A DNA stretch of 64,000 bases. Source: Bacillaceae bacterium. GTDB taxonomy: Bacteria > Bacillota > Bacilli > JACDOE01. The stretch lies in contig JACDOE010000003.1 in the NCBI GenBank assembly GCA_017656255.1, positions 126,457 to 190,456 of the forward strand, in the 5' to 3' direction. This document shows, piece after piece, positions 1 through 64,000 of the stretch. The notes under the pieces are model-generated. The model made no database searches and was not told where the DNA came from. It was given only the letters and a program-made list of their open reading frames with translations. Each line of letters begins with the position of its first letter. Position 1 is the stretch's first letter. The position numbers were made by a program, and so were the translations under genes.

Positions 1-507
1 TTCCTCACCCCCCCAACCCATCCAAACCCCCAGCCTTCCTTTCCATCCTCGTGATTGATGTTTGAACAAGTCGAAGACCGGCCGAGCAAAGCGAGGAAAC
101 AGGCGAGACTTTTCAAACACACCACTTCCTTAACCACCTTGTTCCTACCCACTAACCTGACAAATCAAGATTTCCACCGGAAACCAAAATTCTTAAAACT
201 CCCAAACCCATCCAAACATCCAGTCTTCCTTTCCATACCCGTGATTGATGTTTGAACAAGTCGAAGACCGGCCGAGCAAAGCGAGGAAACAGGCGAGACT
301 TTTCAAACACACCACTTCCTTAACCACCTTGTTCCTACCCACTAACCTGACAAATCAAGATTTCCACCGGAAACCAAAATTCTTAAAACTCCCAAACCCA
401 TCCAAACATCCAGTCTTCCTTTCCATCCCCGTGATTGATGTTTGAACAAGTCGAAGACCGGCCGAGCGCAGCGAGGAAACAGGCGAGACTTTTCAAACAT
501 CAATCAC
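1..507. repeat. 190-bp direct tandem repeat array
   Basis: Two complete 190-bp units (51-240 and 241-430) differ by about one base. A third copy starts at 431 and breaks down after about 70 bases, and positions 1-50 match the end of another unit, so the array runs off the left edge. Each unit opens with GTGATTGATGTTTGAA and is C-rich on the plus strand. The units share the string CTTCCTTAACCACC with the 3' end of fxsA (about 532-545), which suggests the unit arose by duplication of the region beside that gene. The 66-residue frames inside two units are identical and have no supporting features, so I do not call them genes. Confidence 0.9.
431..507. repeat. 16-bp perfect inverted repeat closing the tandem array
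   Basis: GTGATTGATGTTTGAA at 431-446 is the exact reverse complement of TTCAAACATCAATCAC at 492-507, with about 45 bases between. The right arm ends on the fxsA stop codon. In the two upstream full units the left arm is intact but the right arm is degraded after TTCAAAC. No T-run follows on either strand, so a simple intrinsic terminator is not supported; a folded 3' end for the fxsA mRNA or the end of a small repeat element are both possible. Confidence 0.7.
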
Positions 508-884
508 ATAATTCGCCCACTCTCCACCATCTTCCTTAACCACCGCTTAATCCACAACTTCACAATCCCGCGCGTATAGGGAATCAACAACAAAAATCCC
601 ATCGCATCCGTGAAAAAACCAGGGGTCAGCAATACCAGGCCCCCGGCAAAAATACAGATGCCATCCAGAATCGCTTCACCCGGTAACCTTCCCTGGTTCA
701 ATTGCAACTGGGCCAGTTGAAACACCTGCAACCCCTGTTTTCTGGCCAGCCAGGCACCGGCCAATCCGGTTGCAATAATAAGCAAAATGGTCAATTCCCA
801 TCCCAGACCTCTTCCAACGGCGACTATCCCCCATATCTCTATCGCCGGTACCAGGATAAGAATTAACACCAGAATACGAAACAT
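504..884 (-). CDS. fxsA: FxsA family inner membrane protein
   Basis: This 126-residue membrane protein belongs to the FxsA family, named after the E. coli protein whose overproduction suppresses F exclusion of phage T7; its normal role is poorly defined. It has a hydrophobic N-terminus ending in PAIEIW, a second hydrophobic stretch with GLAGAWLARKQG, and a third segment containing LLTPGFFTDAMGFLLLIP, which is the family hallmark. The start ATG has GAGGTGA upstream. It is the last gene of the minus-strand metabolic block, and its stop codon touches the inverted repeat of the tandem array. Confidence 0.85.
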   Translation of the reverse strand: MFRILVLILILVPAIEIWGIVAVGRGLGWELTILLIIATGLAGAWLARKQGLQVFQLAQLQLNQGRLPGEAILDGICIFAGGLVLLTPGFFTDAMGFLLLIPYTRGIVKLWIKRWLRKMVESGRIM

Positions 885-927
885 ATCCGATTCACCTCAT
901 TTAAAAGGTAACGCCAACCTCATTCGC

Positions 928-1359
928 TTACTTATCATCAGATGAAACACTTTTTTGAAGCCGTTCAAACAAATCAGGCGCGTATTTTTTAATATTATAC
1001 GGCTTCATCTCCCGGTTCACAAAAGCGTGCAGCGTGTATCCCTCACTCAGAACCCGATCATCGGCCGGACGGTAAATATCATAGTCAAAACGGAGACGGG
1101 CCGGCGAAAGCTCAGCCAGCCGCGTTCTCACGACCAGTTCATCCTCATAACGGGCCGGAATCTTATATTTACAGTTGGCTTCCAGCACCGGAAGTAAAAT
1201 ATTTTTCTGTTCCAGAACAGAATACGGAATGCCCAGCTCACGGATAAAATGAGTCCGTCCCACCTCAAACCAGACCAGATAATTAGCATGATAGACGACC
1301 CCCATCTGATCCGTTTCCTGATATCGAACTTTGACCGTCGTTTCAGATATATGCGCCAT
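928..1359 (-). CDS. Acyl-CoA thioesterase, YbgC/4HBT hotdog family
   Basis: A 143-residue single hotdog-domain protein, normal length for the YbgC/FadM group, which hydrolyses acyl-CoA thioesters in the cytoplasm. The family signature is at the N-terminus: RYQETDQMGVVYHANYLVWF, with the catalytic Asp in TDQMG followed by HANY. A good ribosome binding site (AAAGGAGAG) precedes the ATG. The gene follows pyk by 14 bases and so probably belongs to the same transcript. The exact acyl substrate cannot be read from the sequence. Confidence 0.88.
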   Translation of the reverse strand: MAHISETTVKVRYQETDQMGVVYHANYLVWFEVGRTHFIRELGIPYSVLEQKNILLPVLEANCKYKIPARYEDELVVRTRLAELSPARLRFDYDIYRPADDRVLSEGYTLHAFVNREMKPYNIKKYAPDLFERLQKSVSSDDK

Positions 1360-1373
1360 TGAATCTCTCTCCT

Positions 1374-3128
1374 TTACAAAACCTTTGCATGTCCGGTATA
1401 GATGTGTCCATGTTCAGGGTCGACAGTGACTTCCATATCATCTTTAAAAATAGTCGTCGCATTTTTCACACCAACAATGACCGGTATGCCAAGATTCAAT
1501 CCCACAACGGCAGCATGCGAAGTCAGTCCCCCTTCTTCCGTTATCACCGCGGAAGCCTGCTCCATCAACGGAACCAGTTCCCTGTCAGTCCCTGTTGTCA
1601 CCAGAATGCGTCCCGGTTTCATTTTCTCTTTCAACTCGGATGTCGAGTGACCCACCACCACTTTTTCCGTAACCGGTTGATTGCCGATTCCCTGTCCCTT
1701 GGCAGCAATATCTCCGGCAACATGTACTTTCATCAGGTTTGTTGTGCCAGGCTCACGGACCGGTACGCCACCTGTAATTACGACCAGGTCGCCATAATGA
1801 ATCAAACCACCATTGATGGCAGCCCTGACAGCCGATTCCATCATTTCATCCATGGTCTCGCCAGCAGTACCCAGCACCCCTTCCACTCCCCATGTCAGCG
1901 CCAATTTCCGCAGGACTCCGGGGTGAGGTGTAACCGCAACAATCGGCGCTCTGGGACGGTACTTGGCGATCATCCGTGCTGTATATCCGCTTTCCGTGGG
2001 TGCGATAATCGCAGCTGCATCCAGGTCTGTCGCTGTCACAGCAACCGCCTGGCTAATAGAATCTGTAATGGTGGTCTGGCGTGTCCACCTTTTTTCCGAG
2101 ACGATACGATCATAATCGAGGACCTTTTCCGTGTGTAACGCAATCCGGTTCATGGTCTCAACCGCTTCCACCGGATATTTTCCAATCGCCGTTTCTCCAG
2201 AAAGCATAATCGCATCCGTTCCGTCCAGTATAGCATTGGCAACGTCACTCGCTTCAGCACGGGTCGGGCGCGGGTTACGCTGCATGGAATCCAGCATTTG
2301 CGTCGCTGTTATCACCGTTTTGCCCCGCACATTACATTTATGTATCAACTGTTTTTGAATCATCGGGACTTCCTCTGCCGGAATTTCAACACCGAGATCG
2401 CCCCGTGCTACCATTAACCCGTCGGCCAGTTCCAGAATTTCGTCAACATTGTTGACCCCTTCCCGGTTTTCAATTTTGGCAATGACCAACACATCCGGGG
2501 CGTTATGTTTTTCCAGCAATTGCCGAATCTCCAGAATATCATCTGCTTTTCGGACAAAAGATGCCGCGATCATATCGATGCCCTGCTCAATCCCGAACAG
2601 GATATCTTCAGCATCTTTTTCCGTGATGCCGGGAAGCTGGACACGGGTACCGGGCAAATTGACCCCTTTGCGGCTGCTCAATTGCCCGCCGTTCACAACC
2701 CGGCAGGTGACCTCATGCCCTTCCACGGACACCACTTCAAGCTCAATCAGGCCATCATCCACCAGAATGGTCGAACCCTGTTGAACATCATGGGGGAGCC
2801 CTTCATACGTAACAGATATACGGGAAGCATCCCCTTCAATCGGCTCCGTTGTCAAAATGATTTTTTGGTCGGTCACCAGGTCAACCGGTTCCTCTTTCAG
2901 AACGCCGGTACGGATTTCCGGACCTTTCGTGTCTAGCAGGATCGCTACATTTTTGTCGGTTAATTCACTGGCTTTCCGGATGGACTGAATTCTTTTCTGA
3001 TGTTCCTCATGATTGCCGTGGGAAAAATTGAGGCGCGCGACATTCAATCCCTGCTCCATCAATTTCGTCAGAACATCCAGCTTTTCACTTGCCGGTCCAA
3101 TCGTACATACAATTTTGGTTTTCCGCAT
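1374..3128 (-). CDS. pyk: Pyruvate kinase with C-terminal PEP-utilizer domain
   Basis: Catalyses phosphoenolpyruvate + ADP -> pyruvate + ATP, the last step of glycolysis. The 584-residue length matches the Bacillus type, which carries an extra C-terminal phosphohistidine-like domain. The N-terminus [14 protein letters not shown], the active-site region [13 protein letters not shown], the segment [12 protein letters not shown] and TATQMLDSM are all present. The C-terminal extension (about residues 475-584) holds [21 protein letters not shown], the mobile-domain signature in which the usual phosphohistidine sits in TSHAA. It lies 15 bases after pfkA, the conserved pfkA-pyk pair of Bacillales. 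Confidence 0.97.
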
Positions 3129-3143
3129 TTCTTTTCTACTCCT

Positions 3144-4133
<990 letters not shown>

Positions 4134-4165
4134 CTATTATCAGTCGTCACAATCCTCTATCTCAG

Positions 4166-4201
4166 AAAAACAAGGCTTTCGCCACAACATGTGCGAAAGC
4201 C
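4166..4201 (-). terminator. Second intrinsic terminator after accA
   Basis: On the minus strand GGCTTTCGC pairs with GCGAAAGCC (4193-4201 with 4174-4182) around a 10-base loop and is followed by a T-rich run (TTGTTTTT). It backs up the hairpin at 4231-4260. Confidence 0.75.
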
Positions 4202-4230
4202 GGTTCATCCCCATCCTGTCAGTATGTATG

Positions 4231-4260
4231 AAAAACCATCGAGTCATACATGACCGATGG
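4231..4260 (-). terminator. Intrinsic terminator after accA
   Basis: On the minus strand a hairpin with CCATCG/CGATGG outer and GTCAT/ATGAC inner arms (4236-4260) runs directly into five T residues (4231-4235), ten bases beyond the accA stop. Confidence 0.8.
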
Positions 4261-4270
4261 CCGGGGAGAT

Positions 4271-5236
4271 TCAGGCCTCTACAAGTGTGGTGAATTCCCC
4301 GATATTTTTAAACCTTTGATAACGGTCCTGGACCAGTTCGTCCCCGTTTAATTTGCTTAACTCCTCCAGCGAAGATGTGATGACTTTCTCCACTTCCGCC
4401 ATGGCTTTTTCCCTGTCTCGATGGGCGCCTCCCATCGGTTCCGGGATCACAGCATCAATAATGCCTCGTTCATATAATTCAGGCGCATTGATTTTAAGTG
4501 ATTCCGCTGCTCGTTCTGCCTGAGCGGAATCACGCCACAGGATGGCGGCAGCCGACTCCGGTGCGATAACCGAGTAATAGGAATATTCAAGGGCATATAC
4601 CCGGTTTCCGACACCGATGGCAAGGGCACCTCCGCTGCCCCCTTCTCCGGTGACGATGCAGATGATCGGAACACGAAATGACGCCATTTCTCTTAAATTG
4701 CGGGCAATCGCTTCACTCTGTCCCCGTTCCTCTGCCGTTTTTCCCGGATACGCACCGGGGGTGTTGATAAACGTGATAATGGGACGTCCGAATTTGTCGG
4801 CCTGCTGCATCAGGCGAAGAGCCTTCCGGTAACCTTCCGGATGGGGCATACCGAAATTACGGGCGATGTTATCTTTGGTGTCTTTTCCTTTCTGGTGCCC
4901 GATGACAGTAACCGGCGTTCCTTTAAAACGGGCGATCCCTCCCACTATAGCACGATCATCCCCAAACAGGCGATCCCCATGGAGCTCCATGAAATCGGTA
5001 AACAGGTTTTCAATATAATCCAGCGTAGTCGGGCGTTCCGGATGGCGGGCAATCTGAACCCGTTGCCACGCTGTCAGATTCCCATAGATCTCTTCCGCCA
5101 GTTTTTCCATTTTATTTTCCAGTTTTTTGATTTCATCCGAGAAATCGATCCCTTTTTCCCGGGTAAATGACTGCAGTTCCTGAATCTTCTGTTCCAGTTC
5201 TACCAGTGGCTTTTCAAAAGGCAGTTCTCCCGCCAT
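4271..5236 (-). CDS. accA: Acetyl-CoA carboxylase carboxyltransferase subunit alpha
   Basis: With AccD it forms the carboxyltransferase that moves the carboxyl group from biotin to acetyl-CoA, giving malonyl-CoA for fatty acid synthesis. The 321-residue protein has the N-terminal coiled segment typical of AccA ([17 protein letters not shown]), then [27 protein letters not shown] and [15 protein letters not shown], the crotonase-fold CoA-binding core. The ATG at 5236 overlaps the accD stop by one base (TGATG), implying translational coupling; a TTG at 5239 is an alternative. Two terminators follow the gene. Confidence 0.97.
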
Positions 5237-6093
5237 CAATGATCCCCCCTAACGAGGTGAAGGTCCAGCAGTCTGGAAAGTGTCTTCCGCATCTCACGGC
5301 GGTTGACCACTTTGTCCAGCTGTCCGTGTTCGAGTAGAAATTCAGCCGTTTGAAAATCTTTGGGCAATTCCTGCCGAATGGTTTGTTCAATCACCCGGCG
5401 GCCGGCAAATCCAATCAGCGCACCCGGTTCTGCCAGATTGATGTCACCGAGGGACGCAAAGCTGGCTGACACCCCTCCGGTCGTCGGGTTGGTCATGATG
5501 GATATAAACAGTCCGCCCTTCCGGTGAAAACGGGCCAGTACCGCACTCGTTTTAGCCATCTGCATCAGGCTGAGTGCGCCTTCCTGCATCCGCGCTCCGC
5601 CCGATGCCGAAAACATGATAAAAGGGTATCCTTTCTGTTCCGCTTTTTCAATGGCTCTGGCAATTTTTTCACCGACCACGGATCCCATACTTCCCATACG
5701 AAATCGGGAATCCATCACACCGATGACAACCGGATGTCCTTCGATGGTTCCTTCTCCGGTAACCACCGCTTCATTCAGCCCTGTCTTTTCCATGTCTTTT
5801 TCAAGTTTGTCTTGATAATCCGGAAAATCCAGGGGATTGAGCGACACCAGTTCAACATCATATTCAAAAAAATGACCATCGTCCAGTGTGGCTTCTATAC
5901 GTTCCCGGGCCGTCATCGCAAAATGGTAATCACAGCCGGGACAGATTTTCAGATTTTTCTCCAGTTCCTTCGTATAAGAAATAGTACCACATTGCGTGCA
6001 TTTCACCATTAACCCTTCCGGCACTTCCTTCTTGGCTTTCTCGGAAGGAATCGTTGCATACTTGCGACGCCTGTAAAAGATTTCTTTGAACAA
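5236..6093 (-). CDS. accD: Acetyl-CoA carboxylase carboxyltransferase subunit beta
   Basis: Zinc-ribbon partner of AccA in the carboxyltransferase. The N-terminal zinc finger is visible as CTQCG near residue 32 and CPGCD about 20 residues later, followed by the crotonase core with [19 protein letters not shown] and [18 protein letters not shown] choose TTG at 6093, which gives [18 protein letters not shown], matches the known start of Bacillus AccD and has GAGGTG six bases upstream; the GTG at 6102 lacks a site. Length 285 residues, normal for the family. Confidence 0.96.
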
Positions 6094-6116
6094 AAGGAAC
6101 ACCTCACAGATTATCC

Positions 6117-6302
6117 TTAATGAAGAATGGAACTGAGGATCTCCTGAACCTCTCCCAATTCTCCTTCAGGAACCAGTATCTCGTATTGATTGGATGATGA
6201 GCTAACCTGGCGAATTTTGACCAGAAAGCCTTCAGCTGTTAGTCGGTCCTGGATTTTCTCAGCCGACCTGGCACTGGGTGCAATATAAATGACGGTCCAC
6301 AT
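6117..6302 (-). CDS. Small DUF2007-like protein
   Basis: A 61-residue protein with a strong ribosome binding site (AAAGGAGG). Its pattern, [20 protein letters not shown] then GFLVKIRQV and [18 protein letters not shown], resembles DUF2007 putative signal-transducing proteins, which have a small alpha/beta fold. No catalytic residues are apparent and the function is unknown. It lies between the GntR regulator and accD, so it is probably cotranscribed with acetyl-CoA carboxylase; a regulatory role there would be inference. Confidence 0.65.
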
Positions 6303-6353
6303 AGAAGATTTGAACCTCCTTTAGTTCATTCTACTCATGTTGTCCGCATAACA

Positions 6354-7025
6354 TTATAACTTGCTGTTCTCAAGATGCTGTGCCATTCTTTTTTCAGATT
6401 CGGCTACGTCTCCCCTTTTAATCGCTTCCATAATACCGCGATGCTCTTTAACAGCCTGTTCTGGTCTTCCTTCCCTGGATAACGAATCTTCCCGGATGGT
6501 TTTGCTGTACTCAACAATGGGTGCCCAGATTCTGTGAAGCAGGGAGTTTCGGCTGGACCGTGCAATAATCCGGTGAAATTTGTAATCTTCCTCGGTCGGT
6601 ACGATCCCCTGCCTTATTTTTTCTTCCGATGCTTCCAGAATCCTTTCCATTTCTTCAAAATGTTTGTCTGTAGCACGTTTGCATGCCAGACGAACCGCAT
6701 CCAATTCCAGAAGTTTACGCATTTCAATCAGGTCACGCTTTGTTTTGTAATCACGCAGAATGTAATAACCCAGAATATCAATGAGTTTATTATGCCGGTA
6801 ATGCTGGACATAAGTGCCGCCTCCATGCCGGGTGGTAATCAACCCCAGCAGTTCCAGGGCACGCAGGGCTTCACGCACGGAAGAACGCCCGACTTGCAGG
6901 CGTTCGCTCAATTCCCTCTCCGAAGGAAGCCGATCCCCCGGCCGCAGGTTATCTTCTTTCATAATTCGATTAATTTCCATTAAGATAGCCTGATATACTT
7001 TTCTTTTGCGGGTGGTCTCCAGCAT
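6354..7025 (-). CDS. FadR-subfamily GntR transcriptional regulator
   Basis: The N-terminal winged helix-turn-helix (about residues 10-75) has the GntR signature RPGDRLPSERELSERLQVGR followed by SSVREALRALELLGLI. The C-terminal all-helical FCD domain carries ELDAVRLACKRA, FHRIIARSSRN and EHRGIMEAIKRGD with the conserved metal-site histidines. I use ATG 7025 (AGAAGGTGG eight bases upstream) rather than GTG 7037. It lies 42 bases after the malic enzyme gene and upstream of accDA. The dyad at 8370-8388 is of the class this subfamily binds, so autoregulation of the malic enzyme/acc transcript is likely; the ligand is unknown. Confidence 0.9.
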   Translation of the reverse strand: MLETTRKRKVYQAILMEINRIMKEDNLRPGDRLPSERELSERLQVGRSSVREALRALELLGLITTRHGGGTYVQHYRHNKLIDILGYYILRDYKTKRDLIEMRKLLELDAVRLACKRATDKHFEEMERILEASEEKIRQGIVPTEEDYKFHRIIARSSRNSLLHRIWAPIVEYSKTIREDSLSREGRPEQAVKEHRGIMEAIKRGDVAESEKRMAQHLENSKL

Positions 7026-7067
7026 TTTTTCATCCACCTTCTCTAATTGAAAAAAATCAAATCTATT

Positions 7068-8303
7068 TTATGAATCAATGCTTGTCAGTTGTCGGGTCTT
7101 TTGTCTGATGGCATCGGGATCCACTTTTTTCAGGGCGACTCCCGTATCCATTGCGGCCTGTGCCACAGCCGCTGCCACCTCTGGTGCAACCCGCGGATCG
7201 AAAGGAGCGGGAATCACATAATCCGGATTTAGCTCATCGGGTGAAACCAGTTCAGCAATGGCCTCGACGGCAGCCATTTTCATCTCTTCATTAATGGCAG
7301 TCGCCGATACATCGAGCGCGCCACGGAAAATACCCGGGAATGCGAGGACGTTATTCACCTGGTTGGGAAAATCGGATCGTCCGGTACCGATGACGCGGGC
7401 ACCTGCTTCCCGTGCCTCATCCGGCATAATTTCCGGAACCGGATTGGCCATGGCAAAAATAATCGGATCCCGGTTCATCGACCGTACCATCTCTTTTGTC
7501 ACAGCTCCTGCCACTGATACTCCAATAAACACATCCGCTCCCCGAATCACATCGGAAAGCTGGCCTTCCGTGCAAGTTTTATTGGTAATCCGGGCCACTT
7601 CTTCTTTAATCGGGTTCATGCCGTAATTGCGTCCTTCAAAAATGGCACCTTTCGTATCACACATAATGATGTCTCTGACACCCATCTGCAAAAGCAATTT
7701 GGTTATGGCAATGCCGGCAGCTCCGGCACCGTTGGCCACCACCCGGATGTCTTCCATTCTCTTGTCCACCACTTTAAGGGCATTGATCAAACCCGCCGCC
7801 GTCACGATGGCGGTTCCATGCTGGTCATCATGAAAAACGGGAATGTTGGTCTCTTTCTTTAGCCGTTCTTCAATCTCAAAACAGTGGGGTGCTGCAATAT
7901 CTTCCAGATTGACGCCGCCAAAAGTCGGCTCCAGAAGTTTCACCGTTTCCACCATTTTGTCCACATCTTTGGTGTCCAGGCAGATCGGAAACGCATCCAC
8001 TCCGGCAAAAGATTTAAATAGTACCGCTTTTCCTTCCATAACCGGCATGGCCGCAGAAGGACCGATGTCACCCAGTCCCAGTACAGCGGTCCCGTTGGAC
8101 ACAACGGCAACCAGATTACCTTTCATGGTGTAGTCATAGACCAGCTTCTGATCATCGTAGATTTCCTTGCAGGGTTCAGCAACACCCGGCGAATAGGCGA
8201 GACTCAGGTCCTTTGCATTTTTTACGGGTACTTTGGTTCTTACTTCTAATTTTCCCTGATTTTCTTTATGTAATCTAAGGGATTCTTCTCGCAAATCAGA
8301 CAC
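7068..8303 (-). CDS. NAD(P)-dependent malic enzyme (YtsJ type)
   Basis: Converts malate to pyruvate + CO2 with reduction of NAD(P). The 411-residue, short bacterial form shows AYSPGVAEPCKEI at the N-terminus, NGTAVLGLGDIGP, the metal-binding segment GGVNLEDIAAPHCFEIE, FHDDQHGTAIV, and the NAD-binding loop VANGAGAAGIAITKLL. The GTG start has AAAGGAG eight bases upstream. B. subtilis ytsJ also lies beside dnaE. Which cofactor is preferred cannot be told. A promoter at 8404-8431 and a FadR-type operator at 8370-8388 precede the gene. Confidence 0.93.
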   Translation of the reverse strand: MSDLREESLRLHKENQGKLEVRTKVPVKNAKDLSLAYSPGVAEPCKEIYDDQKLVYDYTMKGNLVAVVSNGTAVLGLGDIGPSAAMPVMEGKAVLFKSFAGVDAFPICLDTKDVDKMVETVKLLEPTFGGVNLEDIAAPHCFEIEERLKKETNIPVFHDDQHGTAIVTAAGLINALKVVDKRMEDIRVVANGAGAAGIAITKLLLQMGVRDIIMCDTKGAIFEGRNYGMNPIKEEVARITNKTCTEGQLSDVIRGADVFIGVSVAGAVTKEMVRSMNRDPIIFAMANPVPEIMPDEAREAGARVIGTGRSDFPNQVNNVLAFPGIFRGALDVSATAINEEMKMAAVEAIAELVSPDELNPDYVIPAPFDPRVAPEVAAAVAQAAMDTGVALKKVDPDAIRQKTRQLTSIDS

Positions 8304-8369
8304 TCAGACCACTCCTTTATCAGCACTTCTTTCAAACTTATCACTGAGATGGATCAGGCACCGGGATGT

Positions 8370-8388
8370 GAAGTGGTCTGACCACTTC
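8370..8388. promoter_or_regulatory. FadR/GntR-type operator upstream of malic enzyme
   Basis: GAAGTGGTC-T-GACCACTTC is a perfect 9-bp inverted repeat containing TGGTCTGACCA, the classical operator form of the FadR subfamily (TGGTnnnACCA). It lies about 9-27 bases downstream of the predicted transcription start from the promoter at 8404-8431, a road-block position. The only FadR-type regulator visible is encoded by the next gene in the same transcript (6354-7025). Confidence 0.8.
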
Positions 8389-8403
8389 CACGGTATGTTT
8401 ACC

Positions 8404-8431
8404 ATTATACCAGAAGAAAAAGGAGTGTAAA
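8404..8431 (-). promoter_or_regulatory. Sigma-A promoter for malic enzyme operon
   Basis: On the minus strand TTTACA (8426-8431), a 16-base spacer and a perfect TATAAT (8404-8409). The -35 box lies inside the descending arm of the dnaE terminator. Confidence 0.7.
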
Positions 8432-8459
8432 CAATTAAAAATCGTTTTACACTCCTTTT
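8418..8459 (-). terminator. Intrinsic terminator of dnaE
   Basis: AAAAGGAGTGTAAA (8418-8431) pairs with TTTTACACTCCTTTT (8445-8459) around an AT-rich loop; on the minus strand a T-rich tract follows. The upper arm touches the dnaE stop codon. Confidence 0.8.
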
Positions 8460-11400
8460 AATAGACATGTTTCGCTTTATTTTTAATTTTGATCGACCCT
8501 TTTCCCAGTATTTCTTCGATTTGCATTTTTAATCGGGGGGTCACATTGATCCGGTACGCTTCCGGCAACTTTTTGATTTTTCGGTCTGATTCATAATACA
8601 GATATACTGTTGAGTCCCCGTCACTGTTAAGTAATATGTGGCGAATCTGAGACAATTTTTTCTTGTTTTGTTCAACTTCGGCGTTGATTCGGATAAAGAT
8701 TTCCTGGTGTTCTCCTGTACCCGACTGCAAAAAACGTTTTTTGGGGACGGCGGCGATGTCCCAGATGCGATCCGCAATCAATTTTACCCCATTTTCATCA
8801 TGATTAACCCGAGCTTCAAGGATAATGATTTTTTCCCGATGAAGCAGGTGGCGAAAGGTTTCAAATACTCGTGGAAACACAACAACCTCTACCTGAGCGG
8901 TTTTATCTTCAAACGTCACAAACGCCATCGGATCCCCTTTCCGGGTGGTAATCGGCTTCATATCATAAATCATCCCGGCGGTTCTGATTGTCTGATCATC
9001 AGGAAGTTCGGTCAGCCGATTTAATTTTTTCATGTCGGGATGCTGGTAAACATAGTCATATTCGTCCAGGGGATGGCCGGACACATACAGCCCCAGTAGT
9101 TCCCGTTCATATTCCAGAATTTCTTTATGTTCAAAAGGGGGCATTTCCGGGTAATCGAGATCATCTGGTATCGCTTGCCCGCCGGCGCCACTGCTTTCGA
9201 ACAGGTTCATCTGGTCTATATTCCCATCCTTTTTATAAGCAGAGGTGCGGTCCATCGCCTCATCCAGCACCGAGAGCAACTGGGCACGGTGTCCGGGCAG
9301 GCTGTCCATGGCGCCGCATTGTATCAGGGATTCCATTACTCTTTTGTTGCAGGCACGGGTATCGACACGGGTGCAGAAATCAAGCAAGTTGTTGTATTTT
9401 CCTTTGCGGCGTTCAGAAACAATACTCTGGATCGCCTTGATACCCACGTTTTTGACCGCGGCCAGCCCGAATCGGATCACGTCATTTTTTACGGCAAAAT
9501 AGGTTTCACTTTCATTGATGTCGGGCGGGAGTACGGAGATGCCCATCTTTCTGCACTCTTCCACATACTCGGCTACTTTGGACGGGTTTCCCATCACCAT
9601 CGTCAACAACGCCGCCATGAAAGACAGCGGATAATTGGCCTTCAGATAGGCCATCTGATACGCAATAATGGCATAGGCCGCAGAATGGCTGCGATTAAAC
9701 CCATAATCGGCAAAGCGGACGATCAAATCATACAGCTGATGTCCCAGTTTTTCTCCGTATCCCTGCTGGACACAGCCTTCCACAAATTTTTCCCGCTGTT
9801 CCTGCAGAATCTCCTTTTTCTTTTTGGACACGGCACGGCGCAGGATATCTGCTTCTCCCAGCGTAAACCCGGCCATTTTGGAGGCTATCTGCATGATCTG
9901 TTCCTGATACACAATATAACCATACGTATCTTTTAAAATGGGTTCCAAGTCCGGATGCAGGTATTCAATCGGTTTATCTCCATGTTTGGTAGCGACAAAC
10001 TCAGGAATAATCTCCATCGGACCCGGGCGGTAAAGCGCCAGCACCGCAATCACATCTTCGATATGTTCCGGTTTTAAATCACGAAGAACCTGACGCATGC
10101 CGGTCGATTCCAGCTGGAACACGCCGGTCGTGTCGCCCCGGCCCAGTAATTCATAGGTTTTCGCATCATCCAGCGGAATCCGGTTGAGATCCAGTTCTTC
10201 TCCCGTAGTATCCTTGATGTTTTTTAATGTATGTTCCATGATCGTCAGATTGCGCAGCCCCAGAAAATCCATTTTCAACAGGCCGATTTCTTCCAGAATG
10301 TCCATGGAATACTGGGTCAGGACGTGAGCGTCGCTTCCTTCCTGCAGCGGAACATGATGGGTGAGCGGATCCCGTGAAATGACGACGCCGGCTGCATGGG
10401 TGGAGGCGTGGCGGGGAAGTCCCTCCACCTTTCTGGCCGTCTCGATCAATTCGGAAACGTCCCGGTTGGTTTCATAGACCTGTTTAAACTCCGGACTCTC
10501 CTGCAGGGCTCTGTCGATGGTCATCCCCGGCGCCGACGGAATCAGCTTGGCGGTTTTATCCACCAGGGCATAGGGAAGATTCAATACCCGACCCACATCA
10601 CGTACCGCCGCCCGGGCCGCCATTGTTCCAAAGGTAATAATCTGGGCTACATGGGTCTTGCCGTATTTGTCAACGACATAATCAATCACCTCATCCCGCC
10701 GGTCATAACTGAAATCAATATCGATATCCGGCATGGTCACCCTTTCCGGATTGAGAAAGCGTTCAAACAGCAGATTGAACCGAATGGGGTCGATGTTGGT
10801 GATCTCCAGCAGATAGGCGACCAGGCTTCCGGCAGCCGATCCCCGTCCCGGGCCGGTCATGATCCCGTTCCTATGGGCGAAATTCATAAAATCCCAGACG
10901 ATCAGAAAATAGTCGGAAAAGCCCATTTTCTCAATCACGCTGAGTTCATAATCGAGACGTTCCCGGATTTCCGGCGTGACCGATTGGTAGCGTTTCTCAA
11001 GCCCTTCTTTACACTTCTGGCGTAGAAACGCCTCTGCCGATACGCCCTCGGGAAGCGGATAGCGGGGCAGAATCTGTTCGCCAAGCGGGATCTCCACCCG
11101 GCACCTTTCCGCAATTCTGACCGTATTTTCCAGCGCTTCCGGGGCATAGGCAAACAACTGTTTCATTTCTTCCGCTGATCGCAGATACAGCTGATCCGTA
11201 TCCATGCGGAAACGTTCTTCATCATCCAGTGTCTTCCCGGTTCCGATACACAGTACCACGTCCTGTATCTTCGCGTCTTCACGGTGGACATAATGGACAT
11301 CATTGGTCGCCACCAGGGGAATTCCCGTCTGACGGCTCAACTTGACCATTCGCTGATTGATGATTTTCTGCTGTTCCAGTCCGTGATCCTGAAGTTCCAG

Positions 11401-11919
11401 ATAAAACCGGTCCTCCCCGAAGATCCGGCGGTATTCTTCCGCCGCGTTCACCGCCTCTTCCCAGTTGTTCTGAAGCAGGAGCGACGAAACTTCTCCGCTC
11501 ATACAGGAACTGAGCGCGATGATCCCTTCACTGTACCGGCTCAGTATCTCTTTATTGACACGGGGCTTATAATAAAACCCTTCCAGATGGGCAACGGATG
11601 TGAGTCGCATCAAATTGCGGTAACCCTCCAGATTTTCCGCCAGCAGCACGAGATGATACATTCGATTCTCACCCCGGGGGCGCTTGTCGGACAGACTGCC
11701 GTTCACCACATAGGCCTCCACCCCGATGATCGGTCTGATCCCCTGCTTGCGGCAGGCTTTGTAAAAAGGGATCGCTCCGTACATCACGCCGTGATCGGTC
11801 AGCGCCAGTGCGTCCATACCCAGTTCCGCCGCTTTTTGCGCCAGTTGTTCGACTCTGGCCGCCCCGTCCAGCAGACTGTATTCACTATGTACATGCAGAT
11901 GCACAAATGCGTTGCCCAT
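8458..11919 (-). CDS. dnaE: DNA polymerase III subunit alpha (DnaE)
   Basis: Replicative-type C-family polymerase; in low-GC Gram-positives DnaE works beside PolC and extends primers on the lagging strand. The 1153-residue protein has an N-terminal PHP domain (HLHVHSEYSLLDGA, ALTDHGVMYGAI), the polymerase core with GPGRGSAAGSLVAYLL and the catalytic aspartates in PDIDIDFSYDRRDEVI, a helix-hairpin-helix region (FGLAAVKNVGIKAI) and a C-terminal OB domain (GDPMAFVTFEDKTAQVEVVVF). ATG 11919 is preferred because GGGAAGGAAG precedes it; a GTG at 11949 is in frame. It is divergent from ytrH. Confidence 0.97.
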   Translation of the reverse strand: MGNAFVHLHVHSEYSLLDGAARVEQLAQKAAELGMDALALTDHGVMYGAIPFYKACRKQGIRPIIGVEAYVVNGSLSDKRPRGENRMYHLVLLAENLEGYRNLMRLTSVAHLEGFYYKPRVNKEILSRYSEGIIALSSCMSGEVSSLLLQNNWEEAVNAAEEYRRIFGEDRFYLELQDHGLEQQKIINQRMVKLSRQTGIPLVATNDVHYVHREDAKIQDVVLCIGTGKTLDDEERFRMDTDQLYLRSAEEMKQLFAYAPEALENTVRIAERCRVEIPLGEQILPRYPLPEGVSAEAFLRQKCKEGLEKRYQSVTPEIRERLDYELSVIEKMGFSDYFLIVWDFMNFAHRNGIMTGPGRGSAAGSLVAYLLEITNIDPIRFNLLFERFLNPERVTMPDIDIDFSYDRRDEVIDYVVDKYGKTHVAQIITFGTMAARAAVRDVGRVLNLPYALVDKTAKLIPSAPGMTIDRALQESPEFKQVYETNRDVSELIETARKVEGLPRHASTHAAGVVISRDPLTHHVPLQEGSDAHVLTQYSMDILEEIGLLKMDFLGLRNLTIMEHTLKNIKDTTGEELDLNRIPLDDAKTYELLGRGDTTGVFQLESTGMRQVLRDLKPEHIEDVIAVLALYRPGPMEIIPEFVATKHGDKPIEYLHPDLEPILKDTYGYIVYQEQIMQIASKMAGFTLGEADILRRAVSKKKKEILQEQREKFVEGCVQQGYGEKLGHQLYDLIVRFADYGFNRSHSAAYAIIAYQMAYLKANYPLSFMAALLTMVMGNPSKVAEYVEECRKMGISVLPPDINESETYFAVKNDVIRFGLAAVKNVGIKAIQSIVSERRKGKYNNLLDFCTRVDTRACNKRVMESLIQCGAMDSLPGHRAQLLSVLDEAMDRTSAYKKDGNIDQMNLFESSGAGGQAIPDDLDYPEMPPFEHKEILEYERELLGLYVSGHPLDEYDYVYQHPDMKKLNRLTELPDDQTIRTAGMIYDMKPITTRKGDPMAFVTFEDKTAQVEVVVFPRVFETFRHLLHREKIIILEARVNHDENGVKLIADRIWDIAAVPKKRFLQSGTGEHQEIFIRINAEVEQNKKKLSQIRHILLNSDGDSTVYLYYESDRKIKKLPEAYRINVTPRLKMQIEEILGKGSIKIKNKAKHVY

Positions 11920-12006
11920 GGGTAATCTTCCTTCCCGTTTGTTCCTCACAAGGTTCCATTTCCATTATACCTCAGTTTTAAAAACGAGAACATATATTCC
12001 TCTTTA

Positions 12007-12035
12007 TCATAAATGAACTTTTTGCACCATACAAT
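12007..12035 (+). promoter_or_regulatory. Putative sigma-E sporulation promoter of ytrHI
   Basis: TCATAAA (12007-12013), 14-base spacer, CATACAAT (12028-12035). The -10 matches the sigma-E consensus CATACAnT exactly and the -35 fits TCATA-type boxes. ytrHI is a mother-cell sporulation operon in B. subtilis, so the site makes biological sense. Confidence 0.7.
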
Positions 12036-12070
12036 GATGATGAGGTTGTCTAAGGCGGGGGGCGGAAAAC

Positions 12071-12391
12071 ATGATGGTCATGGAACGAATGATCGTTTAT
12101 TTTTTTGTATCAATGGGCATTGTCATCGGGGGATCGATTCTGGGCGGCGTCGGATATCTGCTTACCAGACAGGCGCCCATGTATGAAATTGAATTGCTGG
12201 CACCCAAACTGAAGATCTGGGGACTGGTCGGTGCACTCGGCGGCACATTCGATTCGTTCATGCAGATTGAGCGGGTTCTGGAGGGCGCCTTTTCTCCCAT
12301 CGTCAAACAAATTATTTATATTTTAAGTGCCTTTGCCGGAGCCCATGTGGGAACGAAGCTGATCCTGTGGCTGGTCCAGGGGGAACAATGA
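12071..12391 (+). CDS. ytrH: Sporulation membrane protein YtrH
   Basis: A 106-residue membrane protein of the YtrH family, needed for efficient sporulation in B. subtilis. It has an N-terminal hydrophobic helix (MIVYFFVSMGIVIGGSILGG), a central segment with KIWGLVGALGGTFDSFMQIE and a second hydrophobic helix near residues 80-100. It overlaps ytrI by four bases (ATGA), the same arrangement as in Bacillus, and follows the sigma-E-like promoter at 12007-12035. Its neighbour dnaE, in the opposite orientation, is also conserved context. Confidence 0.9.
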   Translation: MMVMERMIVYFFVSMGIVIGGSILGGVGYLLTRQAPMYEIELLAPKLKIWGLVGALGGTFDSFMQIERVLEGAFSPIVKQIIYILSAFAGAHVGTKLILWLVQGEQ

Positions 12392-12852
12392 GAAAAAGGT
12401 TGCAGTTAATGGCTGTCTTTCTTCTGGGCATGCTGGCCGGAGCCAGCTTCATGCTTTTTTATATCGGTCCCCGGATCGAGGAATTGAAATACAATAATAA
12501 TTTGCTGCAGAAACAGAACGATGATCTGCAAAAACAGGTGGCCGACCTGGAAGAAACAAATCAGAAACACCGTCATGAACAGCAGACCATCCAGAATATT
12601 ATTGTCAATGTGGGTCAGGATGATAAAATGAATGACCTGGAACTGGAAGTTGCCAAAAAAATCAAGCGGGATGTGGAATGGATGATTGGTTTATCCATTG
12701 AGGGGATGACGGAATTCCATCAGGGGATCCATACCCTTTTTCAAAACAAGAAATATGACATTGATGAAAAGCGGGTGACGGTTAACCTTAAAACGTTGAT
12801 TATCCAACAAAACGTTTACCTTTATGTGTCGGCTGAGGTTGAAAATAACTGA
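12388..12852 (+). CDS. ytrI: Sporulation membrane protein YtrI
   Basis: A 154-residue bitopic membrane protein: one N-terminal helix (LMAVFLLGMLAGASFMLFYI), then a coiled coil (LLQKQNDDLQKQVADLEE), then a small C-terminal domain of mixed alpha/beta pattern ending in VYLYVSAEVENN. This matches YtrI, which acts with YtrH during sporulation. ATG 12388 overlaps the ytrH stop and has GGGGG upstream; a GTG at 12367 is in frame but less likely. Confidence 0.88.
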   Translation: MRKRLQLMAVFLLGMLAGASFMLFYIGPRIEELKYNNNLLQKQNDDLQKQVADLEETNQKHRHEQQTIQNIIVNVGQDDKMNDLELEVAKKIKRDVEWMIGLSIEGMTEFHQGIHTLFQNKKYDIDEKRVTVNLKTLIIQQNVYLYVSAEVENN

Positions 12853-13038
12853 AAATCATTTTATAATATAAGTTCAGACTTCGCTTTAATCCCCCGGGAT
12901 ACTTCAAATGAAAATTGTGTGACAATTGTTGAAATTCCATCCATACAGCCGTTCTTTCCTTTATAATAAAGATAGAGACAGACATACATCATAAAGTGAC
13001 ACAGGACATATCCAAATTTTTCAGAGGAGGGATGTACG

Positions 13039-13236
13039 ATGATCATCAATCGCAGAGCAATGGCACGAGCCAAGGTTGAGAAGCTGAAAAAAGGGTTGTC
13101 TGCCTATGCAGAAACCAGGGAAGTTGCGGAACTGGTTGAGAAGTACATCAAGGAAAACAACCTGAATGTCTTCATTGACCGTACACCACTGGGTACATGG
13201 TTCATCCCGGAGGAGGAACAAAAGAACATTGGATAA
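13039..13236 (+). CDS. Small protein of unknown function
   Basis: A 65-residue soluble protein with a strong ribosome binding site (GAGGAGGG, 12 bases upstream of the ATG) and its own terminator. The first half is a basic helix (NRRAMARAKVEKLKKGL), the second a helix AELVEKYIKENN followed by NVFIDRTPLGTWFIPEEE. I do not recognise a family. In B. subtilis the nrnA gene (ytqI) lies at this place between ytrI and ytpI; this protein is far too short to be NrnA, so the locus has changed here. Confidence 0.6.
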   Translation: MIINRRAMARAKVEKLKKGLSAYAETREVAELVEKYIKENNLNVFIDRTPLGTWFIPEEEQKNIG

Positions 13237-13275
13237 GCAGATGACGCCAGAGAAAAACAGGTGGACGTTACCCTG

Positions 13276-13324
13276 ATTCCCCCTTTCTGTTGAGTTTGAT
13301 AAGAAAGGGGGATTTTATTTTTTT
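13276..13324 (+). terminator. Intrinsic terminator after the 65-residue gene
   Basis: ATTCCCCCTTTCT (13276-13288) pairs with AGAAAGGGGGAT (13302-13313) and is followed by TTTATTTTTTT. Confidence 0.85.
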
Positions 13325-13440
13325 GGCTGATATTGCGACGGAGACAGGATGACGACTGTTTTCCTTTGATATGAGAACGGCTATAATATAGAAGTGTATA
13401 TATTTGAGACGTTGAGACTATCAGTTGGGAGGCATCAAAC

Positions 13441-13740
13441 ATGTGGGGGTTGCTTTTTTTGAGTATCGCCCTGGTAGCCGGGGTTTTTTCTTTTTATTAC
13501 AGTGCAAGGTCGAGAAAAATGACGGACGAGAATGAAAAGCAGGTTGTCCGTGCCAAAATGAATGTCAGTATGGGGATTATGTTGATGGCACTGGCGACGA
13601 ATTTGCTGGGCGTCAACCAGACGGATAGTGTCCGGTTTGTTGTCGGGGCTGTGTTTGGCATGCTGGGAGCAGCCAATTTGTTTCTGGGGATGCGGAATTA
13701 CAGGGTGTTCAGGGAGAAGTTGGAGGATGTGCGGAAATGA
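13441..13740 (+). CDS. ytpI: YtpI family membrane protein
   Basis: A 99-residue protein with three predicted membrane segments (LLFLSIALVAGVFSFYY, the region around MGIMLMALATNLLG and VVGAVFGMLGAANLFLG), matching the YtpI family of unknown function. A TATAAT box lies about 50 bases upstream of the start. ytpI and ytoI are adjacent in B. subtilis; here a whole Tad locus separates them. Confidence 0.85.
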   Translation: MWGLLFLSIALVAGVFSFYYSARSRKMTDENEKQVVRAKMNVSMGIMLMALATNLLGVNQTDSVRFVVGAVFGMLGAANLFLGMRNYRVFREKLEDVRK

Positions 13741-13770
13741 AAAACCGGGGGTGGTTCGCCCCGGTTTTTT
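13741..13770. terminator. Bidirectional terminator between ytpI and tadC
   Basis: AAAACCGGGG/CCCCGGTTTT hairpin with T-run on the plus strand and A-run on the left, so it can serve both convergent transcripts. Confidence 0.85.
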
Positions 13771-13779
13771 CATTATTAA

Positions 13780-14703
13780 CTATTCCAGGCTAGTAAACAT
13801 TTCGACAAGTTGGATAATGGTGGGTGCAAGTAAGACGATAAATATACTGGGGAAAATGAAGATAACTAGCGGAAAAAGCATTTTAATCGGGGCCTTCATG
13901 GCTGCTTCTTCTGCTCTTTGCTTTCTTTTATCCCGTAATTCATCAGACTGAATCCGAAGGACATTGACCATTCCAATTCCCATCCGGTCTGCCTGAAGGA
14001 TTCCGTTTATGACACCTGTTAATTCATCCAGGTTCATGCGCTCCTTTAATGAATTGAGGGATTCCCGTCGATTACGACCAATTCTGATTTCATCCAGATA
14101 TCGGCTGAACTCTTCTCCAAGAACACCATGTTCTTTTTCAACAATTTTACCGATAGATGAATCAAAACCAAGGCCTGCCTCCATACTAACTGTAAGTAAA
14201 TCCAGAAAGTCCGGCAGTTCTTTCAAAGCCTGCATCCGTCTTTTTTTTGCTTTTTGCTGCAGATAAAACTGAGGGTACCATAAACTAAATGCAACTCCAA
14301 CCATTAACACTAAAATAACCTGCAGGGTGGAATAACCGATTAAGAAGAAGTACCCGGCTAATATAATAGGTATGATAATAACAAATAATATTTGAATCAA
14401 CCGAAAATCGACAGGGGTCAAATTAAAGGGATTTCCTGCCTGTAGCAATTTTAATTCCAGTTCATCTTTTTTACCACCGGAAATTTTACTTCCCACTTTT
14501 TTTCGAACTTCATTGGTTAATGGAACGATCGCCCTTTCCATCAGTGATTTTTCTTCTTCAATTTCTTCCTTTGTTTTCGGTTGCCCCAGCGAATTCAGAC
14601 GGCGCTTGACAGAACTTGCCTGATTTCGAGAAAATAGACTGGCTACACCATAGAACAAAAGTAAAGTTGTTGCAAAAATGCTTAACAATAATATTTCCTT
14701 CAT
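13780..14703 (-). CDS. tadC: Tad pilus platform protein TadC (T2SSF domain)
   Basis: A 307-residue inner-membrane platform protein of the type II secretion F family, one half of the TadB/TadC pair that anchors the pilus motor. Hydrophobic segments lie at the N-terminus (EILLLSIFATTLLLFYGVA), around residues 105-150, and at the C-terminus (FPLVIFIFPSIFIVLLAPTI). The T2SSF core shows LPDFLDLLTVSMEAGLGFD and the second helix pair with LADRMGIGM-like sequence. It follows tadB by four bases and is the last gene of the pilus operon. Confidence 0.9.
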   Translation of the reverse strand: MKEILLLSIFATTLLLFYGVASLFSRNQASSVKRRLNSLGQPKTKEEIEEEKSLMERAIVPLTNEVRKKVGSKISGGKKDELELKLLQAGNPFNLTPVDFRLIQILFVIIIPIILAGYFFLIGYSTLQVILVLMVGVAFSLWYPQFYLQQKAKKRRMQALKELPDFLDLLTVSMEAGLGFDSSIGKIVEKEHGVLGEEFSRYLDEIRIGRNRRESLNSLKERMNLDELTGVINGILQADRMGIGMVNVLRIQSDELRDKRKQRAEEAAMKAPIKMLFPLVIFIFPSIFIVLLAPTIIQLVEMFTSLE

Positions 14704-14707
14704 TGTG

Positions 14708-15679
14708 CTATACCTCGATCGTTACAATTTTTTTAATCATTAAAAATCCTAGTAGGCTGGAAATGACGCCTACCACTACTAGGGCAATGCCAAGCGGATT
14801 TCGAAATAATGTTAAAATATAATTTTCATCCATAAGGTAGATCACTATCCCCAGACCGAATGGCAAAAATCCGACAACGTATCCGGATAATCTTCCCTGT
14901 GCTGTCAGGGTTCTTATTTGCCTCTGAATCCGGTTTCGTTCCCGAATTGTATTGACAATGGTAGAAATTATAGTAGCAAGGTTTCCTCCAACCTGTCGTT
15001 GCACAACAACCGCTTCTATCAAAAGTTCGAGATCATAACTCGGCACCCTTACTTTTAGATTGTTTAATGCTTCTTCAAGGGTTCTTCCCCACTGCATTTC
15101 CCGAATGACTGTATCCAACTCTGTACTGATCGGATCATCCATTTCATCGGCAGCCGTTTGTAGAGCCTGTGGAAAACTGAATCCGGCTCGAAGAGAGCTG
15201 ACCATTGTATTTAATGCTTCTGGTAGTTGTTCATTAAATCTTTGCAGGCGCTGGTCGATCCGCCTCTTTATCCATATTTTGGGTAGCATCCATCCGGCAA
15301 AGAGACCGATAATTCCCATAAAAATAGATCCCGTAATCAAATTTGTTAGAAAAAAGAGTAACAGTGTAAAAATAATTCGAAATACGATATACTCTTCAGC
15401 ATGTAATTGCAAACCGGCAGCGGTCAACTGATTCTGTAATACCTGCAACTTCTCTTTCGTTGTGAATCGCGTTCCCATGCGTCGTGCTGCCTGATTAAAT
15501 TCAAGGATTTGTTTCCTTCTCTTTTCCTTCAATTTTTCTTTTTGTTCGTCATCCAACTCATCAACAAGGTGTTTCAGACGGCGATTTACTTCAGCTTTGT
15601 TAACAAACCTCCATGATAGAAGGCTATATATGAAAAAAAAGATGGTTAATCCTGCCAGTATCAAAAGGATGACTTCCAC
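14708..15679 (-). CDS. tadB: Tad pilus platform protein TadB (T2SSF domain)
   Basis: Partner of TadC in the membrane platform. Starting at GTG 15679 (GGAGGAG about nine bases upstream) gives 323 residues beginning VEVILLILAGLTIFFFIY; the longer frame to 15808 lies inside tadA and is not credible. The T2SSF core is LPEALNTMVSSLRAGFSFPQ and the second half has VQRQVGGNLATIISTIVNTIRERNRIQR, typical of TadB. The start is two bases after the tadA stop. Confidence 0.9.
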   Translation of the reverse strand: MEVILLILAGLTIFFFIYSLLSWRFVNKAEVNRRLKHLVDELDDEQKEKLKEKRRKQILEFNQAARRMGTRFTTKEKLQVLQNQLTAAGLQLHAEEYIVFRIIFTLLLFFLTNLITGSIFMGIIGLFAGWMLPKIWIKRRIDQRLQRFNEQLPEALNTMVSSLRAGFSFPQALQTAADEMDDPISTELDTVIREMQWGRTLEEALNNLKVRVPSYDLELLIEAVVVQRQVGGNLATIISTIVNTIRERNRIQRQIRTLTAQGRLSGYVVGFLPFGLGIVIYLMDENYILTLFRNPLGIALVVVGVISSLLGFLMIKKIVTIEV

Positions 15680-15680
15680 G

Positions 15681-17084
15681 TTACCACTCTCCTCCAGGAA
15701 TAAAGATGCTACTGGGAATATGAATACCGGAAGTCTCCAGTCGTTCATAGAAATGAGGTTTAATTCCAGTAGGAACAAGTTGTCCGAGAATTTTCCCTTC
15801 CTCATCAACGCCGGTCTGTTTAAAAGTAAAAATTTCCTGGAGTACGATTGTATCTCCTTCTAATCCCAGTACTTCCGTAATGCTGGTGATTTTTCGAGAA
15901 CCATCTCTCAATCTGGATTGATGAACGATAACATCCAGCGCACCTGCTATCTGTTCCCTAATTGCACGTACAGGCAATTCAATTCCGGCCATCAAAACCA
16001 TTGTTTCCAGCCTGGAAATCATATCGCGAGGGCTGTTAGCGTGACCGGTACCCAGTGAACCATCATGCCCGGTATTCATTGCTTGAAGCATGTCCAGAGC
16101 TTCTGCTCCACGAACCTCCCCGACCACAATACGTTCAGGTCTCATACGCAGAGAATTGCGGACCAAATCACGAATGGTGATTTCCCCTTTCCCTTCCAGA
16201 TTAGGCGGTCGGGTTTCAAGAGAGACAACGTGCTCCTGTCCCAATTGTAATTCAGCTGCATCCTCAATGGTGATAATTCGCTCATCAGAAGGAATAAACG
16301 ATGACAGGACATTCAGGGTCGTCGTTTTACCGGATCCTGTACCCCCACTAACGAACATATTTAATTTTGCCTTAACGCAGGCATCCAGGAATGTTGCCAT
16401 CTCCTGTGTAAGCGTTCCGAAACTAATCAAATCATCAATCGTAAAAGGATCACTTGAAAATTTACGAATCGTGATTGTGGGTCCGTTAAGAGCCAGAGGT
16501 GGTATGATCGCATTCACACGAGACCCATCAGGAAGGCGTGCATCCACCATAGGTGAACTTTCATCGATTCTTCTCCCCAGGGGGGCAACAATTTTCTCAA
16601 TGATATTCATGACATGCTGATCGTCACGAAATTTGAGATCGCTCAGTTCAATTTTCCCCTTTTTCTCAACATAAACCTGGTCCGGTCCATTGACCATAAT
16701 CTCTGTAATATCGTCATCTACAAGAAGATCATTCAGCGGACCAAACCCGGTCGCTTCATCGATCAGTTCCCTGATCATCCGCTGTTTCTCCTGGGGTTTG
16801 ATCTCGGTTTCTTCTTTTAGGACGTTTGAAGCAATTTCTTCAATCTTTTTTTCAATCCCCTCTTCATCTTCGTCCTTAATTTCTTTGATCAGCTCATTTT
16901 GAAGACGGGTTTTAATCTGTTCGTATTTTTCCTCTTTTGGAGATTTAGCTTTTGTTGCTTCACGCTTACTCTTTCCGGAAGAATCTTTTCTGAATTTGTT
17001 AATGATCTTGCTATCCGGTTTTTGGATCTCCTCCTGCTCCAGATCCCGTTGTTGTTCCTTAAGACGTTGGAGAAGGCTGCTCAT
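15681..17084 (-). CDS. tadA: Tad pilus assembly ATPase TadA/CpaF
   Basis: Secretion-type hexameric ATPase that powers Flp pilus assembly at the cytoplasmic face. The 467-residue protein has a charged N-terminal region, an N-domain around DEATGFGPLNDLLVDDDITEI, Walker A SGGTGSGKTTTLNVL, an Asp box (IITIEDAAELQL), Walker B-type RIVVGEVRGAEALDMLQAMN and the His box GHDGSLGTGHANSPRDMISR. This order is diagnostic of CpaF. Its start overlaps the end of cpaE by 26 bases. Confidence 0.95.
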   Translation of the reverse strand: MSSLLQRLKEQQRDLEQEEIQKPDSKIINKFRKDSSGKSKREATKAKSPKEEKYEQIKTRLQNELIKEIKDEDEEGIEKKIEEIASNVLKEETEIKPQEKQRMIRELIDEATGFGPLNDLLVDDDITEIMVNGPDQVYVEKKGKIELSDLKFRDDQHVMNIIEKIVAPLGRRIDESSPMVDARLPDGSRVNAIIPPLALNGPTITIRKFSSDPFTIDDLISFGTLTQEMATFLDACVKAKLNMFVSGGTGSGKTTTLNVLSSFIPSDERIITIEDAAELQLGQEHVVSLETRPPNLEGKGEITIRDLVRNSLRMRPERIVVGEVRGAEALDMLQAMNTGHDGSLGTGHANSPRDMISRLETMVLMAGIELPVRAIREQIAGALDVIVHQSRLRDGSRKITSITEVLGLEGDTIVLQEIFTFKQTGVDEEGKILGQLVPTGIKPHFYERLETSGIHIPSSIFIPGGEW

Positions 17085-17925
17085 GCTTCAATTCCCCTTT
17101 CTGTCTGCTTGAAAAGAGGCTTCTGATAAAACCGCAACATTTTTTCGAATTCATCGTTTTTACATTTTCTATTTTAAGTGTTGTGTCCTCATTGTTTGAA
17201 ATGACCTGCGCAAGCTGGACGATAGCTCTTGCTACGTCGGTCTGGCTCCGGGTAGATGCCAGCGGAATGCCGCGATTAATGGAAGTTGTGACAGCCTGTG
17301 GTTGATCCGGAATCGGTACCGGTTCAAGATCCGGGAAAATGCGAAGAACATCATTGTATTTAATCTCACTTTTTTCCACGACTCGATTCATAATCAAACG
17401 AATTTTGTCTTGCATTCCCAGAGATGAAAGGGTATCCACATATTGTCTTGCAGCCTGAATGCTTGACAAATCCATTGTAGACACCACCATAATGTCCGTT
17501 GCCTGATCGACGGCCACCAGTGTGTGTTCATGAAAACCGACTGCGGTATCGACAACAAGATAGTCAAATTGAGCAGACAACTTTTGGATGATACTTTCCA
17601 CATCCTTAGATGTAATCAACTCTGCCTGCTCCGGTCGCGACGGAGGCGGAAGGATCTGAATGCCACTGGAATGCCTAATTAAATAATCTTCCAGTCGTGT
17701 ATCCGGATCTTCACGTTGAGATTCAATGTAATCGAACACGGTGTACCTGGGGTCAATGTCCGTCAAAATAGAAATATCACCGAACTGAAAATCGGCGTCG
17801 ATCAGACATACACGATAGCTTGCTCTGGCCAGAGCAATACTTAAATTTGTTGCCATGACGGTACGACCGGAACCACCCTTCGGTCCACAAACAACAATGA
17901 CTTTGTTTTCCGACGTTCTACTCAT
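17059..17925 (-). CDS. cpaE: CpaE/TadZ-like MinD-family ATPase
   Basis: A 288-residue MinD/ParA-type ATPase that in Tad systems localises the pilus machine to the membrane. It has a deviant Walker A CGPKGGSGRTVMATNL, switch-like DADFQFGDISILTD and the Walker B strand FDYLVVDTAVGF. There is no N-terminal receiver-like domain, which many CpaE proteins have, so it is the short TadZ form. A basic cysteine-containing tail (KKCCGFIRSLF) near the C-terminus could be a membrane-targeting helix; that is inference. Confidence 0.85.
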   Translation of the reverse strand: MSRTSENKVIVVCGPKGGSGRTVMATNLSIALARASYRVCLIDADFQFGDISILTDIDPRYTVFDYIESQREDPDTRLEDYLIRHSSGIQILPPPSRPEQAELITSKDVESIIQKLSAQFDYLVVDTAVGFHEHTLVAVDQATDIMVVSTMDLSSIQAARQYVDTLSSLGMQDKIRLIMNRVVEKSEIKYNDVLRIFPDLEPVPIPDQPQAVTTSINRGIPLASTRSQTDVARAIVQLAQVISNNEDTTLKIENVKTMNSKKCCGFIRSLFSSRQKGELKHEQPSPTS

Positions 17926-17961
17926 TTAAACCACCCTTTCCAGCTTGCTATTAATTTGATA

Positions 17962-18657
17962 CTACTCTTTCTGTGTTTCACTAGTTTCCTTTGCCTTTGA
18001 ACGAAGTGTCAGATAAAGTGTACCCCTGGATTGCCAGTGTACAAGTGTCCTTGCCTGCGTATCATCCACATCAAGAGTGACAGCCTGATAATCATTTGCC
18101 CCATTTTTTTGTTCATTCCTGAGTTTATCTTTAGGAATTAATCGTTGACCAACCGCCAATACGGGAATATCCTGGAGAAGTGTCTCTGTCACGACCTGAG
18201 CATTTTCGTTAGGTGCATAGGTAACAAGAACATTGACACGATCTCCAGGTTCGATCAAATTCGATACCGATGATGTATAACTGACGTTAATTGAAACAGC
18301 TCTTTTTTTAGGCGGAATGACATGTGACAGAATTTCAATTTGATCTTTATCATCGAGCAAGCGATGTTTAAGAACAATTTCACCTTCTGCAAAATTGGTG
18401 GATGCAATTTTCCCGACTACTTGATTTATATCACTTACAGCATTACTGTAAGATTCTGAATAAGGAATCTCCACCGATTCGACCATCTGACTGGTGATGG
18501 TCTGGTATGGAGATACAGGCTGTGTGGTTTGAACCACGGTTATTGTTTTCTGTCCAATTGTCGTTTCAAAAGACATACTGTTCATGTAATAATAAAATAC
18601 GCCTGTGGTAATAGCCGCCAGTATCACTGCAATGATGAAAATGGTTCTTGTTTTCAT
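17962..18657 (-). CDS. cpaB: CpaB/RcpC family SAF-domain pilus assembly protein
   Basis: A 231-residue protein with one N-terminal membrane anchor (TIFIIAVILAAITTGVFYYY) followed by a SAF domain (VVQTTQPVSPYQTITSQMVE, then NFAEGEIVLKHRL) and a C-terminal RcpC-type domain (RAVSINVSYTSSVSNLIEPGDRVNV). In diderms RcpC supports the secretin; in monoderms the CpaB homologue stays with the pilus machine in the envelope. It lies 36 bases before cpaE. Confidence 0.88.
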   Translation of the reverse strand: MKTRTIFIIAVILAAITTGVFYYYMNSMSFETTIGQKTITVVQTTQPVSPYQTITSQMVESVEIPYSESYSNAVSDINQVVGKIASTNFAEGEIVLKHRLLDDKDQIEILSHVIPPKKRAVSINVSYTSSVSNLIEPGDRVNVLVTYAPNENAQVVTETLLQDIPVLAVGQRLIPKDKLRNEQKNGANDYQAVTLDVDDTQARTLVHWQSRGTLYLTLRSKAKETSETQKE

Positions 18658-18717
18658 AAGCCCTCCGTTATCTTTCTTTTTGATTTTTATATTTAAAATA
18701 AATTATCATCATGTTCG

Positions 18718-19635
18718 TTAGAAACTGAGGCGTAACGCATATGCCCCGAAGTCTTCCTGGGTCTCAGATCCGTATGAATTCGGCCAGACTCCATTAATAA
18801 ATTTGCCCACGATTCCTTTATTGTCACTGGTTAAGTCTTCTATGTAAAACAGGGCAAAGCCTACTATAACAACTTCTTTCAGGGTTCCTGATTCATAGAT
18901 AGGGTCGTATACCGGAAGTAACATGACCCGTGTACAATCTCTGCTATAATTATCGTAGCTATTCGGCGGTTCCGGGCAACCATCCATACGATACTGAATG
19001 GCATCTCTTGTTTTACCGGTTACTACACCGTGTTCCGTATCAAAGCGATCACCAGCTTCTATAAATTCAGGATAACCGTGCATCAGGTATTCGTTATACC
19101 AGTCTGCCCCCGGGAGATGCCCCATACTTAAAACTCCCGTGTAACCGATGTCCGGATTACTTAGTTTCAGAACATAACTCTGGCTTCTGTCAAGCGTTTT
19201 GTACCAGTCTCTGTTGACTCCGACTGGAGCCACTCCTTTTGCTTTGGTAATCGACTCAATCACGGCTGCTGAATGAACTTGAACGTCTACAGTGTCGATT
19301 CCTAAAATTCTGGCAAACGACATGGTTACGTTTTTATTTACTACAGCTTCAATCCGATGATTTTCATTTTCAAGTTGTATATTGTTTAAATCATGTGTTG
19401 CATTTTCACTTAATATGTTTGTTGCTACATCTATAGCTTCATCCGGTTCGGATGGAAGAGATTGTCCTCCTGATAATACTGCTGAATTGGCAGCTCTCTG
19501 CAAATGACTTTTTTCTGCATAAACCCGGCCAAAATCTACAACAAACGCAACGATTCCTAGAATGACAAACATCGTTACCATTAAAATCAGAACGACAGAG
19601 CCTTCTTCTTTTTTTAACAAACTTTTAATTAACAT
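18718..19635 (-). CDS. tadG: TadG-like Flp pilus minor component
   Basis: A 305-residue protein with the N-terminal Tad/TadG signature: KKEEGSVVLILMVTMFVILGI, a hydrophobic helix then DFGRVYAEKSHLQRAANSAV, which is typical of the putative Flp pilus-assembly TadG-like domain. The remaining ~220 residues are exposed and largely family-specific, with two cysteines near residues 218 and 229 that could form a disulfide. The gene starts two bases after tadE. Confidence 0.8.
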   Translation of the reverse strand: MLIKSLLKKEEGSVVLILMVTMFVILGIVAFVVDFGRVYAEKSHLQRAANSAVLSGGQSLPSEPDEAIDVATNILSENATHDLNNIQLENENHRIEAVVNKNVTMSFARILGIDTVDVQVHSAAVIESITKAKGVAPVGVNRDWYKTLDRSQSYVLKLSNPDIGYTGVLSMGHLPGADWYNEYLMHGYPEFIEAGDRFDTEHGVVTGKTRDAIQYRMDGCPEPPNSYDNYSRDCTRVMLLPVYDPIYESGTLKEVVIVGFALFYIEDLTSDNKGIVGKFINGVWPNSYGSETQEDFGAYALRLSF

Positions 19636-19637
19636 GG

Positions 19638-20060
19638 TTATTCAACCCTTATTGTTGTTTTTATTGAAATTTTTTGTTCCGGAGATATAAGACTGGACAG
19701 CCCGGGAGAATATAATTTCATAGGATAAGAAATAAACACTGTCATATATTGTCCGGATACCGGTCCAGACAGTAAATTTCCTGATTGATCATGATATGTA
19801 ACAGATGGTTCTAATAATGTTGAATCCTCGACAAGAGCGTTCGTTTCAATATATTCAAGGATTTGCGTTTCTGTTGCTCCAAGACTGCCAATTCTGGCCG
19901 CATCCTGGCTTATAGAGGTTAAATGAAGAAAAGTAAAAAATAACCTTCCACCATCTATAATAATTAAAACAATTAAAAACAGGACGGGAAGCGCCAGGGC
20001 GAATTCGACCATTGACTGTCCCTTTTCATTTTTCCAAGACTTTTTTATCAACTTTACCAC
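19638..20060 (-). CDS. tadE: TadE-like pseudopilin
   Basis: TadE proteins are minor pseudopilins of the Flp pilus. The sequence KNEKGQSMVEFALALPVLFLIVLIII has the TadE processing motif (G then QSMVEFA) and hydrophobic helix. The start is uncertain: GTG 20060 overlaps the end of tadV, and TTG 20051 has GGGGTGG at good spacing. The upstream part of the longest frame lies in tadV and is excluded. Confidence 0.85.
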   Translation of the reverse strand: MVKLIKKSWKNEKGQSMVEFALALPVLFLIVLIIIDGGRLFFTFLHLTSISQDAARIGSLGATETQILEYIETNALVEDSTLLEPSVTYHDQSGNLLSGPVSGQYMTVFISYPMKLYSPGLSSLISPEQKISIKTTIRVE

Positions 20061-20569
20061 CCCCGCAGCCCGATTGTGATTACTGTTCCACATACGATCG
20101 CCACGCCATACGGATACATAACTGAGGAATAATCAGTGGCAACAACCGGTATTTTAATTCCTTTTATCCTTAACCATAGTGCGAGGAAAGCCCTTCCAAC
20201 ACGTTTGAATACCAACCAGTTTTTCTGGTACAGCACAATCCCCAGTGCAATGACCCCACCGGCAAGCGCCGTGTATATAAACGCATAAAAAACAAATGCA
20301 CTTCCTTTCAACGCACCGATCGTCCCCAGAAGCTTGACATCTCCAGCTCCCATCCCTCCCATCAAATAAGGAATAAGAAGGAGCCCTATCCCTGCAAATA
20401 ACCCGGAAACGGACTTGAATAATCCCGGTAAACCATATAAATAAAACGACATAATAAACGCGATTATGATGGCAGGAAACAAAACTTTATTATAAATTTT
20501 TCTTTCTTTTAAATCGGTAATTAAACTGATGGTGAGAACCAGGATTAATGTAGAATTGATGATGAACAC
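20054..20569 (-). CDS. tadV: Prepilin peptidase TadV/CpaA (A24 family)
   Basis: Integral membrane aspartyl protease that trims Flp prepilins. Both catalytic aspartates are in their expected context: SLITDLKERKIYN in the first loop and GGMGAGDVKLLG (GxGD motif) in the second. GTG 20569 is chosen because AGAGAGG lies eight bases upstream; it gives 171 residues and several hydrophobic segments. It is the first gene after the stem-loop that separates pilin genes from assembly genes. Confidence 0.9.
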   Translation of the reverse strand: MFIINSTLILVLTISLITDLKERKIYNKVLFPAIIIAFIMSFYLYGLPGLFKSVSGLFAGIGLLLIPYLMGGMGAGDVKLLGTIGALKGSAFVFYAFIYTALAGGVIALGIVLYQKNWLVFKRVGRAFLALWLRIKGIKIPVVATDYSSVMYPYGVAIVCGTVITIGLRGW

Positions 20570-20602
20570 AGGGGACACCTCTCTATCCCTTATTTAAAAT
20601 AC

Positions 20603-20648
20603 AGGTACAGCAACTGCCTCTTCACAGAAGCAGTTGCTGTTTGTACCT
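20603..20648 (-). terminator. Stem-loop between Flp pilin genes and tadV
   Basis: AGGTACAGCAACTGC (20603-20617) pairs with GCAGTTGCTG and GTACCT (20630-20648) with a three-base bulge; on the minus strand it is followed by TATTTTAAAT. The weak T-run suggests partial termination or a 3' stabiliser, which would keep pilin mRNA more abundant than assembly mRNA. Confidence 0.65.
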
Positions 20649-20667
20649 ATAAAATTAATTGGTGAAC

Positions 20668-20853
20668 TTACTCGATACTTCTAATTGCTGCGGTGGTTTT
20701 TTCAAACATTTCTCGGGTATCGTCGGATAAAATTAAAATGTAAGCCAATACAGTTAAGAAAGCAACCACTCCAACAGTGATTCCATACTCCGTCATACCC
20801 TGACCTTTCTCTTCATCCAGAAAGGCCTTAAGCTTGTCCAGCATAACAAACAT
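20668..20853 (-). CDS. flp: Flp family type IVb pilin, second copy
   Basis: A 61-residue Flp prepilin. The leader DKLKAFLDEEKGQ precedes the processing site G with QGMTEYGI, then a hydrophobic helix (TVGVVAFLTVLAYILIL) and a short polar tail. It is 11 bases after the first pilin gene. Compared with that copy the tail is more acidic (SDDTREMFEKTTAAIRSIE), so the two may have different roles in the fibre. Confidence 0.9.
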   Translation of the reverse strand: MFVMLDKLKAFLDEEKGQGMTEYGITVGVVAFLTVLAYILILSDDTREMFEKTTAAIRSIE

Positions 20854-20864
20854 GTCCAGTTTGA

Positions 20865-21047
20865 TTAGATGGAGTTCTTTGCAGTTTCAACAGTTGTTGT
20901 AGCTTTTTCAAACAGACCTGCGATCTGATCTCTGAATGCAAGCAGAGCTCCAATTGTCGCAATCGCAATTACCCCAAGAACCAAACCATACTCAGTCATA
21001 CCCTGTCCTTGTTCCTCTACTACCAGCGCTTTTAATTTGTTCATCAT
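20865..21047 (-). CDS. flp: Flp family type IVb pilin, first copy
   Basis: A 60-residue Flp prepilin, likely the major subunit: leader MMNKLKALVVEEQGQ, processing motif GMTEYGLVLG, hydrophobic helix VIAIATIGALLAF and tail ending VETAKNSI. GGAGAGATG lies upstream of the tandem start codons. The motif GQGMTEYG is the classical Flp signature. It lies between the DUF192 gene and the second pilin. Confidence 0.92.
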   Translation of the reverse strand: MMNKLKALVVEEQGQGMTEYGLVLGVIAIATIGALLAFRDQIAGLFEKATTTVETAKNSI

Positions 21048-21146
21048 GATACATCTCTCCTTTTAAAAGTTTTTAAAATTTATTTAAAGAAAATTTGTAA
21101 ACCCGATTATCATTATGATGTTAATTTCCTGATTATTGCCAATATT

Positions 21147-21515
21147 TCAAATATTCAGCACAGCTTCTTCATGTTGCAACACTTCCAGCCTGTCCCATAT
21201 TTTAATCTTATTCTTTTGAATCGTGCCGGCCGGAAGCTCAAGAACCTGGGACACATTTTCAAACTTTTTACCAACCCGGTTAGGCGGAAGATTCTCTTCA
21301 AGACCCATCACTCGACCTGTTTCATCCAGATAAACCACATCAATCGGAAATTTCATCATGAAGGTGTGTATGGATGAACATGGCCGAATCAACAACCCCT
21401 GTCCATTTTCCAGCCTCTCTTCGGGGATCAGACCCTTCAGCCTCTGGAAAAAAGATTGGGCGATTCTCACATCGTCGGCCACTTCTTTCCCGGATGCCTG
21501 ATTGATCACCTTCAA
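21147..21515 (-). CDS. DUF192 family protein
   Basis: A 122-residue DUF192 protein, marked by RLKGLIPEERLENGQGLLIRP-like sequence, then CSSIHTFMMKFPIDVVYLD and VLELPAGTI near the end. The family fold is a small beta barrel of unknown function; it is often found near Tad/Flp genes. It is the first gene of the transcript after the cyclic-di-GMP riboswitch. The start is TTG 21515 with GGGGGTGG seven bases upstream. No signal peptide is visible. Confidence 0.85.
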   Translation of the reverse strand: MKVINQASGKEVADDVRIAQSFFQRLKGLIPEERLENGQGLLIRPCSSIHTFMMKFPIDVVYLDETGRVMGLEENLPPNRVGKKFENVSQVLELPAGTIQKNKIKIWDRLEVLQHEEAVLNI

Positions 21516-21587
21516 TCATGTACCACCCCCATGTGCCATCATTTGAGAAAATACTTCCTTAATTGTTAATTTTTAAAAACGGTGGGT

Positions 21588-21621
21588 AAAAAAATTCCAC
21601 CTTCCTGCCGAAAGATGGAAT
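21588..21621 (-). terminator. Riboswitch-controlled intrinsic terminator
   Basis: On the minus strand a 12-bp hairpin, ATTCCATCTTTC (21610-21621) with GGAAGGTGGAAT (21594-21605) around GGCA, runs into seven T residues (21588-21594). An alternative fold pairs TGCCGAA-GGAATG from the aptamer's 3' end with CATTCC and TTCGGCA, which would consume the terminator's left arm. The two folds exclude each other, the usual form of an expression platform. Confidence 0.85.
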
Positions 21622-21638
21622 GCAACCTATCTGACATT

Positions 21639-21737
21639 CCTTCGGCAACTGGCTGGCGAATATCCGATCGACAGATATTGACGCCCCTTCCAGCTTTGCG
21701 CCCCTGGCTTTCACCAGGTTTGCCATTTGTCGAGAAG
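21639..21737 (-). ncRNA. Class I cyclic-di-GMP riboswitch (GEMM-I)
   Basis: The aptamer reads on the minus strand TCGACAAATGGCAAACC, then the hairpin CCTGG-TGAAAG-CCAGG with its GNRA loop (21703-21718), then GGGCGCAAAGCT, the conserved junction. A long P3 arm follows (CTGG/CCAG, GGCG/CGCC, AATATC/GATATT), then GTTGCCGAAGG closing the aptamer. These are the defining elements of GEMM-I. It lies upstream of the DUF192-flp-flp-tad operon. Because the 3' closing strand is also the antiterminator strand, ligand binding should favour termination (an OFF switch); that direction is inferred from the fold. Confidence 0.88.
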
Positions 21738-21754
21738 TATTTTCTCCTTGTCAC

Positions 21755-21784
21755 ATTTCAAATTCTAGCAGAGGAATTTGTCAA
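21755..21784 (-). promoter_or_regulatory. Possible sigma-A promoter of the riboswitch-pilus transcript
   Basis: Minus-strand TTGACA (21779-21784), 18-base spacer, TGAAAT (21755-21760). The -35 box is perfect and the -10 box matches four of six positions; it lies about 20 bases before the aptamer. Confidence 0.5.
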
Positions 21785-21875
21785 TGAAAATAGGCTTTGT
21801 GACGCATTTTTCCAAATGCCTGTAAAACCCTGTCATACCGGGAAAAATAAAAAAATTCAGGACGTAGGTCCTGAA

Positions 21876-23189
21876 TTATCTCTCAAACACCTGAGCGGTC
21901 ATCATCGCCTTGCTGACAAGGATTCCCTCATGATAAATCTCAATATCCACCTTTCCGAACTTGCGACTCACCTCTATGACTTTAGGCCGAATCTCAATTG
22001 TACTTTCGATTTGAACAGGTCTTAAGAAATAGACCGTAATGTTCTCCGGAACCATGTCTCCTTTCTTATACTGTCGAAGCGCCCGACAACCACTTTCGCT
22101 GATTAGTGTCGTCAACACGCCGCTTGACACCGTTCCGATCTGGTTGGTCATCTGCGGTGTCACTTCCCCGCGATAAAAAATACCCTCTTCCCCTTTTTCC
22201 TCATGAAAATGATTCATGATCAAATTGGTGAAGGTTTCCCCGATTTGCGGCTGTTTTTGGATATATTGCAGGGCTTTCAGCACATCCTGTCGACTGATGA
22301 TTCCCAGCAATTTTCGATGGCTGTCTACAACCGGCAACACGTCAATCCCTTCCCAGACCATCAGGTGCGCCGCTGAAGCAACTGAAACGTTGGGCATTGT
22401 CGTGATCGGATTTTTGGTCATCAATTTCTCAATGGGCAATTCGCGGTCTTTGGCGATTATATCCTTACTCGTAATAATTCCCTGCAATTTCAGATTTTCA
22501 TCAACAACCGGAAACCGGCTGTGCCCCGACTGTTCCGCCAGGGTGTGCCAGTCTTGCACTTTCTGATTGGTAAAAAGGTAATAGGTATTTTGGACGTCTA
22601 TTAAAATATCTTCGACAACCATAATCTCTTTTTTGATCAGACGGTCGTAGATGGCACGGTTGATCATCGCCGCTACCGTAAACGTGTCATAACTGCTTGA
22701 GATCAGGGGCAATTCAAGTTCATCCGCCAGTTTTTTCACTTCTTCACTGGCATCAAAACCTCCCGTGATCAAAACGGCTGCTCCGTGCTGCAGCGACAAC
22801 TTGTGCGCTTTATCCCGGTTTCCGACAATCAACAGGCTTCCCGCATCGACATAACGCATCATCGCTTCCAGTTTCATGGCACCGATGACAAATTTGTTCA
22901 GTGTTTTATGAAGCCCTTTTCTCCCACCCAGAACATGTCCATCGACAATATTGACCACTTCCGCGAAGGTCAGCTTTTCTATATTGTCTTTCACTTTCTT
23001 TTCAATCCGTACGGTCCCCACTCGCTCAATGGTACTGACCAGCCCTTTTGTTTCCGCTTCTTTAATCGCCCGATAAGCCGTTCCTTCACTCACATCCAGG
23101 TTTTTGGCGATCTGTCTGACGGAAATTTTGCTTCCTATATCTAAGTCTTCTATATATTTTAGTATCTGTTCATGTTTGGTCATCGTCAT
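21876..23189 (-). CDS. ytoI: YtoI: HTH-DRTGG-CBS-hotdog regulator
   Basis: A 437-residue multidomain protein: N-terminal helix-turn-helix (KISVRQIAKNLDVSEGTAYR), DRTGG domain (residues about 70-180), two CBS motifs (HSRFPVVDENLKLQGIITSKD and DVLPVVDSHRKLLGIISRQD) and a C-terminal hotdog domain (residues about 315-437). This order matches B. subtilis YtoI. CBS pairs usually bind adenine nucleotides, so it is probably an energy- or nucleotide-sensing regulator, but its targets are unknown. ATG 23189 is chosen over GTG 23198 because AGGTGG precedes it. Confidence 0.9.
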   Translation of the reverse strand: MTMTKHEQILKYIEDLDIGSKISVRQIAKNLDVSEGTAYRAIKEAETKGLVSTIERVGTVRIEKKVKDNIEKLTFAEVVNIVDGHVLGGRKGLHKTLNKFVIGAMKLEAMMRYVDAGSLLIVGNRDKAHKLSLQHGAAVLITGGFDASEEVKKLADELELPLISSSYDTFTVAAMINRAIYDRLIKKEIMVVEDILIDVQNTYYLFTNQKVQDWHTLAEQSGHSRFPVVDENLKLQGIITSKDIIAKDRELPIEKLMTKNPITTMPNVSVASAAHLMVWEGIDVLPVVDSHRKLLGIISRQDVLKALQYIQKQPQIGETFTNLIMNHFHEEKGEEGIFYRGEVTPQMTNQIGTVSSGVLTTLISESGCRALRQYKKGDMVPENITVYFLRPVQIESTIEIRPKVIEVSRKFGKVDIEIYHEGILVSKAMMTAQVFER

Positions 23190-23320
23190 CTTAACCACCT
23201 GCCTTTATCAGTATCGGTCTGTATCGTTCGTATGATTTCTCTCCGGTTTTTCATGCTGTATCAGTAACATTATATCTTTCTGTTATAGTGACAATCAACC
23301 GATTCATTGAAATTATAAAT

Positions 23321-23358
23321 AAAAAAACAGGCTGAACACGTAATCCCGCGCGGCCTGT
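23321..23358 (-). terminator. Intrinsic terminator of the 102-residue membrane protein gene
   Basis: ACAGGC/GCCTGT arms (23327-23332 and 23353-23358) with a 20-base loop, followed on the minus strand by seven T residues. Confidence 0.65.
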
Positions 23359-23406
23359 TATAGATGAAACACGACAAACTGTTTGATTTTATGATTCAAT
23401 CTCTCA

Positions 23407-23715
23407 TCACCATGATCTCCGGCGTACCCTTTGTCCCGGACCCGGACGAACAACACGAGGGCGATTTTGCATCATGCGATATCGCCACCATGATGCCTGC
23501 TGTTTTTTTCGATAGGCGCGCTGCTCTTCATATTCAACGCCCAGTGCATAATGAAGATTTGCTCCCACCACCAACAGCGCAAACAAAAGCCAGATCAGGC
23601 TGAAACCAGTCGCCTGATCCCCGATCCCCTGAAAGGGAAGTCGGGGAACTGCATAAAAAAGGAGGGTAAGTCCAATCATAAAACATGTCAGTGCCCGAAG
23701 TTTTTTTGATGTCAC
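23407..23715 (-). CDS. Small basic membrane protein of unknown function
   Basis: GTG 23715 with GAAAGGAG upstream gives 102 residues. Two hydrophobic helices (ALTCFMIGLTLLFYAVP and FSLIWLLFALLVVGANLHYAL) are followed by a strongly basic cytoplasmic tail rich in Arg, Tyr and Trp (YRMMQNRPRVVRPGPGQRVRRR). I recognise no family; the basic tail could bind nucleic acid or phospholipid head groups. It stands alone with its own terminator. Confidence 0.7.
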   Translation of the reverse strand: MTSKKLRALTCFMIGLTLLFYAVPRLPFQGIGDQATGFSLIWLLFALLVVGANLHYALGVEYEEQRAYRKKQQASWWRYRMMQNRPRVVRPGPGQRVRRRSW

Positions 23716-23878
23716 GGCAGATCTCCTTTCTAACCCTGTTTCTACTATATATATGCCAACAAAAATTGAAAACATCACTGTTCGACAGAAATAGTGGCAG
23801 GAATCCGGCTGATCGAGAGCGAATATTTTTTATGCGAATTTATTTATACTTATAAACCAAACGGAAAGGAATGATTGG

Positions 23879-25243
23879 ATGGACGCATTTTTAACCTGGC
23901 TGGAGGAATTTCTGAGTGACGCCAGTGATTTCGTCTGGGGACCCTACATGCTGACTTTGCTGGTCGGAACAGGTGTCTTTTTGTCAATTCGTTTGCGGTT
24001 CATGCAGTTTTCAAGCCTTCCCTATGCATTGAAACTCGCTTTTTCCCGAAATCAGGACAAAAAGTCGGAAGGGGATATTTCCCACTTCCAGTCATTGATG
24101 ACCGCTCTGGCGGCCACCATCGGTACGGGTAATATCGCCGGTGTGGCAACAGCTGTCGTAGCCGGGGGACCGGGTGCCCTCTTCTGGATGTGGGTCACCG
24201 CCGTGTTCGGTATGGCTACCAAATATGCGGAAGCCATTCTGGCGGTTAAGTACCGTGAAAAAGACGCCCGAGGCGAAATGGCCGGTGGACCGATGTATTA
24301 TATTGAAAAAGGACTGGGTTGGAAATGGCTCGGCATTCTGTTTGCCATTTTTGGATCCGTTGCTGCCTTCGGTATCGGTAACATGGTACAGTCCAATTCC
24401 GTGGCCCTCGCCATCCAGGGAAGTTTTCAAGTTCCGACCTGGATTACCGGCGTGATTCTTACGGTTTTGACGGCTCTGGTTATTCTGGGTGGAATTAAAA
24501 GCATCGGACGGGTTACAGCCTTTCTGGTTCCGTTCATGGCTGTCTTCTATATCATCGGTGGACTGATCATCATCCTGATCAATTTTGCTGAAGTTCCCGC
24601 TGCTTTCGCCCTGATTTTCCGTGAGGCGTTCACCGGGGAAGCGGTTGGAGGCGCCGTATTGGGACAGGTGATTCGTTACGGGGTTGCCCGCGGTGTCTTC
24701 TCCAATGAAGCCGGACTGGGTTCTGCTCCGATTGCAGCAGCTGCCGCCAAGACGGACATGCCGGGACGCCAGGCCCTGGTATCGATGACCGGTACGTTCC
24801 TCGATACCATCATCGTCTGCACCATCACCGGTCTGGTCCTGATCATGAGTGGACTGGTCGGCGGCGGGCTGGAAGGGGCCGAATTAACATCGGCCGCCTT
24901 TGACGAAATGCTTCCCGGCCCCGGAGGATGGCTGGTGACCATCGGATTGCTATTCTTCGCTTACTCCACGATCCTCGGATGGTCCTACTACGGTGAAAAA
25001 TGTTTTGAATATCTGTTTGGAGCCAATTCCGTATTCGGATACCGCCTTGTCTTTACGATCTTTGTCCTGATCGGGGCAACGGTTGAACTGGATCTGGTAT
25101 GGTTGTTTGCGGACGTGTTTAACGGCCTGATGGCGGTGCCCAACTTGATCGGCCTGCTGGGACTGTCCGGTGTCGTTGTCGCTGAGACTAAACGCTTCAG
25201 CGAGCAGCGTCAGATGGAAATGAAGCTGGCCGGCGACAGGTAA
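23879..25243 (+). CDS. Alanine/glycine:cation symporter (AGCS family)
   Basis: A 454-residue secondary transporter of the AlsT/DagA type that imports alanine or glycine with Na+ or H+. Family signatures are present: ALAATIGTGNIAGVATAV, GPGALFWMWVTAVFGMATKYAEA, GGPMYYIEKGLGWK and NEAGLGSAPIAAAAAKT. About eleven hydrophobic segments are evident. AAGGAATG precedes the ATG and a strong terminator follows. No glycine riboswitch was seen upstream. Confidence 0.93.
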   Translation: MDAFLTWLEEFLSDASDFVWGPYMLTLLVGTGVFLSIRLRFMQFSSLPYALKLAFSRNQDKKSEGDISHFQSLMTALAATIGTGNIAGVATAVVAGGPGALFWMWVTAVFGMATKYAEAILAVKYREKDARGEMAGGPMYYIEKGLGWKWLGILFAIFGSVAAFGIGNMVQSNSVALAIQGSFQVPTWITGVILTVLTALVILGGIKSIGRVTAFLVPFMAVFYIIGGLIIILINFAEVPAAFALIFREAFTGEAVGGAVLGQVIRYGVARGVFSNEAGLGSAPIAAAAAKTDMPGRQALVSMTGTFLDTIIVCTITGLVLIMSGLVGGGLEGAELTSAAFDEMLPGPGGWLVTIGLLFFAYSTILGWSYYGEKCFEYLFGANSVFGYRLVFTIFVLIGATVELDLVWLFADVFNGLMAVPNLIGLLGLSGVVVAETKRFSEQRQMEMKLAGDR

Positions 25244-25259
25244 AAGGTACGCCTGTTTG

Positions 25260-25290
25260 AAAGAGTCGATGGTAACCCCATCGGCTCTTT
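25260..25290 (+). terminator. Intrinsic terminator of the AGCS symporter
   Basis: AAAGAGTCGATGG (25260-25272) with CCATCGGCTCTTT (25278-25290), followed by TTCTTTTTCT. Confidence 0.85.
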
Positions 25291-25333
25291 TCTTTTTCTC
25301 TAATTTAGATGAACCGGGCTTCTGAAATTCTTG

Positions 25334-25362
25334 TTTACAAATGGAATCCCCCTCTCTATAAT
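25334..25362 (+). promoter_or_regulatory. Sigma-A promoter of the MFS transporter
   Basis: TTTACA (25334-25339), 17-base spacer and TATAAT (25357-25362), about 45 bases before the start codon. Confidence 0.8.
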
Positions 25363-25407
25363 AGGAATGTTTGGATCACTTAGTCCGTTCGGGGGGGAGG
25401 GTCCGAT

Positions 25408-26652
25408 ATGTTTGAATATTTGCGTCAGCTCGGTACGATGTCAAAAGGGGTCCGGCTTTTTTTATACAGTGAAGCCCTGCTGGGAATTGCTTTCGGACTC
25501 TATTCCCTGCTTTATAATCTCCATCTGCTTTCGCTTGGATTGGATGAAGCCGATGCCGGCAAACTGACATCACTGGGTACAATGGTCATGGCGGTGTCAG
25601 CAATTCCACTGGCAATCACGGCCGATCGGCTCGGGAGAAAAAAGGTGCTGGTGAGCGGCCTTTTCTTATACAGTCTGGGCCTTTTTGTCGTCGCATTTGG
25701 AAAGGATTATGCTCACTTTGTCAGTGCTCAGGTTTTATCCGCCCTGGGAGCATCGATGCTGGTCACCGTGGAGTTTCCCCTGCTGTTCGGATATTGCCGC
25801 ACCCGGCGTGAACAAACCCTGGCCTACAGCCTCGTATTTGCCGTGTTTACTTTTTTTAACGGGATGGGGACGTTTCTCGGCGGATTTCTGCCCCGTTATC
25901 TTCCGGAAGGCAGCACCATCTATCAATCCACGTTAATAGTGATGGCTGTCTTCGCCCTTTTGACCGGACTGGCCCGTCTGTTCCTTCCTGCCGATCAACG
26001 GAAACCTGGCCATTCAGTAAAGGCGGAGCGAAAGGGTTTAGCGGCTTTTATTCCCTCAAAAACCGTAATGATTTATGTATTTGGATCATTTTTGATCGGG
26101 ATTGCCTTTGCCCTGACCACCCCTTTTTATAACATCATCATTAAATTTCGGCTGGACTGGAGCGATGAATGGGTAGGGATCCTGATGACAGCTAACGGGT
26201 TGATCATGTTTCTCGGCTCTCTGTTAACACCTTATTTTCTGGAACAATTCGGCACAAGGAAAACGGCTTTCGGCGTATTAATCACAAGCGGCGGTCTTTC
26301 CCTGCTGCTTGGTACATCCATACCCACCGGTATGTTTGTAACATTTTTTCTGATTCGCAACGGTTTTTTTGTGGCGGTCAGCAACGTGCTCGAGGGCCAG
26401 GCGATGCAGGCCACCCCGGACGAAGAACGGAGTGTCCTGGGAGGGCTTCGTTCCGTGGGCAGAAGTGTGGGCTCTACCATCGGAGCCTACGCAGCGGGGA
26501 TCATTCTTGCAACGAAAAATTACACGCTCCCCTTTTTGCTGACCGGAGTCTCTCTCGCATTGATTCTCATTTATTTTGCGATCTGGATGATCCCTCATCT
26601 GGAAAAGGAAGAATCGACACCGGACCCGGAACAGAATATGTCCGTTTCATAG
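25408..26652 (+). CDS. Major facilitator superfamily transporter
   Basis: A 414-residue, about twelve-helix MFS protein. The loop 2-3 motif of the family is visible as ITADRLGRKKVLVSG, and the sixth-seventh helix linker is charged (DQRKPGHSVKAERKG). A second GRSVGSTIGAYAAG-type segment lies in helix 11. GGGGGGAGG precedes the ATG. The substrate cannot be deduced; drug efflux and sugar or metabolite export are all possible. Confidence 0.85.
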   Translation: MFEYLRQLGTMSKGVRLFLYSEALLGIAFGLYSLLYNLHLLSLGLDEADAGKLTSLGTMVMAVSAIPLAITADRLGRKKVLVSGLFLYSLGLFVVAFGKDYAHFVSAQVLSALGASMLVTVEFPLLFGYCRTRREQTLAYSLVFAVFTFFNGMGTFLGGFLPRYLPEGSTIYQSTLIVMAVFALLTGLARLFLPADQRKPGHSVKAERKGLAAFIPSKTVMIYVFGSFLIGIAFALTTPFYNIIIKFRLDWSDEWVGILMTANGLIMFLGSLLTPYFLEQFGTRKTAFGVLITSGGLSLLLGTSIPTGMFVTFFLIRNGFFVAVSNVLEGQAMQATPDEERSVLGGLRSVGRSVGSTIGAYAAGIILATKNYTLPFLLTGVSLALILIYFAIWMIPHLEKEESTPDPEQNMSVS

Positions 26653-26655
26653 GCA

Positions 26656-26684
26656 AAAAAAGAGCGGCGCTATATAGCGCCGCT
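26656..26684 (-). terminator. Terminator of ytkL: 22-bp perfect palindrome
   Basis: AGCGGCGCTATATAGCGCCGCT (26663-26684, written in two halves of 11) is a perfect palindrome. On the minus strand it runs into CTTTTTTT, so it ends the ytkL transcript; on the plus strand no T-run follows, so any effect on the MFS transcript is weaker. A second, looser hairpin (26694-26702 with 26728-26735, GGGGG/CCCCC) lies between it and ytkL. Confidence 0.8.
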
Positions 26685-26759
26685 TCATATAACTTAAGGG
26701 GGTTTTTCATCGTTACTTGTATAGTATCCCCCTAATGTTACAAAAATATTACAGCGAGT

Positions 26760-27452
26760 TTACAATTTCATTTTATCTCCGGGATTCAGCACCTCGCCGT
26801 CGATGCCTTTCTCCTTCAGACGGTTGACAAATCCCTGTCCATCCTGTTCAATCAGCGGGAACGTGTTGTAATGGATCGGCACCACTTTTTTCGCTTTGAC
26901 CCATTCCGCTGCATCGAGAGCATCCTCCGGCCCCATGGTGAAATTATCTCCGATGGGCAGGAAGGCCAGATCGATATCATGCCGTTCTCCGATCAGTTTC
27001 ATATCGCTGAACAGACCGGTATCTCCTGCATGGTAGATTGATTTGCCTTCAATCTCAAGTACAATTCCTGCCGGCATGCCCATGTAGATGATTCTTTGCT
27101 CGTCATCCACTGTCAGACCGGAGCCGTGAAAAGCCTGGGTCAGCTTTACCCGTCCGAAATCAAAGGTGTGGGATCCGCCGATATGCATCGGATGAACATT
27201 TAATCCCTGCCATCCCATATATGTAGCCAGTTCAAACGGGGCAATCACGGTCGCGTCATTGTTCTTCGCAATCTCTATCGTATCACCTACATGATCGCCG
27301 TGACCGTGCGTCAACAGGACATAATCCACCTTCACATCCCCCGGCTGCACGGAAGCCTTCGGGTTTCCGCTTAAAAACGGGTCGATGATCAGCGCGTGTT
27401 TTCCGGTATCAATCTGTACAGCAGCATGGCCAAGAAATTGAATCTCCATCAT
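26760..27452 (-). CDS. ytkL: UPF0173 metallo-beta-lactamase-fold hydrolase YtkL
   Basis: A 230-residue metal-dependent hydrolase of the UPF0173 family. It begins [13 protein letters not shown] and contains the zinc motif [16 protein letters not shown] and [12 protein letters not shown], with [14 protein letters not shown] toward the end. The fold is the metallo-beta-lactamase one; substrate unknown. Tandem ATG codons follow GGAGGAGG. In B. subtilis ytkL lies in the same chromosomal neighbourhood as ytoI. Confidence 0.92.
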
Positions 27453-27523
27453 CGATAACCTCCTCCATATGTTCTATCTTTAGTTTTCCATGACTGAGCG
27501 AGTGAATCAAGCCCCTCTTTTTC

Positions 27524-27551
27524 ACCAGGCCCTATCAGCATTCATATTATA
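27524..27551 (+). promoter_or_regulatory. Sigma-K-like late sporulation promoter
   Basis: AC at 27524-27525, a 17-base spacer and CATATTATA at 27543-27551, matching the sigma-K pattern AC-N16/17-CATAnnnTA. It lies 37 bases before the first YheC/YheD-like gene, whose B. subtilis relatives are spore-coat-associated. The match is short, so the call is provisional. Confidence 0.55.
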
Positions 27552-27587
27552 CATTACACGAAAGCCTCTCTCGGAAAGGGGATACCT

Positions 27588-29033
27588 ATGTCCGCGATAC
27601 GCAAAAGCATACAGGTCGACCCGGTTGAACATCACAGCCATCAGGCCGATGTTCTGATCAATTCTGCAACGGCAACCCGATTGCAAATCCCGGCCATGTC
27701 TGATATCCAGATCTCATTCGGCAGCTGTCAGACCAGGGCAAAAGTGGCTATCGGAGAAACGCCTCTCTTCCGAATCAGCCAGAGATTGTCCGAGCAGCTG
27801 GCGATCCCCAACGGCATTCAGGTTCACGTCAGATATGAAAAAAGTAAAAAAAGGCTGGTACTGGGCCCGATTCTCGGAATTATGCTCTCCGGCTTATCCC
27901 CAAGAGCAGACATGAAGTTCGGAAAGCTAACCCCTTTTTGCCGGGAAGTCGTCCAGACAGCCAAAGCAAAAGGAATCGTCGCGTATGTGTTTTCCGTCGA
28001 AGATATCAATCTTGATCAACCTGTGCTGAGAGGCTGGATTTATCGGAATCACACCTGGGCCAGGACGACATTGCCATATCCCGACGCTGTCTACAACCGG
28101 TTGTCGTCAAGGAGCCATGAAAAAAAAGGAACCGTACAGGAACTGGTTCAGGGACTCAAAGGAAAAGGGAGTGCCATTTTTAACGAGCAGTTCTTAAATA
28201 AATGGGATGTGTACGAATCCCTGTCTTCCGTTCCCGGATTATCGCCGTTTATTCCTGAGACCATGGTTTACAAAGGGTTTTACACAATTAAAACCATGCT
28301 GGAAAAATACCCGGTCATTTACGTTAAACCCACCAACGGGGCGATGGGAAGAGGAATCTATCGCATCAGCCGGCGTCCGGGCCATTTTTTGTGCCAGTAC
28401 GCCACGATGAACGGGACCGTTTCCCGATCATTCAAATCGGCTTCCGCTCTTTTCCAGACCCTCTCCCCCCGCATATCGCGGATCCCTTATCTGGTCCAGC
28501 AGGGCCTCCACCTGATCAAACAGCGGCATAAACCCGTCGATATCCGTGCCCTGTGCCAGAAAAACCGGGAAGGAAAATGGAGTGTTACCTCTATTGTAGC
28601 CCGAACAGGGGGACAGCAAAACATCGTGTCCAATGTGGCACGGGGCGGAAACATCGTGTCGGTCAGCCAGGTATTAAAACAGACTGTCTTTACGGGTCCC
28701 CGCCCGTCGGTTCAGACCATCCGCTCAACAGCTCTGAAGATCTGTAACGGACTGGAAAAAGGGATGCCCGGTCATTACGCCGAGCTGGGCATTGATCTGG
28801 GGGTCGATACCAGTGGCCGAATCTGGCTGCTGGAAGTGAATTCCAAACCGTCCAAAACGGATGATACTCTGCACCCCGGGCATCAGGGTCCCCGGCCATC
28901 CGTTGTACGCATGCTCGATTACGCCCTCTATCTCGGCGGATTTGCCGGGGCAAACGGTAACGGCACAGCCCGCCCAGCGAAAAGAAGACGCCAAAGAAAG
29001 CCCATGAGACGAAAAAGGAGATCGTCCCGATGA
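27588..29033 (+). CDS. YheC/YheD-like spore coat ATP-grasp protein 1
   Basis: A 481-residue protein of the endospore coat-associated YheC/YheD family. The N-terminal ~100 residues form a small domain; the ATP-grasp part starts at LGPILGIMLSG. ATP-grasp residues are in place: VIYVKPTNGAMGRGIYRI (glycine-rich loop), VDIRALCQKN, and the Mg-binding end ELGIDLGVDTSGRIWLLEVNSKP. The fold suggests ligation of a carboxylate to an amine or peptide, but no reaction is known. The last ~25 residues are almost wholly Arg/Lys (KRRRQRKPMRRKRRSSR), not seen in the paralogues. It overlaps gene 2 by four bases. Confidence 0.88.
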   Translation: MSAIRKSIQVDPVEHHSHQADVLINSATATRLQIPAMSDIQISFGSCQTRAKVAIGETPLFRISQRLSEQLAIPNGIQVHVRYEKSKKRLVLGPILGIMLSGLSPRADMKFGKLTPFCREVVQTAKAKGIVAYVFSVEDINLDQPVLRGWIYRNHTWARTTLPYPDAVYNRLSSRSHEKKGTVQELVQGLKGKGSAIFNEQFLNKWDVYESLSSVPGLSPFIPETMVYKGFYTIKTMLEKYPVIYVKPTNGAMGRGIYRISRRPGHFLCQYATMNGTVSRSFKSASALFQTLSPRISRIPYLVQQGLHLIKQRHKPVDIRALCQKNREGKWSVTSIVARTGGQQNIVSNVARGGNIVSVSQVLKQTVFTGPRPSVQTIRSTALKICNGLEKGMPGHYAELGIDLGVDTSGRIWLLEVNSKPSKTDDTLHPGHQGPRPSVVRMLDYALYLGGFAGANGNGTARPAKRRRQRKPMRRKRRSSR

Positions 29034-30127
29034 AAAAAACACGGCTGGGGATTATGACTATGTCTTCCACGAAGTCGCCTCCTTTTGCCGAAAGGGAGAA
29101 TTTTGAATTCCTGAGCCGAACCGGCGATGAACTGGGTGTCACCGTGTTTGTATTTTTTCCCCGGGATGTCCGGTACCCGGAACGTATAGTCCGGGGATAC
29201 CGCTTTCTCCCTTCCGGCAAGTGGGTCAGGAAGACCTTTCCGCTACCGGACCTGATCTATGACCGCTATTTTTATACCGGTCTTGAAAACGCGCGAACCC
29301 GCTCCAACATCAAACGGCTCAAGCAGGATCCTGCCATCCGCTTTCTCGGCCTCGGTCTTTACGGCAAGTGGCAGATTTACCAGCTTCTCTCTCGCGATCC
29401 GGACCTGAAAAAGTTCGTGCCGCACACCGAGCGGGTCACAGATATGAGCGTGGTTGCAACCACACTGGATCAGCATGATGACATTATTCTGAAGCCGGTG
29501 GCCGGATCACTGGGAAAAGGCGTGTTACGAGTCTTTTCGGACACCGGGGGATGGAAACTGATCGGGAGAAATATGCACAATCATCCCGTGAACAAAATAT
29601 TTTACAGTAAGAAAGATTTGTTTAATGAACTTACACAGCTGTTTTCAGGAAAAAAATATCTCGTGCAGCCCTATTTGACCCTTTCCACGCCAGAAGGTGA
29701 ACCCTTCGATATCCGGATTCTGGTTCAGAAAGGGGAACAGGGAAATTGGTCATGTACCGGCATGGCTGTTCGCAGGGGACAAAAAGGCAGTGTCACCTCC
29801 AATCTGCACGGTGGTGGCCGGGCCTGTCATGTCGAACCCTTTTTAGACCGTTACTATCCCGTTGATAAGAAACATACGATCCTGGAAAAACTGCATGAAC
29901 TGATCAACCGGATTCCGCCGTATATCGAATCCAACCACGGACCACTGGTCGAACTGGGAATGGACGTCGGTGTTGACAGAGAAGGAAATGTCTGGTTGAT
30001 CGAAGTCAATTCAAAACCGGGAAGAAAGGTCTTTCTTCAATTGAAAGAAGAAGCATTGCGGAAGCAGGCTCTCATCAATCCCATATTGTACGCCCGACAT
30101 CAGATGCAGTGTAATACAGGAGGGTAA
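29030..30127 (+). CDS. YheC/YheD-like spore coat ATP-grasp protein 2 (short)
   Basis: A 365-residue paralogue that lacks the N-terminal ~100-residue domain and starts directly at KKTRLGIMTMSS. The glycine-rich loop (IILKPVAGSLGKGVLRV), FDIRILVQKGEQG and the metal-binding end ELGMDVGVDREGNVWLIEVNSKPGRK are intact, so the enzyme should be active. Its ATG lies in the stop codon region of gene 1 (ATGA), implying coupled translation. Confidence 0.87.
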   Translation: MKKTRLGIMTMSSTKSPPFAERENFEFLSRTGDELGVTVFVFFPRDVRYPERIVRGYRFLPSGKWVRKTFPLPDLIYDRYFYTGLENARTRSNIKRLKQDPAIRFLGLGLYGKWQIYQLLSRDPDLKKFVPHTERVTDMSVVATTLDQHDDIILKPVAGSLGKGVLRVFSDTGGWKLIGRNMHNHPVNKIFYSKKDLFNELTQLFSGKKYLVQPYLTLSTPEGEPFDIRILVQKGEQGNWSCTGMAVRRGQKGSVTSNLHGGGRACHVEPFLDRYYPVDKKHTILEKLHELINRIPPYIESNHGPLVELGMDVGVDREGNVWLIEVNSKPGRKVFLQLKEEALRKQALINPILYARHQMQCNTGG

Positions 30128-30131
30128 ATCA

Positions 30132-31496
30132 ATGAATTCTCAATCCGCTTTAATTAAATTATCCTTTACCAGGCAGCCTTTTCAGGGAATTGCGCTGTCT
30201 GATTCTTTGATGAATCAGTTCCAATTAAAACCGAAACAGAAAATCATGCTCCGCCTCGGCGAGCGGAGCGTTCAAACCCGTATTTTCCGGCATAAAAGAG
30301 GCCCCAGAGAAATGTGGATTCCCGCTTCAGTTAAAGAAAAACTGCTGATCCCGCATCAGGGATTAATTCATTTAAAAAAGGATAAAAATGAATTTGCTAT
30401 CGGTCCCGTTATCGGTATATTAACCACCGGAATCGGAAGAGGAACCAGCCGGCCGGAAAGTCCCCGGGTGGGGTTTTTTAAGCACCTGTTGACGGCACAG
30501 CAGGGGGAAGGTGCCTATTATTTTCTGTTTACGCCCCATGACGTGAACTGGCAGAGCAAAAGTGTCAACGGCTTTTTCCTGGATCCGACAACAGGCTGGA
30601 AAAGAAGGCTGGTCGCCTTTCCGGATGTTATCTACAATCGCATTCCCAACCGGAGCACGGAATCAACACCGGCCATCCAGCAGTTCAAACGAAACGTCAA
30701 ACTCTATACCCGTGCACGCATGTTTAATCCCAACTTTTTTGACAAGTGGACCATCCATGAAAAAATGGATCTGCTTCCTCAAACGAAAGATCACGTTCCA
30801 GAAACTTACCGTTCTCCCCGCCGGGAAACGGTAGAGAAAATGTTGCGAAGACACGGGTTTGTTTATCTGAAACCGATCGGCGGCAGCCTGGGACTGGGGA
30901 TTGTCAAAGTTACCCTGCATCCCCGCCACGGTTATCTCTGCCGCTATCACCAGTCCGGCCGCAATGTCCTGAGACGTTTTACAAGTTTGTCCACCTTGCT
31001 TCGGCATGTCTTTAAAAATGGCAAAAAATTGAATTCGTATCTGGTTCAGCAGGGAATCCCGCTAATGCGCGTAAACGGAAGGCCCGTTGATTTTCGTGTT
31101 CACCTCTATAAAAACAGACAGAACAACTGGGTGGTCACCGCCATTGCCGCCAAAGTAGCCGGTAATGGAAGTGTCACTACCCATGTCAGAACAGGAGGGA
31201 CTGTCCTTTCATATAAAGAAGTGCTGCGGCATGCGTTTGGATCAAAGGCGGATATTGTGGAACAGGACATCAAACAGGTTGCGATCAAACTGGCAGAATC
31301 CATTGAAAGTGCGGTCAGCCACAACCTGGGTGAGTTAGGATTTGACATCGGTGTGGATACAAACGGTCAGATCTGGATGTTTGAAGCCAATTCAAAACCC
31401 GGCCGATCCATCTTCAAACATCCCAGTCTGAAACAGGCGAACCGTCAGTCCATCCGGCATATTCTCGACTACAGTTTTTATCTGGCTCAGTTTTAA
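30132..31496 (+). CDS. YheC/YheD-like spore coat ATP-grasp protein 3
   Basis: A 454-residue full-length paralogue: N-terminal domain (residues 1-95), linker IGPVIGILTTGIG, then ATP-grasp with FVYLKPIGGSLGLGIVKV, VDFRVHLYKNRQN and ELGFDIGVDTNGQIWMFEANSKPGRS. In the metal-binding strand the usual valine before Asn is replaced by alanine (EANSKP), as in paralogue 4. AGGAGG lies eight bases before the ATG, four bases after gene 2 ends. Confidence 0.88.
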   Translation: MNSQSALIKLSFTRQPFQGIALSDSLMNQFQLKPKQKIMLRLGERSVQTRIFRHKRGPREMWIPASVKEKLLIPHQGLIHLKKDKNEFAIGPVIGILTTGIGRGTSRPESPRVGFFKHLLTAQQGEGAYYFLFTPHDVNWQSKSVNGFFLDPTTGWKRRLVAFPDVIYNRIPNRSTESTPAIQQFKRNVKLYTRARMFNPNFFDKWTIHEKMDLLPQTKDHVPETYRSPRRETVEKMLRRHGFVYLKPIGGSLGLGIVKVTLHPRHGYLCRYHQSGRNVLRRFTSLSTLLRHVFKNGKKLNSYLVQQGIPLMRVNGRPVDFRVHLYKNRQNNWVVTAIAAKVAGNGSVTTHVRTGGTVLSYKEVLRHAFGSKADIVEQDIKQVAIKLAESIESAVSHNLGELGFDIGVDTNGQIWMFEANSKPGRSIFKHPSLKQANRQSIRHILDYSFYLAQF

Positions 31497-31529
31497 CGCC
31501 TGTCAAAGCGTAAAAAGGATGTGAATGTG

Positions 31530-32855
31530 ATGTCCACCAGCTTTCTCAAAGGGTATTTGATCCTCTATCCACATGCACAAAAGCCTGCGGTTTACATTCC
31601 CGGTTTAACTAAGGGAGCGGCCCGGACGCTTAGAACAGTTCACCTGGGACATGCAAGTTCCCGTTTCAGAGTTCCTGTTCAAACCCGTCCTCCGTCATCT
31701 TCCGCTCATGCCATAAAAATACTGATCCAGTCTACTGAGCAAGGATGGAAAGCCGGCCCGCTGATGGGGATATTAACGGTTCGGGGAAACCGGTCTTTTC
31801 GTGGAAACCGAAACAATTACAAAGATTTGGTTCAAACCGGTAAAAAGAAAGGGACCCTGGTCTATGTCATTCCTTCCGAAGATATCGACTGGAATAGAAA
31901 CCAGACACGGGGATATGTGTACGATGACAGGAGAAAACAGTGGATCAGTCTTCAGATGCCGCTTCCCGATGTCATCTATAACCGCATTCCCTATCGCCAA
32001 TTTGAACATCGCAACGATATCCAGAAAACCCTGGAACGACTGAAGACACTGCCTCAACTATCTCTGTTCAATCCCGGTTTTTTTAACAAATGGGAACTGT
32101 ATCGAACTCTGTCCCATTCACCCGAAACAGCTTCCTTTCTTCCGGAAACCGCGGTGCTGTCATCCAGGCAGGTTCTGAAAGATTTCGCAGGCAAATACCC
32201 GCTGATCTATATTAAACCCGTCTCAGGCAAAGCAGGCAAAGGAATCATGCGACTGCACCGGAACCGCCAGGGATACCATCTCCAGTATCAATCTCAGGGT
32301 GACACCATTACCCGCACGTTTTCCCAGCTGGATGGCGCATGGAAAGCCATTCACGCCCTCACCCGAAATGAATCATACATTATCCAACAGGGGATTCCAC
32401 TCCTCAAGCATCGGGGCTCCCCGTTTGATGTCAGGGTTCTGGTGCAAAAAAACGGAAAGGGAAAATGGACCGTTGCCGGTATCGGCATCCGGGTCGCCGG
32501 CCAAAACGGCATTACGACCCACGTGCCCAGAGGCGGCAGTATTGCGAACCCCCGCCATGTTCTGGCTCTTTGTTTCGGGAAAGATCAAACGGGAACCCTC
32601 CTTAAGGAAATCGAGAAAAAGGCCCTGCGCCTTGTCCACTATCTCGACCTGATGAAGGGTCCACTGGGCGAAGCCTCCATGGACCTTGGTATTGACCGAA
32701 ACCGAAACATCTGGTTCTTTGAGGCCAACGCCAAACCGATGAAGTTTGACGAACCGGATATTCGTAGGCGTTCTCTCCATAACTTGATTGCATACTGCAA
32801 ACATCTGTCGGGTTTTTCCCGGTCAACATCCGCTACCTATGCCGGAGAAAGATAA
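31530..32855 (+). CDS. YheC/YheD-like spore coat ATP-grasp protein 4
   Basis: A 441-residue paralogue with the same plan: N-terminal domain, AGPLMGILTVRG, then YIKPVSGKAGKGIMRL, FDVRVLVQKNGKG and EASMDLGIDRNRNIWFFEANAKPMK. The metal motif reads EANAKP instead of E-x-NSKP, so the residue after Asn has changed from Ser to Ala. ATG 31530 is preferred for its AAAAAGGA spacing; GTG 31521 and GTG 31527 are alternatives. Confidence 0.86.
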   Translation: MSTSFLKGYLILYPHAQKPAVYIPGLTKGAARTLRTVHLGHASSRFRVPVQTRPPSSSAHAIKILIQSTEQGWKAGPLMGILTVRGNRSFRGNRNNYKDLVQTGKKKGTLVYVIPSEDIDWNRNQTRGYVYDDRRKQWISLQMPLPDVIYNRIPYRQFEHRNDIQKTLERLKTLPQLSLFNPGFFNKWELYRTLSHSPETASFLPETAVLSSRQVLKDFAGKYPLIYIKPVSGKAGKGIMRLHRNRQGYHLQYQSQGDTITRTFSQLDGAWKAIHALTRNESYIIQQGIPLLKHRGSPFDVRVLVQKNGKGKWTVAGIGIRVAGQNGITTHVPRGGSIANPRHVLALCFGKDQTGTLLKEIEKKALRLVHYLDLMKGPLGEASMDLGIDRNRNIWFFEANAKPMKFDEPDIRRRSLHNLIAYCKHLSGFSRSTSATYAGER

Positions 32856-32876
32856 ACAGAGAAGGAGGAACAGGCA

Positions 32877-33350
32877 TTGGAGATCAAAGTAATCAAACCC
32901 GAACAACTGGACCGGGTCCGCAAAAATTTAATCCAGTTCATTTACCTGCACGGTGACAAAAGAATTACAAAAAAGGCGATAAACTGGTTCAGACAGGTCG
33001 CGCCTGAAGAACTGCATGACCAGGGGAACCTTATTCTGGCAGCTGTGCATGACCATAAAATTAAAGGGATTCTCGCCGTTGCCGATTACGGGCGGAAGGA
33101 ATCATTTGCTGTTGTCCACCGGGATAGCCGCCAGAGCGGTATCGGGATCCGGATGGTGGACGAAGCACTCCGTCAAATGAACAAGCTTTATGGGCGAGTG
33201 GCCGTTGATAATATCCCCAGCATGAAAATGTGCCTGTCATTGGGAATGGTCGGTTTCAAAATGACGACCGGACCGACCGGGAAACCCACACTATGGTTTG
33301 GGGCAGGTGACTGGAAGAGGGAAGATGTGGAGTTGTATACCATCTCGTAA
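32877..33350 (+). CDS. GNAT family N-acetyltransferase
   Basis: A 157-residue single-domain GNAT protein. The acetyl-CoA loop appears as VHRDSRQSGIGIRMVDEALRQM, followed by GRVAVDNIPSMKMCLSLGMVGF. TTG 32877 has GGAGG eight bases upstream. It closes the ATP-grasp gene row, so acetylation of an ATP-grasp product or of a coat component is a reasonable but untested idea. Confidence 0.8.
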   Translation: MEIKVIKPEQLDRVRKNLIQFIYLHGDKRITKKAINWFRQVAPEELHDQGNLILAAVHDHKIKGILAVADYGRKESFAVVHRDSRQSGIGIRMVDEALRQMNKLYGRVAVDNIPSMKMCLSLGMVGFKMTTGPTGKPTLWFGAGDWKREDVELYTIS

Positions 33351-33373
33351 CAAATTCCGTCAGCTTGATTCTA

Positions 33374-34297
33374 TCAATCTCCCATCCATTGTTCACTCCC
33401 GTAGATCCCTTTTACATCACGGATAAAAGCCTGCAGGGCACGGGACATGTATTTGTCCGACCGGTATATGATCCTGGCTTCATGCGGTTTGTTTAATTCG
33501 GGGATTCTGATTTCCCTGATCTTTCGCCCTTCCCGGGAAAAACCGGACATGTAAGTTCCCCGAACAACGGACTGAGCCACCACCGCAGCCCCGACACCCA
33601 GTTCCACCATCATCAGCACCTCCTGGCTGCTGTTTAACTCCAGTCTATAATCGGGCTTGACCTGATGTTGACGGAGCACATCATCGAGGTACTCCCTTCC
33701 CATGGTACCGGAGCTGAGAGAGATTAACGGCTGACCGTCCAGTTCCCTGACAGAAAGGAAAGGTTTATCATAAAATGGATGCCCCTCGGAACAAATTAAA
33801 ACAAAGTAATCGTAAAAGAGGGTTTCCTGTTGAAGCCCCCCCACTTCCTGATCCATATAAATAATACCGATATCCAATTCTCCTTCCAGAACTTTTTTAA
33901 TGATTCTGTCCCGGGAAAGCGAATGTACCGAGAGGCGCACCCGGGGATTTTCTTTATGAAAATATGGAATGATCCGGGGCAATATGGAAAGCACGATCGA
34001 CGTTGTTGTCCCGGCAGTCAGGGTCCCCACCGGGACTTCCTGAAGATCTTCCGCCATGGATTTAAATTCTTTCACTTCTCGAAGAATGTAGCGCGCCTTA
34101 TCCAGTAACTTCTCCCCTTCCGGCGTGATGGCAATCCCCCTTCCCTTTTTGACAAACAGGGGAACGCCCAGTTCTTCTTCCAGTTGCTTCAGCTGTGCCG
34201 TAATCGCCGGCTGGGTAACATGCAGATTTTCCGCCGCTTTTCTCACATTCATCCACTTACACACCTCAACAAAGCTTTGCAACTGATTAAAGTTCAC
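33374..34297 (-). CDS. LysR family transcriptional regulator
   Basis: A 307-residue LysR-type regulator: N-terminal winged helix (NFNQLQSFVEVCKWMNVRKAAENLHVTQPAITAQLKQLEEELGV split over residues 2-45) and a periplasmic-binding-like effector domain. GTG 34297 is chosen since GGGGAG lies about ten bases upstream. It is divergent from the Re-citrate-synthase-like gene with 130 bases between, the standard arrangement for LysR control of the neighbour. Confidence 0.9.
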   Translation of the reverse strand: MNFNQLQSFVEVCKWMNVRKAAENLHVTQPAITAQLKQLEEELGVPLFVKKGRGIAITPEGEKLLDKARYILREVKEFKSMAEDLQEVPVGTLTAGTTTSIVLSILPRIIPYFHKENPRVRLSVHSLSRDRIIKKVLEGELDIGIIYMDQEVGGLQQETLFYDYFVLICSEGHPFYDKPFLSVRELDGQPLISLSSGTMGREYLDDVLRQHQVKPDYRLELNSSQEVLMMVELGVGAAVVAQSVVRGTYMSGFSREGRKIREIRIPELNKPHEARIIYRSDKYMSRALQAFIRDVKGIYGSEQWMGD

Positions 34298-34325
34298 CTT
34301 CCACACACTCCCCGCTTTTCAATTG

Positions 34326-34340
34326 ATAAATTCTATTTAT
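34326..34340. promoter_or_regulatory. Candidate LysR operator (T-N11-A)
   Basis: ATAAAT-TCT-ATTTAT is a perfect inverted repeat fitting T-N11-A, located in the divergent intergenic region 34298-34427. It is AT-rich, so chance cannot be excluded. Confidence 0.4.
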
Positions 34341-34427
34341 TAATACTATAAATTATTACAATTAGATTTTTCAATGTATGTTTCGTAACATGAAAGTAAC
34401 CCGAAATGAAGAGGAAGGTGAATGACT

Positions 34428-35759
34428 ATGAACTTGTTTCGTGATCAATTTCCTTACAGTTCACCCCCGCGACTCTTTTTTGAAGAGACGGATCCAATCC
34501 CGTTTGACATGCCGGACGATATCTTTTTGACCGACACCACGTTTCGTGATGGACAGCAGGCCCGTCCCCCATACACCGTCGAACAAATCACCACTCTGTT
34601 TGATTACCTGCACCGTCTATCCGGTGAAAAAGGAATCATCCGCCAATCGGAATTTTTTTTATACAGTGAACGGGACCGCAGGGCCGTGGAAGCCTGCATG
34701 GAAAAAAATTATGCCTATCCGCAGATTACAGCATGGATTCGGGCCGTGAAGGAAGATTTCAAACGGGTCAGAGATCTGGGAATAACAGAAACCGGTATTC
34801 TGACCTCCAGCTCCGATTACCATATTTATCTGAAACTCGGCCTGGATCGTGAAAAAGCGATGAATCAATATCTGGACATTGTGGAAACAGCACTGGCACA
34901 CGGCATCAGCCCCCGCTGCCACCTGGAAGATATCACACGCGCTGATATTCACGGATTTGTGATTCCCTTTGTCAGCGAACTGATGAAGCGTCAGGAGCAA
35001 ACCAATATCCCGATCAAAATCCGTCTCTGTGATACGATGGGATTCGGTGTCGCCTATCCCGAAGCTGTACTGCCGCGAAGCATTCCCAAATTGATCCGCA
35101 CACTCAGAAGCGAGACCGGCATTGAGAGTAGCCGAATGGAATGGCATGGACACAACGATTTTTATCGCGTCGTTTCAAACGCAACCGCTGCCTGGCTTTA
35201 CGGGGTGGCAGGTGTCAACGGTACGCTTCTGGGTTTTGGCGAACGTACCGGTAATACACCGCTTGAAGCGATGATATTTGAGTATATGTCACTGACCGGG
35301 GATACGTCCATTGATACGACGGTTATAACGGAAATCGCCCGTTTTATGGAATCTTCATGCGGTTATGCCATCCCTCCGATGACCCCTTTCGTGGGCAGAG
35401 ACTTTAATGTCACGTCAGCCGGGATTCATGCAGACGGGGTGATTAAAAACGAGGAGATTTATAACATCTTCGACACGCGGAAATGGTTAAACCGACCGGT
35501 TCGGATCAATGTGACCGATAAAACCGGCGCAGCGGGTGTTGCGTTTTGGGTGAATGAAGAACTGGGTCTCAAAGGAGAACACCGGCTGGATAAAAAACAT
35601 CCGGGGATTCAAAAAATGGCTGATCACGTGCAGAAATTGTACCGTGATGGACGAACCACAGCCCTGTCCCGTGACGAATTGCTGGCCGCAGCGCGCCTGT
35701 ATCTTACAACGGAGATCAGAGGTCAGAGGCCGGAGGCCAAAAGCCAGGATTCGGATTAA
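34428..35759 (+). CDS. Re-citrate-synthase-like / isopropylmalate-synthase-family enzyme
   Basis: A 443-residue DRE-TIM metallolyase, a superfamily that condenses acetyl-CoA with 2-oxoacids. The signature is FLTDTTFRDGQQARPPYTVE, with the metal-binding HGHND in MEWHGHNDFYRVVS and GTLLGFGERTGNTPLEA. From recall, the DGQQARPPYTVEQI form and total length are like Re-citrate synthases rather than LeuA, and there is no C-terminal LeuA allosteric domain. Activity could therefore be citrate, homocitrate or another alkylmalate synthesis. ATG 34428 has AGGAAGG nine bases upstream. The tail (RGQRPEAKSQDSD) is low-complexity. Confidence 0.75.
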   Translation: MNLFRDQFPYSSPPRLFFEETDPIPFDMPDDIFLTDTTFRDGQQARPPYTVEQITTLFDYLHRLSGEKGIIRQSEFFLYSERDRRAVEACMEKNYAYPQITAWIRAVKEDFKRVRDLGITETGILTSSSDYHIYLKLGLDREKAMNQYLDIVETALAHGISPRCHLEDITRADIHGFVIPFVSELMKRQEQTNIPIKIRLCDTMGFGVAYPEAVLPRSIPKLIRTLRSETGIESSRMEWHGHNDFYRVVSNATAAWLYGVAGVNGTLLGFGERTGNTPLEAMIFEYMSLTGDTSIDTTVITEIARFMESSCGYAIPPMTPFVGRDFNVTSAGIHADGVIKNEEIYNIFDTRKWLNRPVRINVTDKTGAAGVAFWVNEELGLKGEHRLDKKHPGIQKMADHVQKLYRDGRTTALSRDELLAAARLYLTTEIRGQRPEAKSQDSD

Positions 35760-35844
35760 GGTTGCGGAAAAATCCCCGCTATTTTTTACATGCGTGATAT
35801 GATGCTAAGTTCAGAGACCATGATCCTGTCATTCTTCTGGACAA

Positions 35845-35881
35845 AAATCCCGATCCGCCGGTTTATGACGGATCGGGATTT
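35845..35881. terminator. Bidirectional terminator between convergent genes
   Basis: AAATCCCGATCCG (35845-35857) with CGGATCGGGATTT (35869-35881); A-run and T-run flank it, so it can end both the DRE-TIM lyase and NlpC/P60 transcripts. Confidence 0.85.
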
Positions 35882-35902
35882 CGATTGTTCCCCTCATATT
35901 TT

Positions 35903-37222
35903 TTATTCAATCACGCGGCGGGCCGTCTTATAATGCGATTTCCACCATTTGCTGTCGAGTGAACTGTAATGAACGCCGTTTTTCCCATAAGTGTGCAAAA
36001 ACTTGTTGTCACCGACATACACGCCAACATGAGCGATTTTCCCATCTGAGTAGGAAGTGGAGAAAAAGACGAGATCTCCTTTCTCAAGTTGACTCTTCGG
36101 AACATAGGTACCGACAGTGGCCTGCTGTCTGGACGTACGTGGCAATTTAATGCCGTTCTTATAGAAAATCCACTGAGTAAAGCTGGAGCAGTCAAACATG
36201 CCGCTGGTCGGATATTCCGCTCCAAATTTGTACGGGGTACCCCAGTATTTCAGTCCGGTCTCAATTATGGCATCCGCCAGTTCTTCCCGGCTGTCCTTAA
36301 CCGGTTCTGCCACCTCGAGGATTCTTTTTGCCCCGAGGTAGTAGCGATCATAGATACCATTCATATCCCGTACCACCACGTGACCGATATCCTGGGAAGC
36401 AATCGCAATCTTGCCGTCCCCGACATAGATGGCAGCTGACAGAAGGTTGTCTCTACTGGTTCCAAAAAAGACCACATCTCCTACAACAAGGCTTGTCCGA
36501 CTGACTAGTTTGCCTTTCTGTGACTGGGATTCAAGACTTGAAGGCATGGAAACGCCGATTTTTTCATAGGCATACTCCACCAGCCCTTCACCGTCAAAAT
36601 AAACCGGGCCATTCTGATTGTTGCCATACGGTTTTCCAATGACGCCATCCAGAGCATTCAGCAATTGTTGCTGTTGCTTGCTGACACCTGTGACATCAGG
36701 GAGTCTTCCCATATCAACCGTGTTTCCGATTACCCGGCGTGCCCCGGCGTATCTTTCCTTTAACGCTTCTTTCTCGAAGGTATGTATGTCGACACCACCG
36801 GTCCCTGGAGCTGATACTACAAACTTGTAATCTCCCAGATAAATGCCGACATGTTCCAGTTTATCACTGCCTTTTTCAGTCAGAAACACAAGATCTCCAG
36901 GCTGCACTTCAGAGGTCTTCAATGCCTGGCCTGTCCGGGCCAATTGGTTCAGGTCACGGGGAAGATCGATCCCGTAATGCTTGTACACATAATAAACAAA
37001 TCCGGGGCCACTGAATCCTTCCGGTGAGATACCTCCGCTCCGATAAGGTTTGCCATCCAGTGATTCAGCAAAAGCCGCGATTTGATCCCCCTGAGAAACG
37101 GTGGTGGCCGCCTGTACTGGCTGGCTCCAGCCACCGGATAATGTTAAAGGTGCGACCAGTGCTGCGGACAATACGACCTTCGCTGCTGTTGAAACAGCAC
37201 GTTTCTTGATGTTTTTCCCCAT
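35903..37222 (-). CDS. Secreted protein with three NlpC/P60 domains, two degenerate
   Basis: A 439-residue exported protein: signal peptide with basic N-terminus and a Val-Gln-Ala-Ala cleavage region near residue 38, then three tandem NlpC/P60 domains (about 44-165, 185-300, 312-439). Domain 3 keeps the peptidase residues: Cys in FDCSSF, His in IAHVGVYVG and His in FLHTYG. Domain 1 has Gly for the Cys (FSGPGF) but keeps its His (LEHVGIY). Domain 2 has lost both (FDGEGL; LLSAAIYVG). So one active gamma-D-glutamyl endopeptidase domain, probably cutting cell-wall peptides, is carried by two likely binding domains. No c-di-AMP riboswitch was seen upstream. Confidence 0.9.
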   Translation of the reverse strand: MGKNIKKRAVSTAAKVVLSAALVAPLTLSGGWSQPVQAATTVSQGDQIAAFAESLDGKPYRSGGISPEGFSGPGFVYYVYKHYGIDLPRDLNQLARTGQALKTSEVQPGDLVFLTEKGSDKLEHVGIYLGDYKFVVSAPGTGGVDIHTFEKEALKERYAGARRVIGNTVDMGRLPDVTGVSKQQQQLLNALDGVIGKPYGNNQNGPVYFDGEGLVEYAYEKIGVSMPSSLESQSQKGKLVSRTSLVVGDVVFFGTSRDNLLSAAIYVGDGKIAIASQDIGHVVVRDMNGIYDRYYLGAKRILEVAEPVKDSREELADAIIETGLKYWGTPYKFGAEYPTSGMFDCSSFTQWIFYKNGIKLPRTSRQQATVGTYVPKSQLEKGDLVFFSTSYSDGKIAHVGVYVGDNKFLHTYGKNGVHYSSLDSKWWKSHYKTARRVIE

Positions 37223-37354
37223 TGTGTTTTCTCCTCCTGTTGTGTGGTAGTGATGTGGTTGTTTTGTTTTCTATGAATTTGTCAAAGAAGGCTGGAAATT
37301 GAACCATCAGGCTGGTAAGATTGATAGAAGCATGGAAGGCCTGTAGAAATACTG

Positions 37355-37405
37355 GATACCATGATACATGAGTGGCAGCAAAGTCGTTTTGCTGGCAATG
37401 GTATC
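37355..37405. other. Hairpin in the 356-bp gap upstream of the NlpC/P60 gene
   Basis: The gap 37223-37577 holds no gene. GATACC (37355-37360) pairs with GGTATC (37400-37405) and an inner CAGCAAA/TTTGCTG stem (37376-37382 with 37388-37394). The fold matches no riboswitch class I know; it could be a leader structure of the NlpC/P60 mRNA. Confidence 0.4.
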
Positions 37406-37524
37406 AGGTGAATGGTAATGATGGTTCCCGTATCCATGATAACATGCAGGACTATCCAAATTCCTGTGTAATTGTTGGTAAGGGTTCCAGTAAAATAGAG
37501 TCAAAGGATGTCATTTTTCAACAT

Positions 37525-37551
37525 AAAAAGCCAGGATTTACCTGGCTTTTT
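37525..37551. terminator. Terminator downstream of gabT
   Basis: AAAAAGCCAGG-ATTTA-CCTGGCTTTTT is a symmetric hairpin with T-runs on both strands, 27 bases past the gabT stop. Confidence 0.88.
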
Positions 37552-37577
37552 GACATCTATTGTATGCTATTAATTTA

Positions 37578-38930
37578 TTAATTTGACAGAATCGATTGTT
37601 TTACATTTTTTAAGGATGTCTCAATCACATCCAGTCCTTCCTGCAATTGTTCATCGGTCACCACCAGCGGTACCAGAAAGCGCAGTACATTGCTGTAGAC
37701 CCCGGCTCCCATCGTCACCAGGCCATTGCGGTAGCATTCTTTTTGTAGCTGTCCGGTCAGTTCCTTGTCCGGTTCTCTGGTCTGCGGATCTTTAACCAGC
37801 TCGATGGCCGCCATAGCACCCAGGCGACGCACATCTCCGATCTCCGGATGTTCTATTTGCATCTTGCGAAAACGCTGTTCCATCGCTGCCCCGATTTGTT
37901 CGGCTCTTTCCGGAAGCTTATCCGCCTGCATGGTCTCAATCACAGCCAGAGCAGAGGCGCATCCGAGAGGACTTCCACCATATGTTCCACCCAATTCTCC
38001 CGGATTCGCTGCATCCATGATCTCTGTCCGACCGACCACCGCACTGATCGGCAATCCGCCCCCCATCGACTTGGACAACGTAATCAAATCCGGTTCCACG
38101 CCGAAATGCTCCATAGCAAACATTTTACCGGTTCGTCCGAACCCGGTCTGAATTTCATCGGCGATAAACAAAATACCGTGTTTTTGACAGAGATCATAGA
38201 GTTTTACCATAAAATCTTTCGGAGGGACGATGAATCCCCCTTCTCCCTGAACCGGTTCCACGATGACCGCTGCCACATTTTCAACCGGTGCTTCGGAGAT
38301 GAAGAAGTCTTCCAGACTGGCTATGCAATGATCCACATACTCAGCTTCACTCATTGATGCCGGTTTGCGGTAGGGATACGGATACGGCGCCTTGTACACG
38401 TCGGGAGCAAAAGGTCCGAAACCGAATTTGTAGGGTTTGACCTTACTGGTTAAGGACATCGCCATGAGCGTCCGGCCATGAAAGCCGTGGTGAAACGAGA
38501 TAATACCCGTTTTACCTGTGTATTTTCTGGCAATTTTCACCGCATTTTCCACGGCTTCCGCGCCGCTGTTCAGGAAAATGGCTTTCTTGTCAAAGGAACC
38601 AGGCGTAATCTGAGCCAGTTTTTCTGCCAGTTTCACATAAGGTTCATACATCATCACATGAAAACAGGTATGGAGGTATTTATCCACCTGTTCATGCAGA
38701 GCTTCCACGACACGCGGTGCACAGTGCCCCACGTTAATTGTTCCGATGGCACCGGAAAAATCAATAAACGTGTTGCCGTCCACATCGGTAAGCAGCGCCC
38801 CTTTCGCATCCGCGACAAAGACTTCCCCGGCATTGCCCACACCTTTCGGAACAAACTTTTGCCTTTTTTCCAGCAACTCTTTTGATTTTGGTCCTGGAAT
38901 TGAGGTAACCAGATTAATCGATTTTCCCAT
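37578..38930 (-). CDS. gabT: 4-aminobutyrate aminotransferase
   Basis: PLP-dependent class III aminotransferase that turns GABA and 2-oxoglutarate into succinate semialdehyde and glutamate. The 450-residue protein has NSGAEAVENAVKIARKYTG, FHHGFHGRTLMAMSLT, VEPVQGEGGF, the cofactor-binding ADEIQTGFGRTGKMFAMEHF and the Schiff-base lysine in TLSKSMGGGLP. ATG 38930 is preferred because AAAGGAGG lies nine bases upstream. It overlaps the small upstream gene by 17 bases and shares its sigma-54 promoter. 5-Aminovalerate could also be a substrate. Confidence 0.93.
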   Translation of the reverse strand: MGKSINLVTSIPGPKSKELLEKRQKFVPKGVGNAGEVFVADAKGALLTDVDGNTFIDFSGAIGTINVGHCAPRVVEALHEQVDKYLHTCFHVMMYEPYVKLAEKLAQITPGSFDKKAIFLNSGAEAVENAVKIARKYTGKTGIISFHHGFHGRTLMAMSLTSKVKPYKFGFGPFAPDVYKAPYPYPYRKPASMSEAEYVDHCIASLEDFFISEAPVENVAAVIVEPVQGEGGFIVPPKDFMVKLYDLCQKHGILFIADEIQTGFGRTGKMFAMEHFGVEPDLITLSKSMGGGLPISAVVGRTEIMDAANPGELGGTYGGSPLGCASALAVIETMQADKLPERAEQIGAAMEQRFRKMQIEHPEIGDVRRLGAMAAIELVKDPQTREPDKELTGQLQKECYRNGLVTMGAGVYSNVLRFLVPLVVTDEQLQEGLDVIETSLKNVKQSILSN

Positions 38931-39201
38931 GATTCTCATCCTCCTTTGAAATGAATTGAAAGTCGGCATGATGGTCGCCGATGGTCAGGGTGGATTGATT
39001 GTTCACCCAGTCGGAGCGATGCAACCTGCGCCCGTTTTCATAAATGGTATGCTCCAATTCGCCTCTGCATGCGTTTAATCCGGGATACAGCGAGCAGAGA
39101 ACGCTGGCCAGCTCCCGAATGTTCAACGGACCGGACAACTGGAGTTCCAGCCTGGCAGCCTGAACCTTCCGGGCGTATTTTTCACTCAGGTGGATTTCCA
39201 T
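38914..39201 (-). CDS. Small MoaD/ThiS-like (beta-grasp) protein, function unknown
   Basis: A 95-residue protein starting at ATG 39201 (GGGGGA ten bases upstream), first in the gabT transcript and overlapping gabT by 17 bases. The pattern LELQLSGPLNIRELASVL, LYPGL, TIYENGRRLHRSDW and STLTIGD follows the strand-helix-strand order of MoaD/ThiS proteins. It lacks the C-terminal Gly-Gly used for sulfur transfer and has one or two cysteines in the middle, so a carrier role is unlikely; a partner or regulatory subunit of GabT is possible. Family assignment is from pattern only. Confidence 0.5.
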   Translation of the reverse strand: MEIHLSEKYARKVQAARLELQLSGPLNIRELASVLCSLYPGLNACRGELEHTIYENGRRLHRSDWVNNQSTLTIGDHHADFQFISKEDENHGKID

Positions 39202-39246
39202 ACATACGGGGTCCCCCTTCACAGATCGAATTTGTCTACTAAAACT

Positions 39247-39262
39247 TGCAAAAATCATGCCA
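39247..39262 (-). promoter_or_regulatory. Sigma-54 (-24/-12) promoter of the gabT unit
   Basis: Minus-strand TGGCAT-GATTT-TTGCA matches TGGCAC-N5-TTGCA with one change and exact spacing. It lies 46 bases before the start of the small gene that leads into gabT, and a sigma-54 activator gene is immediately upstream. Confidence 0.85.
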
Positions 39263-39293
39263 TATTAATCAAATCTGCCAGACCATGAACCGT

Positions 39294-39320
39294 AAAAAAG
39301 CCGGAATTTTATCATCCGGC
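39294..39320 (-). terminator. Terminator of the PAS-AAA regulator
   Basis: Minus-strand GCCGGA (39315-39320) with TCCGGC (39300-39305) and six T residues. It isolates the regulator transcript from the sigma-54 promoter downstream. Confidence 0.8.
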
Positions 39321-39403
39321 GCAGTGGCTAAAGAGAGGAGAACGGAAACCGTCAAACATTTGTCCGCTCTCGACCAGTTATTTTATTTTATTTAGACCAA
39401 AAA

Positions 39404-39439
39404 ATGCAAAACCGCATTAAATTTAATGCAGTTTTGCAT
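39404..39439. promoter_or_regulatory. 36-bp near-perfect palindrome, candidate enhancer site
   Basis: ATGCAAAAC-C-GCATTAAA facing TTTAATGC-A-GTTTTGCAT; only one base pair of eighteen is mismatched. It lies about 140-190 bases upstream of the sigma-54 promoter, the usual enhancer distance, and 24 bases after the regulator stop. It could also act as a terminator since T's follow on the minus strand, but a GC-rich terminator is already present at 39294-39320. Confidence 0.65.
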
Positions 39440-39462
39440 CATCCTCCTGTTTCTCAACGTTA

Positions 39463-40899
39463 TTAATGTTCGTCTATGTCATATTTTTTCATTTTCCGTA
39501 CAATGGTAGATTGATTGACCCCCAGCAAGCGGGCGGCTTCATAGGTTGTTTTTCCCTGTTTCAGTGCCATCTGGATCAACTGTTTTTCCACCAGATCCAC
39601 TGCCTTTTTAAGTGGGAAAAGCGAATGAACGCGGACCGGTCCATCGGGAGAATCCGGCATAACCGGTATCTCAAGTTGCGTAGAAAATAATGGCAGTACC
39701 GACGCCAGATGCTGCGGACGGATTTCTGTTTCATCCGTCATCACGACCAGCCGTTCCAGGGTATTATGCAATTCTCTGACATTTCCCGGCCAATCATAGG
39801 ACTTCATCATCTCCAGAGTTTCCGGAGACAGTTTTCTGGCCCGTTCATATTTGATGCGAAAGTGTTCCAGAAAATACTCACTGAGGATCGGCAGATCATC
39901 GATTCTCTCTTTTAAAAGGGGAAGATGTATGGTGAACACATTCAAACGGTAATACAAATCTTCCCTGAATTTATGTTCCTGAATCAGTCGGGTAAGATCC
40001 CGGTTTGTCGCGGCCACAATTCTCACATCTACCTGCCGGGTCCGGGTTCCACCCACTTTGATAAACCGGCCGTCCTGCAGAACCTGCAACAATTTGGCCT
40101 GTGCCGTATAAGGGAGTTCGCCGATCTCGTCCAGGAAAAGGGTGCCTCCGTCCGCTTCTTCAAACACACCCTTTTTACCACGGCTTTCCGCTCCCGTGAA
40201 CGCCCCTTTTTCATAGCCGAATAATTCCGATTCCACCAGCGATTCGGGAATCGCGCCGCAGTTGATTTTGACCAGCGGCCGGGAAGCTCTGTGGCTGCAC
40301 TGATGGATGTAGTTGACCATGACTTCTTTCCCGGTACCGGACTCTCCCGTCACCAGGACCGGGGCGTTACTTTCGGCCACACGTTTTGCATTTTCAAGTA
40401 ACTGAATCATGTGTTTGTTCTGGGTGATCGGGGCTTGGGATTCAATTTTCTTTAACCGGGTCAATTCCTTTTTGTATTGTTCGGCGCGCTGTTCCGCCTT
40501 AAACAATTGTTTCTGAATACGAGACAATTCCGTCAAATCCTTGGCCGTACAAATGACACGGGTAACCTCTCCCTGCTCATTGAGTACCGGATTGGCCGTT
40601 ACCACCAACCGCCCCCCTTCCCGGGTATCCTGAACCAGTGTCACGCGCTCCCGGGTTTCAATCGCTTTCATGGCGGCGGACGGATTAAAAAAGCCTCTTT
40701 GTTCCAGTTCCTGGACGGGCATCCCGATCAAGGCCTCTGCCTGGATTCCGTATAATCGTTCACAGGCCCGGTTCACACGCAGCGTGATTCCCTGTCCATC
40801 CGTGACAAAAATTTCATCAAAAGAGGCATCCAGAATCGCTTCCAGTTCCCGGTTTAACAGTTCCAGTTCCTCCATGCGTTTTTGTTGCTGTTTATCCAT
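39463..40899 (-). CDS. PAS-AAA sigma-54-dependent transcriptional activator
   Basis: A 478-residue bacterial enhancer-binding protein, probably controlling GABA use. Domains: coiled N-terminus, one PAS domain (about residues 15-125), AAA+ (about 155-385) with Walker A VTGESGTGKEV, the sigma-54-contacting ESELFGYEKGAFTGAESR, Walker B GGTLFLDEIGELP and the arginine-finger region REDLYYRLNVFTIHLP, then a Fis-type helix-turn-helix (TTYEAARLLGVNQSTIVRKM). ATG 40899 is a best guess among 40911, 40905 and 40899. The neighbour gabT and the sigma-54 promoter at 39247-39262 indicate the target. Confidence 0.9.
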   Translation of the reverse strand: MDKQQQKRMEELELLNRELEAILDASFDEIFVTDGQGITLRVNRACERLYGIQAEALIGMPVQELEQRGFFNPSAAMKAIETRERVTLVQDTREGGRLVVTANPVLNEQGEVTRVICTAKDLTELSRIQKQLFKAEQRAEQYKKELTRLKKIESQAPITQNKHMIQLLENAKRVAESNAPVLVTGESGTGKEVMVNYIHQCSHRASRPLVKINCGAIPESLVESELFGYEKGAFTGAESRGKKGVFEEADGGTLFLDEIGELPYTAQAKLLQVLQDGRFIKVGGTRTRQVDVRIVAATNRDLTRLIQEHKFREDLYYRLNVFTIHLPLLKERIDDLPILSEYFLEHFRIKYERARKLSPETLEMMKSYDWPGNVRELHNTLERLVVMTDETEIRPQHLASVLPLFSTQLEIPVMPDSPDGPVRVHSLFPLKKAVDLVEKQLIQMALKQGKTTYEAARLLGVNQSTIVRKMKKYDIDEH

Positions 40900-40977
40900 A
40901 GCCATCCCCACCGATCCCTGATCCGTTTGTCTTCATTATATCAATTTGCATCCTTTTTAACATTGAAACAAAAATAA

Positions 40978-41010
40978 AGGGACTTAAAGCCCCGATTAGC
41001 TTAAGTCCCT
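40978..41010 (-). terminator. Intrinsic terminator of potBCD
   Basis: AGGGACTTAAAGC (40978-40990) with GCTTAAGTCCCT (40999-41010), followed on the minus strand by TTTATTTTTG. Confidence 0.8.
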
Positions 41011-41027
41011 CTGGTACCAGAATCATA

Positions 41028-41105
41028 GTCGGGATTCACCCACTCCATCAGGGTGGCGTACTTTAATGAATCCCCGTCAACCCATTATCCGCATGGGTGA
41101 TGTGA
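41028..41105. other. Structured intergenic element, first of two similar copies
   Basis: Between potD and its terminator a segment folds with GGGATTCA (41031-41038) against TGAATCCC (about 41066-41073) and an inner CCAC/GTGG hairpin carrying a CATCA loop. A related segment lies at 52681-52740 (shared GGGATTCACC, a CATCA-loop hairpin and CCCCGTC). The form resembles the ends of IS200/IS605-type elements, but no transposase remains. Confidence 0.35.
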
Positions 41106-41144
41106 CGAATCTTAATCGTTTCAAACTTCCTTTCAGACTTTTCA

Positions 41145-42248
41145 TTACTGGGCGGAGTTTTTAACTTCCGTCCACACACGGTCGTAAATGACGGTGGCTT
41201 CACCGACATCTTTGATAAATTTACCCCGTTCCACCACATCGGCCGGTACGGTAATGGAGTAGCGAATGTCTTCCGGCAACTCTTTCAAGGCCTCTACATT
41301 GGGATTCCCATAGGGATATTCCATGGAAATTTTGGCACTGATATCCGGACGCAGAATGAAGTTGATGAATTTTTCCGCATTTTCCTTATGCGGAGCCCCT
41401 TTGGGAATGACCAGATTATCCTGCCACAGGCTGACAAACTCTTCCGGATAGACGATTTCAATGGCCGGATTTTCTCTCATTGCCAGTGCCGCTTCTGCGC
41501 CATAGACGACACCCGCTTTCACTTCGTTACTGACCAGCATGGTCTTCGGACTGTCACTGTCAAAAGCCTTTATGTTGGGAAGCAATTCTTTCAATTTTTC
41601 ACCTGCTTCCCGGATTTCGTCTTCATTGGTGCTGTTGGCATCATAACCGAGCATTTCCAGCATACCGCCGAGAAGCGTTCTCGGTTCATCAATCACGACC
41701 AGGCTGTTTTCGAATGCCGGGTTAAACAAGTCTTTATACCCTTTCACTTCGAAATCAACCAGTTCTTTATTGACGGCAATGATATCTTTTCCCCACATGT
41801 AAGGAACCGAGTAGTCATTATTGGGGTCGGCATCCCGTCCCAGGAATTCATCGCCGATATTCTTCAGATTCGGAATATTATCTTTATTTATTTTTTCGAG
41901 CATGCCCTCTTTAACCATCACTTCCACAAAATAGAGAGAAGGAACGGCGATGTCATAGCCTGCATTTCCGGCTTGCAATTTGGCAAACATCTCTTCATTA
42001 GAAGAATACGTGTCATAGTTGACTTTAATGCCGGTTTCCTGTTCAAACTGGTCAATCACTTCCTGAGGCAGATATTCAGACCAGTTAAAGACATTCAACA
42101 CTTTTTCCTCTTCTTGATTTCCGGAACTTTCCTGTTCCGGTGCTTCTCCATTCCCATTCGTTCCCGCATTGTCACTGCCGCCGCAACCGGCAAGGAGCAT
42201 TCCCAGTGATAACACCATGACCAGTAAAATCGAAAACGTCTTTTTCAT
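41145..42248 (-). CDS. potD: Spermidine/putrescine ABC transporter substrate-binding lipoprotein
   Basis: Extracellular binding lipoprotein of a PotABCD importer. ATG 42248 (GGGGG upstream) gives 367 residues: lipoprotein signal ending in the lipobox LLAGC, a Gly/Glu/Asn-rich linker, then VLNVFNWSEYLPQEVIDQFEQ-like and AVPSLYFVEVM segments typical of PotD/PotF. It contains YSVPYMWGKDIIAVN and ends near VWTEVKNSAQ. It follows potC with a gap of about 140 bases. Confidence 0.92.
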   Translation of the reverse strand: MKKTFSILLVMVLSLGMLLAGCGGSDNAGTNGNGEAPEQESSGNQEEEKVLNVFNWSEYLPQEVIDQFEQETGIKVNYDTYSSNEEMFAKLQAGNAGYDIAVPSLYFVEVMVKEGMLEKINKDNIPNLKNIGDEFLGRDADPNNDYSVPYMWGKDIIAVNKELVDFEVKGYKDLFNPAFENSLVVIDEPRTLLGGMLEMLGYDANSTNEDEIREAGEKLKELLPNIKAFDSDSPKTMLVSNEVKAGVVYGAEAALAMRENPAIEIVYPEEFVSLWQDNLVIPKGAPHKENAEKFINFILRPDISAKISMEYPYGNPNVEALKELPEDIRYSITVPADVVERGKFIKDVGEATVIYDRVWTEVKNSAQ

Positions 42249-42390
42249 GTACCAAAACCCCCTTCTTATTTCAAAACGACAAAAGATTGAAACTGACATC
42301 ACAACAAAAATAAAATACTAGATTTTTGCGGCGTTTACCACCTCTTTTTTTTACAGACTACTATCTATTAAAAGGTTGGAATTAACCTGA

Positions 42391-43167
42391 TTAACCTCTT
42401 GTCCGCAGACGCTCAGCCGTAATGACGATCACCAGGGTCACCGCCAGCATAATGGTTGAAAGGGCGTTGATCTCAGGCGTGACACCGAAGCGAACCATGG
42501 AAAAAATCTGTAACGGGAGTGTGGTGCTTCCCGGTCCTGCGACAAAGAAGCTGATGATGACGTCATCGATGGACAGAGTAAAGGCCAGGAGAGCACTGGC
42601 AACGATGGCCGGACTGATCACCGGAAGCGTGATCAACAGAAAGGTCTTCCATTCACTCGCGCCCAGATCCATCGCCGCTTCCTCAATGGAGCGGTCAAAT
42701 CCCTGCAGGCGTGCCCGTATCACCACAACCACAAATGGGATACAGAATGTGATATGGGCGATAATCAGGGTCCAGATGCCCAGCGGCATGTCCACCATGG
42801 AAAAGAAAGCTAGAAAGGCAATCCCCATCACGATCTCAGACATAACCAGCGGAATGTAAAGTCCGGCATCCAGCACCGATTTCCCTCTAAAATGATATTT
42901 GTACATCCCCACCGCTACCAGGGTCCCGATCATCGTGGATGCGATCGTGGAAACAACGGCTACTATCAGTGTCACTTTAGCTGCTTCAAGGACGTTGGTG
43001 TTACTCCACAATTGCACATACCATTCCAGGGTAAATCCCTGCCAGACGGCATTCAGTTTGGAATCATTAAACGAAAAGGCAATCAGTATCAGTATCGGGA
43101 TATATAAAAACGAGTATATCAGGGCTGCATAGACGACAGCAGACCAGCGCGTCAGTTTAGATGTCAT
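42391..43167 (-). CDS. potC: Spermidine/putrescine ABC transporter permease PotC
   Basis: A 258-residue inner-membrane permease of the BPD type. ATG 43167 has AGGAGGGG upstream; the longer frame runs into potB. Six hydrophobic helices are apparent, with the ATPase-contact loop EEAAMDLGASEWKTFLLITLPVISPAI. It overlaps the potB stop by 11 bases. Confidence 0.92.
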   Translation of the reverse strand: MTSKLTRWSAVVYAALIYSFLYIPILILIAFSFNDSKLNAVWQGFTLEWYVQLWSNTNVLEAAKVTLIVAVVSTIASTMIGTLVAVGMYKYHFRGKSVLDAGLYIPLVMSEIVMGIAFLAFFSMVDMPLGIWTLIIAHITFCIPFVVVVIRARLQGFDRSIEEAAMDLGASEWKTFLLITLPVISPAIVASALLAFTLSIDDVIISFFVAGPGSTTLPLQIFSMVRFGVTPEINALSTIMLAVTLVIVITAERLRTRG

Positions 43168-44083
43168 GAATACCCCTCCTGTCTCCCTCTGCAATCCTGA
43201 CATAGATGGCAATCAGGATCAGGGTCAGGATCATTAATACAATGGACAGGGCGGATCCGAAGGGCCAGTCTCTCGCCGTTAAAAACTGATTCTTGATCAG
43301 GTTGCCGATGATCATCGTTTTCGCTCCTCCCATCAGATCCGGGATGAAGAAGAGTCCCAGTGCCGGAATGAACACCAGGAGAGAACCCGATACAATACCC
43401 GGCATCGTCAGAGGAAGTGTCACTTTCAAAAACGCCTGCCAGGGTTTCGCTCCCAGATCACTGGCTGCTTCCAGCAAAGACTTGTCCAGTTTCTCAATCG
43501 ATCCATACAGCGGCAAAACCATAAATGGGAACAGGGTATAAATCAGGCCGATTAAAACCGCACCGTCATTATAGAGAAGTTGTAGCGGTTCCTGAATCCA
43601 ACCGAGATAAATCAGAAGATTGTTAATAACCCCTTCTGTTCTGAGCAGAACGATCCAGGCATAAGTCCGAACCAGCGAATTAGTCCAGAATGGCACAATT
43701 ACAAGAAAAAGCAGAATCGTCCGATATTGAACCGGTGACCTGGCAATCAGGTAAGCAAATGGGTACCCCAGTATCAGGCAGGCCAGTGTTGTAATCCCGG
43801 CCATCACAACAGATGTCCACATGATGTTGAGGTAAAGCGGGTCCAGAAAACGCAGGTAATTTTCTATCGTAAAGGTGTATTCAATACCGCCGTAGGTTCC
43901 CCTTGACATGAAACTGACAAACAAAACAAGGATCAGCGGTACAACCAAAAATAACACAAGCCAGATCGTTGCTGGAGATATGGTCCAGAGAAGTCCGGTA
44001 TTTATTTTAAATTTCTTTCCAGTCTTTTTAGGTTCAGATTGATTGGGATTCGACATTACTGCCGCTGTCGACTGATCTTTCAT
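43157..44083 (-). CDS. potB: Spermidine/putrescine ABC transporter permease PotB
   Basis: A 308-residue permease, first gene of potBCD. It has an N-terminal polar leader (about 25 residues), then six hydrophobic segments, and the coupling-loop motif LEAASDLGAKPWQAFLKVTLPLTMPGI. GGAGGGG lies upstream of the ATG. A TATAAT box sits about 60 bases before the start, with a poor -35. The ATPase (potA) is encoded elsewhere, at 47536, on the other strand. Confidence 0.92.
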   Translation of the reverse strand: MKDQSTAAVMSNPNQSEPKKTGKKFKINTGLLWTISPATIWLVLFLVVPLILVLFVSFMSRGTYGGIEYTFTIENYLRFLDPLYLNIMWTSVVMAGITTLACLILGYPFAYLIARSPVQYRTILLFLVIVPFWTNSLVRTYAWIVLLRTEGVINNLLIYLGWIQEPLQLLYNDGAVLIGLIYTLFPFMVLPLYGSIEKLDKSLLEAASDLGAKPWQAFLKVTLPLTMPGIVSGSLLVFIPALGLFFIPDLMGGAKTMIIGNLIKNQFLTARDWPFGSALSIVLMILTLILIAIYVRIAEGDRRGIHDI

Positions 44084-44249
44084 TCACATTTTCCCCTCCC
44101 AGCACTGTTCAAATTTTCCTCATCCCCTAAAACCCCATTGATTATAACACGAGATTCTGTGATGTTCATTTCAAAATTCAGCAACACCCCTCGCTTTGGA
44201 AAACAATATAAGGATTGAAACCGCTTCCACGGCAAATTTTCGTCCATGA

Positions 44250-45149
44250 CTAATTTTCAGTTATTTCCTGAGCGGTTTTTTCGGTGATGTTCATAAATCG
44301 TTTTGTGGCAGGTGATAAAAAGCGGTTTTTCATTGTGACCAGAATAAGCCGGGTTCTTAATTTCGGGATGGACATCTCAACCAGGTGTGGCAATTCCCCT
44401 TTTAAATGCCGATACATGCCGGGAGCAAACGAGATGCCGACCCCCTTTGATACCATCTGCAGCATAGGAAGGGTCTCCGTTCCCCAGTAAACGACCTTCG
44501 GAGAGAAACCGCTTGCATGACAGGCTTCAATAATGTCATCAGAAATCCCATGTCCATAACTGGTTGCGGGCAAGATGAAATGTTCATCCCTGAGGTCAAC
44601 CAGCGAAATAAATGATTTTTTGATCAACGGATGACCGGGTGGAAGTGCGAGCAGTAAAGGTTCTGTAATCAGAGGTGTCGTGTTTAAATCTTCTGCCTGA
44701 AAAATGGTTCGGGTAATGCCGATATCCAGATTGTTATTCCGTAATTCACTTAATATATAGGAAGAATCACCTTCCTTAACCCGGGTGACGACATTGGGGG
44801 CCTCTTTCATTAACTGCCGGATCACATCCGGGATCAAAAACAGATTGGCTGATGTAATACACCCGACTCTGACGGTTCCCCGAAGCCCCCTATCTTTTTC
44901 CTTTAATTCTAAGACCAGTTCTTCGGATTTATCAAGCAGTGATTTTCCTTTTTCATACAGCAATTTACCAGTTTCTGTAATAATTAAGCGTTTTCCGTGT
45001 CGCTGGAACAGGGTAACATTCAATTCTTTTTCCAGTTTGTGAATCAGGATACTTAACGGCGGCTGAGTCATATTTAACACCCGGGCTGCCTGCGATATAC
45101 TCCCCTCTTCCACAACCTTGATAAAACAACGCAGCTTATGTAAATCCAA
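44250..45149 (-). CDS. LysR family transcriptional regulator
   Basis: A 299-residue LysR-type regulator. TTG 45149 is chosen because CAGGAGG lies eight bases upstream and the product then begins (M)DLHKLRCFIKVVEEGS, the usual LysR start; the frame extends to 45194 without a good site. DNA-binding helix: SISQAARVLNMTQPPLS. It lies between potBCD and the plus-strand polyamine operon, divergent from the latter, and probably controls one or both. Confidence 0.9.
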   Translation of the reverse strand: MDLHKLRCFIKVVEEGSISQAARVLNMTQPPLSILIHKLEKELNVTLFQRHGKRLIITETGKLLYEKGKSLLDKSEELVLELKEKDRGLRGTVRVGCITSANLFLIPDVIRQLMKEAPNVVTRVKEGDSSYILSELRNNNLDIGITRTIFQAEDLNTTPLITEPLLLALPPGHPLIKKSFISLVDLRDEHFILPATSYGHGISDDIIEACHASGFSPKVVYWGTETLPMLQMVSKGVGISFAPGMYRHLKGELPHLVEMSIPKLRTRLILVTMKNRFLSPATKRFMNITEKTAQEITEN

Positions 45150-45184
45150 ACGATCGACCTCCTGTTTTTTTACAATCACACTTT

Positions 45185-45203
45185 TATATGTCATTTACAT
45201 ATA
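45185..45203. promoter_or_regulatory. Candidate LysR operator with alternating half-sites
   Basis: TATATGT-CATTT-ACATATA (45185-45203) followed by another TATATGT at 45210-45217. These repeated half-sites lie between the LysR start and the divergent promoter at 45237-45266. Confidence 0.5.
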
Positions 45204-45236
45204 TAATTTTTATATGTTTATTATACACGATATATA

Positions 45237-45266
45237 TTGGACTATTATAAAAAATCTAAATATACT
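45237..45266 (+). promoter_or_regulatory. Putative sigma-A promoter of the plus-strand polyamine operon
   Basis: TTGGAC (45237-45242), 18-base spacer, TATACT (45261-45266), 31 bases before the start codon of the nitrilase pseudogene. Confidence 0.55.
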
Positions 45267-45297
45267 GATTTTAATAGTGTGTTCAGGAGGTTGAAGC

Positions 45298-46222
45298 GTG
45301 TTGAATATAAAAGTTGCCGCCATCCAATATCCATTAAAAGATATTTCCGACACGGACGCATTCAAAAAACAAGTCTCGCAATATGTGAACGACGCTATGA
45401 CCCAGAAAGCGGACTTCATCGTGTTTCCGGAATTTGTTACGCTTCAGCTTGCCTCTATGATGCACCATGACTCGGTAACAGCGAAAACCACGATCCGAAA
45501 AATCAATGCATACACACCGTTTATACTGGAGTTGTTTTCAGATTTAAGCCGATCCCACCAGGTTCATATCATATCCGACCACCCATATTGTCAGGGAAGC
45601 AACCGGACAGTATGTCAATCGTGCCTACCTTTTTTATCCGGACGGGCATTATGAAAGCCAGGATAAAATTCATCTGACACAATGGGAAAAAACAGAATGG
45701 GAGCTGAGCCCGGGAAAACAGCTGGTCATCATGAACACATTCGCCGGCAAGGTCGCCCTCCTGACCTGCTTCGACATTGAATTTCCCGAGTTGTCCAGAC
45801 TGGCGATGGAACAGGGGGTTAACATGATATTCTGTCCCTCCTGTACCACTTCAGAACATGGCTTGCACCGTGTCAATCGATGCGCCCGCGCCAGAGCAAT
45901 CGAAAACCAGGTTTTTGTTATCACCGCCGGGCTGACGGGCGGATTGCACCGTTTTCCCGATCTCGTTGAAAACCATGCTTACAGCGGGATCTATTCGCCC
46001 TGTGATGCTTTCTTCAGCGTAGATGGTGTCATTGCCGAAGGTGTTTACAATCGTGATATGATTCTATATGGGAATCTTGACCTGAAAGCCCTGAAACAGT
46101 CCAGAGAAACCGTCACGCCGCTTTCATCCCCATTAATAAACTGCCGGCGGCAGGATTTATATACGGTACAAATCAATAAACAAGACCTGATTCAGAATAG
46201 GAGGAAGATGTCATGGACTTAA
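45298..46222 (+). pseudogene. Frameshifted carbon-nitrogen hydrolase (nitrilase superfamily)
   Basis: Two frames together make one nitrilase-superfamily hydrolase. Frame 1 from GTG 45298 (GGAGG upstream) holds the catalytic Glu in IVFPEFVTLQL; frame 2 holds the Lys in QDKIHLTQW and the Cys in LLTCFDIEFPELS. The frames switch around 45575-45595, where one extra base (or two missing) breaks the reading frame after the segment HQVHIIS. The total of 925 bases is one more than a multiple of three. It is the first gene of the plus-strand operon. A true mutation or a sequencing error are both possible; a repaired protein would be about 308 residues and resembles the C-terminal half of the gene at 49742. 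Confidence 0.88.
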
Positions 46223-47493
46223 TATCCGTCTGGGAAGCCACTGCCAATGAAATCAAAAAAAGACCCGCCCTTATGGGAGACGAGCACAGTGATGTTGTCA
46301 TTATCGGGGGTGGTTATACCGGACTTTCCACCGCCTACCATCTTCAAAAAAAGGGCGTTAAAACGATTGTCCTGGAGCAGAAAAAAGTGGGATTCGGCGG
46401 CAGTGGCCGAAATGGCGGCCAGGTACTGACCGGCTTTATTCACAAAATGAGTGATTTAAAGAAAAGCAAGGGGCTGGAAACGGCCAGAAAAATGCTGAAA
46501 ATGTCACTCGATTCGATTGATCTCATTTCTGATATTATTAAGGAGAACAACATTTCCTGTGATTTTCACCGCAACGGCCAGATCATTGCCGCCTACAAGG
46601 AATCGCATCTCGACCACTTAAAAAAAGAACAGGAAGTCCTGAAACGGGATTTCGATTATGAGGTCACCATTCTGGATGCGGACGAGGTGCCGACAGAACT
46701 GGAAACCCGTTTTTACAAAGGGGCCTACATTGATACAAACAGCGCCATGTTTCACCCCTACAACTATGCACTCGGGCTTGCTGAGGCGGTGGAGCGAAAC
46801 GGCGGAACCATCTACGAAAAAACAGAAGCTTTGAAAATCGAACGAAACGCGCAGAACAAAGTGATCGTCACCACAGACAACGGAAACGTGATTGCCGATG
46901 AAATCGTGATCGCCACCAATGCCTACACCACTGAAAAACTGCACCGTACCATTGCACGAACGATCATTCCGATCGACAGTATCATGATCGCAACGGAACC
47001 TCTGCCGCAGGAACTGGTAGAAACCCTGATCAAAAAGAACCGGGCGGTGGAAGATTCCAAAAACCTGTTATATTACTTCAAGCGAACGGGTGACAACCGG
47101 ATTGTGTTCGGCGGATCAGGACGTTCAGCCAACAGGCGGGATGAAAATCGGCTGTTTGACAATCTTCATGCCGGAATGCTTCGTGTCTTTCCGCAATTGC
47201 AGGATGCCCGCATCGAATATCGCTGGGGAGGCAAAGTCGGGTTTACCCGCGAATTTCTTCCCTATATCGGGCAACTGGAGGACGGCACCTATTTTGCCTA
47301 TGGCTATGCCGGTCACGGGGCATCGATGTCAACCCTGTTGGGAAAGGTGATCGCGGAGAAAATCACCCGCAATCAACCGGAACCCAATCCGCTGGAGGTG
47401 GATGAACTCCGTCCCATCCCGTTTCACAGCCAGCATGCGCGGATCGTCAGCCTGATGAAATATTATTACAAGTTTCTTGATTCTATATCCTGA
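46213..47493 (+). CDS. FAD-dependent amine oxidoreductase (PuuB/DAO family)
   Basis: A 426-residue DAO-fold flavoenzyme. The Rossmann motif is DVVIIGGGYTGLSTAYHLQK, followed by SGRNGGQVLTGF, and near the C-terminus RWGGKVGFTREFLPYIG and GYAGHGASMSTLLGK. This pattern is close to gamma-glutamylputrescine oxidase PuuB, which oxidises an amine to an aldehyde with H2O2 release. No PuuA-type glutamylputrescine synthetase is in the window, so a different acylated or free amine may be the substrate. It overlaps the nitrilase pseudogene end by 10 bases. Confidence 0.85.
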   Translation: MDLISVWEATANEIKKRPALMGDEHSDVVIIGGGYTGLSTAYHLQKKGVKTIVLEQKKVGFGGSGRNGGQVLTGFIHKMSDLKKSKGLETARKMLKMSLDSIDLISDIIKENNISCDFHRNGQIIAAYKESHLDHLKKEQEVLKRDFDYEVTILDADEVPTELETRFYKGAYIDTNSAMFHPYNYALGLAEAVERNGGTIYEKTEALKIERNAQNKVIVTTDNGNVIADEIVIATNAYTTEKLHRTIARTIIPIDSIMIATEPLPQELVETLIKKNRAVEDSKNLLYYFKRTGDNRIVFGGSGRSANRRDENRLFDNLHAGMLRVFPQLQDARIEYRWGGKVGFTREFLPYIGQLEDGTYFAYGYAGHGASMSTLLGKVIAEKITRNQPEPNPLEVDELRPIPFHSQHARIVSLMKYYYKFLDSIS

Positions 47494-47535
47494 TAGATTC
47501 TTAGAATTAAGGTTCATGGAAGGGAGAATTGCAAG

Positions 47536-48609
47536 ATGGATGACATGATGGTGGAACTTAAAAATGTCGTGAAAAAATTCGGGGATCAAACGGCTGTCAA
47601 CAACGTATCTATGACTGTAAAAAGAGGTGAATTCCTCACCCTTCTGGGCCCGAGCGGATGCGGGAAAACCACGACCCTGCGCATGATCGCCGGTTTTGAA
47701 AGAAGCACCTCCGGTGAAATCATCATCGACGGTAAAAACGTGGAGTCCCAGCACCCCCATGAACGTGATGTCAATACGGTATTCCAGAGTTATGCCCTTT
47801 TTCCCCATATGACCGTCGCCGATAACATTGCGTTCGGTTTGAAAATGAAAAAGAAGAAAAAAGCTGAAATCCGGGAAGAAGTGGATAAAGCACTCAGACT
47901 TGTTCAACTGGAAGGGTACGGGAACCGAAAGCCCGATCAATTGAGCGGCGGACAGAAACAAAGGGTGGCCATTGCCCGGGCTCTGGTCAACAACCCGAAA
48001 GTGTTGTTGCTGGATGAACCGCTGGGTGCCCTGGATTTAAAGCTGAGAAAACAGATGCAGATCGAACTCAAGCACCTGCAACAGCGCCTCGGGATCACCT
48101 TTATCTATGTCACGCACGATCAGGAAGAGGCCCTGACCATGTCCGACCGGATCGCCGTAATGAATAACGGGGTACTGGAACAGATCGGTACCGCCCGAGA
48201 CGTCTATGAAAAACCGAAAACCCGGTTTGTCGCTGATTTTATCGGGGAAACCAACCTGTTTGACGGAACCGTCGTCCGAAATTCGGAGTCAGAGGTGATT
48301 GCCCGCATCGAAGACACCGAGATGCCAATCAAACACGTTGATGGGCTTTCTGAAAACACTTCGTTCTCCCTGACCGTTCGCCCGGAACTGGCCTGGCTGG
48401 AAGATCTGAACAGCAATCACACCCCGTCACTCACCGGCCGATTCGTTGAAAACATCTACATCGGGTCCGTCGTCAAAGCCGTCGTGGAACTGCCGGGCGG
48501 GAAAAAAGTGGTGGTTAACGAATCCCCCATGAACGCTACATCACTGAAAGTGGGCGATCAGGTCAAAGTCTGCTGGGACAAAGAGAAGGCTGAAGTATTG
48601 AAGTCGTAA
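47536..48609 (+). CDS. potA: Spermidine/putrescine ABC transporter ATP-binding protein PotA
   Basis: The ATPase of the PotABCD importer, 357 residues: Walker A LLGPSGCGKTTTLRM, Q-loop VFQSYALFPHM, signature LSGGQKQRVAIARAL, Walker B VLLLDEPLGALD and H-loop VTHDQEEA, then a C-terminal TOBE domain (FSLTVRPELAWLED onward). It lies within the plus-strand operon, separate from its permeases and binding protein (41145-44083, minus), with the LysR gene between the two halves. Confidence 0.93.
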   Translation: MDDMMVELKNVVKKFGDQTAVNNVSMTVKRGEFLTLLGPSGCGKTTTLRMIAGFERSTSGEIIIDGKNVESQHPHERDVNTVFQSYALFPHMTVADNIAFGLKMKKKKKAEIREEVDKALRLVQLEGYGNRKPDQLSGGQKQRVAIARALVNNPKVLLLDEPLGALDLKLRKQMQIELKHLQQRLGITFIYVTHDQEEALTMSDRIAVMNNGVLEQIGTARDVYEKPKTRFVADFIGETNLFDGTVVRNSESEVIARIEDTEMPIKHVDGLSENTSFSLTVRPELAWLEDLNSNHTPSLTGRFVENIYIGSVVKAVVELPGGKKVVVNESPMNATSLKVGDQVKVCWDKEKAEVLKS

Positions 48610-48633
48610 TCTGAATCGAAAGGGATTGTAAAC

Positions 48634-49722
48634 ATGATTAAAAGATTAAAACTGACAGGTTCCTATCGGGAGATCGGCCGTGTACACGGTCAATCCGGAA
48701 AGCAGGAAATCTTGCAAAGTCTCAAAACTTATGAAGACATGTTCTTTCATTTCAGTAAGATTGACTGGAAAAAAGCCCGTGAACAGGCATTGATTCACGT
48801 GGACGCCATTGAGAATTATGATCCGGATATGCTAGAAGAAATGCAGGGCATCGCCGAAGGGGCCGGTGTGGATTTTGAGGACATTCTGGTATTGAATGCC
48901 CGAAGTGAGATCGCCCTCGCCAATTATGAAACCAGCGGCGTCAACTATACGGATGGATGCACGGCCATCGGCGTCGCTCCACCGATATCCGATGACACGA
49001 TCATCGGCCAAAACTGGGACTGGAAAGCGTCCCAGAGTCAAAGCCTGCTGTTTCTGGAAATCGAACAAAAAGGAAAACCGGCCGTTAAAATGGTAACGGA
49101 AGGCGGTATTATCGGAAAAATCGGGTTTAATACCGCCGGTGTCGGGGTCTGTTTAAACGCATTGCTTACCAACAAAAAAACGGACCAGGTTCCCATCCAC
49201 CTCGGTTTAAGAGGGGTGCTGAACGCCGAATCGTTTGAGGAAGCCGTCACCCGGATCGATGGCGGACAGATGGCTTCGACAGCCAACTTTCTGGTCGCCG
49301 GTGATCACACCCGGGAAGAAAACCGGGTCGCCAATATTGAAGTCTCACCATTCGGGATCGATGTCATGAGCGCCACGGATGGGTGGATCACCCATACCAA
49401 TCATGTCTGTTCCCTCGAAATCATCAAACATGTTGAAGACCGCAATGAATACAAATTTGAAGACTCCATGGTCCGCAACAAACGGGCCACACAACTGGTG
49501 TCAGAAATAGTCGGGAAGCAGGAAAAGATTGATGAAGACCATTTTAAAACATGGTTTTCCGATACGTATAACTATCCCAATTCCATCAGCCATTATGAAA
49601 ATAAAAAAGCACCGGAATACCGCCGAATGGAAACCATTTTTTCCATCATCATGAATCTGACGAAACAAAAAATGCTTCTATGTGTGGGCAAACCCTCTGA
49701 GAATCCCTACGTAGAAGTCTAA
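48634..49722 (+). CDS. C45 family autoproteolytic acyltransferase/hydrolase
   Basis: A 362-residue Ntn-hydrolase of peptidase family C45, relatives of isopenicillin N acyltransferase. The autoprocessing site is visible: YTDGCTAIGVAP, where the Cys becomes the N-terminal nucleophile, followed by IIGQNWDWKASQ. The N-terminal ~100-residue pro-part has GRVHGQSGKQEI and EGAGVDFEDILVLNARSE. Such enzymes hydrolyse or make amides of small acyl groups; here, inside a polyamine transport/oxidation operon, an N-acyl-polyamine or related amide is a plausible substrate. Confidence 0.85.
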   Translation: MIKRLKLTGSYREIGRVHGQSGKQEILQSLKTYEDMFFHFSKIDWKKAREQALIHVDAIENYDPDMLEEMQGIAEGAGVDFEDILVLNARSEIALANYETSGVNYTDGCTAIGVAPPISDDTIIGQNWDWKASQSQSLLFLEIEQKGKPAVKMVTEGGIIGKIGFNTAGVGVCLNALLTNKKTDQVPIHLGLRGVLNAESFEEAVTRIDGGQMASTANFLVAGDHTREENRVANIEVSPFGIDVMSATDGWITHTNHVCSLEIIKHVEDRNEYKFEDSMVRNKRATQLVSEIVGKQEKIDEDHFKTWFSDTYNYPNSISHYENKKAPEYRRMETIFSIIMNLTKQKMLLCVGKPSENPYVEV

Positions 49723-49741
49723 GAGAAAAGGAAGGATACAG

Positions 49742-51283
49742 ATGGCATCAAAAATCGATTTATCCAGGTTTGAGAAGAAAATTATTTTGCGTAACATCAA
49801 GCCGGAAGATATCGATGACATTATCGCACTGAACAAAGTCTGTTTTCCCAATATGGAAACCTGGAAACGGGAAGAGTTGGAAAGTCACTTGAAACATTTT
49901 CCGGAAGGCCAGTTTTGCGTGGAGTACGACGGCAAAATTATCGGGTCCAGTTCCAGTTTGATTGTGGATTTTGATGAATATGACGATCAGCATTCCTATA
50001 ATGAAATTACCGACAATGGTTATATTCGGAACCATGACCCGGAAGGCCAGAATCTGTACGGCATCGAAGTAATGGTGCACCCGGATTATCGTCGGATGAA
50101 GATCGGGAAAAGGCTGTACGAGGCGAGGAAGGATCTCTGCCGCCGGCTGAATCTCAAAAGTATCATCATCGGCGGGCGTATTCCCAACTATCATAAATAT
50201 GCGGATCGGATGTCACCGAGGGAATACGTGGAGGAAGTGATGAAACAGAATATCTACGACCCGGTACTCACCTTTCAGATGATGAACGGGTTTGTGCTGA
50301 AACGCATTCTGATCAACTATCTGGACGACGATGCCGCGTCCCACAAGTTCGCTACCTTGATGGAATGGCATAACCCGGATTATCTGCCCAAGCCGCGACG
50401 CCACTATCGTCGCTCGCTTCCGGTGCGAATTTCTGTCGTACAGTATATGCTAAAAAAAATCAAGTCGTTTGAAGATTTTGCGACTCAGTGTGAATACTTT
50501 ATTGATGCCAGTGCCAACTACCGTTCCGATTTTGCCGTATTTCCGGAATCCTTCACCATGCAGTTGCTCTCGTTTCTTGAGGAGCAGATTCCCAGCAAGC
50601 AGATCAAAAAGCTGGCTGAGTTTACGGAAGATTATATCAATTTGTTCACGGAGCTTGCGGTCAGGTACAACATTAACATCATCGGAGGATCCACGTTTGT
50701 GGAAGAGGATAACTCCATTTACAATGTGGCCTACCTGTTCAGACGGGACGGTACCATTGCCCGCCAGTACAAACTTCACATTACCACGGATGAAAAACGG
50801 TGGTGGGGGATCCAGCCCGGGGATAAACTGAATGTGTTTGATACGGATTGCGGTAAAATCGCCATTCTGACCAGTTATGACATTCAATTTCCGGAACTGG
50901 CGAGAATCGCCGTGGATAAAGGTGCCCAGATCCTGTTTACACCGTTCAGCGTGGAGGATCAGCAGGGATACCTGCGTGTTCGTTACTGTTCCCAGGCCAG
51001 AGCCGTGGAAAATCAGGTCTACACCGTGATTGCAGGGACCGTCGGAAATCTGACCCATGTACCGCATGTGGATGTACAGTACGCTCAATCCGGGATCTTC
51101 TCTCCTTCTGACTTCGCTTTTTCCAGTAACGGGGTCGTGGGGGAATGCAGCGCCAACATTGAAACGATTGTGGTGGGAGAAGTGGATCTGGAAGTGCTCC
51201 GACGCAACCGGAACGTAGGAACGGTGACACCATTGAAGGATCGGCGGACGGATTATTATCGGATTGTGACCGATGAGAAATAA
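49742..51283 (+). CDS. GNAT-nitrilase fusion protein (YhcX-like)
   Basis: A 513-residue fusion like B. subtilis YhcX. The N-terminal ~200 residues are a GNAT domain (LYGIEVMVHPDYRRMKIGKRLYEARK); the C-terminal ~290 residues are a nitrilase-superfamily amidase with Glu in FAVFPESFTMQLL, Lys in RQYKLHITTDE and Cys replaced in the usual position: the motif reads ILTSYDIQFPELA, where the broken paralogue has LTCFDIEFPELS. So the nucleophile Cys appears to be Ser here. The protein may acetylate and then handle the amide, or the second domain may have a binding role. It is the last gene of the operon and is followed by a terminator. Confidence 0.85.
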   Translation: MASKIDLSRFEKKIILRNIKPEDIDDIIALNKVCFPNMETWKREELESHLKHFPEGQFCVEYDGKIIGSSSSLIVDFDEYDDQHSYNEITDNGYIRNHDPEGQNLYGIEVMVHPDYRRMKIGKRLYEARKDLCRRLNLKSIIIGGRIPNYHKYADRMSPREYVEEVMKQNIYDPVLTFQMMNGFVLKRILINYLDDDAASHKFATLMEWHNPDYLPKPRRHYRRSLPVRISVVQYMLKKIKSFEDFATQCEYFIDASANYRSDFAVFPESFTMQLLSFLEEQIPSKQIKKLAEFTEDYINLFTELAVRYNINIIGGSTFVEEDNSIYNVAYLFRRDGTIARQYKLHITTDEKRWWGIQPGDKLNVFDTDCGKIAILTSYDIQFPELARIAVDKGAQILFTPFSVEDQQGYLRVRYCSQARAVENQVYTVIAGTVGNLTHVPHVDVQYAQSGIFSPSDFAFSSNGVVGECSANIETIVVGEVDLEVLRRNRNVGTVTPLKDRRTDYYRIVTDEK

Positions 51284-51306
51284 GGCCCGTTTTTTTATCA
51301 CATATA

Positions 51307-51338
51307 GAAAACGAGCTTGATTTCTTAAGCTCGTTTTC
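51307..51338 (+). terminator. Intrinsic terminator of the plus-strand polyamine operon
   Basis: GAAAACGAGCTT (51307-51318) with AAGCTCGTTTTC (51327-51338), flanked by T-rich sequence. Confidence 0.85.
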
Positions 51339-51383
51339 TTTACTATCGCCTCTGTTAACACAAAAAGATTCAATTTGAAACTG

Positions 51384-51908
51384 TTAATGGACCAAACCAG
51401 AAGGAAAATGGATATCTTTTTTAAGCCCTTTATCTTGAATTTCTCGATGTATTGTAAAATAAACATCTCGGAATTTATTGGGGTCTTTCAAGTTCACTTT
51501 ATTGATATATTTATTATAGATTTTCAGGATATGTTGTATTTGTTTTAATTCGGTCTCGTTCCCTGAATAGTATGCTTGTGCTAAAATTGATTTTATCTCA
51601 TATGGGATAGCTTGATAGACATCCACATTGTTTTTTGTAGAATATTTTCTATCAATATATCCTAAAAAGACAGCAACTTGTTCAGCATTTTCCAATCCTG
51701 AAAAGGCTGCAACCATATACTGAAGTTTTCGGTTTTGTTCTTCAGTTTCAAGAGAGGTTTTCAAAGCACCTTCGACTCGTTTCATTTCTTCTTCATACCT
51801 GGAAAACAAAATTGTTAGTTGATCCTCTTTCTTTTCTACCAAATAGATATTAAACCCAACACTAATTAGCAGTAGAGTGACTAATATTAATTTTATTGCC
51901 TTTATCAT
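51384..51908 (-). CDS. Membrane-anchored protein of unknown function
   Basis: A 174-residue protein starting at ATG 51908 (GAGGGAAG eight bases upstream). One N-terminal membrane helix (IKLILVTLLLISVGFNIYLV) is followed by a charged helical domain with a coiled-coil-like region (FSRYEEEMKRVEGALKTSLE) and further helices to the end. I recognise no family. Its codon use is AT-richer than the neighbours, which suggests later acquisition. Confidence 0.7.
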   Translation of the reverse strand: MIKAIKLILVTLLLISVGFNIYLVEKKEDQLTILFSRYEEEMKRVEGALKTSLETEEQNRKLQYMVAAFSGLENAEQVAVFLGYIDRKYSTKNNVDVYQAIPYEIKSILAQAYYSGNETELKQIQHILKIYNKYINKVNLKDPNKFRDVYFTIHREIQDKGLKKDIHFPSGLVH

Positions 51909-51961
51909 CTTATACACTTCCCTCAACCATGTCGTATGTTCATTAGTTTAGCATTAAGTTT

Positions 51962-52408
51962 TTACCGGGCTTTTTCACATTCTGACGGCTCACTCTTTTT
52001 GTGAAAACTGTCTACGAGTACAAACCCGGTGATGATACTGGTGATAATGCTATACCTTAAATCAGCAACCAGATAGAACATAAAAGACGGTAACTGATTA
52101 AACGGCGGCTGATGAGAATAGGGATATAACGGATAAAACGTCAGATACAATAGGGGGAAGCCGGTCAACACCAGTTTGTGGACATTGATTTTCCACTTCC
52201 CGGACTGGTTAAATGCTATGATGAGCCGGGGTAATCCCAGATAGATACCCACCGGAATATAGAGTATCAGGATATAAATGATCCAGGAAGACCCGAACGT
52301 TTCACTCATCATCTGTTCAAAATACGCATGGGCTTTGCTTACTGATGCCAGTAAAATCAGAAGACTCAGTGTATAGGTGAGGTAGACCAAACTTTTTTTA
52401 ACATTCAA
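51962..52408 (-). CDS. Four-helix membrane protein of unknown function
   Basis: TTG 52408 has GGGAGAGG at good spacing and gives 148 residues; ATG 52429 is in frame upstream but lies on that site. Hydrophobic helices: SLVYLTYTLSLLILLASV, WIIYILILYIPVGIYLGL, VLTGFPLLYLTFYPLY, and a last one around YSIITSIITGFVLVD. Proline and tyrosine are frequent in the loop LYPYSHQPPFNQLP. No family recognised. Confidence 0.65.
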   Translation of the reverse strand: MNVKKSLVYLTYTLSLLILLASVSKAHAYFEQMMSETFGSSWIIYILILYIPVGIYLGLPRLIIAFNQSGKWKINVHKLVLTGFPLLYLTFYPLYPYSHQPPFNQLPSFMFYLVADLRYSIITSIITGFVLVDSFHKKSEPSECEKAR

Positions 52409-52498
52409 TAAAGACCTCTCCCTCGTCATAATTTGTTTATTTTATGGTACTACGCTATTCCTAAGATTTTTCCAACAGAAACATCTTTCACAAATGGG

Positions 52499-52538
52499 TT
52501 CTGTTACATCCATACTCATCGGTATGGATGTAACAGAA
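52499..52538. repeat. Perfect 17-bp inverted repeat, hairpin of unknown role
   Basis: TTCTGTTACATCCATAC (52499-52515) and GTATGGATGTAACAGAA (52522-52538) are exact complements around TCATCG. No T-run follows on either strand. It lies upstream of the membrane protein gene at 51962-52408 in an otherwise plain intergenic region. Confidence 0.75.
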
Positions 52539-52628
52539 AGAAGTGTGGAAATGCCAGCATCAAGTAGTGTACATTTTGAGGTTTTTTTACCATTTTATAA
52601 CTTCTTAACATGTTTATCCCAAAAAAAT

Positions 52629-52682
52629 TAAAGAGGCAACACACATGGAATGACTCATCAACCATGTATTCGCCTCTTTTTT
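52629..52682. terminator. Terminator downstream of the EamA gene
   Basis: AAAGAGGC (52630-52637) with GCCTCTTT (52672-52679) and an inner CATGG/CCATG pair; A- and T-runs flank the stem, so it works on the minus strand for the EamA-regulator transcript. Confidence 0.75.
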
Positions 52683-52740
52683 AATGTAAACCTGCCGCCA
52701 TCACGGCGGGGCCGGGATTCACCTCCCCGTCTTGACAGGT
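52681..52740. other. Structured element overlapping the EamA 3' end, second similar copy
   Basis: CCGCC-ATCA-CGGCGG hairpin, then CCGGGATTCACC and CCCCGTC, similar to the segment at 41028-41105. The EamA reading frame ends inside it, so the last few codons appear to come from the element. Origin as an IS200/IS605-type end is a guess. Confidence 0.35.
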
Positions 52741-53645
52741 AAGCCTCCTCCCTTTTTCCCCAGCCGAATCCAATCTTTCATCTCCGTCACATAAATACCG
52801 GTTACAATCAGAAAAATCCCGAGCAGAATCCATCCGGTCACCGGCTCGCCCCAGATCGCCCATGAAAAGAGAAAGGCAAACACGGATTCAAGCGACAGAA
52901 TCACCGCCACATGAATCGGTGGGGCATATTTCTGCGCGCCGATCTGCACCAGATACGCCAGTAACGTACCGACAATCAAATCAAAACTGTAGGCAAACCA
53001 CCCGTAGGGCGACAGCGGCCCGGGAACAGGCTCCGTCAAAACCGCCAGCGAGGTCCCAATGACACCGACCACAAGCAGTTGAACCATCGCAAACAGAACA
53101 GGATTAAAATAGACGCCTTTGCGAAATGTCGCATGCACCTGAATAATATGGACGGCAAAGAAAACCGCACACAACAGAATCAGCATATCCCCCATATTGA
53201 GATGACCCAGCGCTCCCCCTCCATTCCAGGAGAGAACACTCAAACCGGCAAAAGCGAGAAAACTGCCCAGAATCGGTGCCAACTGCAGGGGCATTCGAGA
53301 CCAGATAAAATAGAGAAACGGCACCAAAATCACATTCATGCCCGATAATACCCCTGATTTCCCCGGCGTCGTCAGATCCGTGCCGAAGGCCTGCAAGGTA
53401 TATGCCAGACACAGGGAAACCCCTGTAATCAGGCCGGCTTTCCAGTACTTCCATGTCAATTCTTTTAATTTATGATACTGAAACAGAGCGATGATGATCC
53501 CCGCCAGCAAAAAACGGGTGCCCGTAAAATAAAGGGGGGTCATTTCCGTCAGGATATCTTTCATCAGAACAAACGTATAACCCCATCCCACTGCGATGCC
53601 AAATAAAGCTAAATCGGCAAGTAAAACTCGTTTGTTGACATTCAA
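52719..53645 (-). CDS. EamA (DMT) family transporter
   Basis: A 308-residue ten-helix drug/metabolite transporter with two EamA repeats. The first begins LFGIAVGWGYTFVLMKDI and has TGTRFLLAGIIIALFQY; the second has LNMGDMLILLCAVFFAVHIIQVHA and ILSLESVFAFLFSWAIWGEPVTG. Start TTG 53645 has AGAAGGAGA six bases upstream, 22 bases after the regulator stop. Export or uptake of amines or amino acids would fit the neighbours; the substrate is not readable. The C-terminal GLPVKTGR runs into the element at 52681-52740. Confidence 0.85.
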   Translation of the reverse strand: MNVNKRVLLADLALFGIAVGWGYTFVLMKDILTEMTPLYFTGTRFLLAGIIIALFQYHKLKELTWKYWKAGLITGVSLCLAYTLQAFGTDLTTPGKSGVLSGMNVILVPFLYFIWSRMPLQLAPILGSFLAFAGLSVLSWNGGGALGHLNMGDMLILLCAVFFAVHIIQVHATFRKGVYFNPVLFAMVQLLVVGVIGTSLAVLTEPVPGPLSPYGWFAYSFDLIVGTLLAYLVQIGAQKYAPPIHVAVILSLESVFAFLFSWAIWGEPVTGWILLGIFLIVTGIYVTEMKDWIRLGKKGGGLPVKTGR

Positions 53646-53666
53646 TCTATCTCTCCTTCTAAAATC

Positions 53667-55775
53667 TTAATCCGCTACATGCCGGATGCGCTCCTGGATT
53701 TTCTGGTATTTTCGGCTGATCGTCGATTGACTGACACCCAGCATTTTCGCCGCCATCGTCGTCGTTTTGTACCTTTCCATCGCCATCAGGATCAATTGTT
53801 CCTCAATGGCATCCTGGGCGTCTTTGAGCGGCATCAGGTGCGTGACAATCGGTTTCATACGGGTTTGCGCCTTTTTCCAGTGAAGCAGGCGAGTGACATG
53901 GTGAGCTCCCGCCTGCTCTTCTTCTAACGTGACCACCAGGCGTTCAATCACATTTTGCAACTCCCTGACGTTGCCGGGCCACGGATAAACTTCCAGGATG
54001 TCCAGGGCATCCTGGGAAATCTGGACATTCCGGTCATATTTTCGATTGAACTGCTGCAGGAAATGGTAGGTTAACAGGGCGATGTCTTCCACACGATCCC
54101 GCAGGGGAGGGACCGGAATGGGAATCACGTTTAACCGGTAAAACAGGTCTTCCCGAAACCGTCCTTCCTCCACCAGACGATCCAGATCCCGGTTGGTGGC
54201 CGCTATAATCTGGACATCCACCGGAATCACACGGGTACCGCCAACCGGAATCACTTCTCTTTCCTGCAGCACCCTCAGCAGTTTGACCTGGAGATTCAAC
54301 GGTAATTCCGATATCTCATCCAGAAACAGGATGCCTTTGTCTGCCTGCTGAAAATACCCTTTTTTGCCGGCAGGGTCGGCACCGGTAAACGCCCCTTTTT
54401 CATAGCCGAAAAGTTCACTTTCCAGGAGATTCTCCGGAATCGCACCACAATTAATCTTGATAAACGGTCGGTCTGACCTCGGACCCCACTCATGGATGGC
54501 CCGTGCTACCACTTCCTTTCCCACACCCGATTCACCAGTGAGCAACACGGTGGATGACACTTTCGCCACTTTTTCCGCATCGGCCATCACACGCATCATG
54601 GCCTCACTGGCATAGATCAGTTGCGGATGCCGGTTCAATTTCTGACGCAGGGTATCGAGCTCCTGCTTGTATTTTTGAGACAGTGCCTTTAATTGACGCA
54701 GTTCATTTTCCAGCCGATACGTTTCCGTGATATCCCTTGAGGCGATGACGATCCGCTCCAGTTCTCCGTCCTCACCGAATACCGGGTTGCCGACGGCAAG
54801 CACTCTCCTGCCCTGATGGCCTTCCTGAATCACGGAGACCTTCTTCTTTTGCTCCAGAACCAGACGGGTGACGGACGGATGGAACAGCCCCCGTTTTTCC
54901 AGCTCCACCAGGTTCTGCCCGATCATATCCGCCGGATCCGTTTCCCAGAAATCGGCGAGCAGATTGTCACTGTAGCGAATCAATTCCCCCCTGGCATTGG
55001 TAACCAGAATTTCGTCGTAGATACTGGAGAGAATCGCCTGGAGGTCCTTGTTCAGATCTTTGACATTGCCCAGTTCCATCGCCATCTGCTCGACGACCGG
55101 AAGGTCCTGGACAATGACCACCATCCCTTCAATATCGCCGTTCTCGGCGGTGACCGGGCTGAAATCTGCCAGGATGCTCATCTCATCATTGACGATAATC
55201 TGATTCAGGAGCGCTTCCCCGGTTCGGATCACATGCTCATAATAGGTCTCATCAAAAATGTCTCCGAACTGCATCTGTCTGACATCACCGGCCAAATTGG
55301 TCATATGGACCGCTTCATCATTCCAATTCAAAAAACGGCCTTCCCGGTCCACGACGAACAATCCGAAAGGAACGGAACAGAGCAGGGTGCGAACCCATTC
55401 CATATAGAGATCGCCCTGACGCATCATCTCAATGAGAAAATCTTCCCGGGAGACATATCCCTTCAGGTTTCCGGCTTCATCTTCAACGAGAATCACTTCT
55501 TCGCCCACGACTTTGAAGAAATCCAGCAACGATATTTTGTTATGAATTTTCAGTAAACGACAGGAATAAGAAAGTTGCGATAATGTCTGATGATCGCGCG
55601 CTTTCCGGGGCACAGCCATCAGTTCATGTTTTCTGAGATAGCCGATAATCTTTTTTCCATCCCGGACAAACAAGAACGGTTCCTTTTCCCGGTTCAGCCT
55701 GCTCAGGGCTTCCCCGACGGTCCATTCCTCATTGGCGCACACTGGCCTCTTTAATATATGATCAAAAAGATGCAT
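53667..55775 (-). CDS. CBS-PAS-PAS-AAA sigma-54-dependent transcriptional activator
   Basis: A 702-residue enhancer-binding protein. Domains: N-terminal CBS pair (about residues 1-115), two PAS domains (about 130-235 and 245-365), a coiled linker, AAA+ (about 395-625) with LTGESGVGKEVVARAI, ESELFGYEKGAFTGADPA and GILFLDEISELP, and a Fis-type helix-turn-helix (TTMAAKMLGVSQSTISRKYQ). It follows patA, so the patA-speB-ALDH genes are the likely targets via the sigma-54 promoter at 59801-59816. CBS and PAS domains suggest it senses nucleotide and small-molecule or redox state. GGAGGAG precedes the ATG. Confidence 0.92.
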   Translation of the reverse strand: MHLFDHILKRPVCANEEWTVGEALSRLNREKEPFLFVRDGKKIIGYLRKHELMAVPRKARDHQTLSQLSYSCRLLKIHNKISLLDFFKVVGEEVILVEDEAGNLKGYVSREDFLIEMMRQGDLYMEWVRTLLCSVPFGLFVVDREGRFLNWNDEAVHMTNLAGDVRQMQFGDIFDETYYEHVIRTGEALLNQIIVNDEMSILADFSPVTAENGDIEGMVVIVQDLPVVEQMAMELGNVKDLNKDLQAILSSIYDEILVTNARGELIRYSDNLLADFWETDPADMIGQNLVELEKRGLFHPSVTRLVLEQKKKVSVIQEGHQGRRVLAVGNPVFGEDGELERIVIASRDITETYRLENELRQLKALSQKYKQELDTLRQKLNRHPQLIYASEAMMRVMADAEKVAKVSSTVLLTGESGVGKEVVARAIHEWGPRSDRPFIKINCGAIPENLLESELFGYEKGAFTGADPAGKKGYFQQADKGILFLDEISELPLNLQVKLLRVLQEREVIPVGGTRVIPVDVQIIAATNRDLDRLVEEGRFREDLFYRLNVIPIPVPPLRDRVEDIALLTYHFLQQFNRKYDRNVQISQDALDILEVYPWPGNVRELQNVIERLVVTLEEEQAGAHHVTRLLHWKKAQTRMKPIVTHLMPLKDAQDAIEEQLILMAMERYKTTTMAAKMLGVSQSTISRKYQKIQERIRHVAD

Positions 55776-55820
55776 AGAATCTCCTCCTGATAAAAACCCT
55801 TACTTAAGAGATTCTATGCA
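55771..55820 (-). promoter_or_regulatory. 13-bp hairpin that covers the regulator start codon
   Basis: TGCATAGAATCTC (55771-55783, plus strand) and GAGATTCTATGCA (55808-55820) are exact inverted repeats 24 bases apart. In the minus-strand mRNA the right arm contains the start ATG and the ribosome binding site lies partly in the loop, so folding would block translation of the activator when it is read through from patA. The arm includes the CTATGCA half-site described at 55814. Confidence 0.65.
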
Positions 55821-55831
55821 AGAATGAATAG
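55814..55831. promoter_or_regulatory. Activator-type dyad upstream of the regulator gene
   Basis: CTATGCA-AGAA-TGAATAG, the same dyad form as at 59910-59927 (CTATTCA-AATT-TGCATAG). It lies 39 bases before the regulator start and overlaps a TAGAAT -10-like box, so autoregulation is likely. Confidence 0.65.
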
Positions 55832-55875
55832 TCCTTTATGACCACCTTAATCAGGCTCTATTATTTAAGTGATTT

Positions 55876-57249
<1,374 letters not shown>

Positions 57250-58131
57250 TTATTCGCTTCGCTTCACCTCACTCCACCAGTAGCTGACCACCGCTTCCCG
57301 AATCAGCTTGGCTGCCGTTATGGCAGTAATCCCTGCGGCATCAGACGGTGGTGACACTTCCACCAGATCCATGCCGACCACCTGATGATCTTTTAAGAGG
57401 TGAATCGCTTCAAGCGCTTCTTGACTTGTTATCCCGCACGGTTCGGGAGTTCCGGTTCCCGGACAGTAAGCGGGATCAATACAATCAATGTCAAATGTGA
57501 TGTAGATGGGTTTTCCTTTCAGGGCATCCAGATCCTGTTTCAACCCTTCCACCACACGGTAGCGACGCATATGGGTCATACCATCGGCATAACGGAATTC
57601 ATCCTTTTCTCCCGAACGAATTCCGTATTGATAAACTCTCCCTTTTCCCAGCAATTCAGCAACCCGGCGGATCACCGTCGCATGGGAGTATTTCATATCC
57701 AGATAGGTATCCCTTAAATCGGTGTGGGCATCAAATTGAACCACCACCAGGTCGGGATACTTTTCCGCTACAGCCTGAATCACCGGGTAACTGATCAGAT
57801 GTTCTCCACCCATGACAAAAGGGGTTTTATCATCGTCCAACACATTTTTGACAGCCTCATAGATCAGTTCCATCGAACCGCTCACATTCCCGATCGGCAG
57901 TGTCAAATCCCCCCGATCGAAAAAGGGGACCTCCGACATATGCCGATCCAGATACGGGCTGTAATCTTCCAGTCCCACGGATGCATTTCGAATGCCCTGA
58001 GGACCGAACCGGCTACCCGGTTTGAAACTGACGGTAAAATCCATCGGGGCCCCCATCAGGATCACACTGGCATCTTCATAGCGATCACGGCTGAAAATAA
58101 ACGCTCCGGTTGATTCATATTGAACTGGCAT
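57250..58131 (-). CDS. speB: Agmatinase
   Basis: Binuclear manganese ureohydrolase converting agmatine to putrescine and urea. The three metal motifs are GGEHLISYP, FDAHTDLRDTY and TFDIDCIDPAYCPGTGTPEP. ATG 58131 (AAGGAGG seven bases upstream) gives 293 residues; the ATG at 58137 sits next to the site. Length and motifs match Bacillus SpeB. It feeds putrescine to PatA, encoded next. Confidence 0.95.
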   Translation of the reverse strand: MPVQYESTGAFIFSRDRYEDASVILMGAPMDFTVSFKPGSRFGPQGIRNASVGLEDYSPYLDRHMSEVPFFDRGDLTLPIGNVSGSMELIYEAVKNVLDDDKTPFVMGGEHLISYPVIQAVAEKYPDLVVVQFDAHTDLRDTYLDMKYSHATVIRRVAELLGKGRVYQYGIRSGEKDEFRYADGMTHMRRYRVVEGLKQDLDALKGKPIYITFDIDCIDPAYCPGTGTPEPCGITSQEALEAIHLLKDHQVVGMDLVEVSPPSDAAGITAITAAKLIREAVVSYWWSEVKRSE

Positions 58132-58273
58132 GGTCATTCCTCCTTGATGATCTGTGGTTTAAGCCGCCCGGTTTGCCCGTTTATCCGGGTTCCGGAAGAC
58201 TCTGATGTCATGTATTCTTTCGAATTTTACCACAGAAATGACCCCTACCGGAAATCAAGTTAAAGCGCCCGGT

Positions 58274-59749
58274 TTATTCAGAAAACCAGCCGATCGGTTC
58301 CACTTCAAGATTGACGTTGATCTGTTTGACTTCGGTGTATTCTTCAAAACCGTATGTCCCCAGTTCCCGACCGATTCCGCTTTGTTTATACCCGCCCCAC
58401 GGTGCTTCATTGTACGTGGGATGATACGTATTGATCCAGGTGATCCCGGCCCGCAGCTTTCGGATCACGCGCTGTGCCTTTGCACCGTCACCGGTGAACA
58501 CAGCCCCCGCCAGCCCATAAACGGTATCGTTGGCCAGACGAATCGCTTCCTGTTCGTCTTTAAACTTCTGGACCACCAGAACGGGGCCGAAAATTTCTTC
58601 CTGGACAATCCGCATGTCCGGACGGGTGTCCACAAAAATGGTCGGTTCCACAAAAAATCCTTGATTCAGTCCGTCATGCATCATGCGTTTGCCGCCGCAT
58701 GCCAGTGTGGCGCCTTCTTCCTGCCCCAATTGAATATAGCCAAGCACTTTTTCCATGTGTTCTTTTGACACCAGCGGACCCATTTCCGTACCTTCTTCGA
58801 GGCCCGGACCGACCTTGATCTTTTGCGCTCGTTCCACCATACGTTCAACGAAACGGTCGTGAATGCTTTCTTCGAGAAGCAAACGGGAACCCGCCGAACA
58901 GACCTGACCCTGGCCGGCATAGATAGCAAACAGGGCATAATCGACTGCCGTTTCGAAGTCGGCATCAGCAAACACAATATTGGGGGACTTGCCACCCAGT
59001 TCCAACGAGATTTTTTTCAGATTCCCCGTTGCCGCCTGCATAATCTTGCGACCGGTTTCGGTACCTCCCGTAAAGGCTACTTTATCCACCAGGTGGCTCC
59101 CGGCGATTTCATTCCCCGCCGTCGGTCCCGGTCCCAGGACCAGGTTGCAGACCCCTTTCGGAAAGCCCACTTCCTCAAAGATTTCAAACAGCTTGATCGG
59201 AGACAGCGGGGTGATCTCCGACGGTTTAAAAACAACCGTGTTCCCGGCAGCCAGAGCCGGAGCCAGTTTCCAGACCGCCATCAACAGCGGATAGTTCCAT
59301 GGGGTAATCTGGCCACAAACCCCGACCGGCTCTCTGACGACCATGGCCTGCATCGGATCGGCCACGTCATAGGTCTGTCCGTGAGGTTTCGTCGCCAGAC
59401 CGGCATAATAACGAAAACAGGCGACGGCATCCGCCGCATCAAACGCCGCTTCCCGCAGGGGCTTCCCGTTATCCAGGGTATCGGTGCGGGCAAATTCATC
59501 AGCCCGCTCTTCCAGTTTATCTGCCACTTTTAATAAAAGATTCGCCCGGTCATAAGCGGACATCTCAGGCCATTCACCTTCATCAAAGGCTTTTCGGGCA
59601 GCCCGAATCGCCTTCCTGGCATCCTGCTCGCCTCCTTCTGTGACCACGGCAATCACGTCACCATTGGCCGGATTAATGATCTCCCTCGTCTCACCCGAAC
59701 CGGCTTCCACCCATTCACCATCAATGAACATTTTCAGAACCTCTGACAT
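58274..59749 (-). CDS. Aldehyde dehydrogenase, likely 4-aminobutyraldehyde
   Basis: A 491-residue NAD(P)-dependent aldehyde dehydrogenase: GQITPWNYPLLMAVWKLAPAL, FTGGTETGRKIMQAA, the catalytic Glu in LELGGKSPNIVF and Cys in GQGQVCSAGSRLL, then EEIFGPVLVVQKF. Betaine- or aminobutyraldehyde-type enzymes share this pattern; the speB-patA neighbours point to 4-aminobutanal -> GABA. It is the first gene after the sigma-54 promoter at 59801-59816. ATG 59749 is used, but ATG 59731 with AGAGG eight bases upstream is equally plausible. Confidence 0.9.
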   Translation of the reverse strand: MSEVLKMFIDGEWVEAGSGETREIINPANGDVIAVVTEGGEQDARKAIRAARKAFDEGEWPEMSAYDRANLLLKVADKLEERADEFARTDTLDNGKPLREAAFDAADAVACFRYYAGLATKPHGQTYDVADPMQAMVVREPVGVCGQITPWNYPLLMAVWKLAPALAAGNTVVFKPSEITPLSPIKLFEIFEEVGFPKGVCNLVLGPGPTAGNEIAGSHLVDKVAFTGGTETGRKIMQAATGNLKKISLELGGKSPNIVFADADFETAVDYALFAIYAGQGQVCSAGSRLLLEESIHDRFVERMVERAQKIKVGPGLEEGTEMGPLVSKEHMEKVLGYIQLGQEEGATLACGGKRMMHDGLNQGFFVEPTIFVDTRPDMRIVQEEIFGPVLVVQKFKDEQEAIRLANDTVYGLAGAVFTGDGAKAQRVIRKLRAGITWINTYHPTYNEAPWGGYKQSGIGRELGTYGFEEYTEVKQINVNLEVEPIGWFSE

Positions 59750-59800
59750 TCTCTTACCAGACCCTCCATTCTATTGATCAATTGTCGATATTTTATTGAA

Positions 59801-59816
59801 TGCAAGGTTCGTGCCA
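59801..59816 (-). promoter_or_regulatory. Sigma-54 (-24/-12) promoter of the ALDH-speB-patA operon
   Basis: Minus-strand TGGCAC-GAACC-TTGCA is a perfect match to the consensus TGGCAC-N5-TTGCA. It lies about 50 bases before the aldehyde dehydrogenase start. Confidence 0.92.
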
Positions 59817-59890
59817 GATGTATATCGTGTCACTGGAGGCCCATGTTACGGCTGCTGCTTACCATCAATCCGCTCCAGCAGGTCTCCTTT

Positions 59891-59927
59891 CTATGCATTC
59901 CCGGGTAGTCTATTCAAATTTGCATAG
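59891..59927. promoter_or_regulatory. Two tandem dyads, candidate enhancer for the sigma-54 activator
   Basis: CTATTCA-AATT-TGCATAG (59910-59927) repeats the dyad at 55814-55831; a degenerate one (CTATGCA-TTCC-CGGGTAG, 59891-59908) adjoins it. They lie about 75-125 bases upstream of the sigma-54 promoter, normal enhancer distance. Confidence 0.7.
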
Positions 59928-60043
59928 CGATTGTGAAATGCTGTCTACACTTATCCGATCCCTTAAATGTGATAAACTATAATCGACTGACATAATCAAT
60001 GTTAGATTGAACATATACCCTATCTCGAGAAGGAGGAATCAAC

Positions 60044-61420
60044 ATGCATCCGGACTTCAAACAGCATTTTGCTGAAAATCGGGACCGTCATCTCGAAGAA
60101 TTGAAGGAATGGTTGTCCATTCCCAGTATCAGCGCCCTTCCCGAACATAACAGCGATGTGGCCCGCGCTGCAGAATGGACGGCAGAAGCCCTGAAAAAAG
60201 CGGGCATGGAAAATGCAAAAATCATGCCGACGGAAGGGCATCCGGTCGTGTATGGCGACTGGTTGAAAGCGGAGGGAAAACCCACCGTCCTCATCTACGG
60301 CCATTACGACGTACAGCCGGTCGATCCGGTGGACCTCTGGGAAACCCCGCCCTTTGAACCGGCGATTCGGGATGAGAAGCTGTATGCACGGGGTGCCAGC
60401 GACGACAAGGGACAGGTTTTCTTACATATCAAAGTGCTGGAAGCCATTTTGCAAAAAGAGGGAACCCTGCCGCTCAACTTCAAATTCTGCATTGAAGGCG
60501 AAGAAGAGATCGGCAGCCCCAATCTGGATCCCTTCGTCGAAAAACATCGCGATCTGCTGGCAGCGGACGTGCTGGTGATTTCGGATACACCGATGATTGA
60601 GAAGGGAAAACCGGTCATCTGTTATGGGCTCAGAGGACTGTGCGGACTGCAGATTGACGTTAAGGGGCCGAAAGGAGACCTGCATTCAGGCCTTTACGGC
60701 GGTGCGGTACAAAACCCGATCCATGCCCTGGTACAGATTCTGGATTCGATGAGAAATGAACAAGGGCAGGTCACCGTCGACGGATTTTATGACCGTGTGG
60801 TTCCCTTAACAGAAAAGGAACGAAAGGAATTTGCCGAGATCGGTCCGGAAGAAGAGAAAATGCGTCAGGAACTGAATGTGCCGGAACTATTCGGAGAAGA
60901 AGGATATACGGCGCTGGAACGGACCTGGGCCCGCCCCACACTTGAGATCAACGGCATTTACGGCGGTTTTCAGGGAGAAGGGATTAAAACGGTGATTCCG
61001 TCAGAAGCCCACGCCAAAATCACCTGCCGGCTTGTTCCCGATCAGGAGCCGGATGAAATCATCGAACTGATCAAAAAACATGTCAAATCGCATACACCAC
61101 CGGGTGTCACCGTTGAATTTCAACTGTTTGACAAAGGGCGTCCCTTTATGACCCCGCCGGATCATCCGGCGATTCAGGCGGCCGCCCGTTCTTACGAACA
61201 GGCTTACGGCGTAGCGCCGGCCTATACCCGGATGGGCGGATCAATTCCAATTGTGGAAACCTTCGGCCGCCTGCTCAATGTCCCGGTGGTCATGATGGGC
61301 TTCGGGCTTCCCGACGAGAATTTTCATGCGCCCAATGAACATTTTAATCTGGTAAACTTTGATAAAGGTTTGCTGACTCTGAGTCACTACTGGTATGAAC
61401 TGGAGAAGACACTTAAATAA
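60044..61420 (+). CDS. M20 family dipeptidase
   Basis: A 458-residue zinc peptidase of the M20 family (ArgE/DapE/carnosinase-like). Metal and catalytic motifs: GHYDVQPVDPVDLW, ARGASDDKGQVF, EGEEEIGSPNL and, near the end, MGGSIPIVETF and HAPNEHF, with the lid domain in between (from LDVKGPKGDLHSG-type sequence). It is likely a cytoplasmic dipeptidase that frees amino acids. GGAGG precedes the ATG. It is transcribed away from the polyamine operon. Confidence 0.92.
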   Translation: MHPDFKQHFAENRDRHLEELKEWLSIPSISALPEHNSDVARAAEWTAEALKKAGMENAKIMPTEGHPVVYGDWLKAEGKPTVLIYGHYDVQPVDPVDLWETPPFEPAIRDEKLYARGASDDKGQVFLHIKVLEAILQKEGTLPLNFKFCIEGEEEIGSPNLDPFVEKHRDLLAADVLVISDTPMIEKGKPVICYGLRGLCGLQIDVKGPKGDLHSGLYGGAVQNPIHALVQILDSMRNEQGQVTVDGFYDRVVPLTEKERKEFAEIGPEEEKMRQELNVPELFGEEGYTALERTWARPTLEINGIYGGFQGEGIKTVIPSEAHAKITCRLVPDQEPDEIIELIKKHVKSHTPPGVTVEFQLFDKGRPFMTPPDHPAIQAAARSYEQAYGVAPAYTRMGGSIPIVETFGRLLNVPVVMMGFGLPDENFHAPNEHFNLVNFDKGLLTLSHYWYELEKTLK

Positions 61421-61428
61421 ATGGGAAT

Positions 61429-61464
61429 GGACCGGGGAAAGTAAGTTTCCCCGGTCCGTTTTTT
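61429..61464 (+). terminator. Intrinsic terminator of the M20 dipeptidase
   Basis: GGACCGGGGAAA (61429-61440), loop GTAAG, TTTCCCCGGTCC (61446-61457), then a run of T. Confidence 0.92.
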
Positions 61465-61533
61465 ATGCATCGGTGGTAAAAGGGAGGGATGACGGTGCTA
61501 CCGATGTATTCGCGATGTCGGAAAAATATATGA

Positions 61534-61986
61534 TTAAGCATAAAACTCTTGATTTTTAATTCTATATTCAACCTCCTGAATGGTTTCCTCTTGTAATCTT
61601 ACCCATATAACGGCACCATTAGGGTGTTTGTAGGGAACAGGCATTAAGAATTTTTTCGGATTGGCCAGTCTCCAGGCATAAGTTTTTTTGTACGGAAGAG
61701 CTTCCTTTATCGCCCCTCCCCTTTCTTTTGCCAGATTGTTGTACGCTTCAAGGGTTAATGGCCCGGATACATCAATTAAATCAACAATCCCAGAAATCGT
61801 ACCCGTTCCTCCTGAAATAATACCAATCGTTCCCCGGACGTTCGTTCTGGAACCCCTGATTTCTACTGTTTTTTCATGACATAATATTTTATTTGCCCAT
61901 GGTTCACGTATGATTAAAGCTCTTGTTATACCAGTCGATTTTTCGTACTCATCAAATAACGATATTTGAAAATTCTTATCATTCAA
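61534..61986 (-). CDS. ASCH domain protein
   Basis: A 150-residue protein with a PUA-like ASCH domain, a fold that binds RNA or modified nucleosides. Signature: ALIIREPWANKILCHEKTVEIRG, with the sugar/RNA-contact strand TIGIISGGTGTISGIVDLID and TYAWRLANPKKFLMPVPY. No partner gene gives a specific role. Base composition is lower in GC than the flanks. A start with GAGGAGGGG lies upstream of the ATG. Confidence 0.8.
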   Translation of the reverse strand: MNDKNFQISLFDEYEKSTGITRALIIREPWANKILCHEKTVEIRGSRTNVRGTIGIISGGTGTISGIVDLIDVSGPLTLEAYNNLAKERGGAIKEALPYKKTYAWRLANPKKFLMPVPYKHPNGAVIWVRLQEETIQEVEYRIKNQEFYA

Positions 61987-62090
61987 TTTGAGGAACCCCT
62001 CCTCAAGTAACTCCAGATTCTACTCTACCGAAATAATTTTTGTAATAATAAGAAGCTAAAAGACTCACCCGGGGTCTCCCCCGCTTCTTC

Positions 62091-62405
62091 CTACAATGTC
62101 ACGATCCCATCACATGTGACCTTCAACTGATTCACAGGAATACCAAAGAACGTATAGGTCTGTACAATGGCCTGATATCCGAAGTTTTCCTGACTTCGCT
62201 CAATGGCAATGACTTTTTTATTAAGGGTCCATAATCTTTGCAGGGGATGATCAAGATGTCCATCAACCGCACTTAAAGCCTCTCTGGCAAAGACCACCTC
62301 ATCCTTTTCCATTTCCCCCAGCCCATTTTGAAATGACAGCGGAACGGCTAAAGCCAGCACAGCTATCATCGGTGAAAAGATTATATATGCCATTATCTTT
62401 TTCAT
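62091..62405 (-). CDS. Small exported protein of unknown function
   Basis: A 104-residue protein with an N-terminal signal or membrane helix (IMAYIIFSPMIAVLALAVPL) and a small extracellular domain rich in charged residues, ending NQLKVTCDGIVTL with one cysteine. GGGGGA precedes the ATG. No family recognised. Confidence 0.6.
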   Translation of the reverse strand: MKKIMAYIIFSPMIAVLALAVPLSFQNGLGEMEKDEVVFAREALSAVDGHLDHPLQRLWTLNKKVIAIERSQENFGYQAIVQTYTFFGIPVNQLKVTCDGIVTL

Positions 62406-62453
62406 TATTGGCTATTCCCCCAGTCGGTTTCTTCAGCACTTCCCTGCTCGTAT

Positions 62454-63227
62454 CTATTCTATCAGAATCCCGATCATACTCAGTGATCCATATTGATAGG
62501 ATCGATGCAGCACCCGGGATTTTCGCACGTCATCCCCGCTACCCATCGTAATAAAAAGCGGCACCAGATGCTCCGCCGTCGGAACGGCTTCCCGTGCGTA
62601 CGGCGCCTGCGTCCGATAATCAAAAAGGGCATCCAGATCCCACCTGTTCACGTGGTCAAGCAGCCAGTCATCAAAGGCAACCGCCCACTCCGCGGGATCT
62701 TTGCTTCCCCATTCCAGCCGCCGCAGATTATGTACCGTCGCCCCGCTTCCCAGGACCAGCATATTCTGTTCCCTCAAACCGGACAGCGCCCGGCCAATAC
62801 GATACTGTTCTTCCGGAGACATGAGTGGATTAATCGACACGGCCACAACGGGAATATCCGCATCCGGATAAAGATGATTGAGCAACACCCACACCCCGTG
62901 ATCCAGTCCCCGCTCCGTATCCAGACTCACCTCACACTGAGCCGCCTCAAACGCCGACTGAATCTGCCCCGAGAGATCCGATGATCCCCGTGCCGGATAC
63001 TGCATGCGGTAAAGCTCTTCCGGAAATCCGTAAAAATCATGGATGGTGTCATAGATGTCATCCCGGCAGGTCACCGTCGTCCTTTCCTTTTCCCAGTGAG
63101 CAGAAAAAACGATGATCCCTTCCGGTTTTCCCAGATCACCGGATAACTGGTTCAGAAAACGGGTGTACGGCTGATCCTCCAGGGCAAGCGTCGGAGCACC
63201 GTGACAGAGAAAAAGAGATGGAAACAT
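62454..63227 (-). CDS. Extradiol ring-cleavage dioxygenase, DODA/LigB type
   Basis: A 257-residue class III extradiol dioxygenase like E. coli YgiD (4,5-DOPA dioxygenase). Metal ligands are in FLCHGAPTLA and SAHWEKE; the active-site segment GLDHGVWVLLNHLYPDADIPV has the catalytic His, and GSGATVHNLRRL and the C-terminal GSG are conserved. ATG 63227 is used (AGGAGGAG upstream), not the frame start at 63248. The physiological substrate in bacteria is unclear. It is divergent from an HxlR regulator. Confidence 0.9.
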   Translation of the reverse strand: MFPSLFLCHGAPTLALEDQPYTRFLNQLSGDLGKPEGIIVFSAHWEKERTTVTCRDDIYDTIHDFYGFPEELYRMQYPARGSSDLSGQIQSAFEAAQCEVSLDTERGLDHGVWVLLNHLYPDADIPVVAVSINPLMSPEEQYRIGRALSGLREQNMLVLGSGATVHNLRRLEWGSKDPAEWAVAFDDWLLDHVNRWDLDALFDYRTQAPYAREAVPTAEHLVPLFITMGSGDDVRKSRVLHRSYQYGSLSMIGILIE

Positions 63228-63267
63228 GATTTCTCCTCCTGATCGCATCGTTTAGGTTTGATAACAC

Positions 63268-63295
63268 CTTATGCGATACCACTTACTTTTGTCAA
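63268..63295 (-). promoter_or_regulatory. Possible sigma-A promoter of the dioxygenase
   Basis: Minus-strand TTGACA (63290-63295), 16-base spacer, CATAAG (63268-63273). The -35 is perfect, the -10 weak. HxlR-type regulators usually bind such divergent regions. Confidence 0.45.
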
Positions 63296-63388
63296 GTAAC
63301 TCAATTATCTAAACCTCATTTCGAAATGACATTTTTCCATTTTGACAGGGAACTGTGATAAAATATCCGTGATTAGAGGTGAGCGAAA

Positions 63389-63697
63389 ATGGATTACTCT
63401 CGGATGTGTCCCAAATACGAAGCGGCTATCGAAATCCTGGGGAAAAAATGGACGGGGCTAATTCTCCGGGTACTCATGGGAGGACCCAAACGTTTCAACC
63501 AGATCAAGGAACAGATTCCGGAAATGAGTGACCGGATGCTCTCGGAACGGATGAGAGAACTGGAAAAGGCGGAAATCGTCCAGCGTGATGTCTATCCCGA
63601 GACGCCCGTTCGCATTGAATACCGCTTGACGGAAAAAGGACATGAGCTCGAACCGGCCATCGAAGAGATTCAGAAATGGGCGGCAAAGTGGATGTAA
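63389..63697 (+). CDS. HxlR family transcriptional regulator
   Basis: A 102-residue single winged-helix regulator: MDYSRMCPKYEAAIEILGKKWTGLILRVL, RFNQIKEQIPEMSDRMLSERM and RIEYRLTEKGHELEPAIE are HxlR hallmarks (fragments listed separately). The conserved N-terminal Cys (position 7) is the residue used for redox or aldehyde sensing in some relatives. GAGGTGAG precedes the ATG. It is divergent from the DODA-type dioxygenase and probably controls it. Confidence 0.9.
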   Translation: MDYSRMCPKYEAAIEILGKKWTGLILRVLMGGPKRFNQIKEQIPEMSDRMLSERMRELEKAEIVQRDVYPETPVRIEYRLTEKGHELEPAIEEIQKWAAKWM

Positions 63698-63714
63698 GGT
63701 AAGTCCGGTCAAGG

Positions 63715-64000
63715 TTAAGGTGTGCCTTCTCCGGATGCAATGGGCTTTAGCATACGAAACAGGTAATCGACGGAATGAAACGCATAGATTTTATGCAGCA
63801 CTTTCCCGTCCTGAACCACCAGCATACAGGGGACACTTTCTACTTTCCATTCTTCCGCGCGGTGCGGAATAAAATTGATGTTACATTTGGCTGCCGTCAG
63901 ATCCGAAAGAGCCTCCAGCGTAATATCCAGCATTTTTTCCGCCATTTTGCAGGTGCCGCACATGGGGGTATATAAATAAATCACCACCGGATCTTGATGG
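63715..64000 (-). CDS. Thioredoxin-like protein, cut by the right edge
   Basis: The frame stays open to the window edge (HQDPVVIYLYTPMCGTCKMA), so the true start lies beyond 64000; the GTG codons inside the frame are not needed as starts. The CGTC motif is the redox-active thioredoxin site, followed by the cis-proline region ESVPCMLVVQDGKVLH. At least 95 residues are visible. It is convergent with the HxlR gene. Confidence 0.85.
   Translation of the reverse strand, partial: HQDPVVIYLYTPMCGTCKMAEKMLDITLEALSDLTAAKCNINFIPHRAEEWKVESVPCMLVVQDGKVLHKIYAFHSVDYLFRMLKPIASGEGTP

Follow-up and report, generated by a model that had tools for sequence, protein, structure and literature searches.

Among the closest described systems is Cd1 (Cdi-1-3), which precedes the flagellar operon of C. 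difficile; its antiterminator engages C87, a ligand contact, together with the adjacent nucleotide, and is displaced by the terminator at extended times (PMC9262584). The functional roles of Vc2 G20 / Cd1 G11 and Vc2 C92 / Cd1 C87 used here are taken from the same work, with the base at Vc2 G20 / Cd1 G11 steering selectivity among cyclic dinucleotides (PMC9262584). Every class I riboswitch tested in C. difficile acted as an OFF switch, and a putative adhesin is among the loci that c-di-GMP turns down (PMC6200980). In the B. cereus group (Bacilli), the adhesin gene cbpA lies behind Bc2, a class I switch of the ON type (PMC7423583); as such, class alone does not fix the sign and the direction needs case-by-case testing. 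In Caulobacter, moderate c-di-GMP increases Tad pilus activity and peak c-di-GMP leads to retraction (PMC6581867). To date, the open-access papers searched have yielded no description of a c-di-GMP riboswitch in front of Tad genes, and priority is not claimed.

Here we analysed a stretch of 64,000 nucleotides of a Bacillaceae genome (hereafter the window), in which a DUF192-flp-tad operon is very probably controlled by a transcriptional c-di-GMP-I OFF riboswitch. What was computed is the aptamer with its terminator, two pairings that exclude one another and their energies, and, in relatives, recurrence and coadaptation of the pairing; from these, ligand binding, kinetic control and the effect at the cell level are predicted.

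Leader, aptamer and operon

A first-pass annotation, made from the sequence, had assigned the leader to the GEMM-I class, and its landmarks and coordinates proved correct. The covariance search of the minus strand with RF01051 returned a full-length match (model 1-87 of 87) well above the gathering score of 35 bits, which is the sole Rfam match within the window, and GGCAAACC, P2 with its GAAA cap, GGGCGCAAAGC and GTTGCCG were all found. On these grounds the element is a complete, putatively ligand-binding c-di-GMP-I aptamer. Model position 11 (Vc2 G20 / Cd1 G11) is a G, consistent with c-di-GMP over cGAMP as the predicted ligand, and the CC of UUGCCGAA aligns to the consensus, covering the Vc2 C92 / Cd1 C87 position. 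The P3 receptor region GGGGCGUCAAUAUC deviates from the consensus gGguCUAAgg, and the score of 56.9 bits compares with 73-89 bits for the complete RF01051 matches of relatives, therefore the affinity of this aptamer is uncertain.

The gene upstream (23198-21876) encodes a CBS/DRTGG/HTH protein and has its own terminator (21877-21854), which, together with the promoter-like site, indicates that the leader is a separate unit, with transcription expected to start near 21755. A perfect 13-nt inverted repeat (21746-21733 / 21558-21545; 14 pairs with G-U; 5/5000 shuffles) would close the whole leader in the readthrough RNA, covering part of AAGGAAG. This 14-bp helix was dropped as a part of the switch, as it is not conserved in loci with the same gene order, and a mobile-element origin of the repeat is unsupported, the genome holding just one further copy of the 13-mer. 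A tiny open reading frame, ATGATGGCACATGGGGGTGGTACATGA (MMAHGGGT; 21542-21516), stops immediately ahead of the DUF192 gene, which starts with TTG, and possibly encodes a leader peptide.

Table 1. Features of the leader and the operon behind it (window positions, all on the minus strand).
Feature	Positions	Strand	Basis
Promoter-like site TTTTCA, 17 nt, TGcTAGAAT (extended -10)	21762..21790	-	Consensus scan, 9/12 with TG; lead only
c-di-GMP-I (GEMM-I) aptamer	21641..21734	-	RF01051, 56.9 bits, E 1.8e-8
Antiterminator 5' arm UGCCGAAGGAAUG	21635..21647	-	Nascent-transcript pairing
Antiterminator 3' arm CAUUCCAUCUUUCGGCA	21606..21622	-	Overlaps terminator 5' arm and loop
Intrinsic terminator stem-loop, 12 pairs, -14.7 kcal/mol	21594..21621	-	T tract 21593-21588 next
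Weak second hairpin GGUGG/CCACC, -5.8 kcal/mol, then GTTTTT	21581..21601	-	After terminator
DUF192 protein, first operon gene	21147..21515	-	PF02643, 75.7 bits
Flp pilin 1	20865..21047	-	PF04964, E 6e-5, below curated cutoff; relatives at Tad loci
Flp-like pilin 2	20668..20853	-	47% identical to Flp pilin 1 over 55 residues
TadV prepilin peptidase	20054..20578	-	PF01478
TadE-like pseudopilin	19638..20093	-	PF07811
TadG-like protein	18718..19635	-	PF13400
RcpC/CpaB	17962..18657	-	PF16976, 99.5 bits
TadZ/CpaE-like (ParA/TadZ-like) ATPase	17059..17925	-	PF13614 and related
TadA/CpaF motor ATPase (T2SSE)	15681..17084	-	PF00437, 233 bits; relatives to 70% identity
TadB-like membrane protein	14708..15808	-	ORF and order, inferred from position; true start probably inside ORF
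TadC-like membrane protein	13780..14703	-	ORF and order, inferred from position

The Pfam matches corroborate the DUF192-flp-flp-tad operon that had been proposed behind the leader, with Flp (a match below the cutoff), TadV, TadE/G, RcpC, TadZ and TadA in order, and with the second Flp, for which Pfam gave no match, recognised by its identity to the first. A 15-bp hairpin (20640-20607) lies between flp2 and tadV and is possibly an attenuator, or an mRNA-processing site favouring pilin over machinery. DUF192 genes are also found in or beside other Tad operons (L109-L113, L053:13345-13689, L068:7194-7559 and L102:4681-5112), first in several operons of Bacilli and last in two of clostridial type; a link between DUF192 function and Tad would merit testing.

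Expression platform and direction of control

The platform agrees with the earlier proposal of a terminator and of an antiterminator built from the 3' strand of the aptamer: the 12-pair stem is followed by a T run, and both the energies and the comparison with Cd1 fit the two antiterminator arms. UGCCGAAGGAAUG consists of the aptamer 3' end and the following six nucleotides and pairs with CAUUCC...UUUCGGCA, its UGCC (21647-21644), which is matched by GGCA in the other arm, belonging to the ligand-binding end of the aptamer. With the UGCC free the antiterminator reaches -16.6 kcal/mol, compared with -9.1 kcal/mol without it and -14.7 kcal/mol for the terminator. The antiterminator contains aptamer residues whereas the terminator contains none, and the gap of ~ 20 nt between aptamer and terminator leaves room for the terminator beside the bound aptamer, an arrangement that the OFF switch Cd1 shares and the ON switch pilM does not. 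The computed folds, set beside PMC9262584, thus have the Cd1-type OFF arrangement of an aptamer-independent terminator and an antiterminator drawn from the aptamer 3' strand.

The leader fold (21734-21570) has a z of -3.4, with 0/200 shuffles equally stable. In nascent-chain folding the antiterminator appears 34-42 nt past the aptamer, ahead of the complete terminator 3' arm, and when the aptamer 3' end is held a weak antiterminator remnant is all that forms before the terminator dominates. In the equilibrium fold with the whole terminator out and without ligand, the terminator is favoured (0.98). Given that equilibrium prefers the terminator even when unliganded, switching would have to be kinetic, as found for Cd1.

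Energies, folding and comparison all support the ligand-OFF direction. At low c-di-GMP, the 3' tail would leave the aptamer once CAUUCCAUCUUUCGGCA emerges, and the antiterminator would mask the terminator 5' arm, letting RNA polymerase enter the pilus genes. When c-di-GMP is bound, the ligand pocket would retain the UGCC, the residual antiterminator would be too weak to compete (-9.1 vs -14.7 kcal/mol), and the terminator would fold and end transcription. At the cell level, Tad pili would be made at low c-di-GMP and turned off upon commitment to sessile life.

Tad operons in related genomes

Relatives were sampled at class level (Bacilli, 399 genomes), the family and order sets containing none. 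The Flp search gave a match in 38 of the 399 genomes, and 16 of these 38, the window's genome included, carry a same-strand GEMM-I aptamer upstream within ~ 1.5 kb, where ~ 0.001 per locus is expected by chance. Our own covariance model, R1, captured 11 pairs and is mainly sequence-driven, therefore its hits in Bacilli Flp loci were rechecked with Rfam, which at the gathering score confirmed 15/15 relatives: 13 are full-length RF01051, L129 belongs to the variant RF03167, and L114 is truncated by a contig end. Six more Tad loci, reached via TadA, also have an aptamer, as identified by R1 (E 7e-11 to 4e-18), i.e., Neobacillus muris L033, Fredinandcohnia L026, and the clostridial or unclassified Bacillota loci L045, L053, L068 and L089.

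Five loci (L109-L113) have the gene order riboswitch, DUF192, flp, tadV in common with the window. The logic of their platforms is kept and the sequence changed, for example with UUACCGAAAG pairing with CUUUCGGUAA in L109, and CCGAAAG with CUUUCGG plus UAGGG with CCCUA in L110; in the more distant L136 the pair is GCUGAUUG with CAAUCAGU. In L033, the pairing of CCAUUCUUC with GAAGGGUGG faces competition from the aptamer tail, and the equivalent segments appear, from the modelled pairing, to act on the ribosome site. Across 22 loci the aptamer tail and platform are coadapted, pairing at a mean of -11.6 kcal/mol within a locus vs -9.5 kcal/mol with the platforms of other loci (1 of 20,000 permutations). 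The shuffled-platform test gives p = 0.002 for the window; combined over all loci, the Fisher value of 3e-11 overstates the case as some loci are related, and at L128, L116, L114, L068, L089 and L141 tail pairing is no better than shuffles. In ten relatives, freeing or holding the tail alters the stability of the nascent fold by 4-11 kcal/mol. With this recurrence before Tad genes across many Bacilli and some Clostridia, the OFF direction looks like a rule that is conserved rather than peculiar to one genome.

The best-surviving alternative, which we consider unlikely, is a real aptamer with weak or absent regulation, either because two successive terminators hold the leader largely OFF with or without ligand, or because the degenerate P3 receptor drops affinity below cellular c-di-GMP. 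The weak second hairpin with its GTTTTT could also stop readthrough, being exclusive with the terminator because it reuses the terminator 3' arm, and such a reading is in keeping with the terminator favoured at equilibrium, with the bit score below that of relatives and with the behaviour of Bc1 in B. thuringiensis (PMC11218506). However, the second hairpin reaches only -5.8 kcal/mol, and the tail-platform pairing of the window ranks second in strength among the 22 loci, which suggests selection for switching. Less probable still is an ON switch like Bc2 at the adhesin gene cbpA, in which the ligand would increase readthrough: that direction would suit the idea of c-di-GMP promoting attachment, class I ON switches are known in Bacilli (PMC7423583) and the related cGAMP switch pilM is ON (PMC9262584), but here it is the antiterminator, not the terminator, that uses aptamer residues, and the relatives retain the OFF logic despite their different sequences. 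GEMM-I variants with altered selectivity exist (PMC9262584), but the G at position 11 and the match to RF01051 make the sensing of 3',3'-cGAMP or another dinucleotide very improbable.

The source genome has nine GGDEF matches, suggesting that c-di-GMP can be made, as well as two flagellin-domain genes and eight GEMM-I aptamers, two of which precede chemoreceptors and have OFF-like platforms. Under the OFF reading, the simplest interpretation is that cells would produce Tad pili along with their motility apparatus and cease doing so as c-di-GMP increases. Of the GEMM-I aptamers in the genome, the strongest (contig C2:99486-99571, L105) lies ahead of a protein with an HD domain (HD-GYP-like), which suggests that c-di-GMP turnover is under feedback. 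Two others (C5:27753-27830 and C5:30295-30373, L102) directly precede SinI-like ORFs (PF08671), followed by SinR-like genes, and adjoin a second Tad locus, which has no aptamer to itself; for Bacillus methanolicus, a riboswitch for c-di-GMP has been listed upstream of sinI (PMC4342826).

Comparison with described switches

The component parts are of known kinds, and it is the recurrence of c-di-GMP-I aptamers before Tad operons that is new here, adding the Flp/Tad pilus family to the targets of c-di-GMP riboswitches, with a consistent predicted sign across ~ 20 loci of Bacilli and Clostridia. For Gram-positives the prediction is that Tad pili are off at high c-di-GMP. A broader proposal, which we regard as evenly balanced between right and wrong, is that Tad-bearing Bacillota generally employ c-di-GMP-I OFF riboswitches to halt Tad pili and same-genome chemoreceptors as c-di-GMP rises, so that Tad pili would be pre-attachment structures in Gram-positives, with the paired segments of the Neobacillus branch acting on translation and not on termination.

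Cd1 is likewise a class I aptamer with a terminator compatible with the bound aptamer, and as in the window its antiterminator captures the C that contacts the ligand, along with the adjacent base, and its terminator is favoured at long times. In contrast to the window, which has a possible short P1 (CUUC/GAAG) and Tad pili, Cd1 controls flagella and is described without P1. The opposite design is found in pilM, where the terminator uses an aptamer strand, which the window terminator does not. Bc2 resembles the window in its class, its host group (Bacilli) and its surface adhesin target, but is reported as ON, unlike our prediction. Bc1 before mcpE in B. thuringiensis shares the class I aptamer and two successive terminator-like hairpins; its dual terminator is weak-then-strong and blocks the response in vivo, whereas in the window it is the second hairpin that is weak.

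The first-pass annotation had called the OFF direction unexpected, taking class II switches as its yardstick. Such a comparison is misplaced: the c-di-GMP-II riboswitch of C. difficile pilA1 (type IV pili) also places a pilus operon under c-di-GMP control, but it belongs to another riboswitch class, acts in the opposite direction and serves another pilus family. The direction is less surprising beside the class I OFF switches of C. difficile and the retraction of Caulobacter Tad pili at peak c-di-GMP, the latter of which the predicted Gram-positive shut-off would parallel via an unrelated mechanism.
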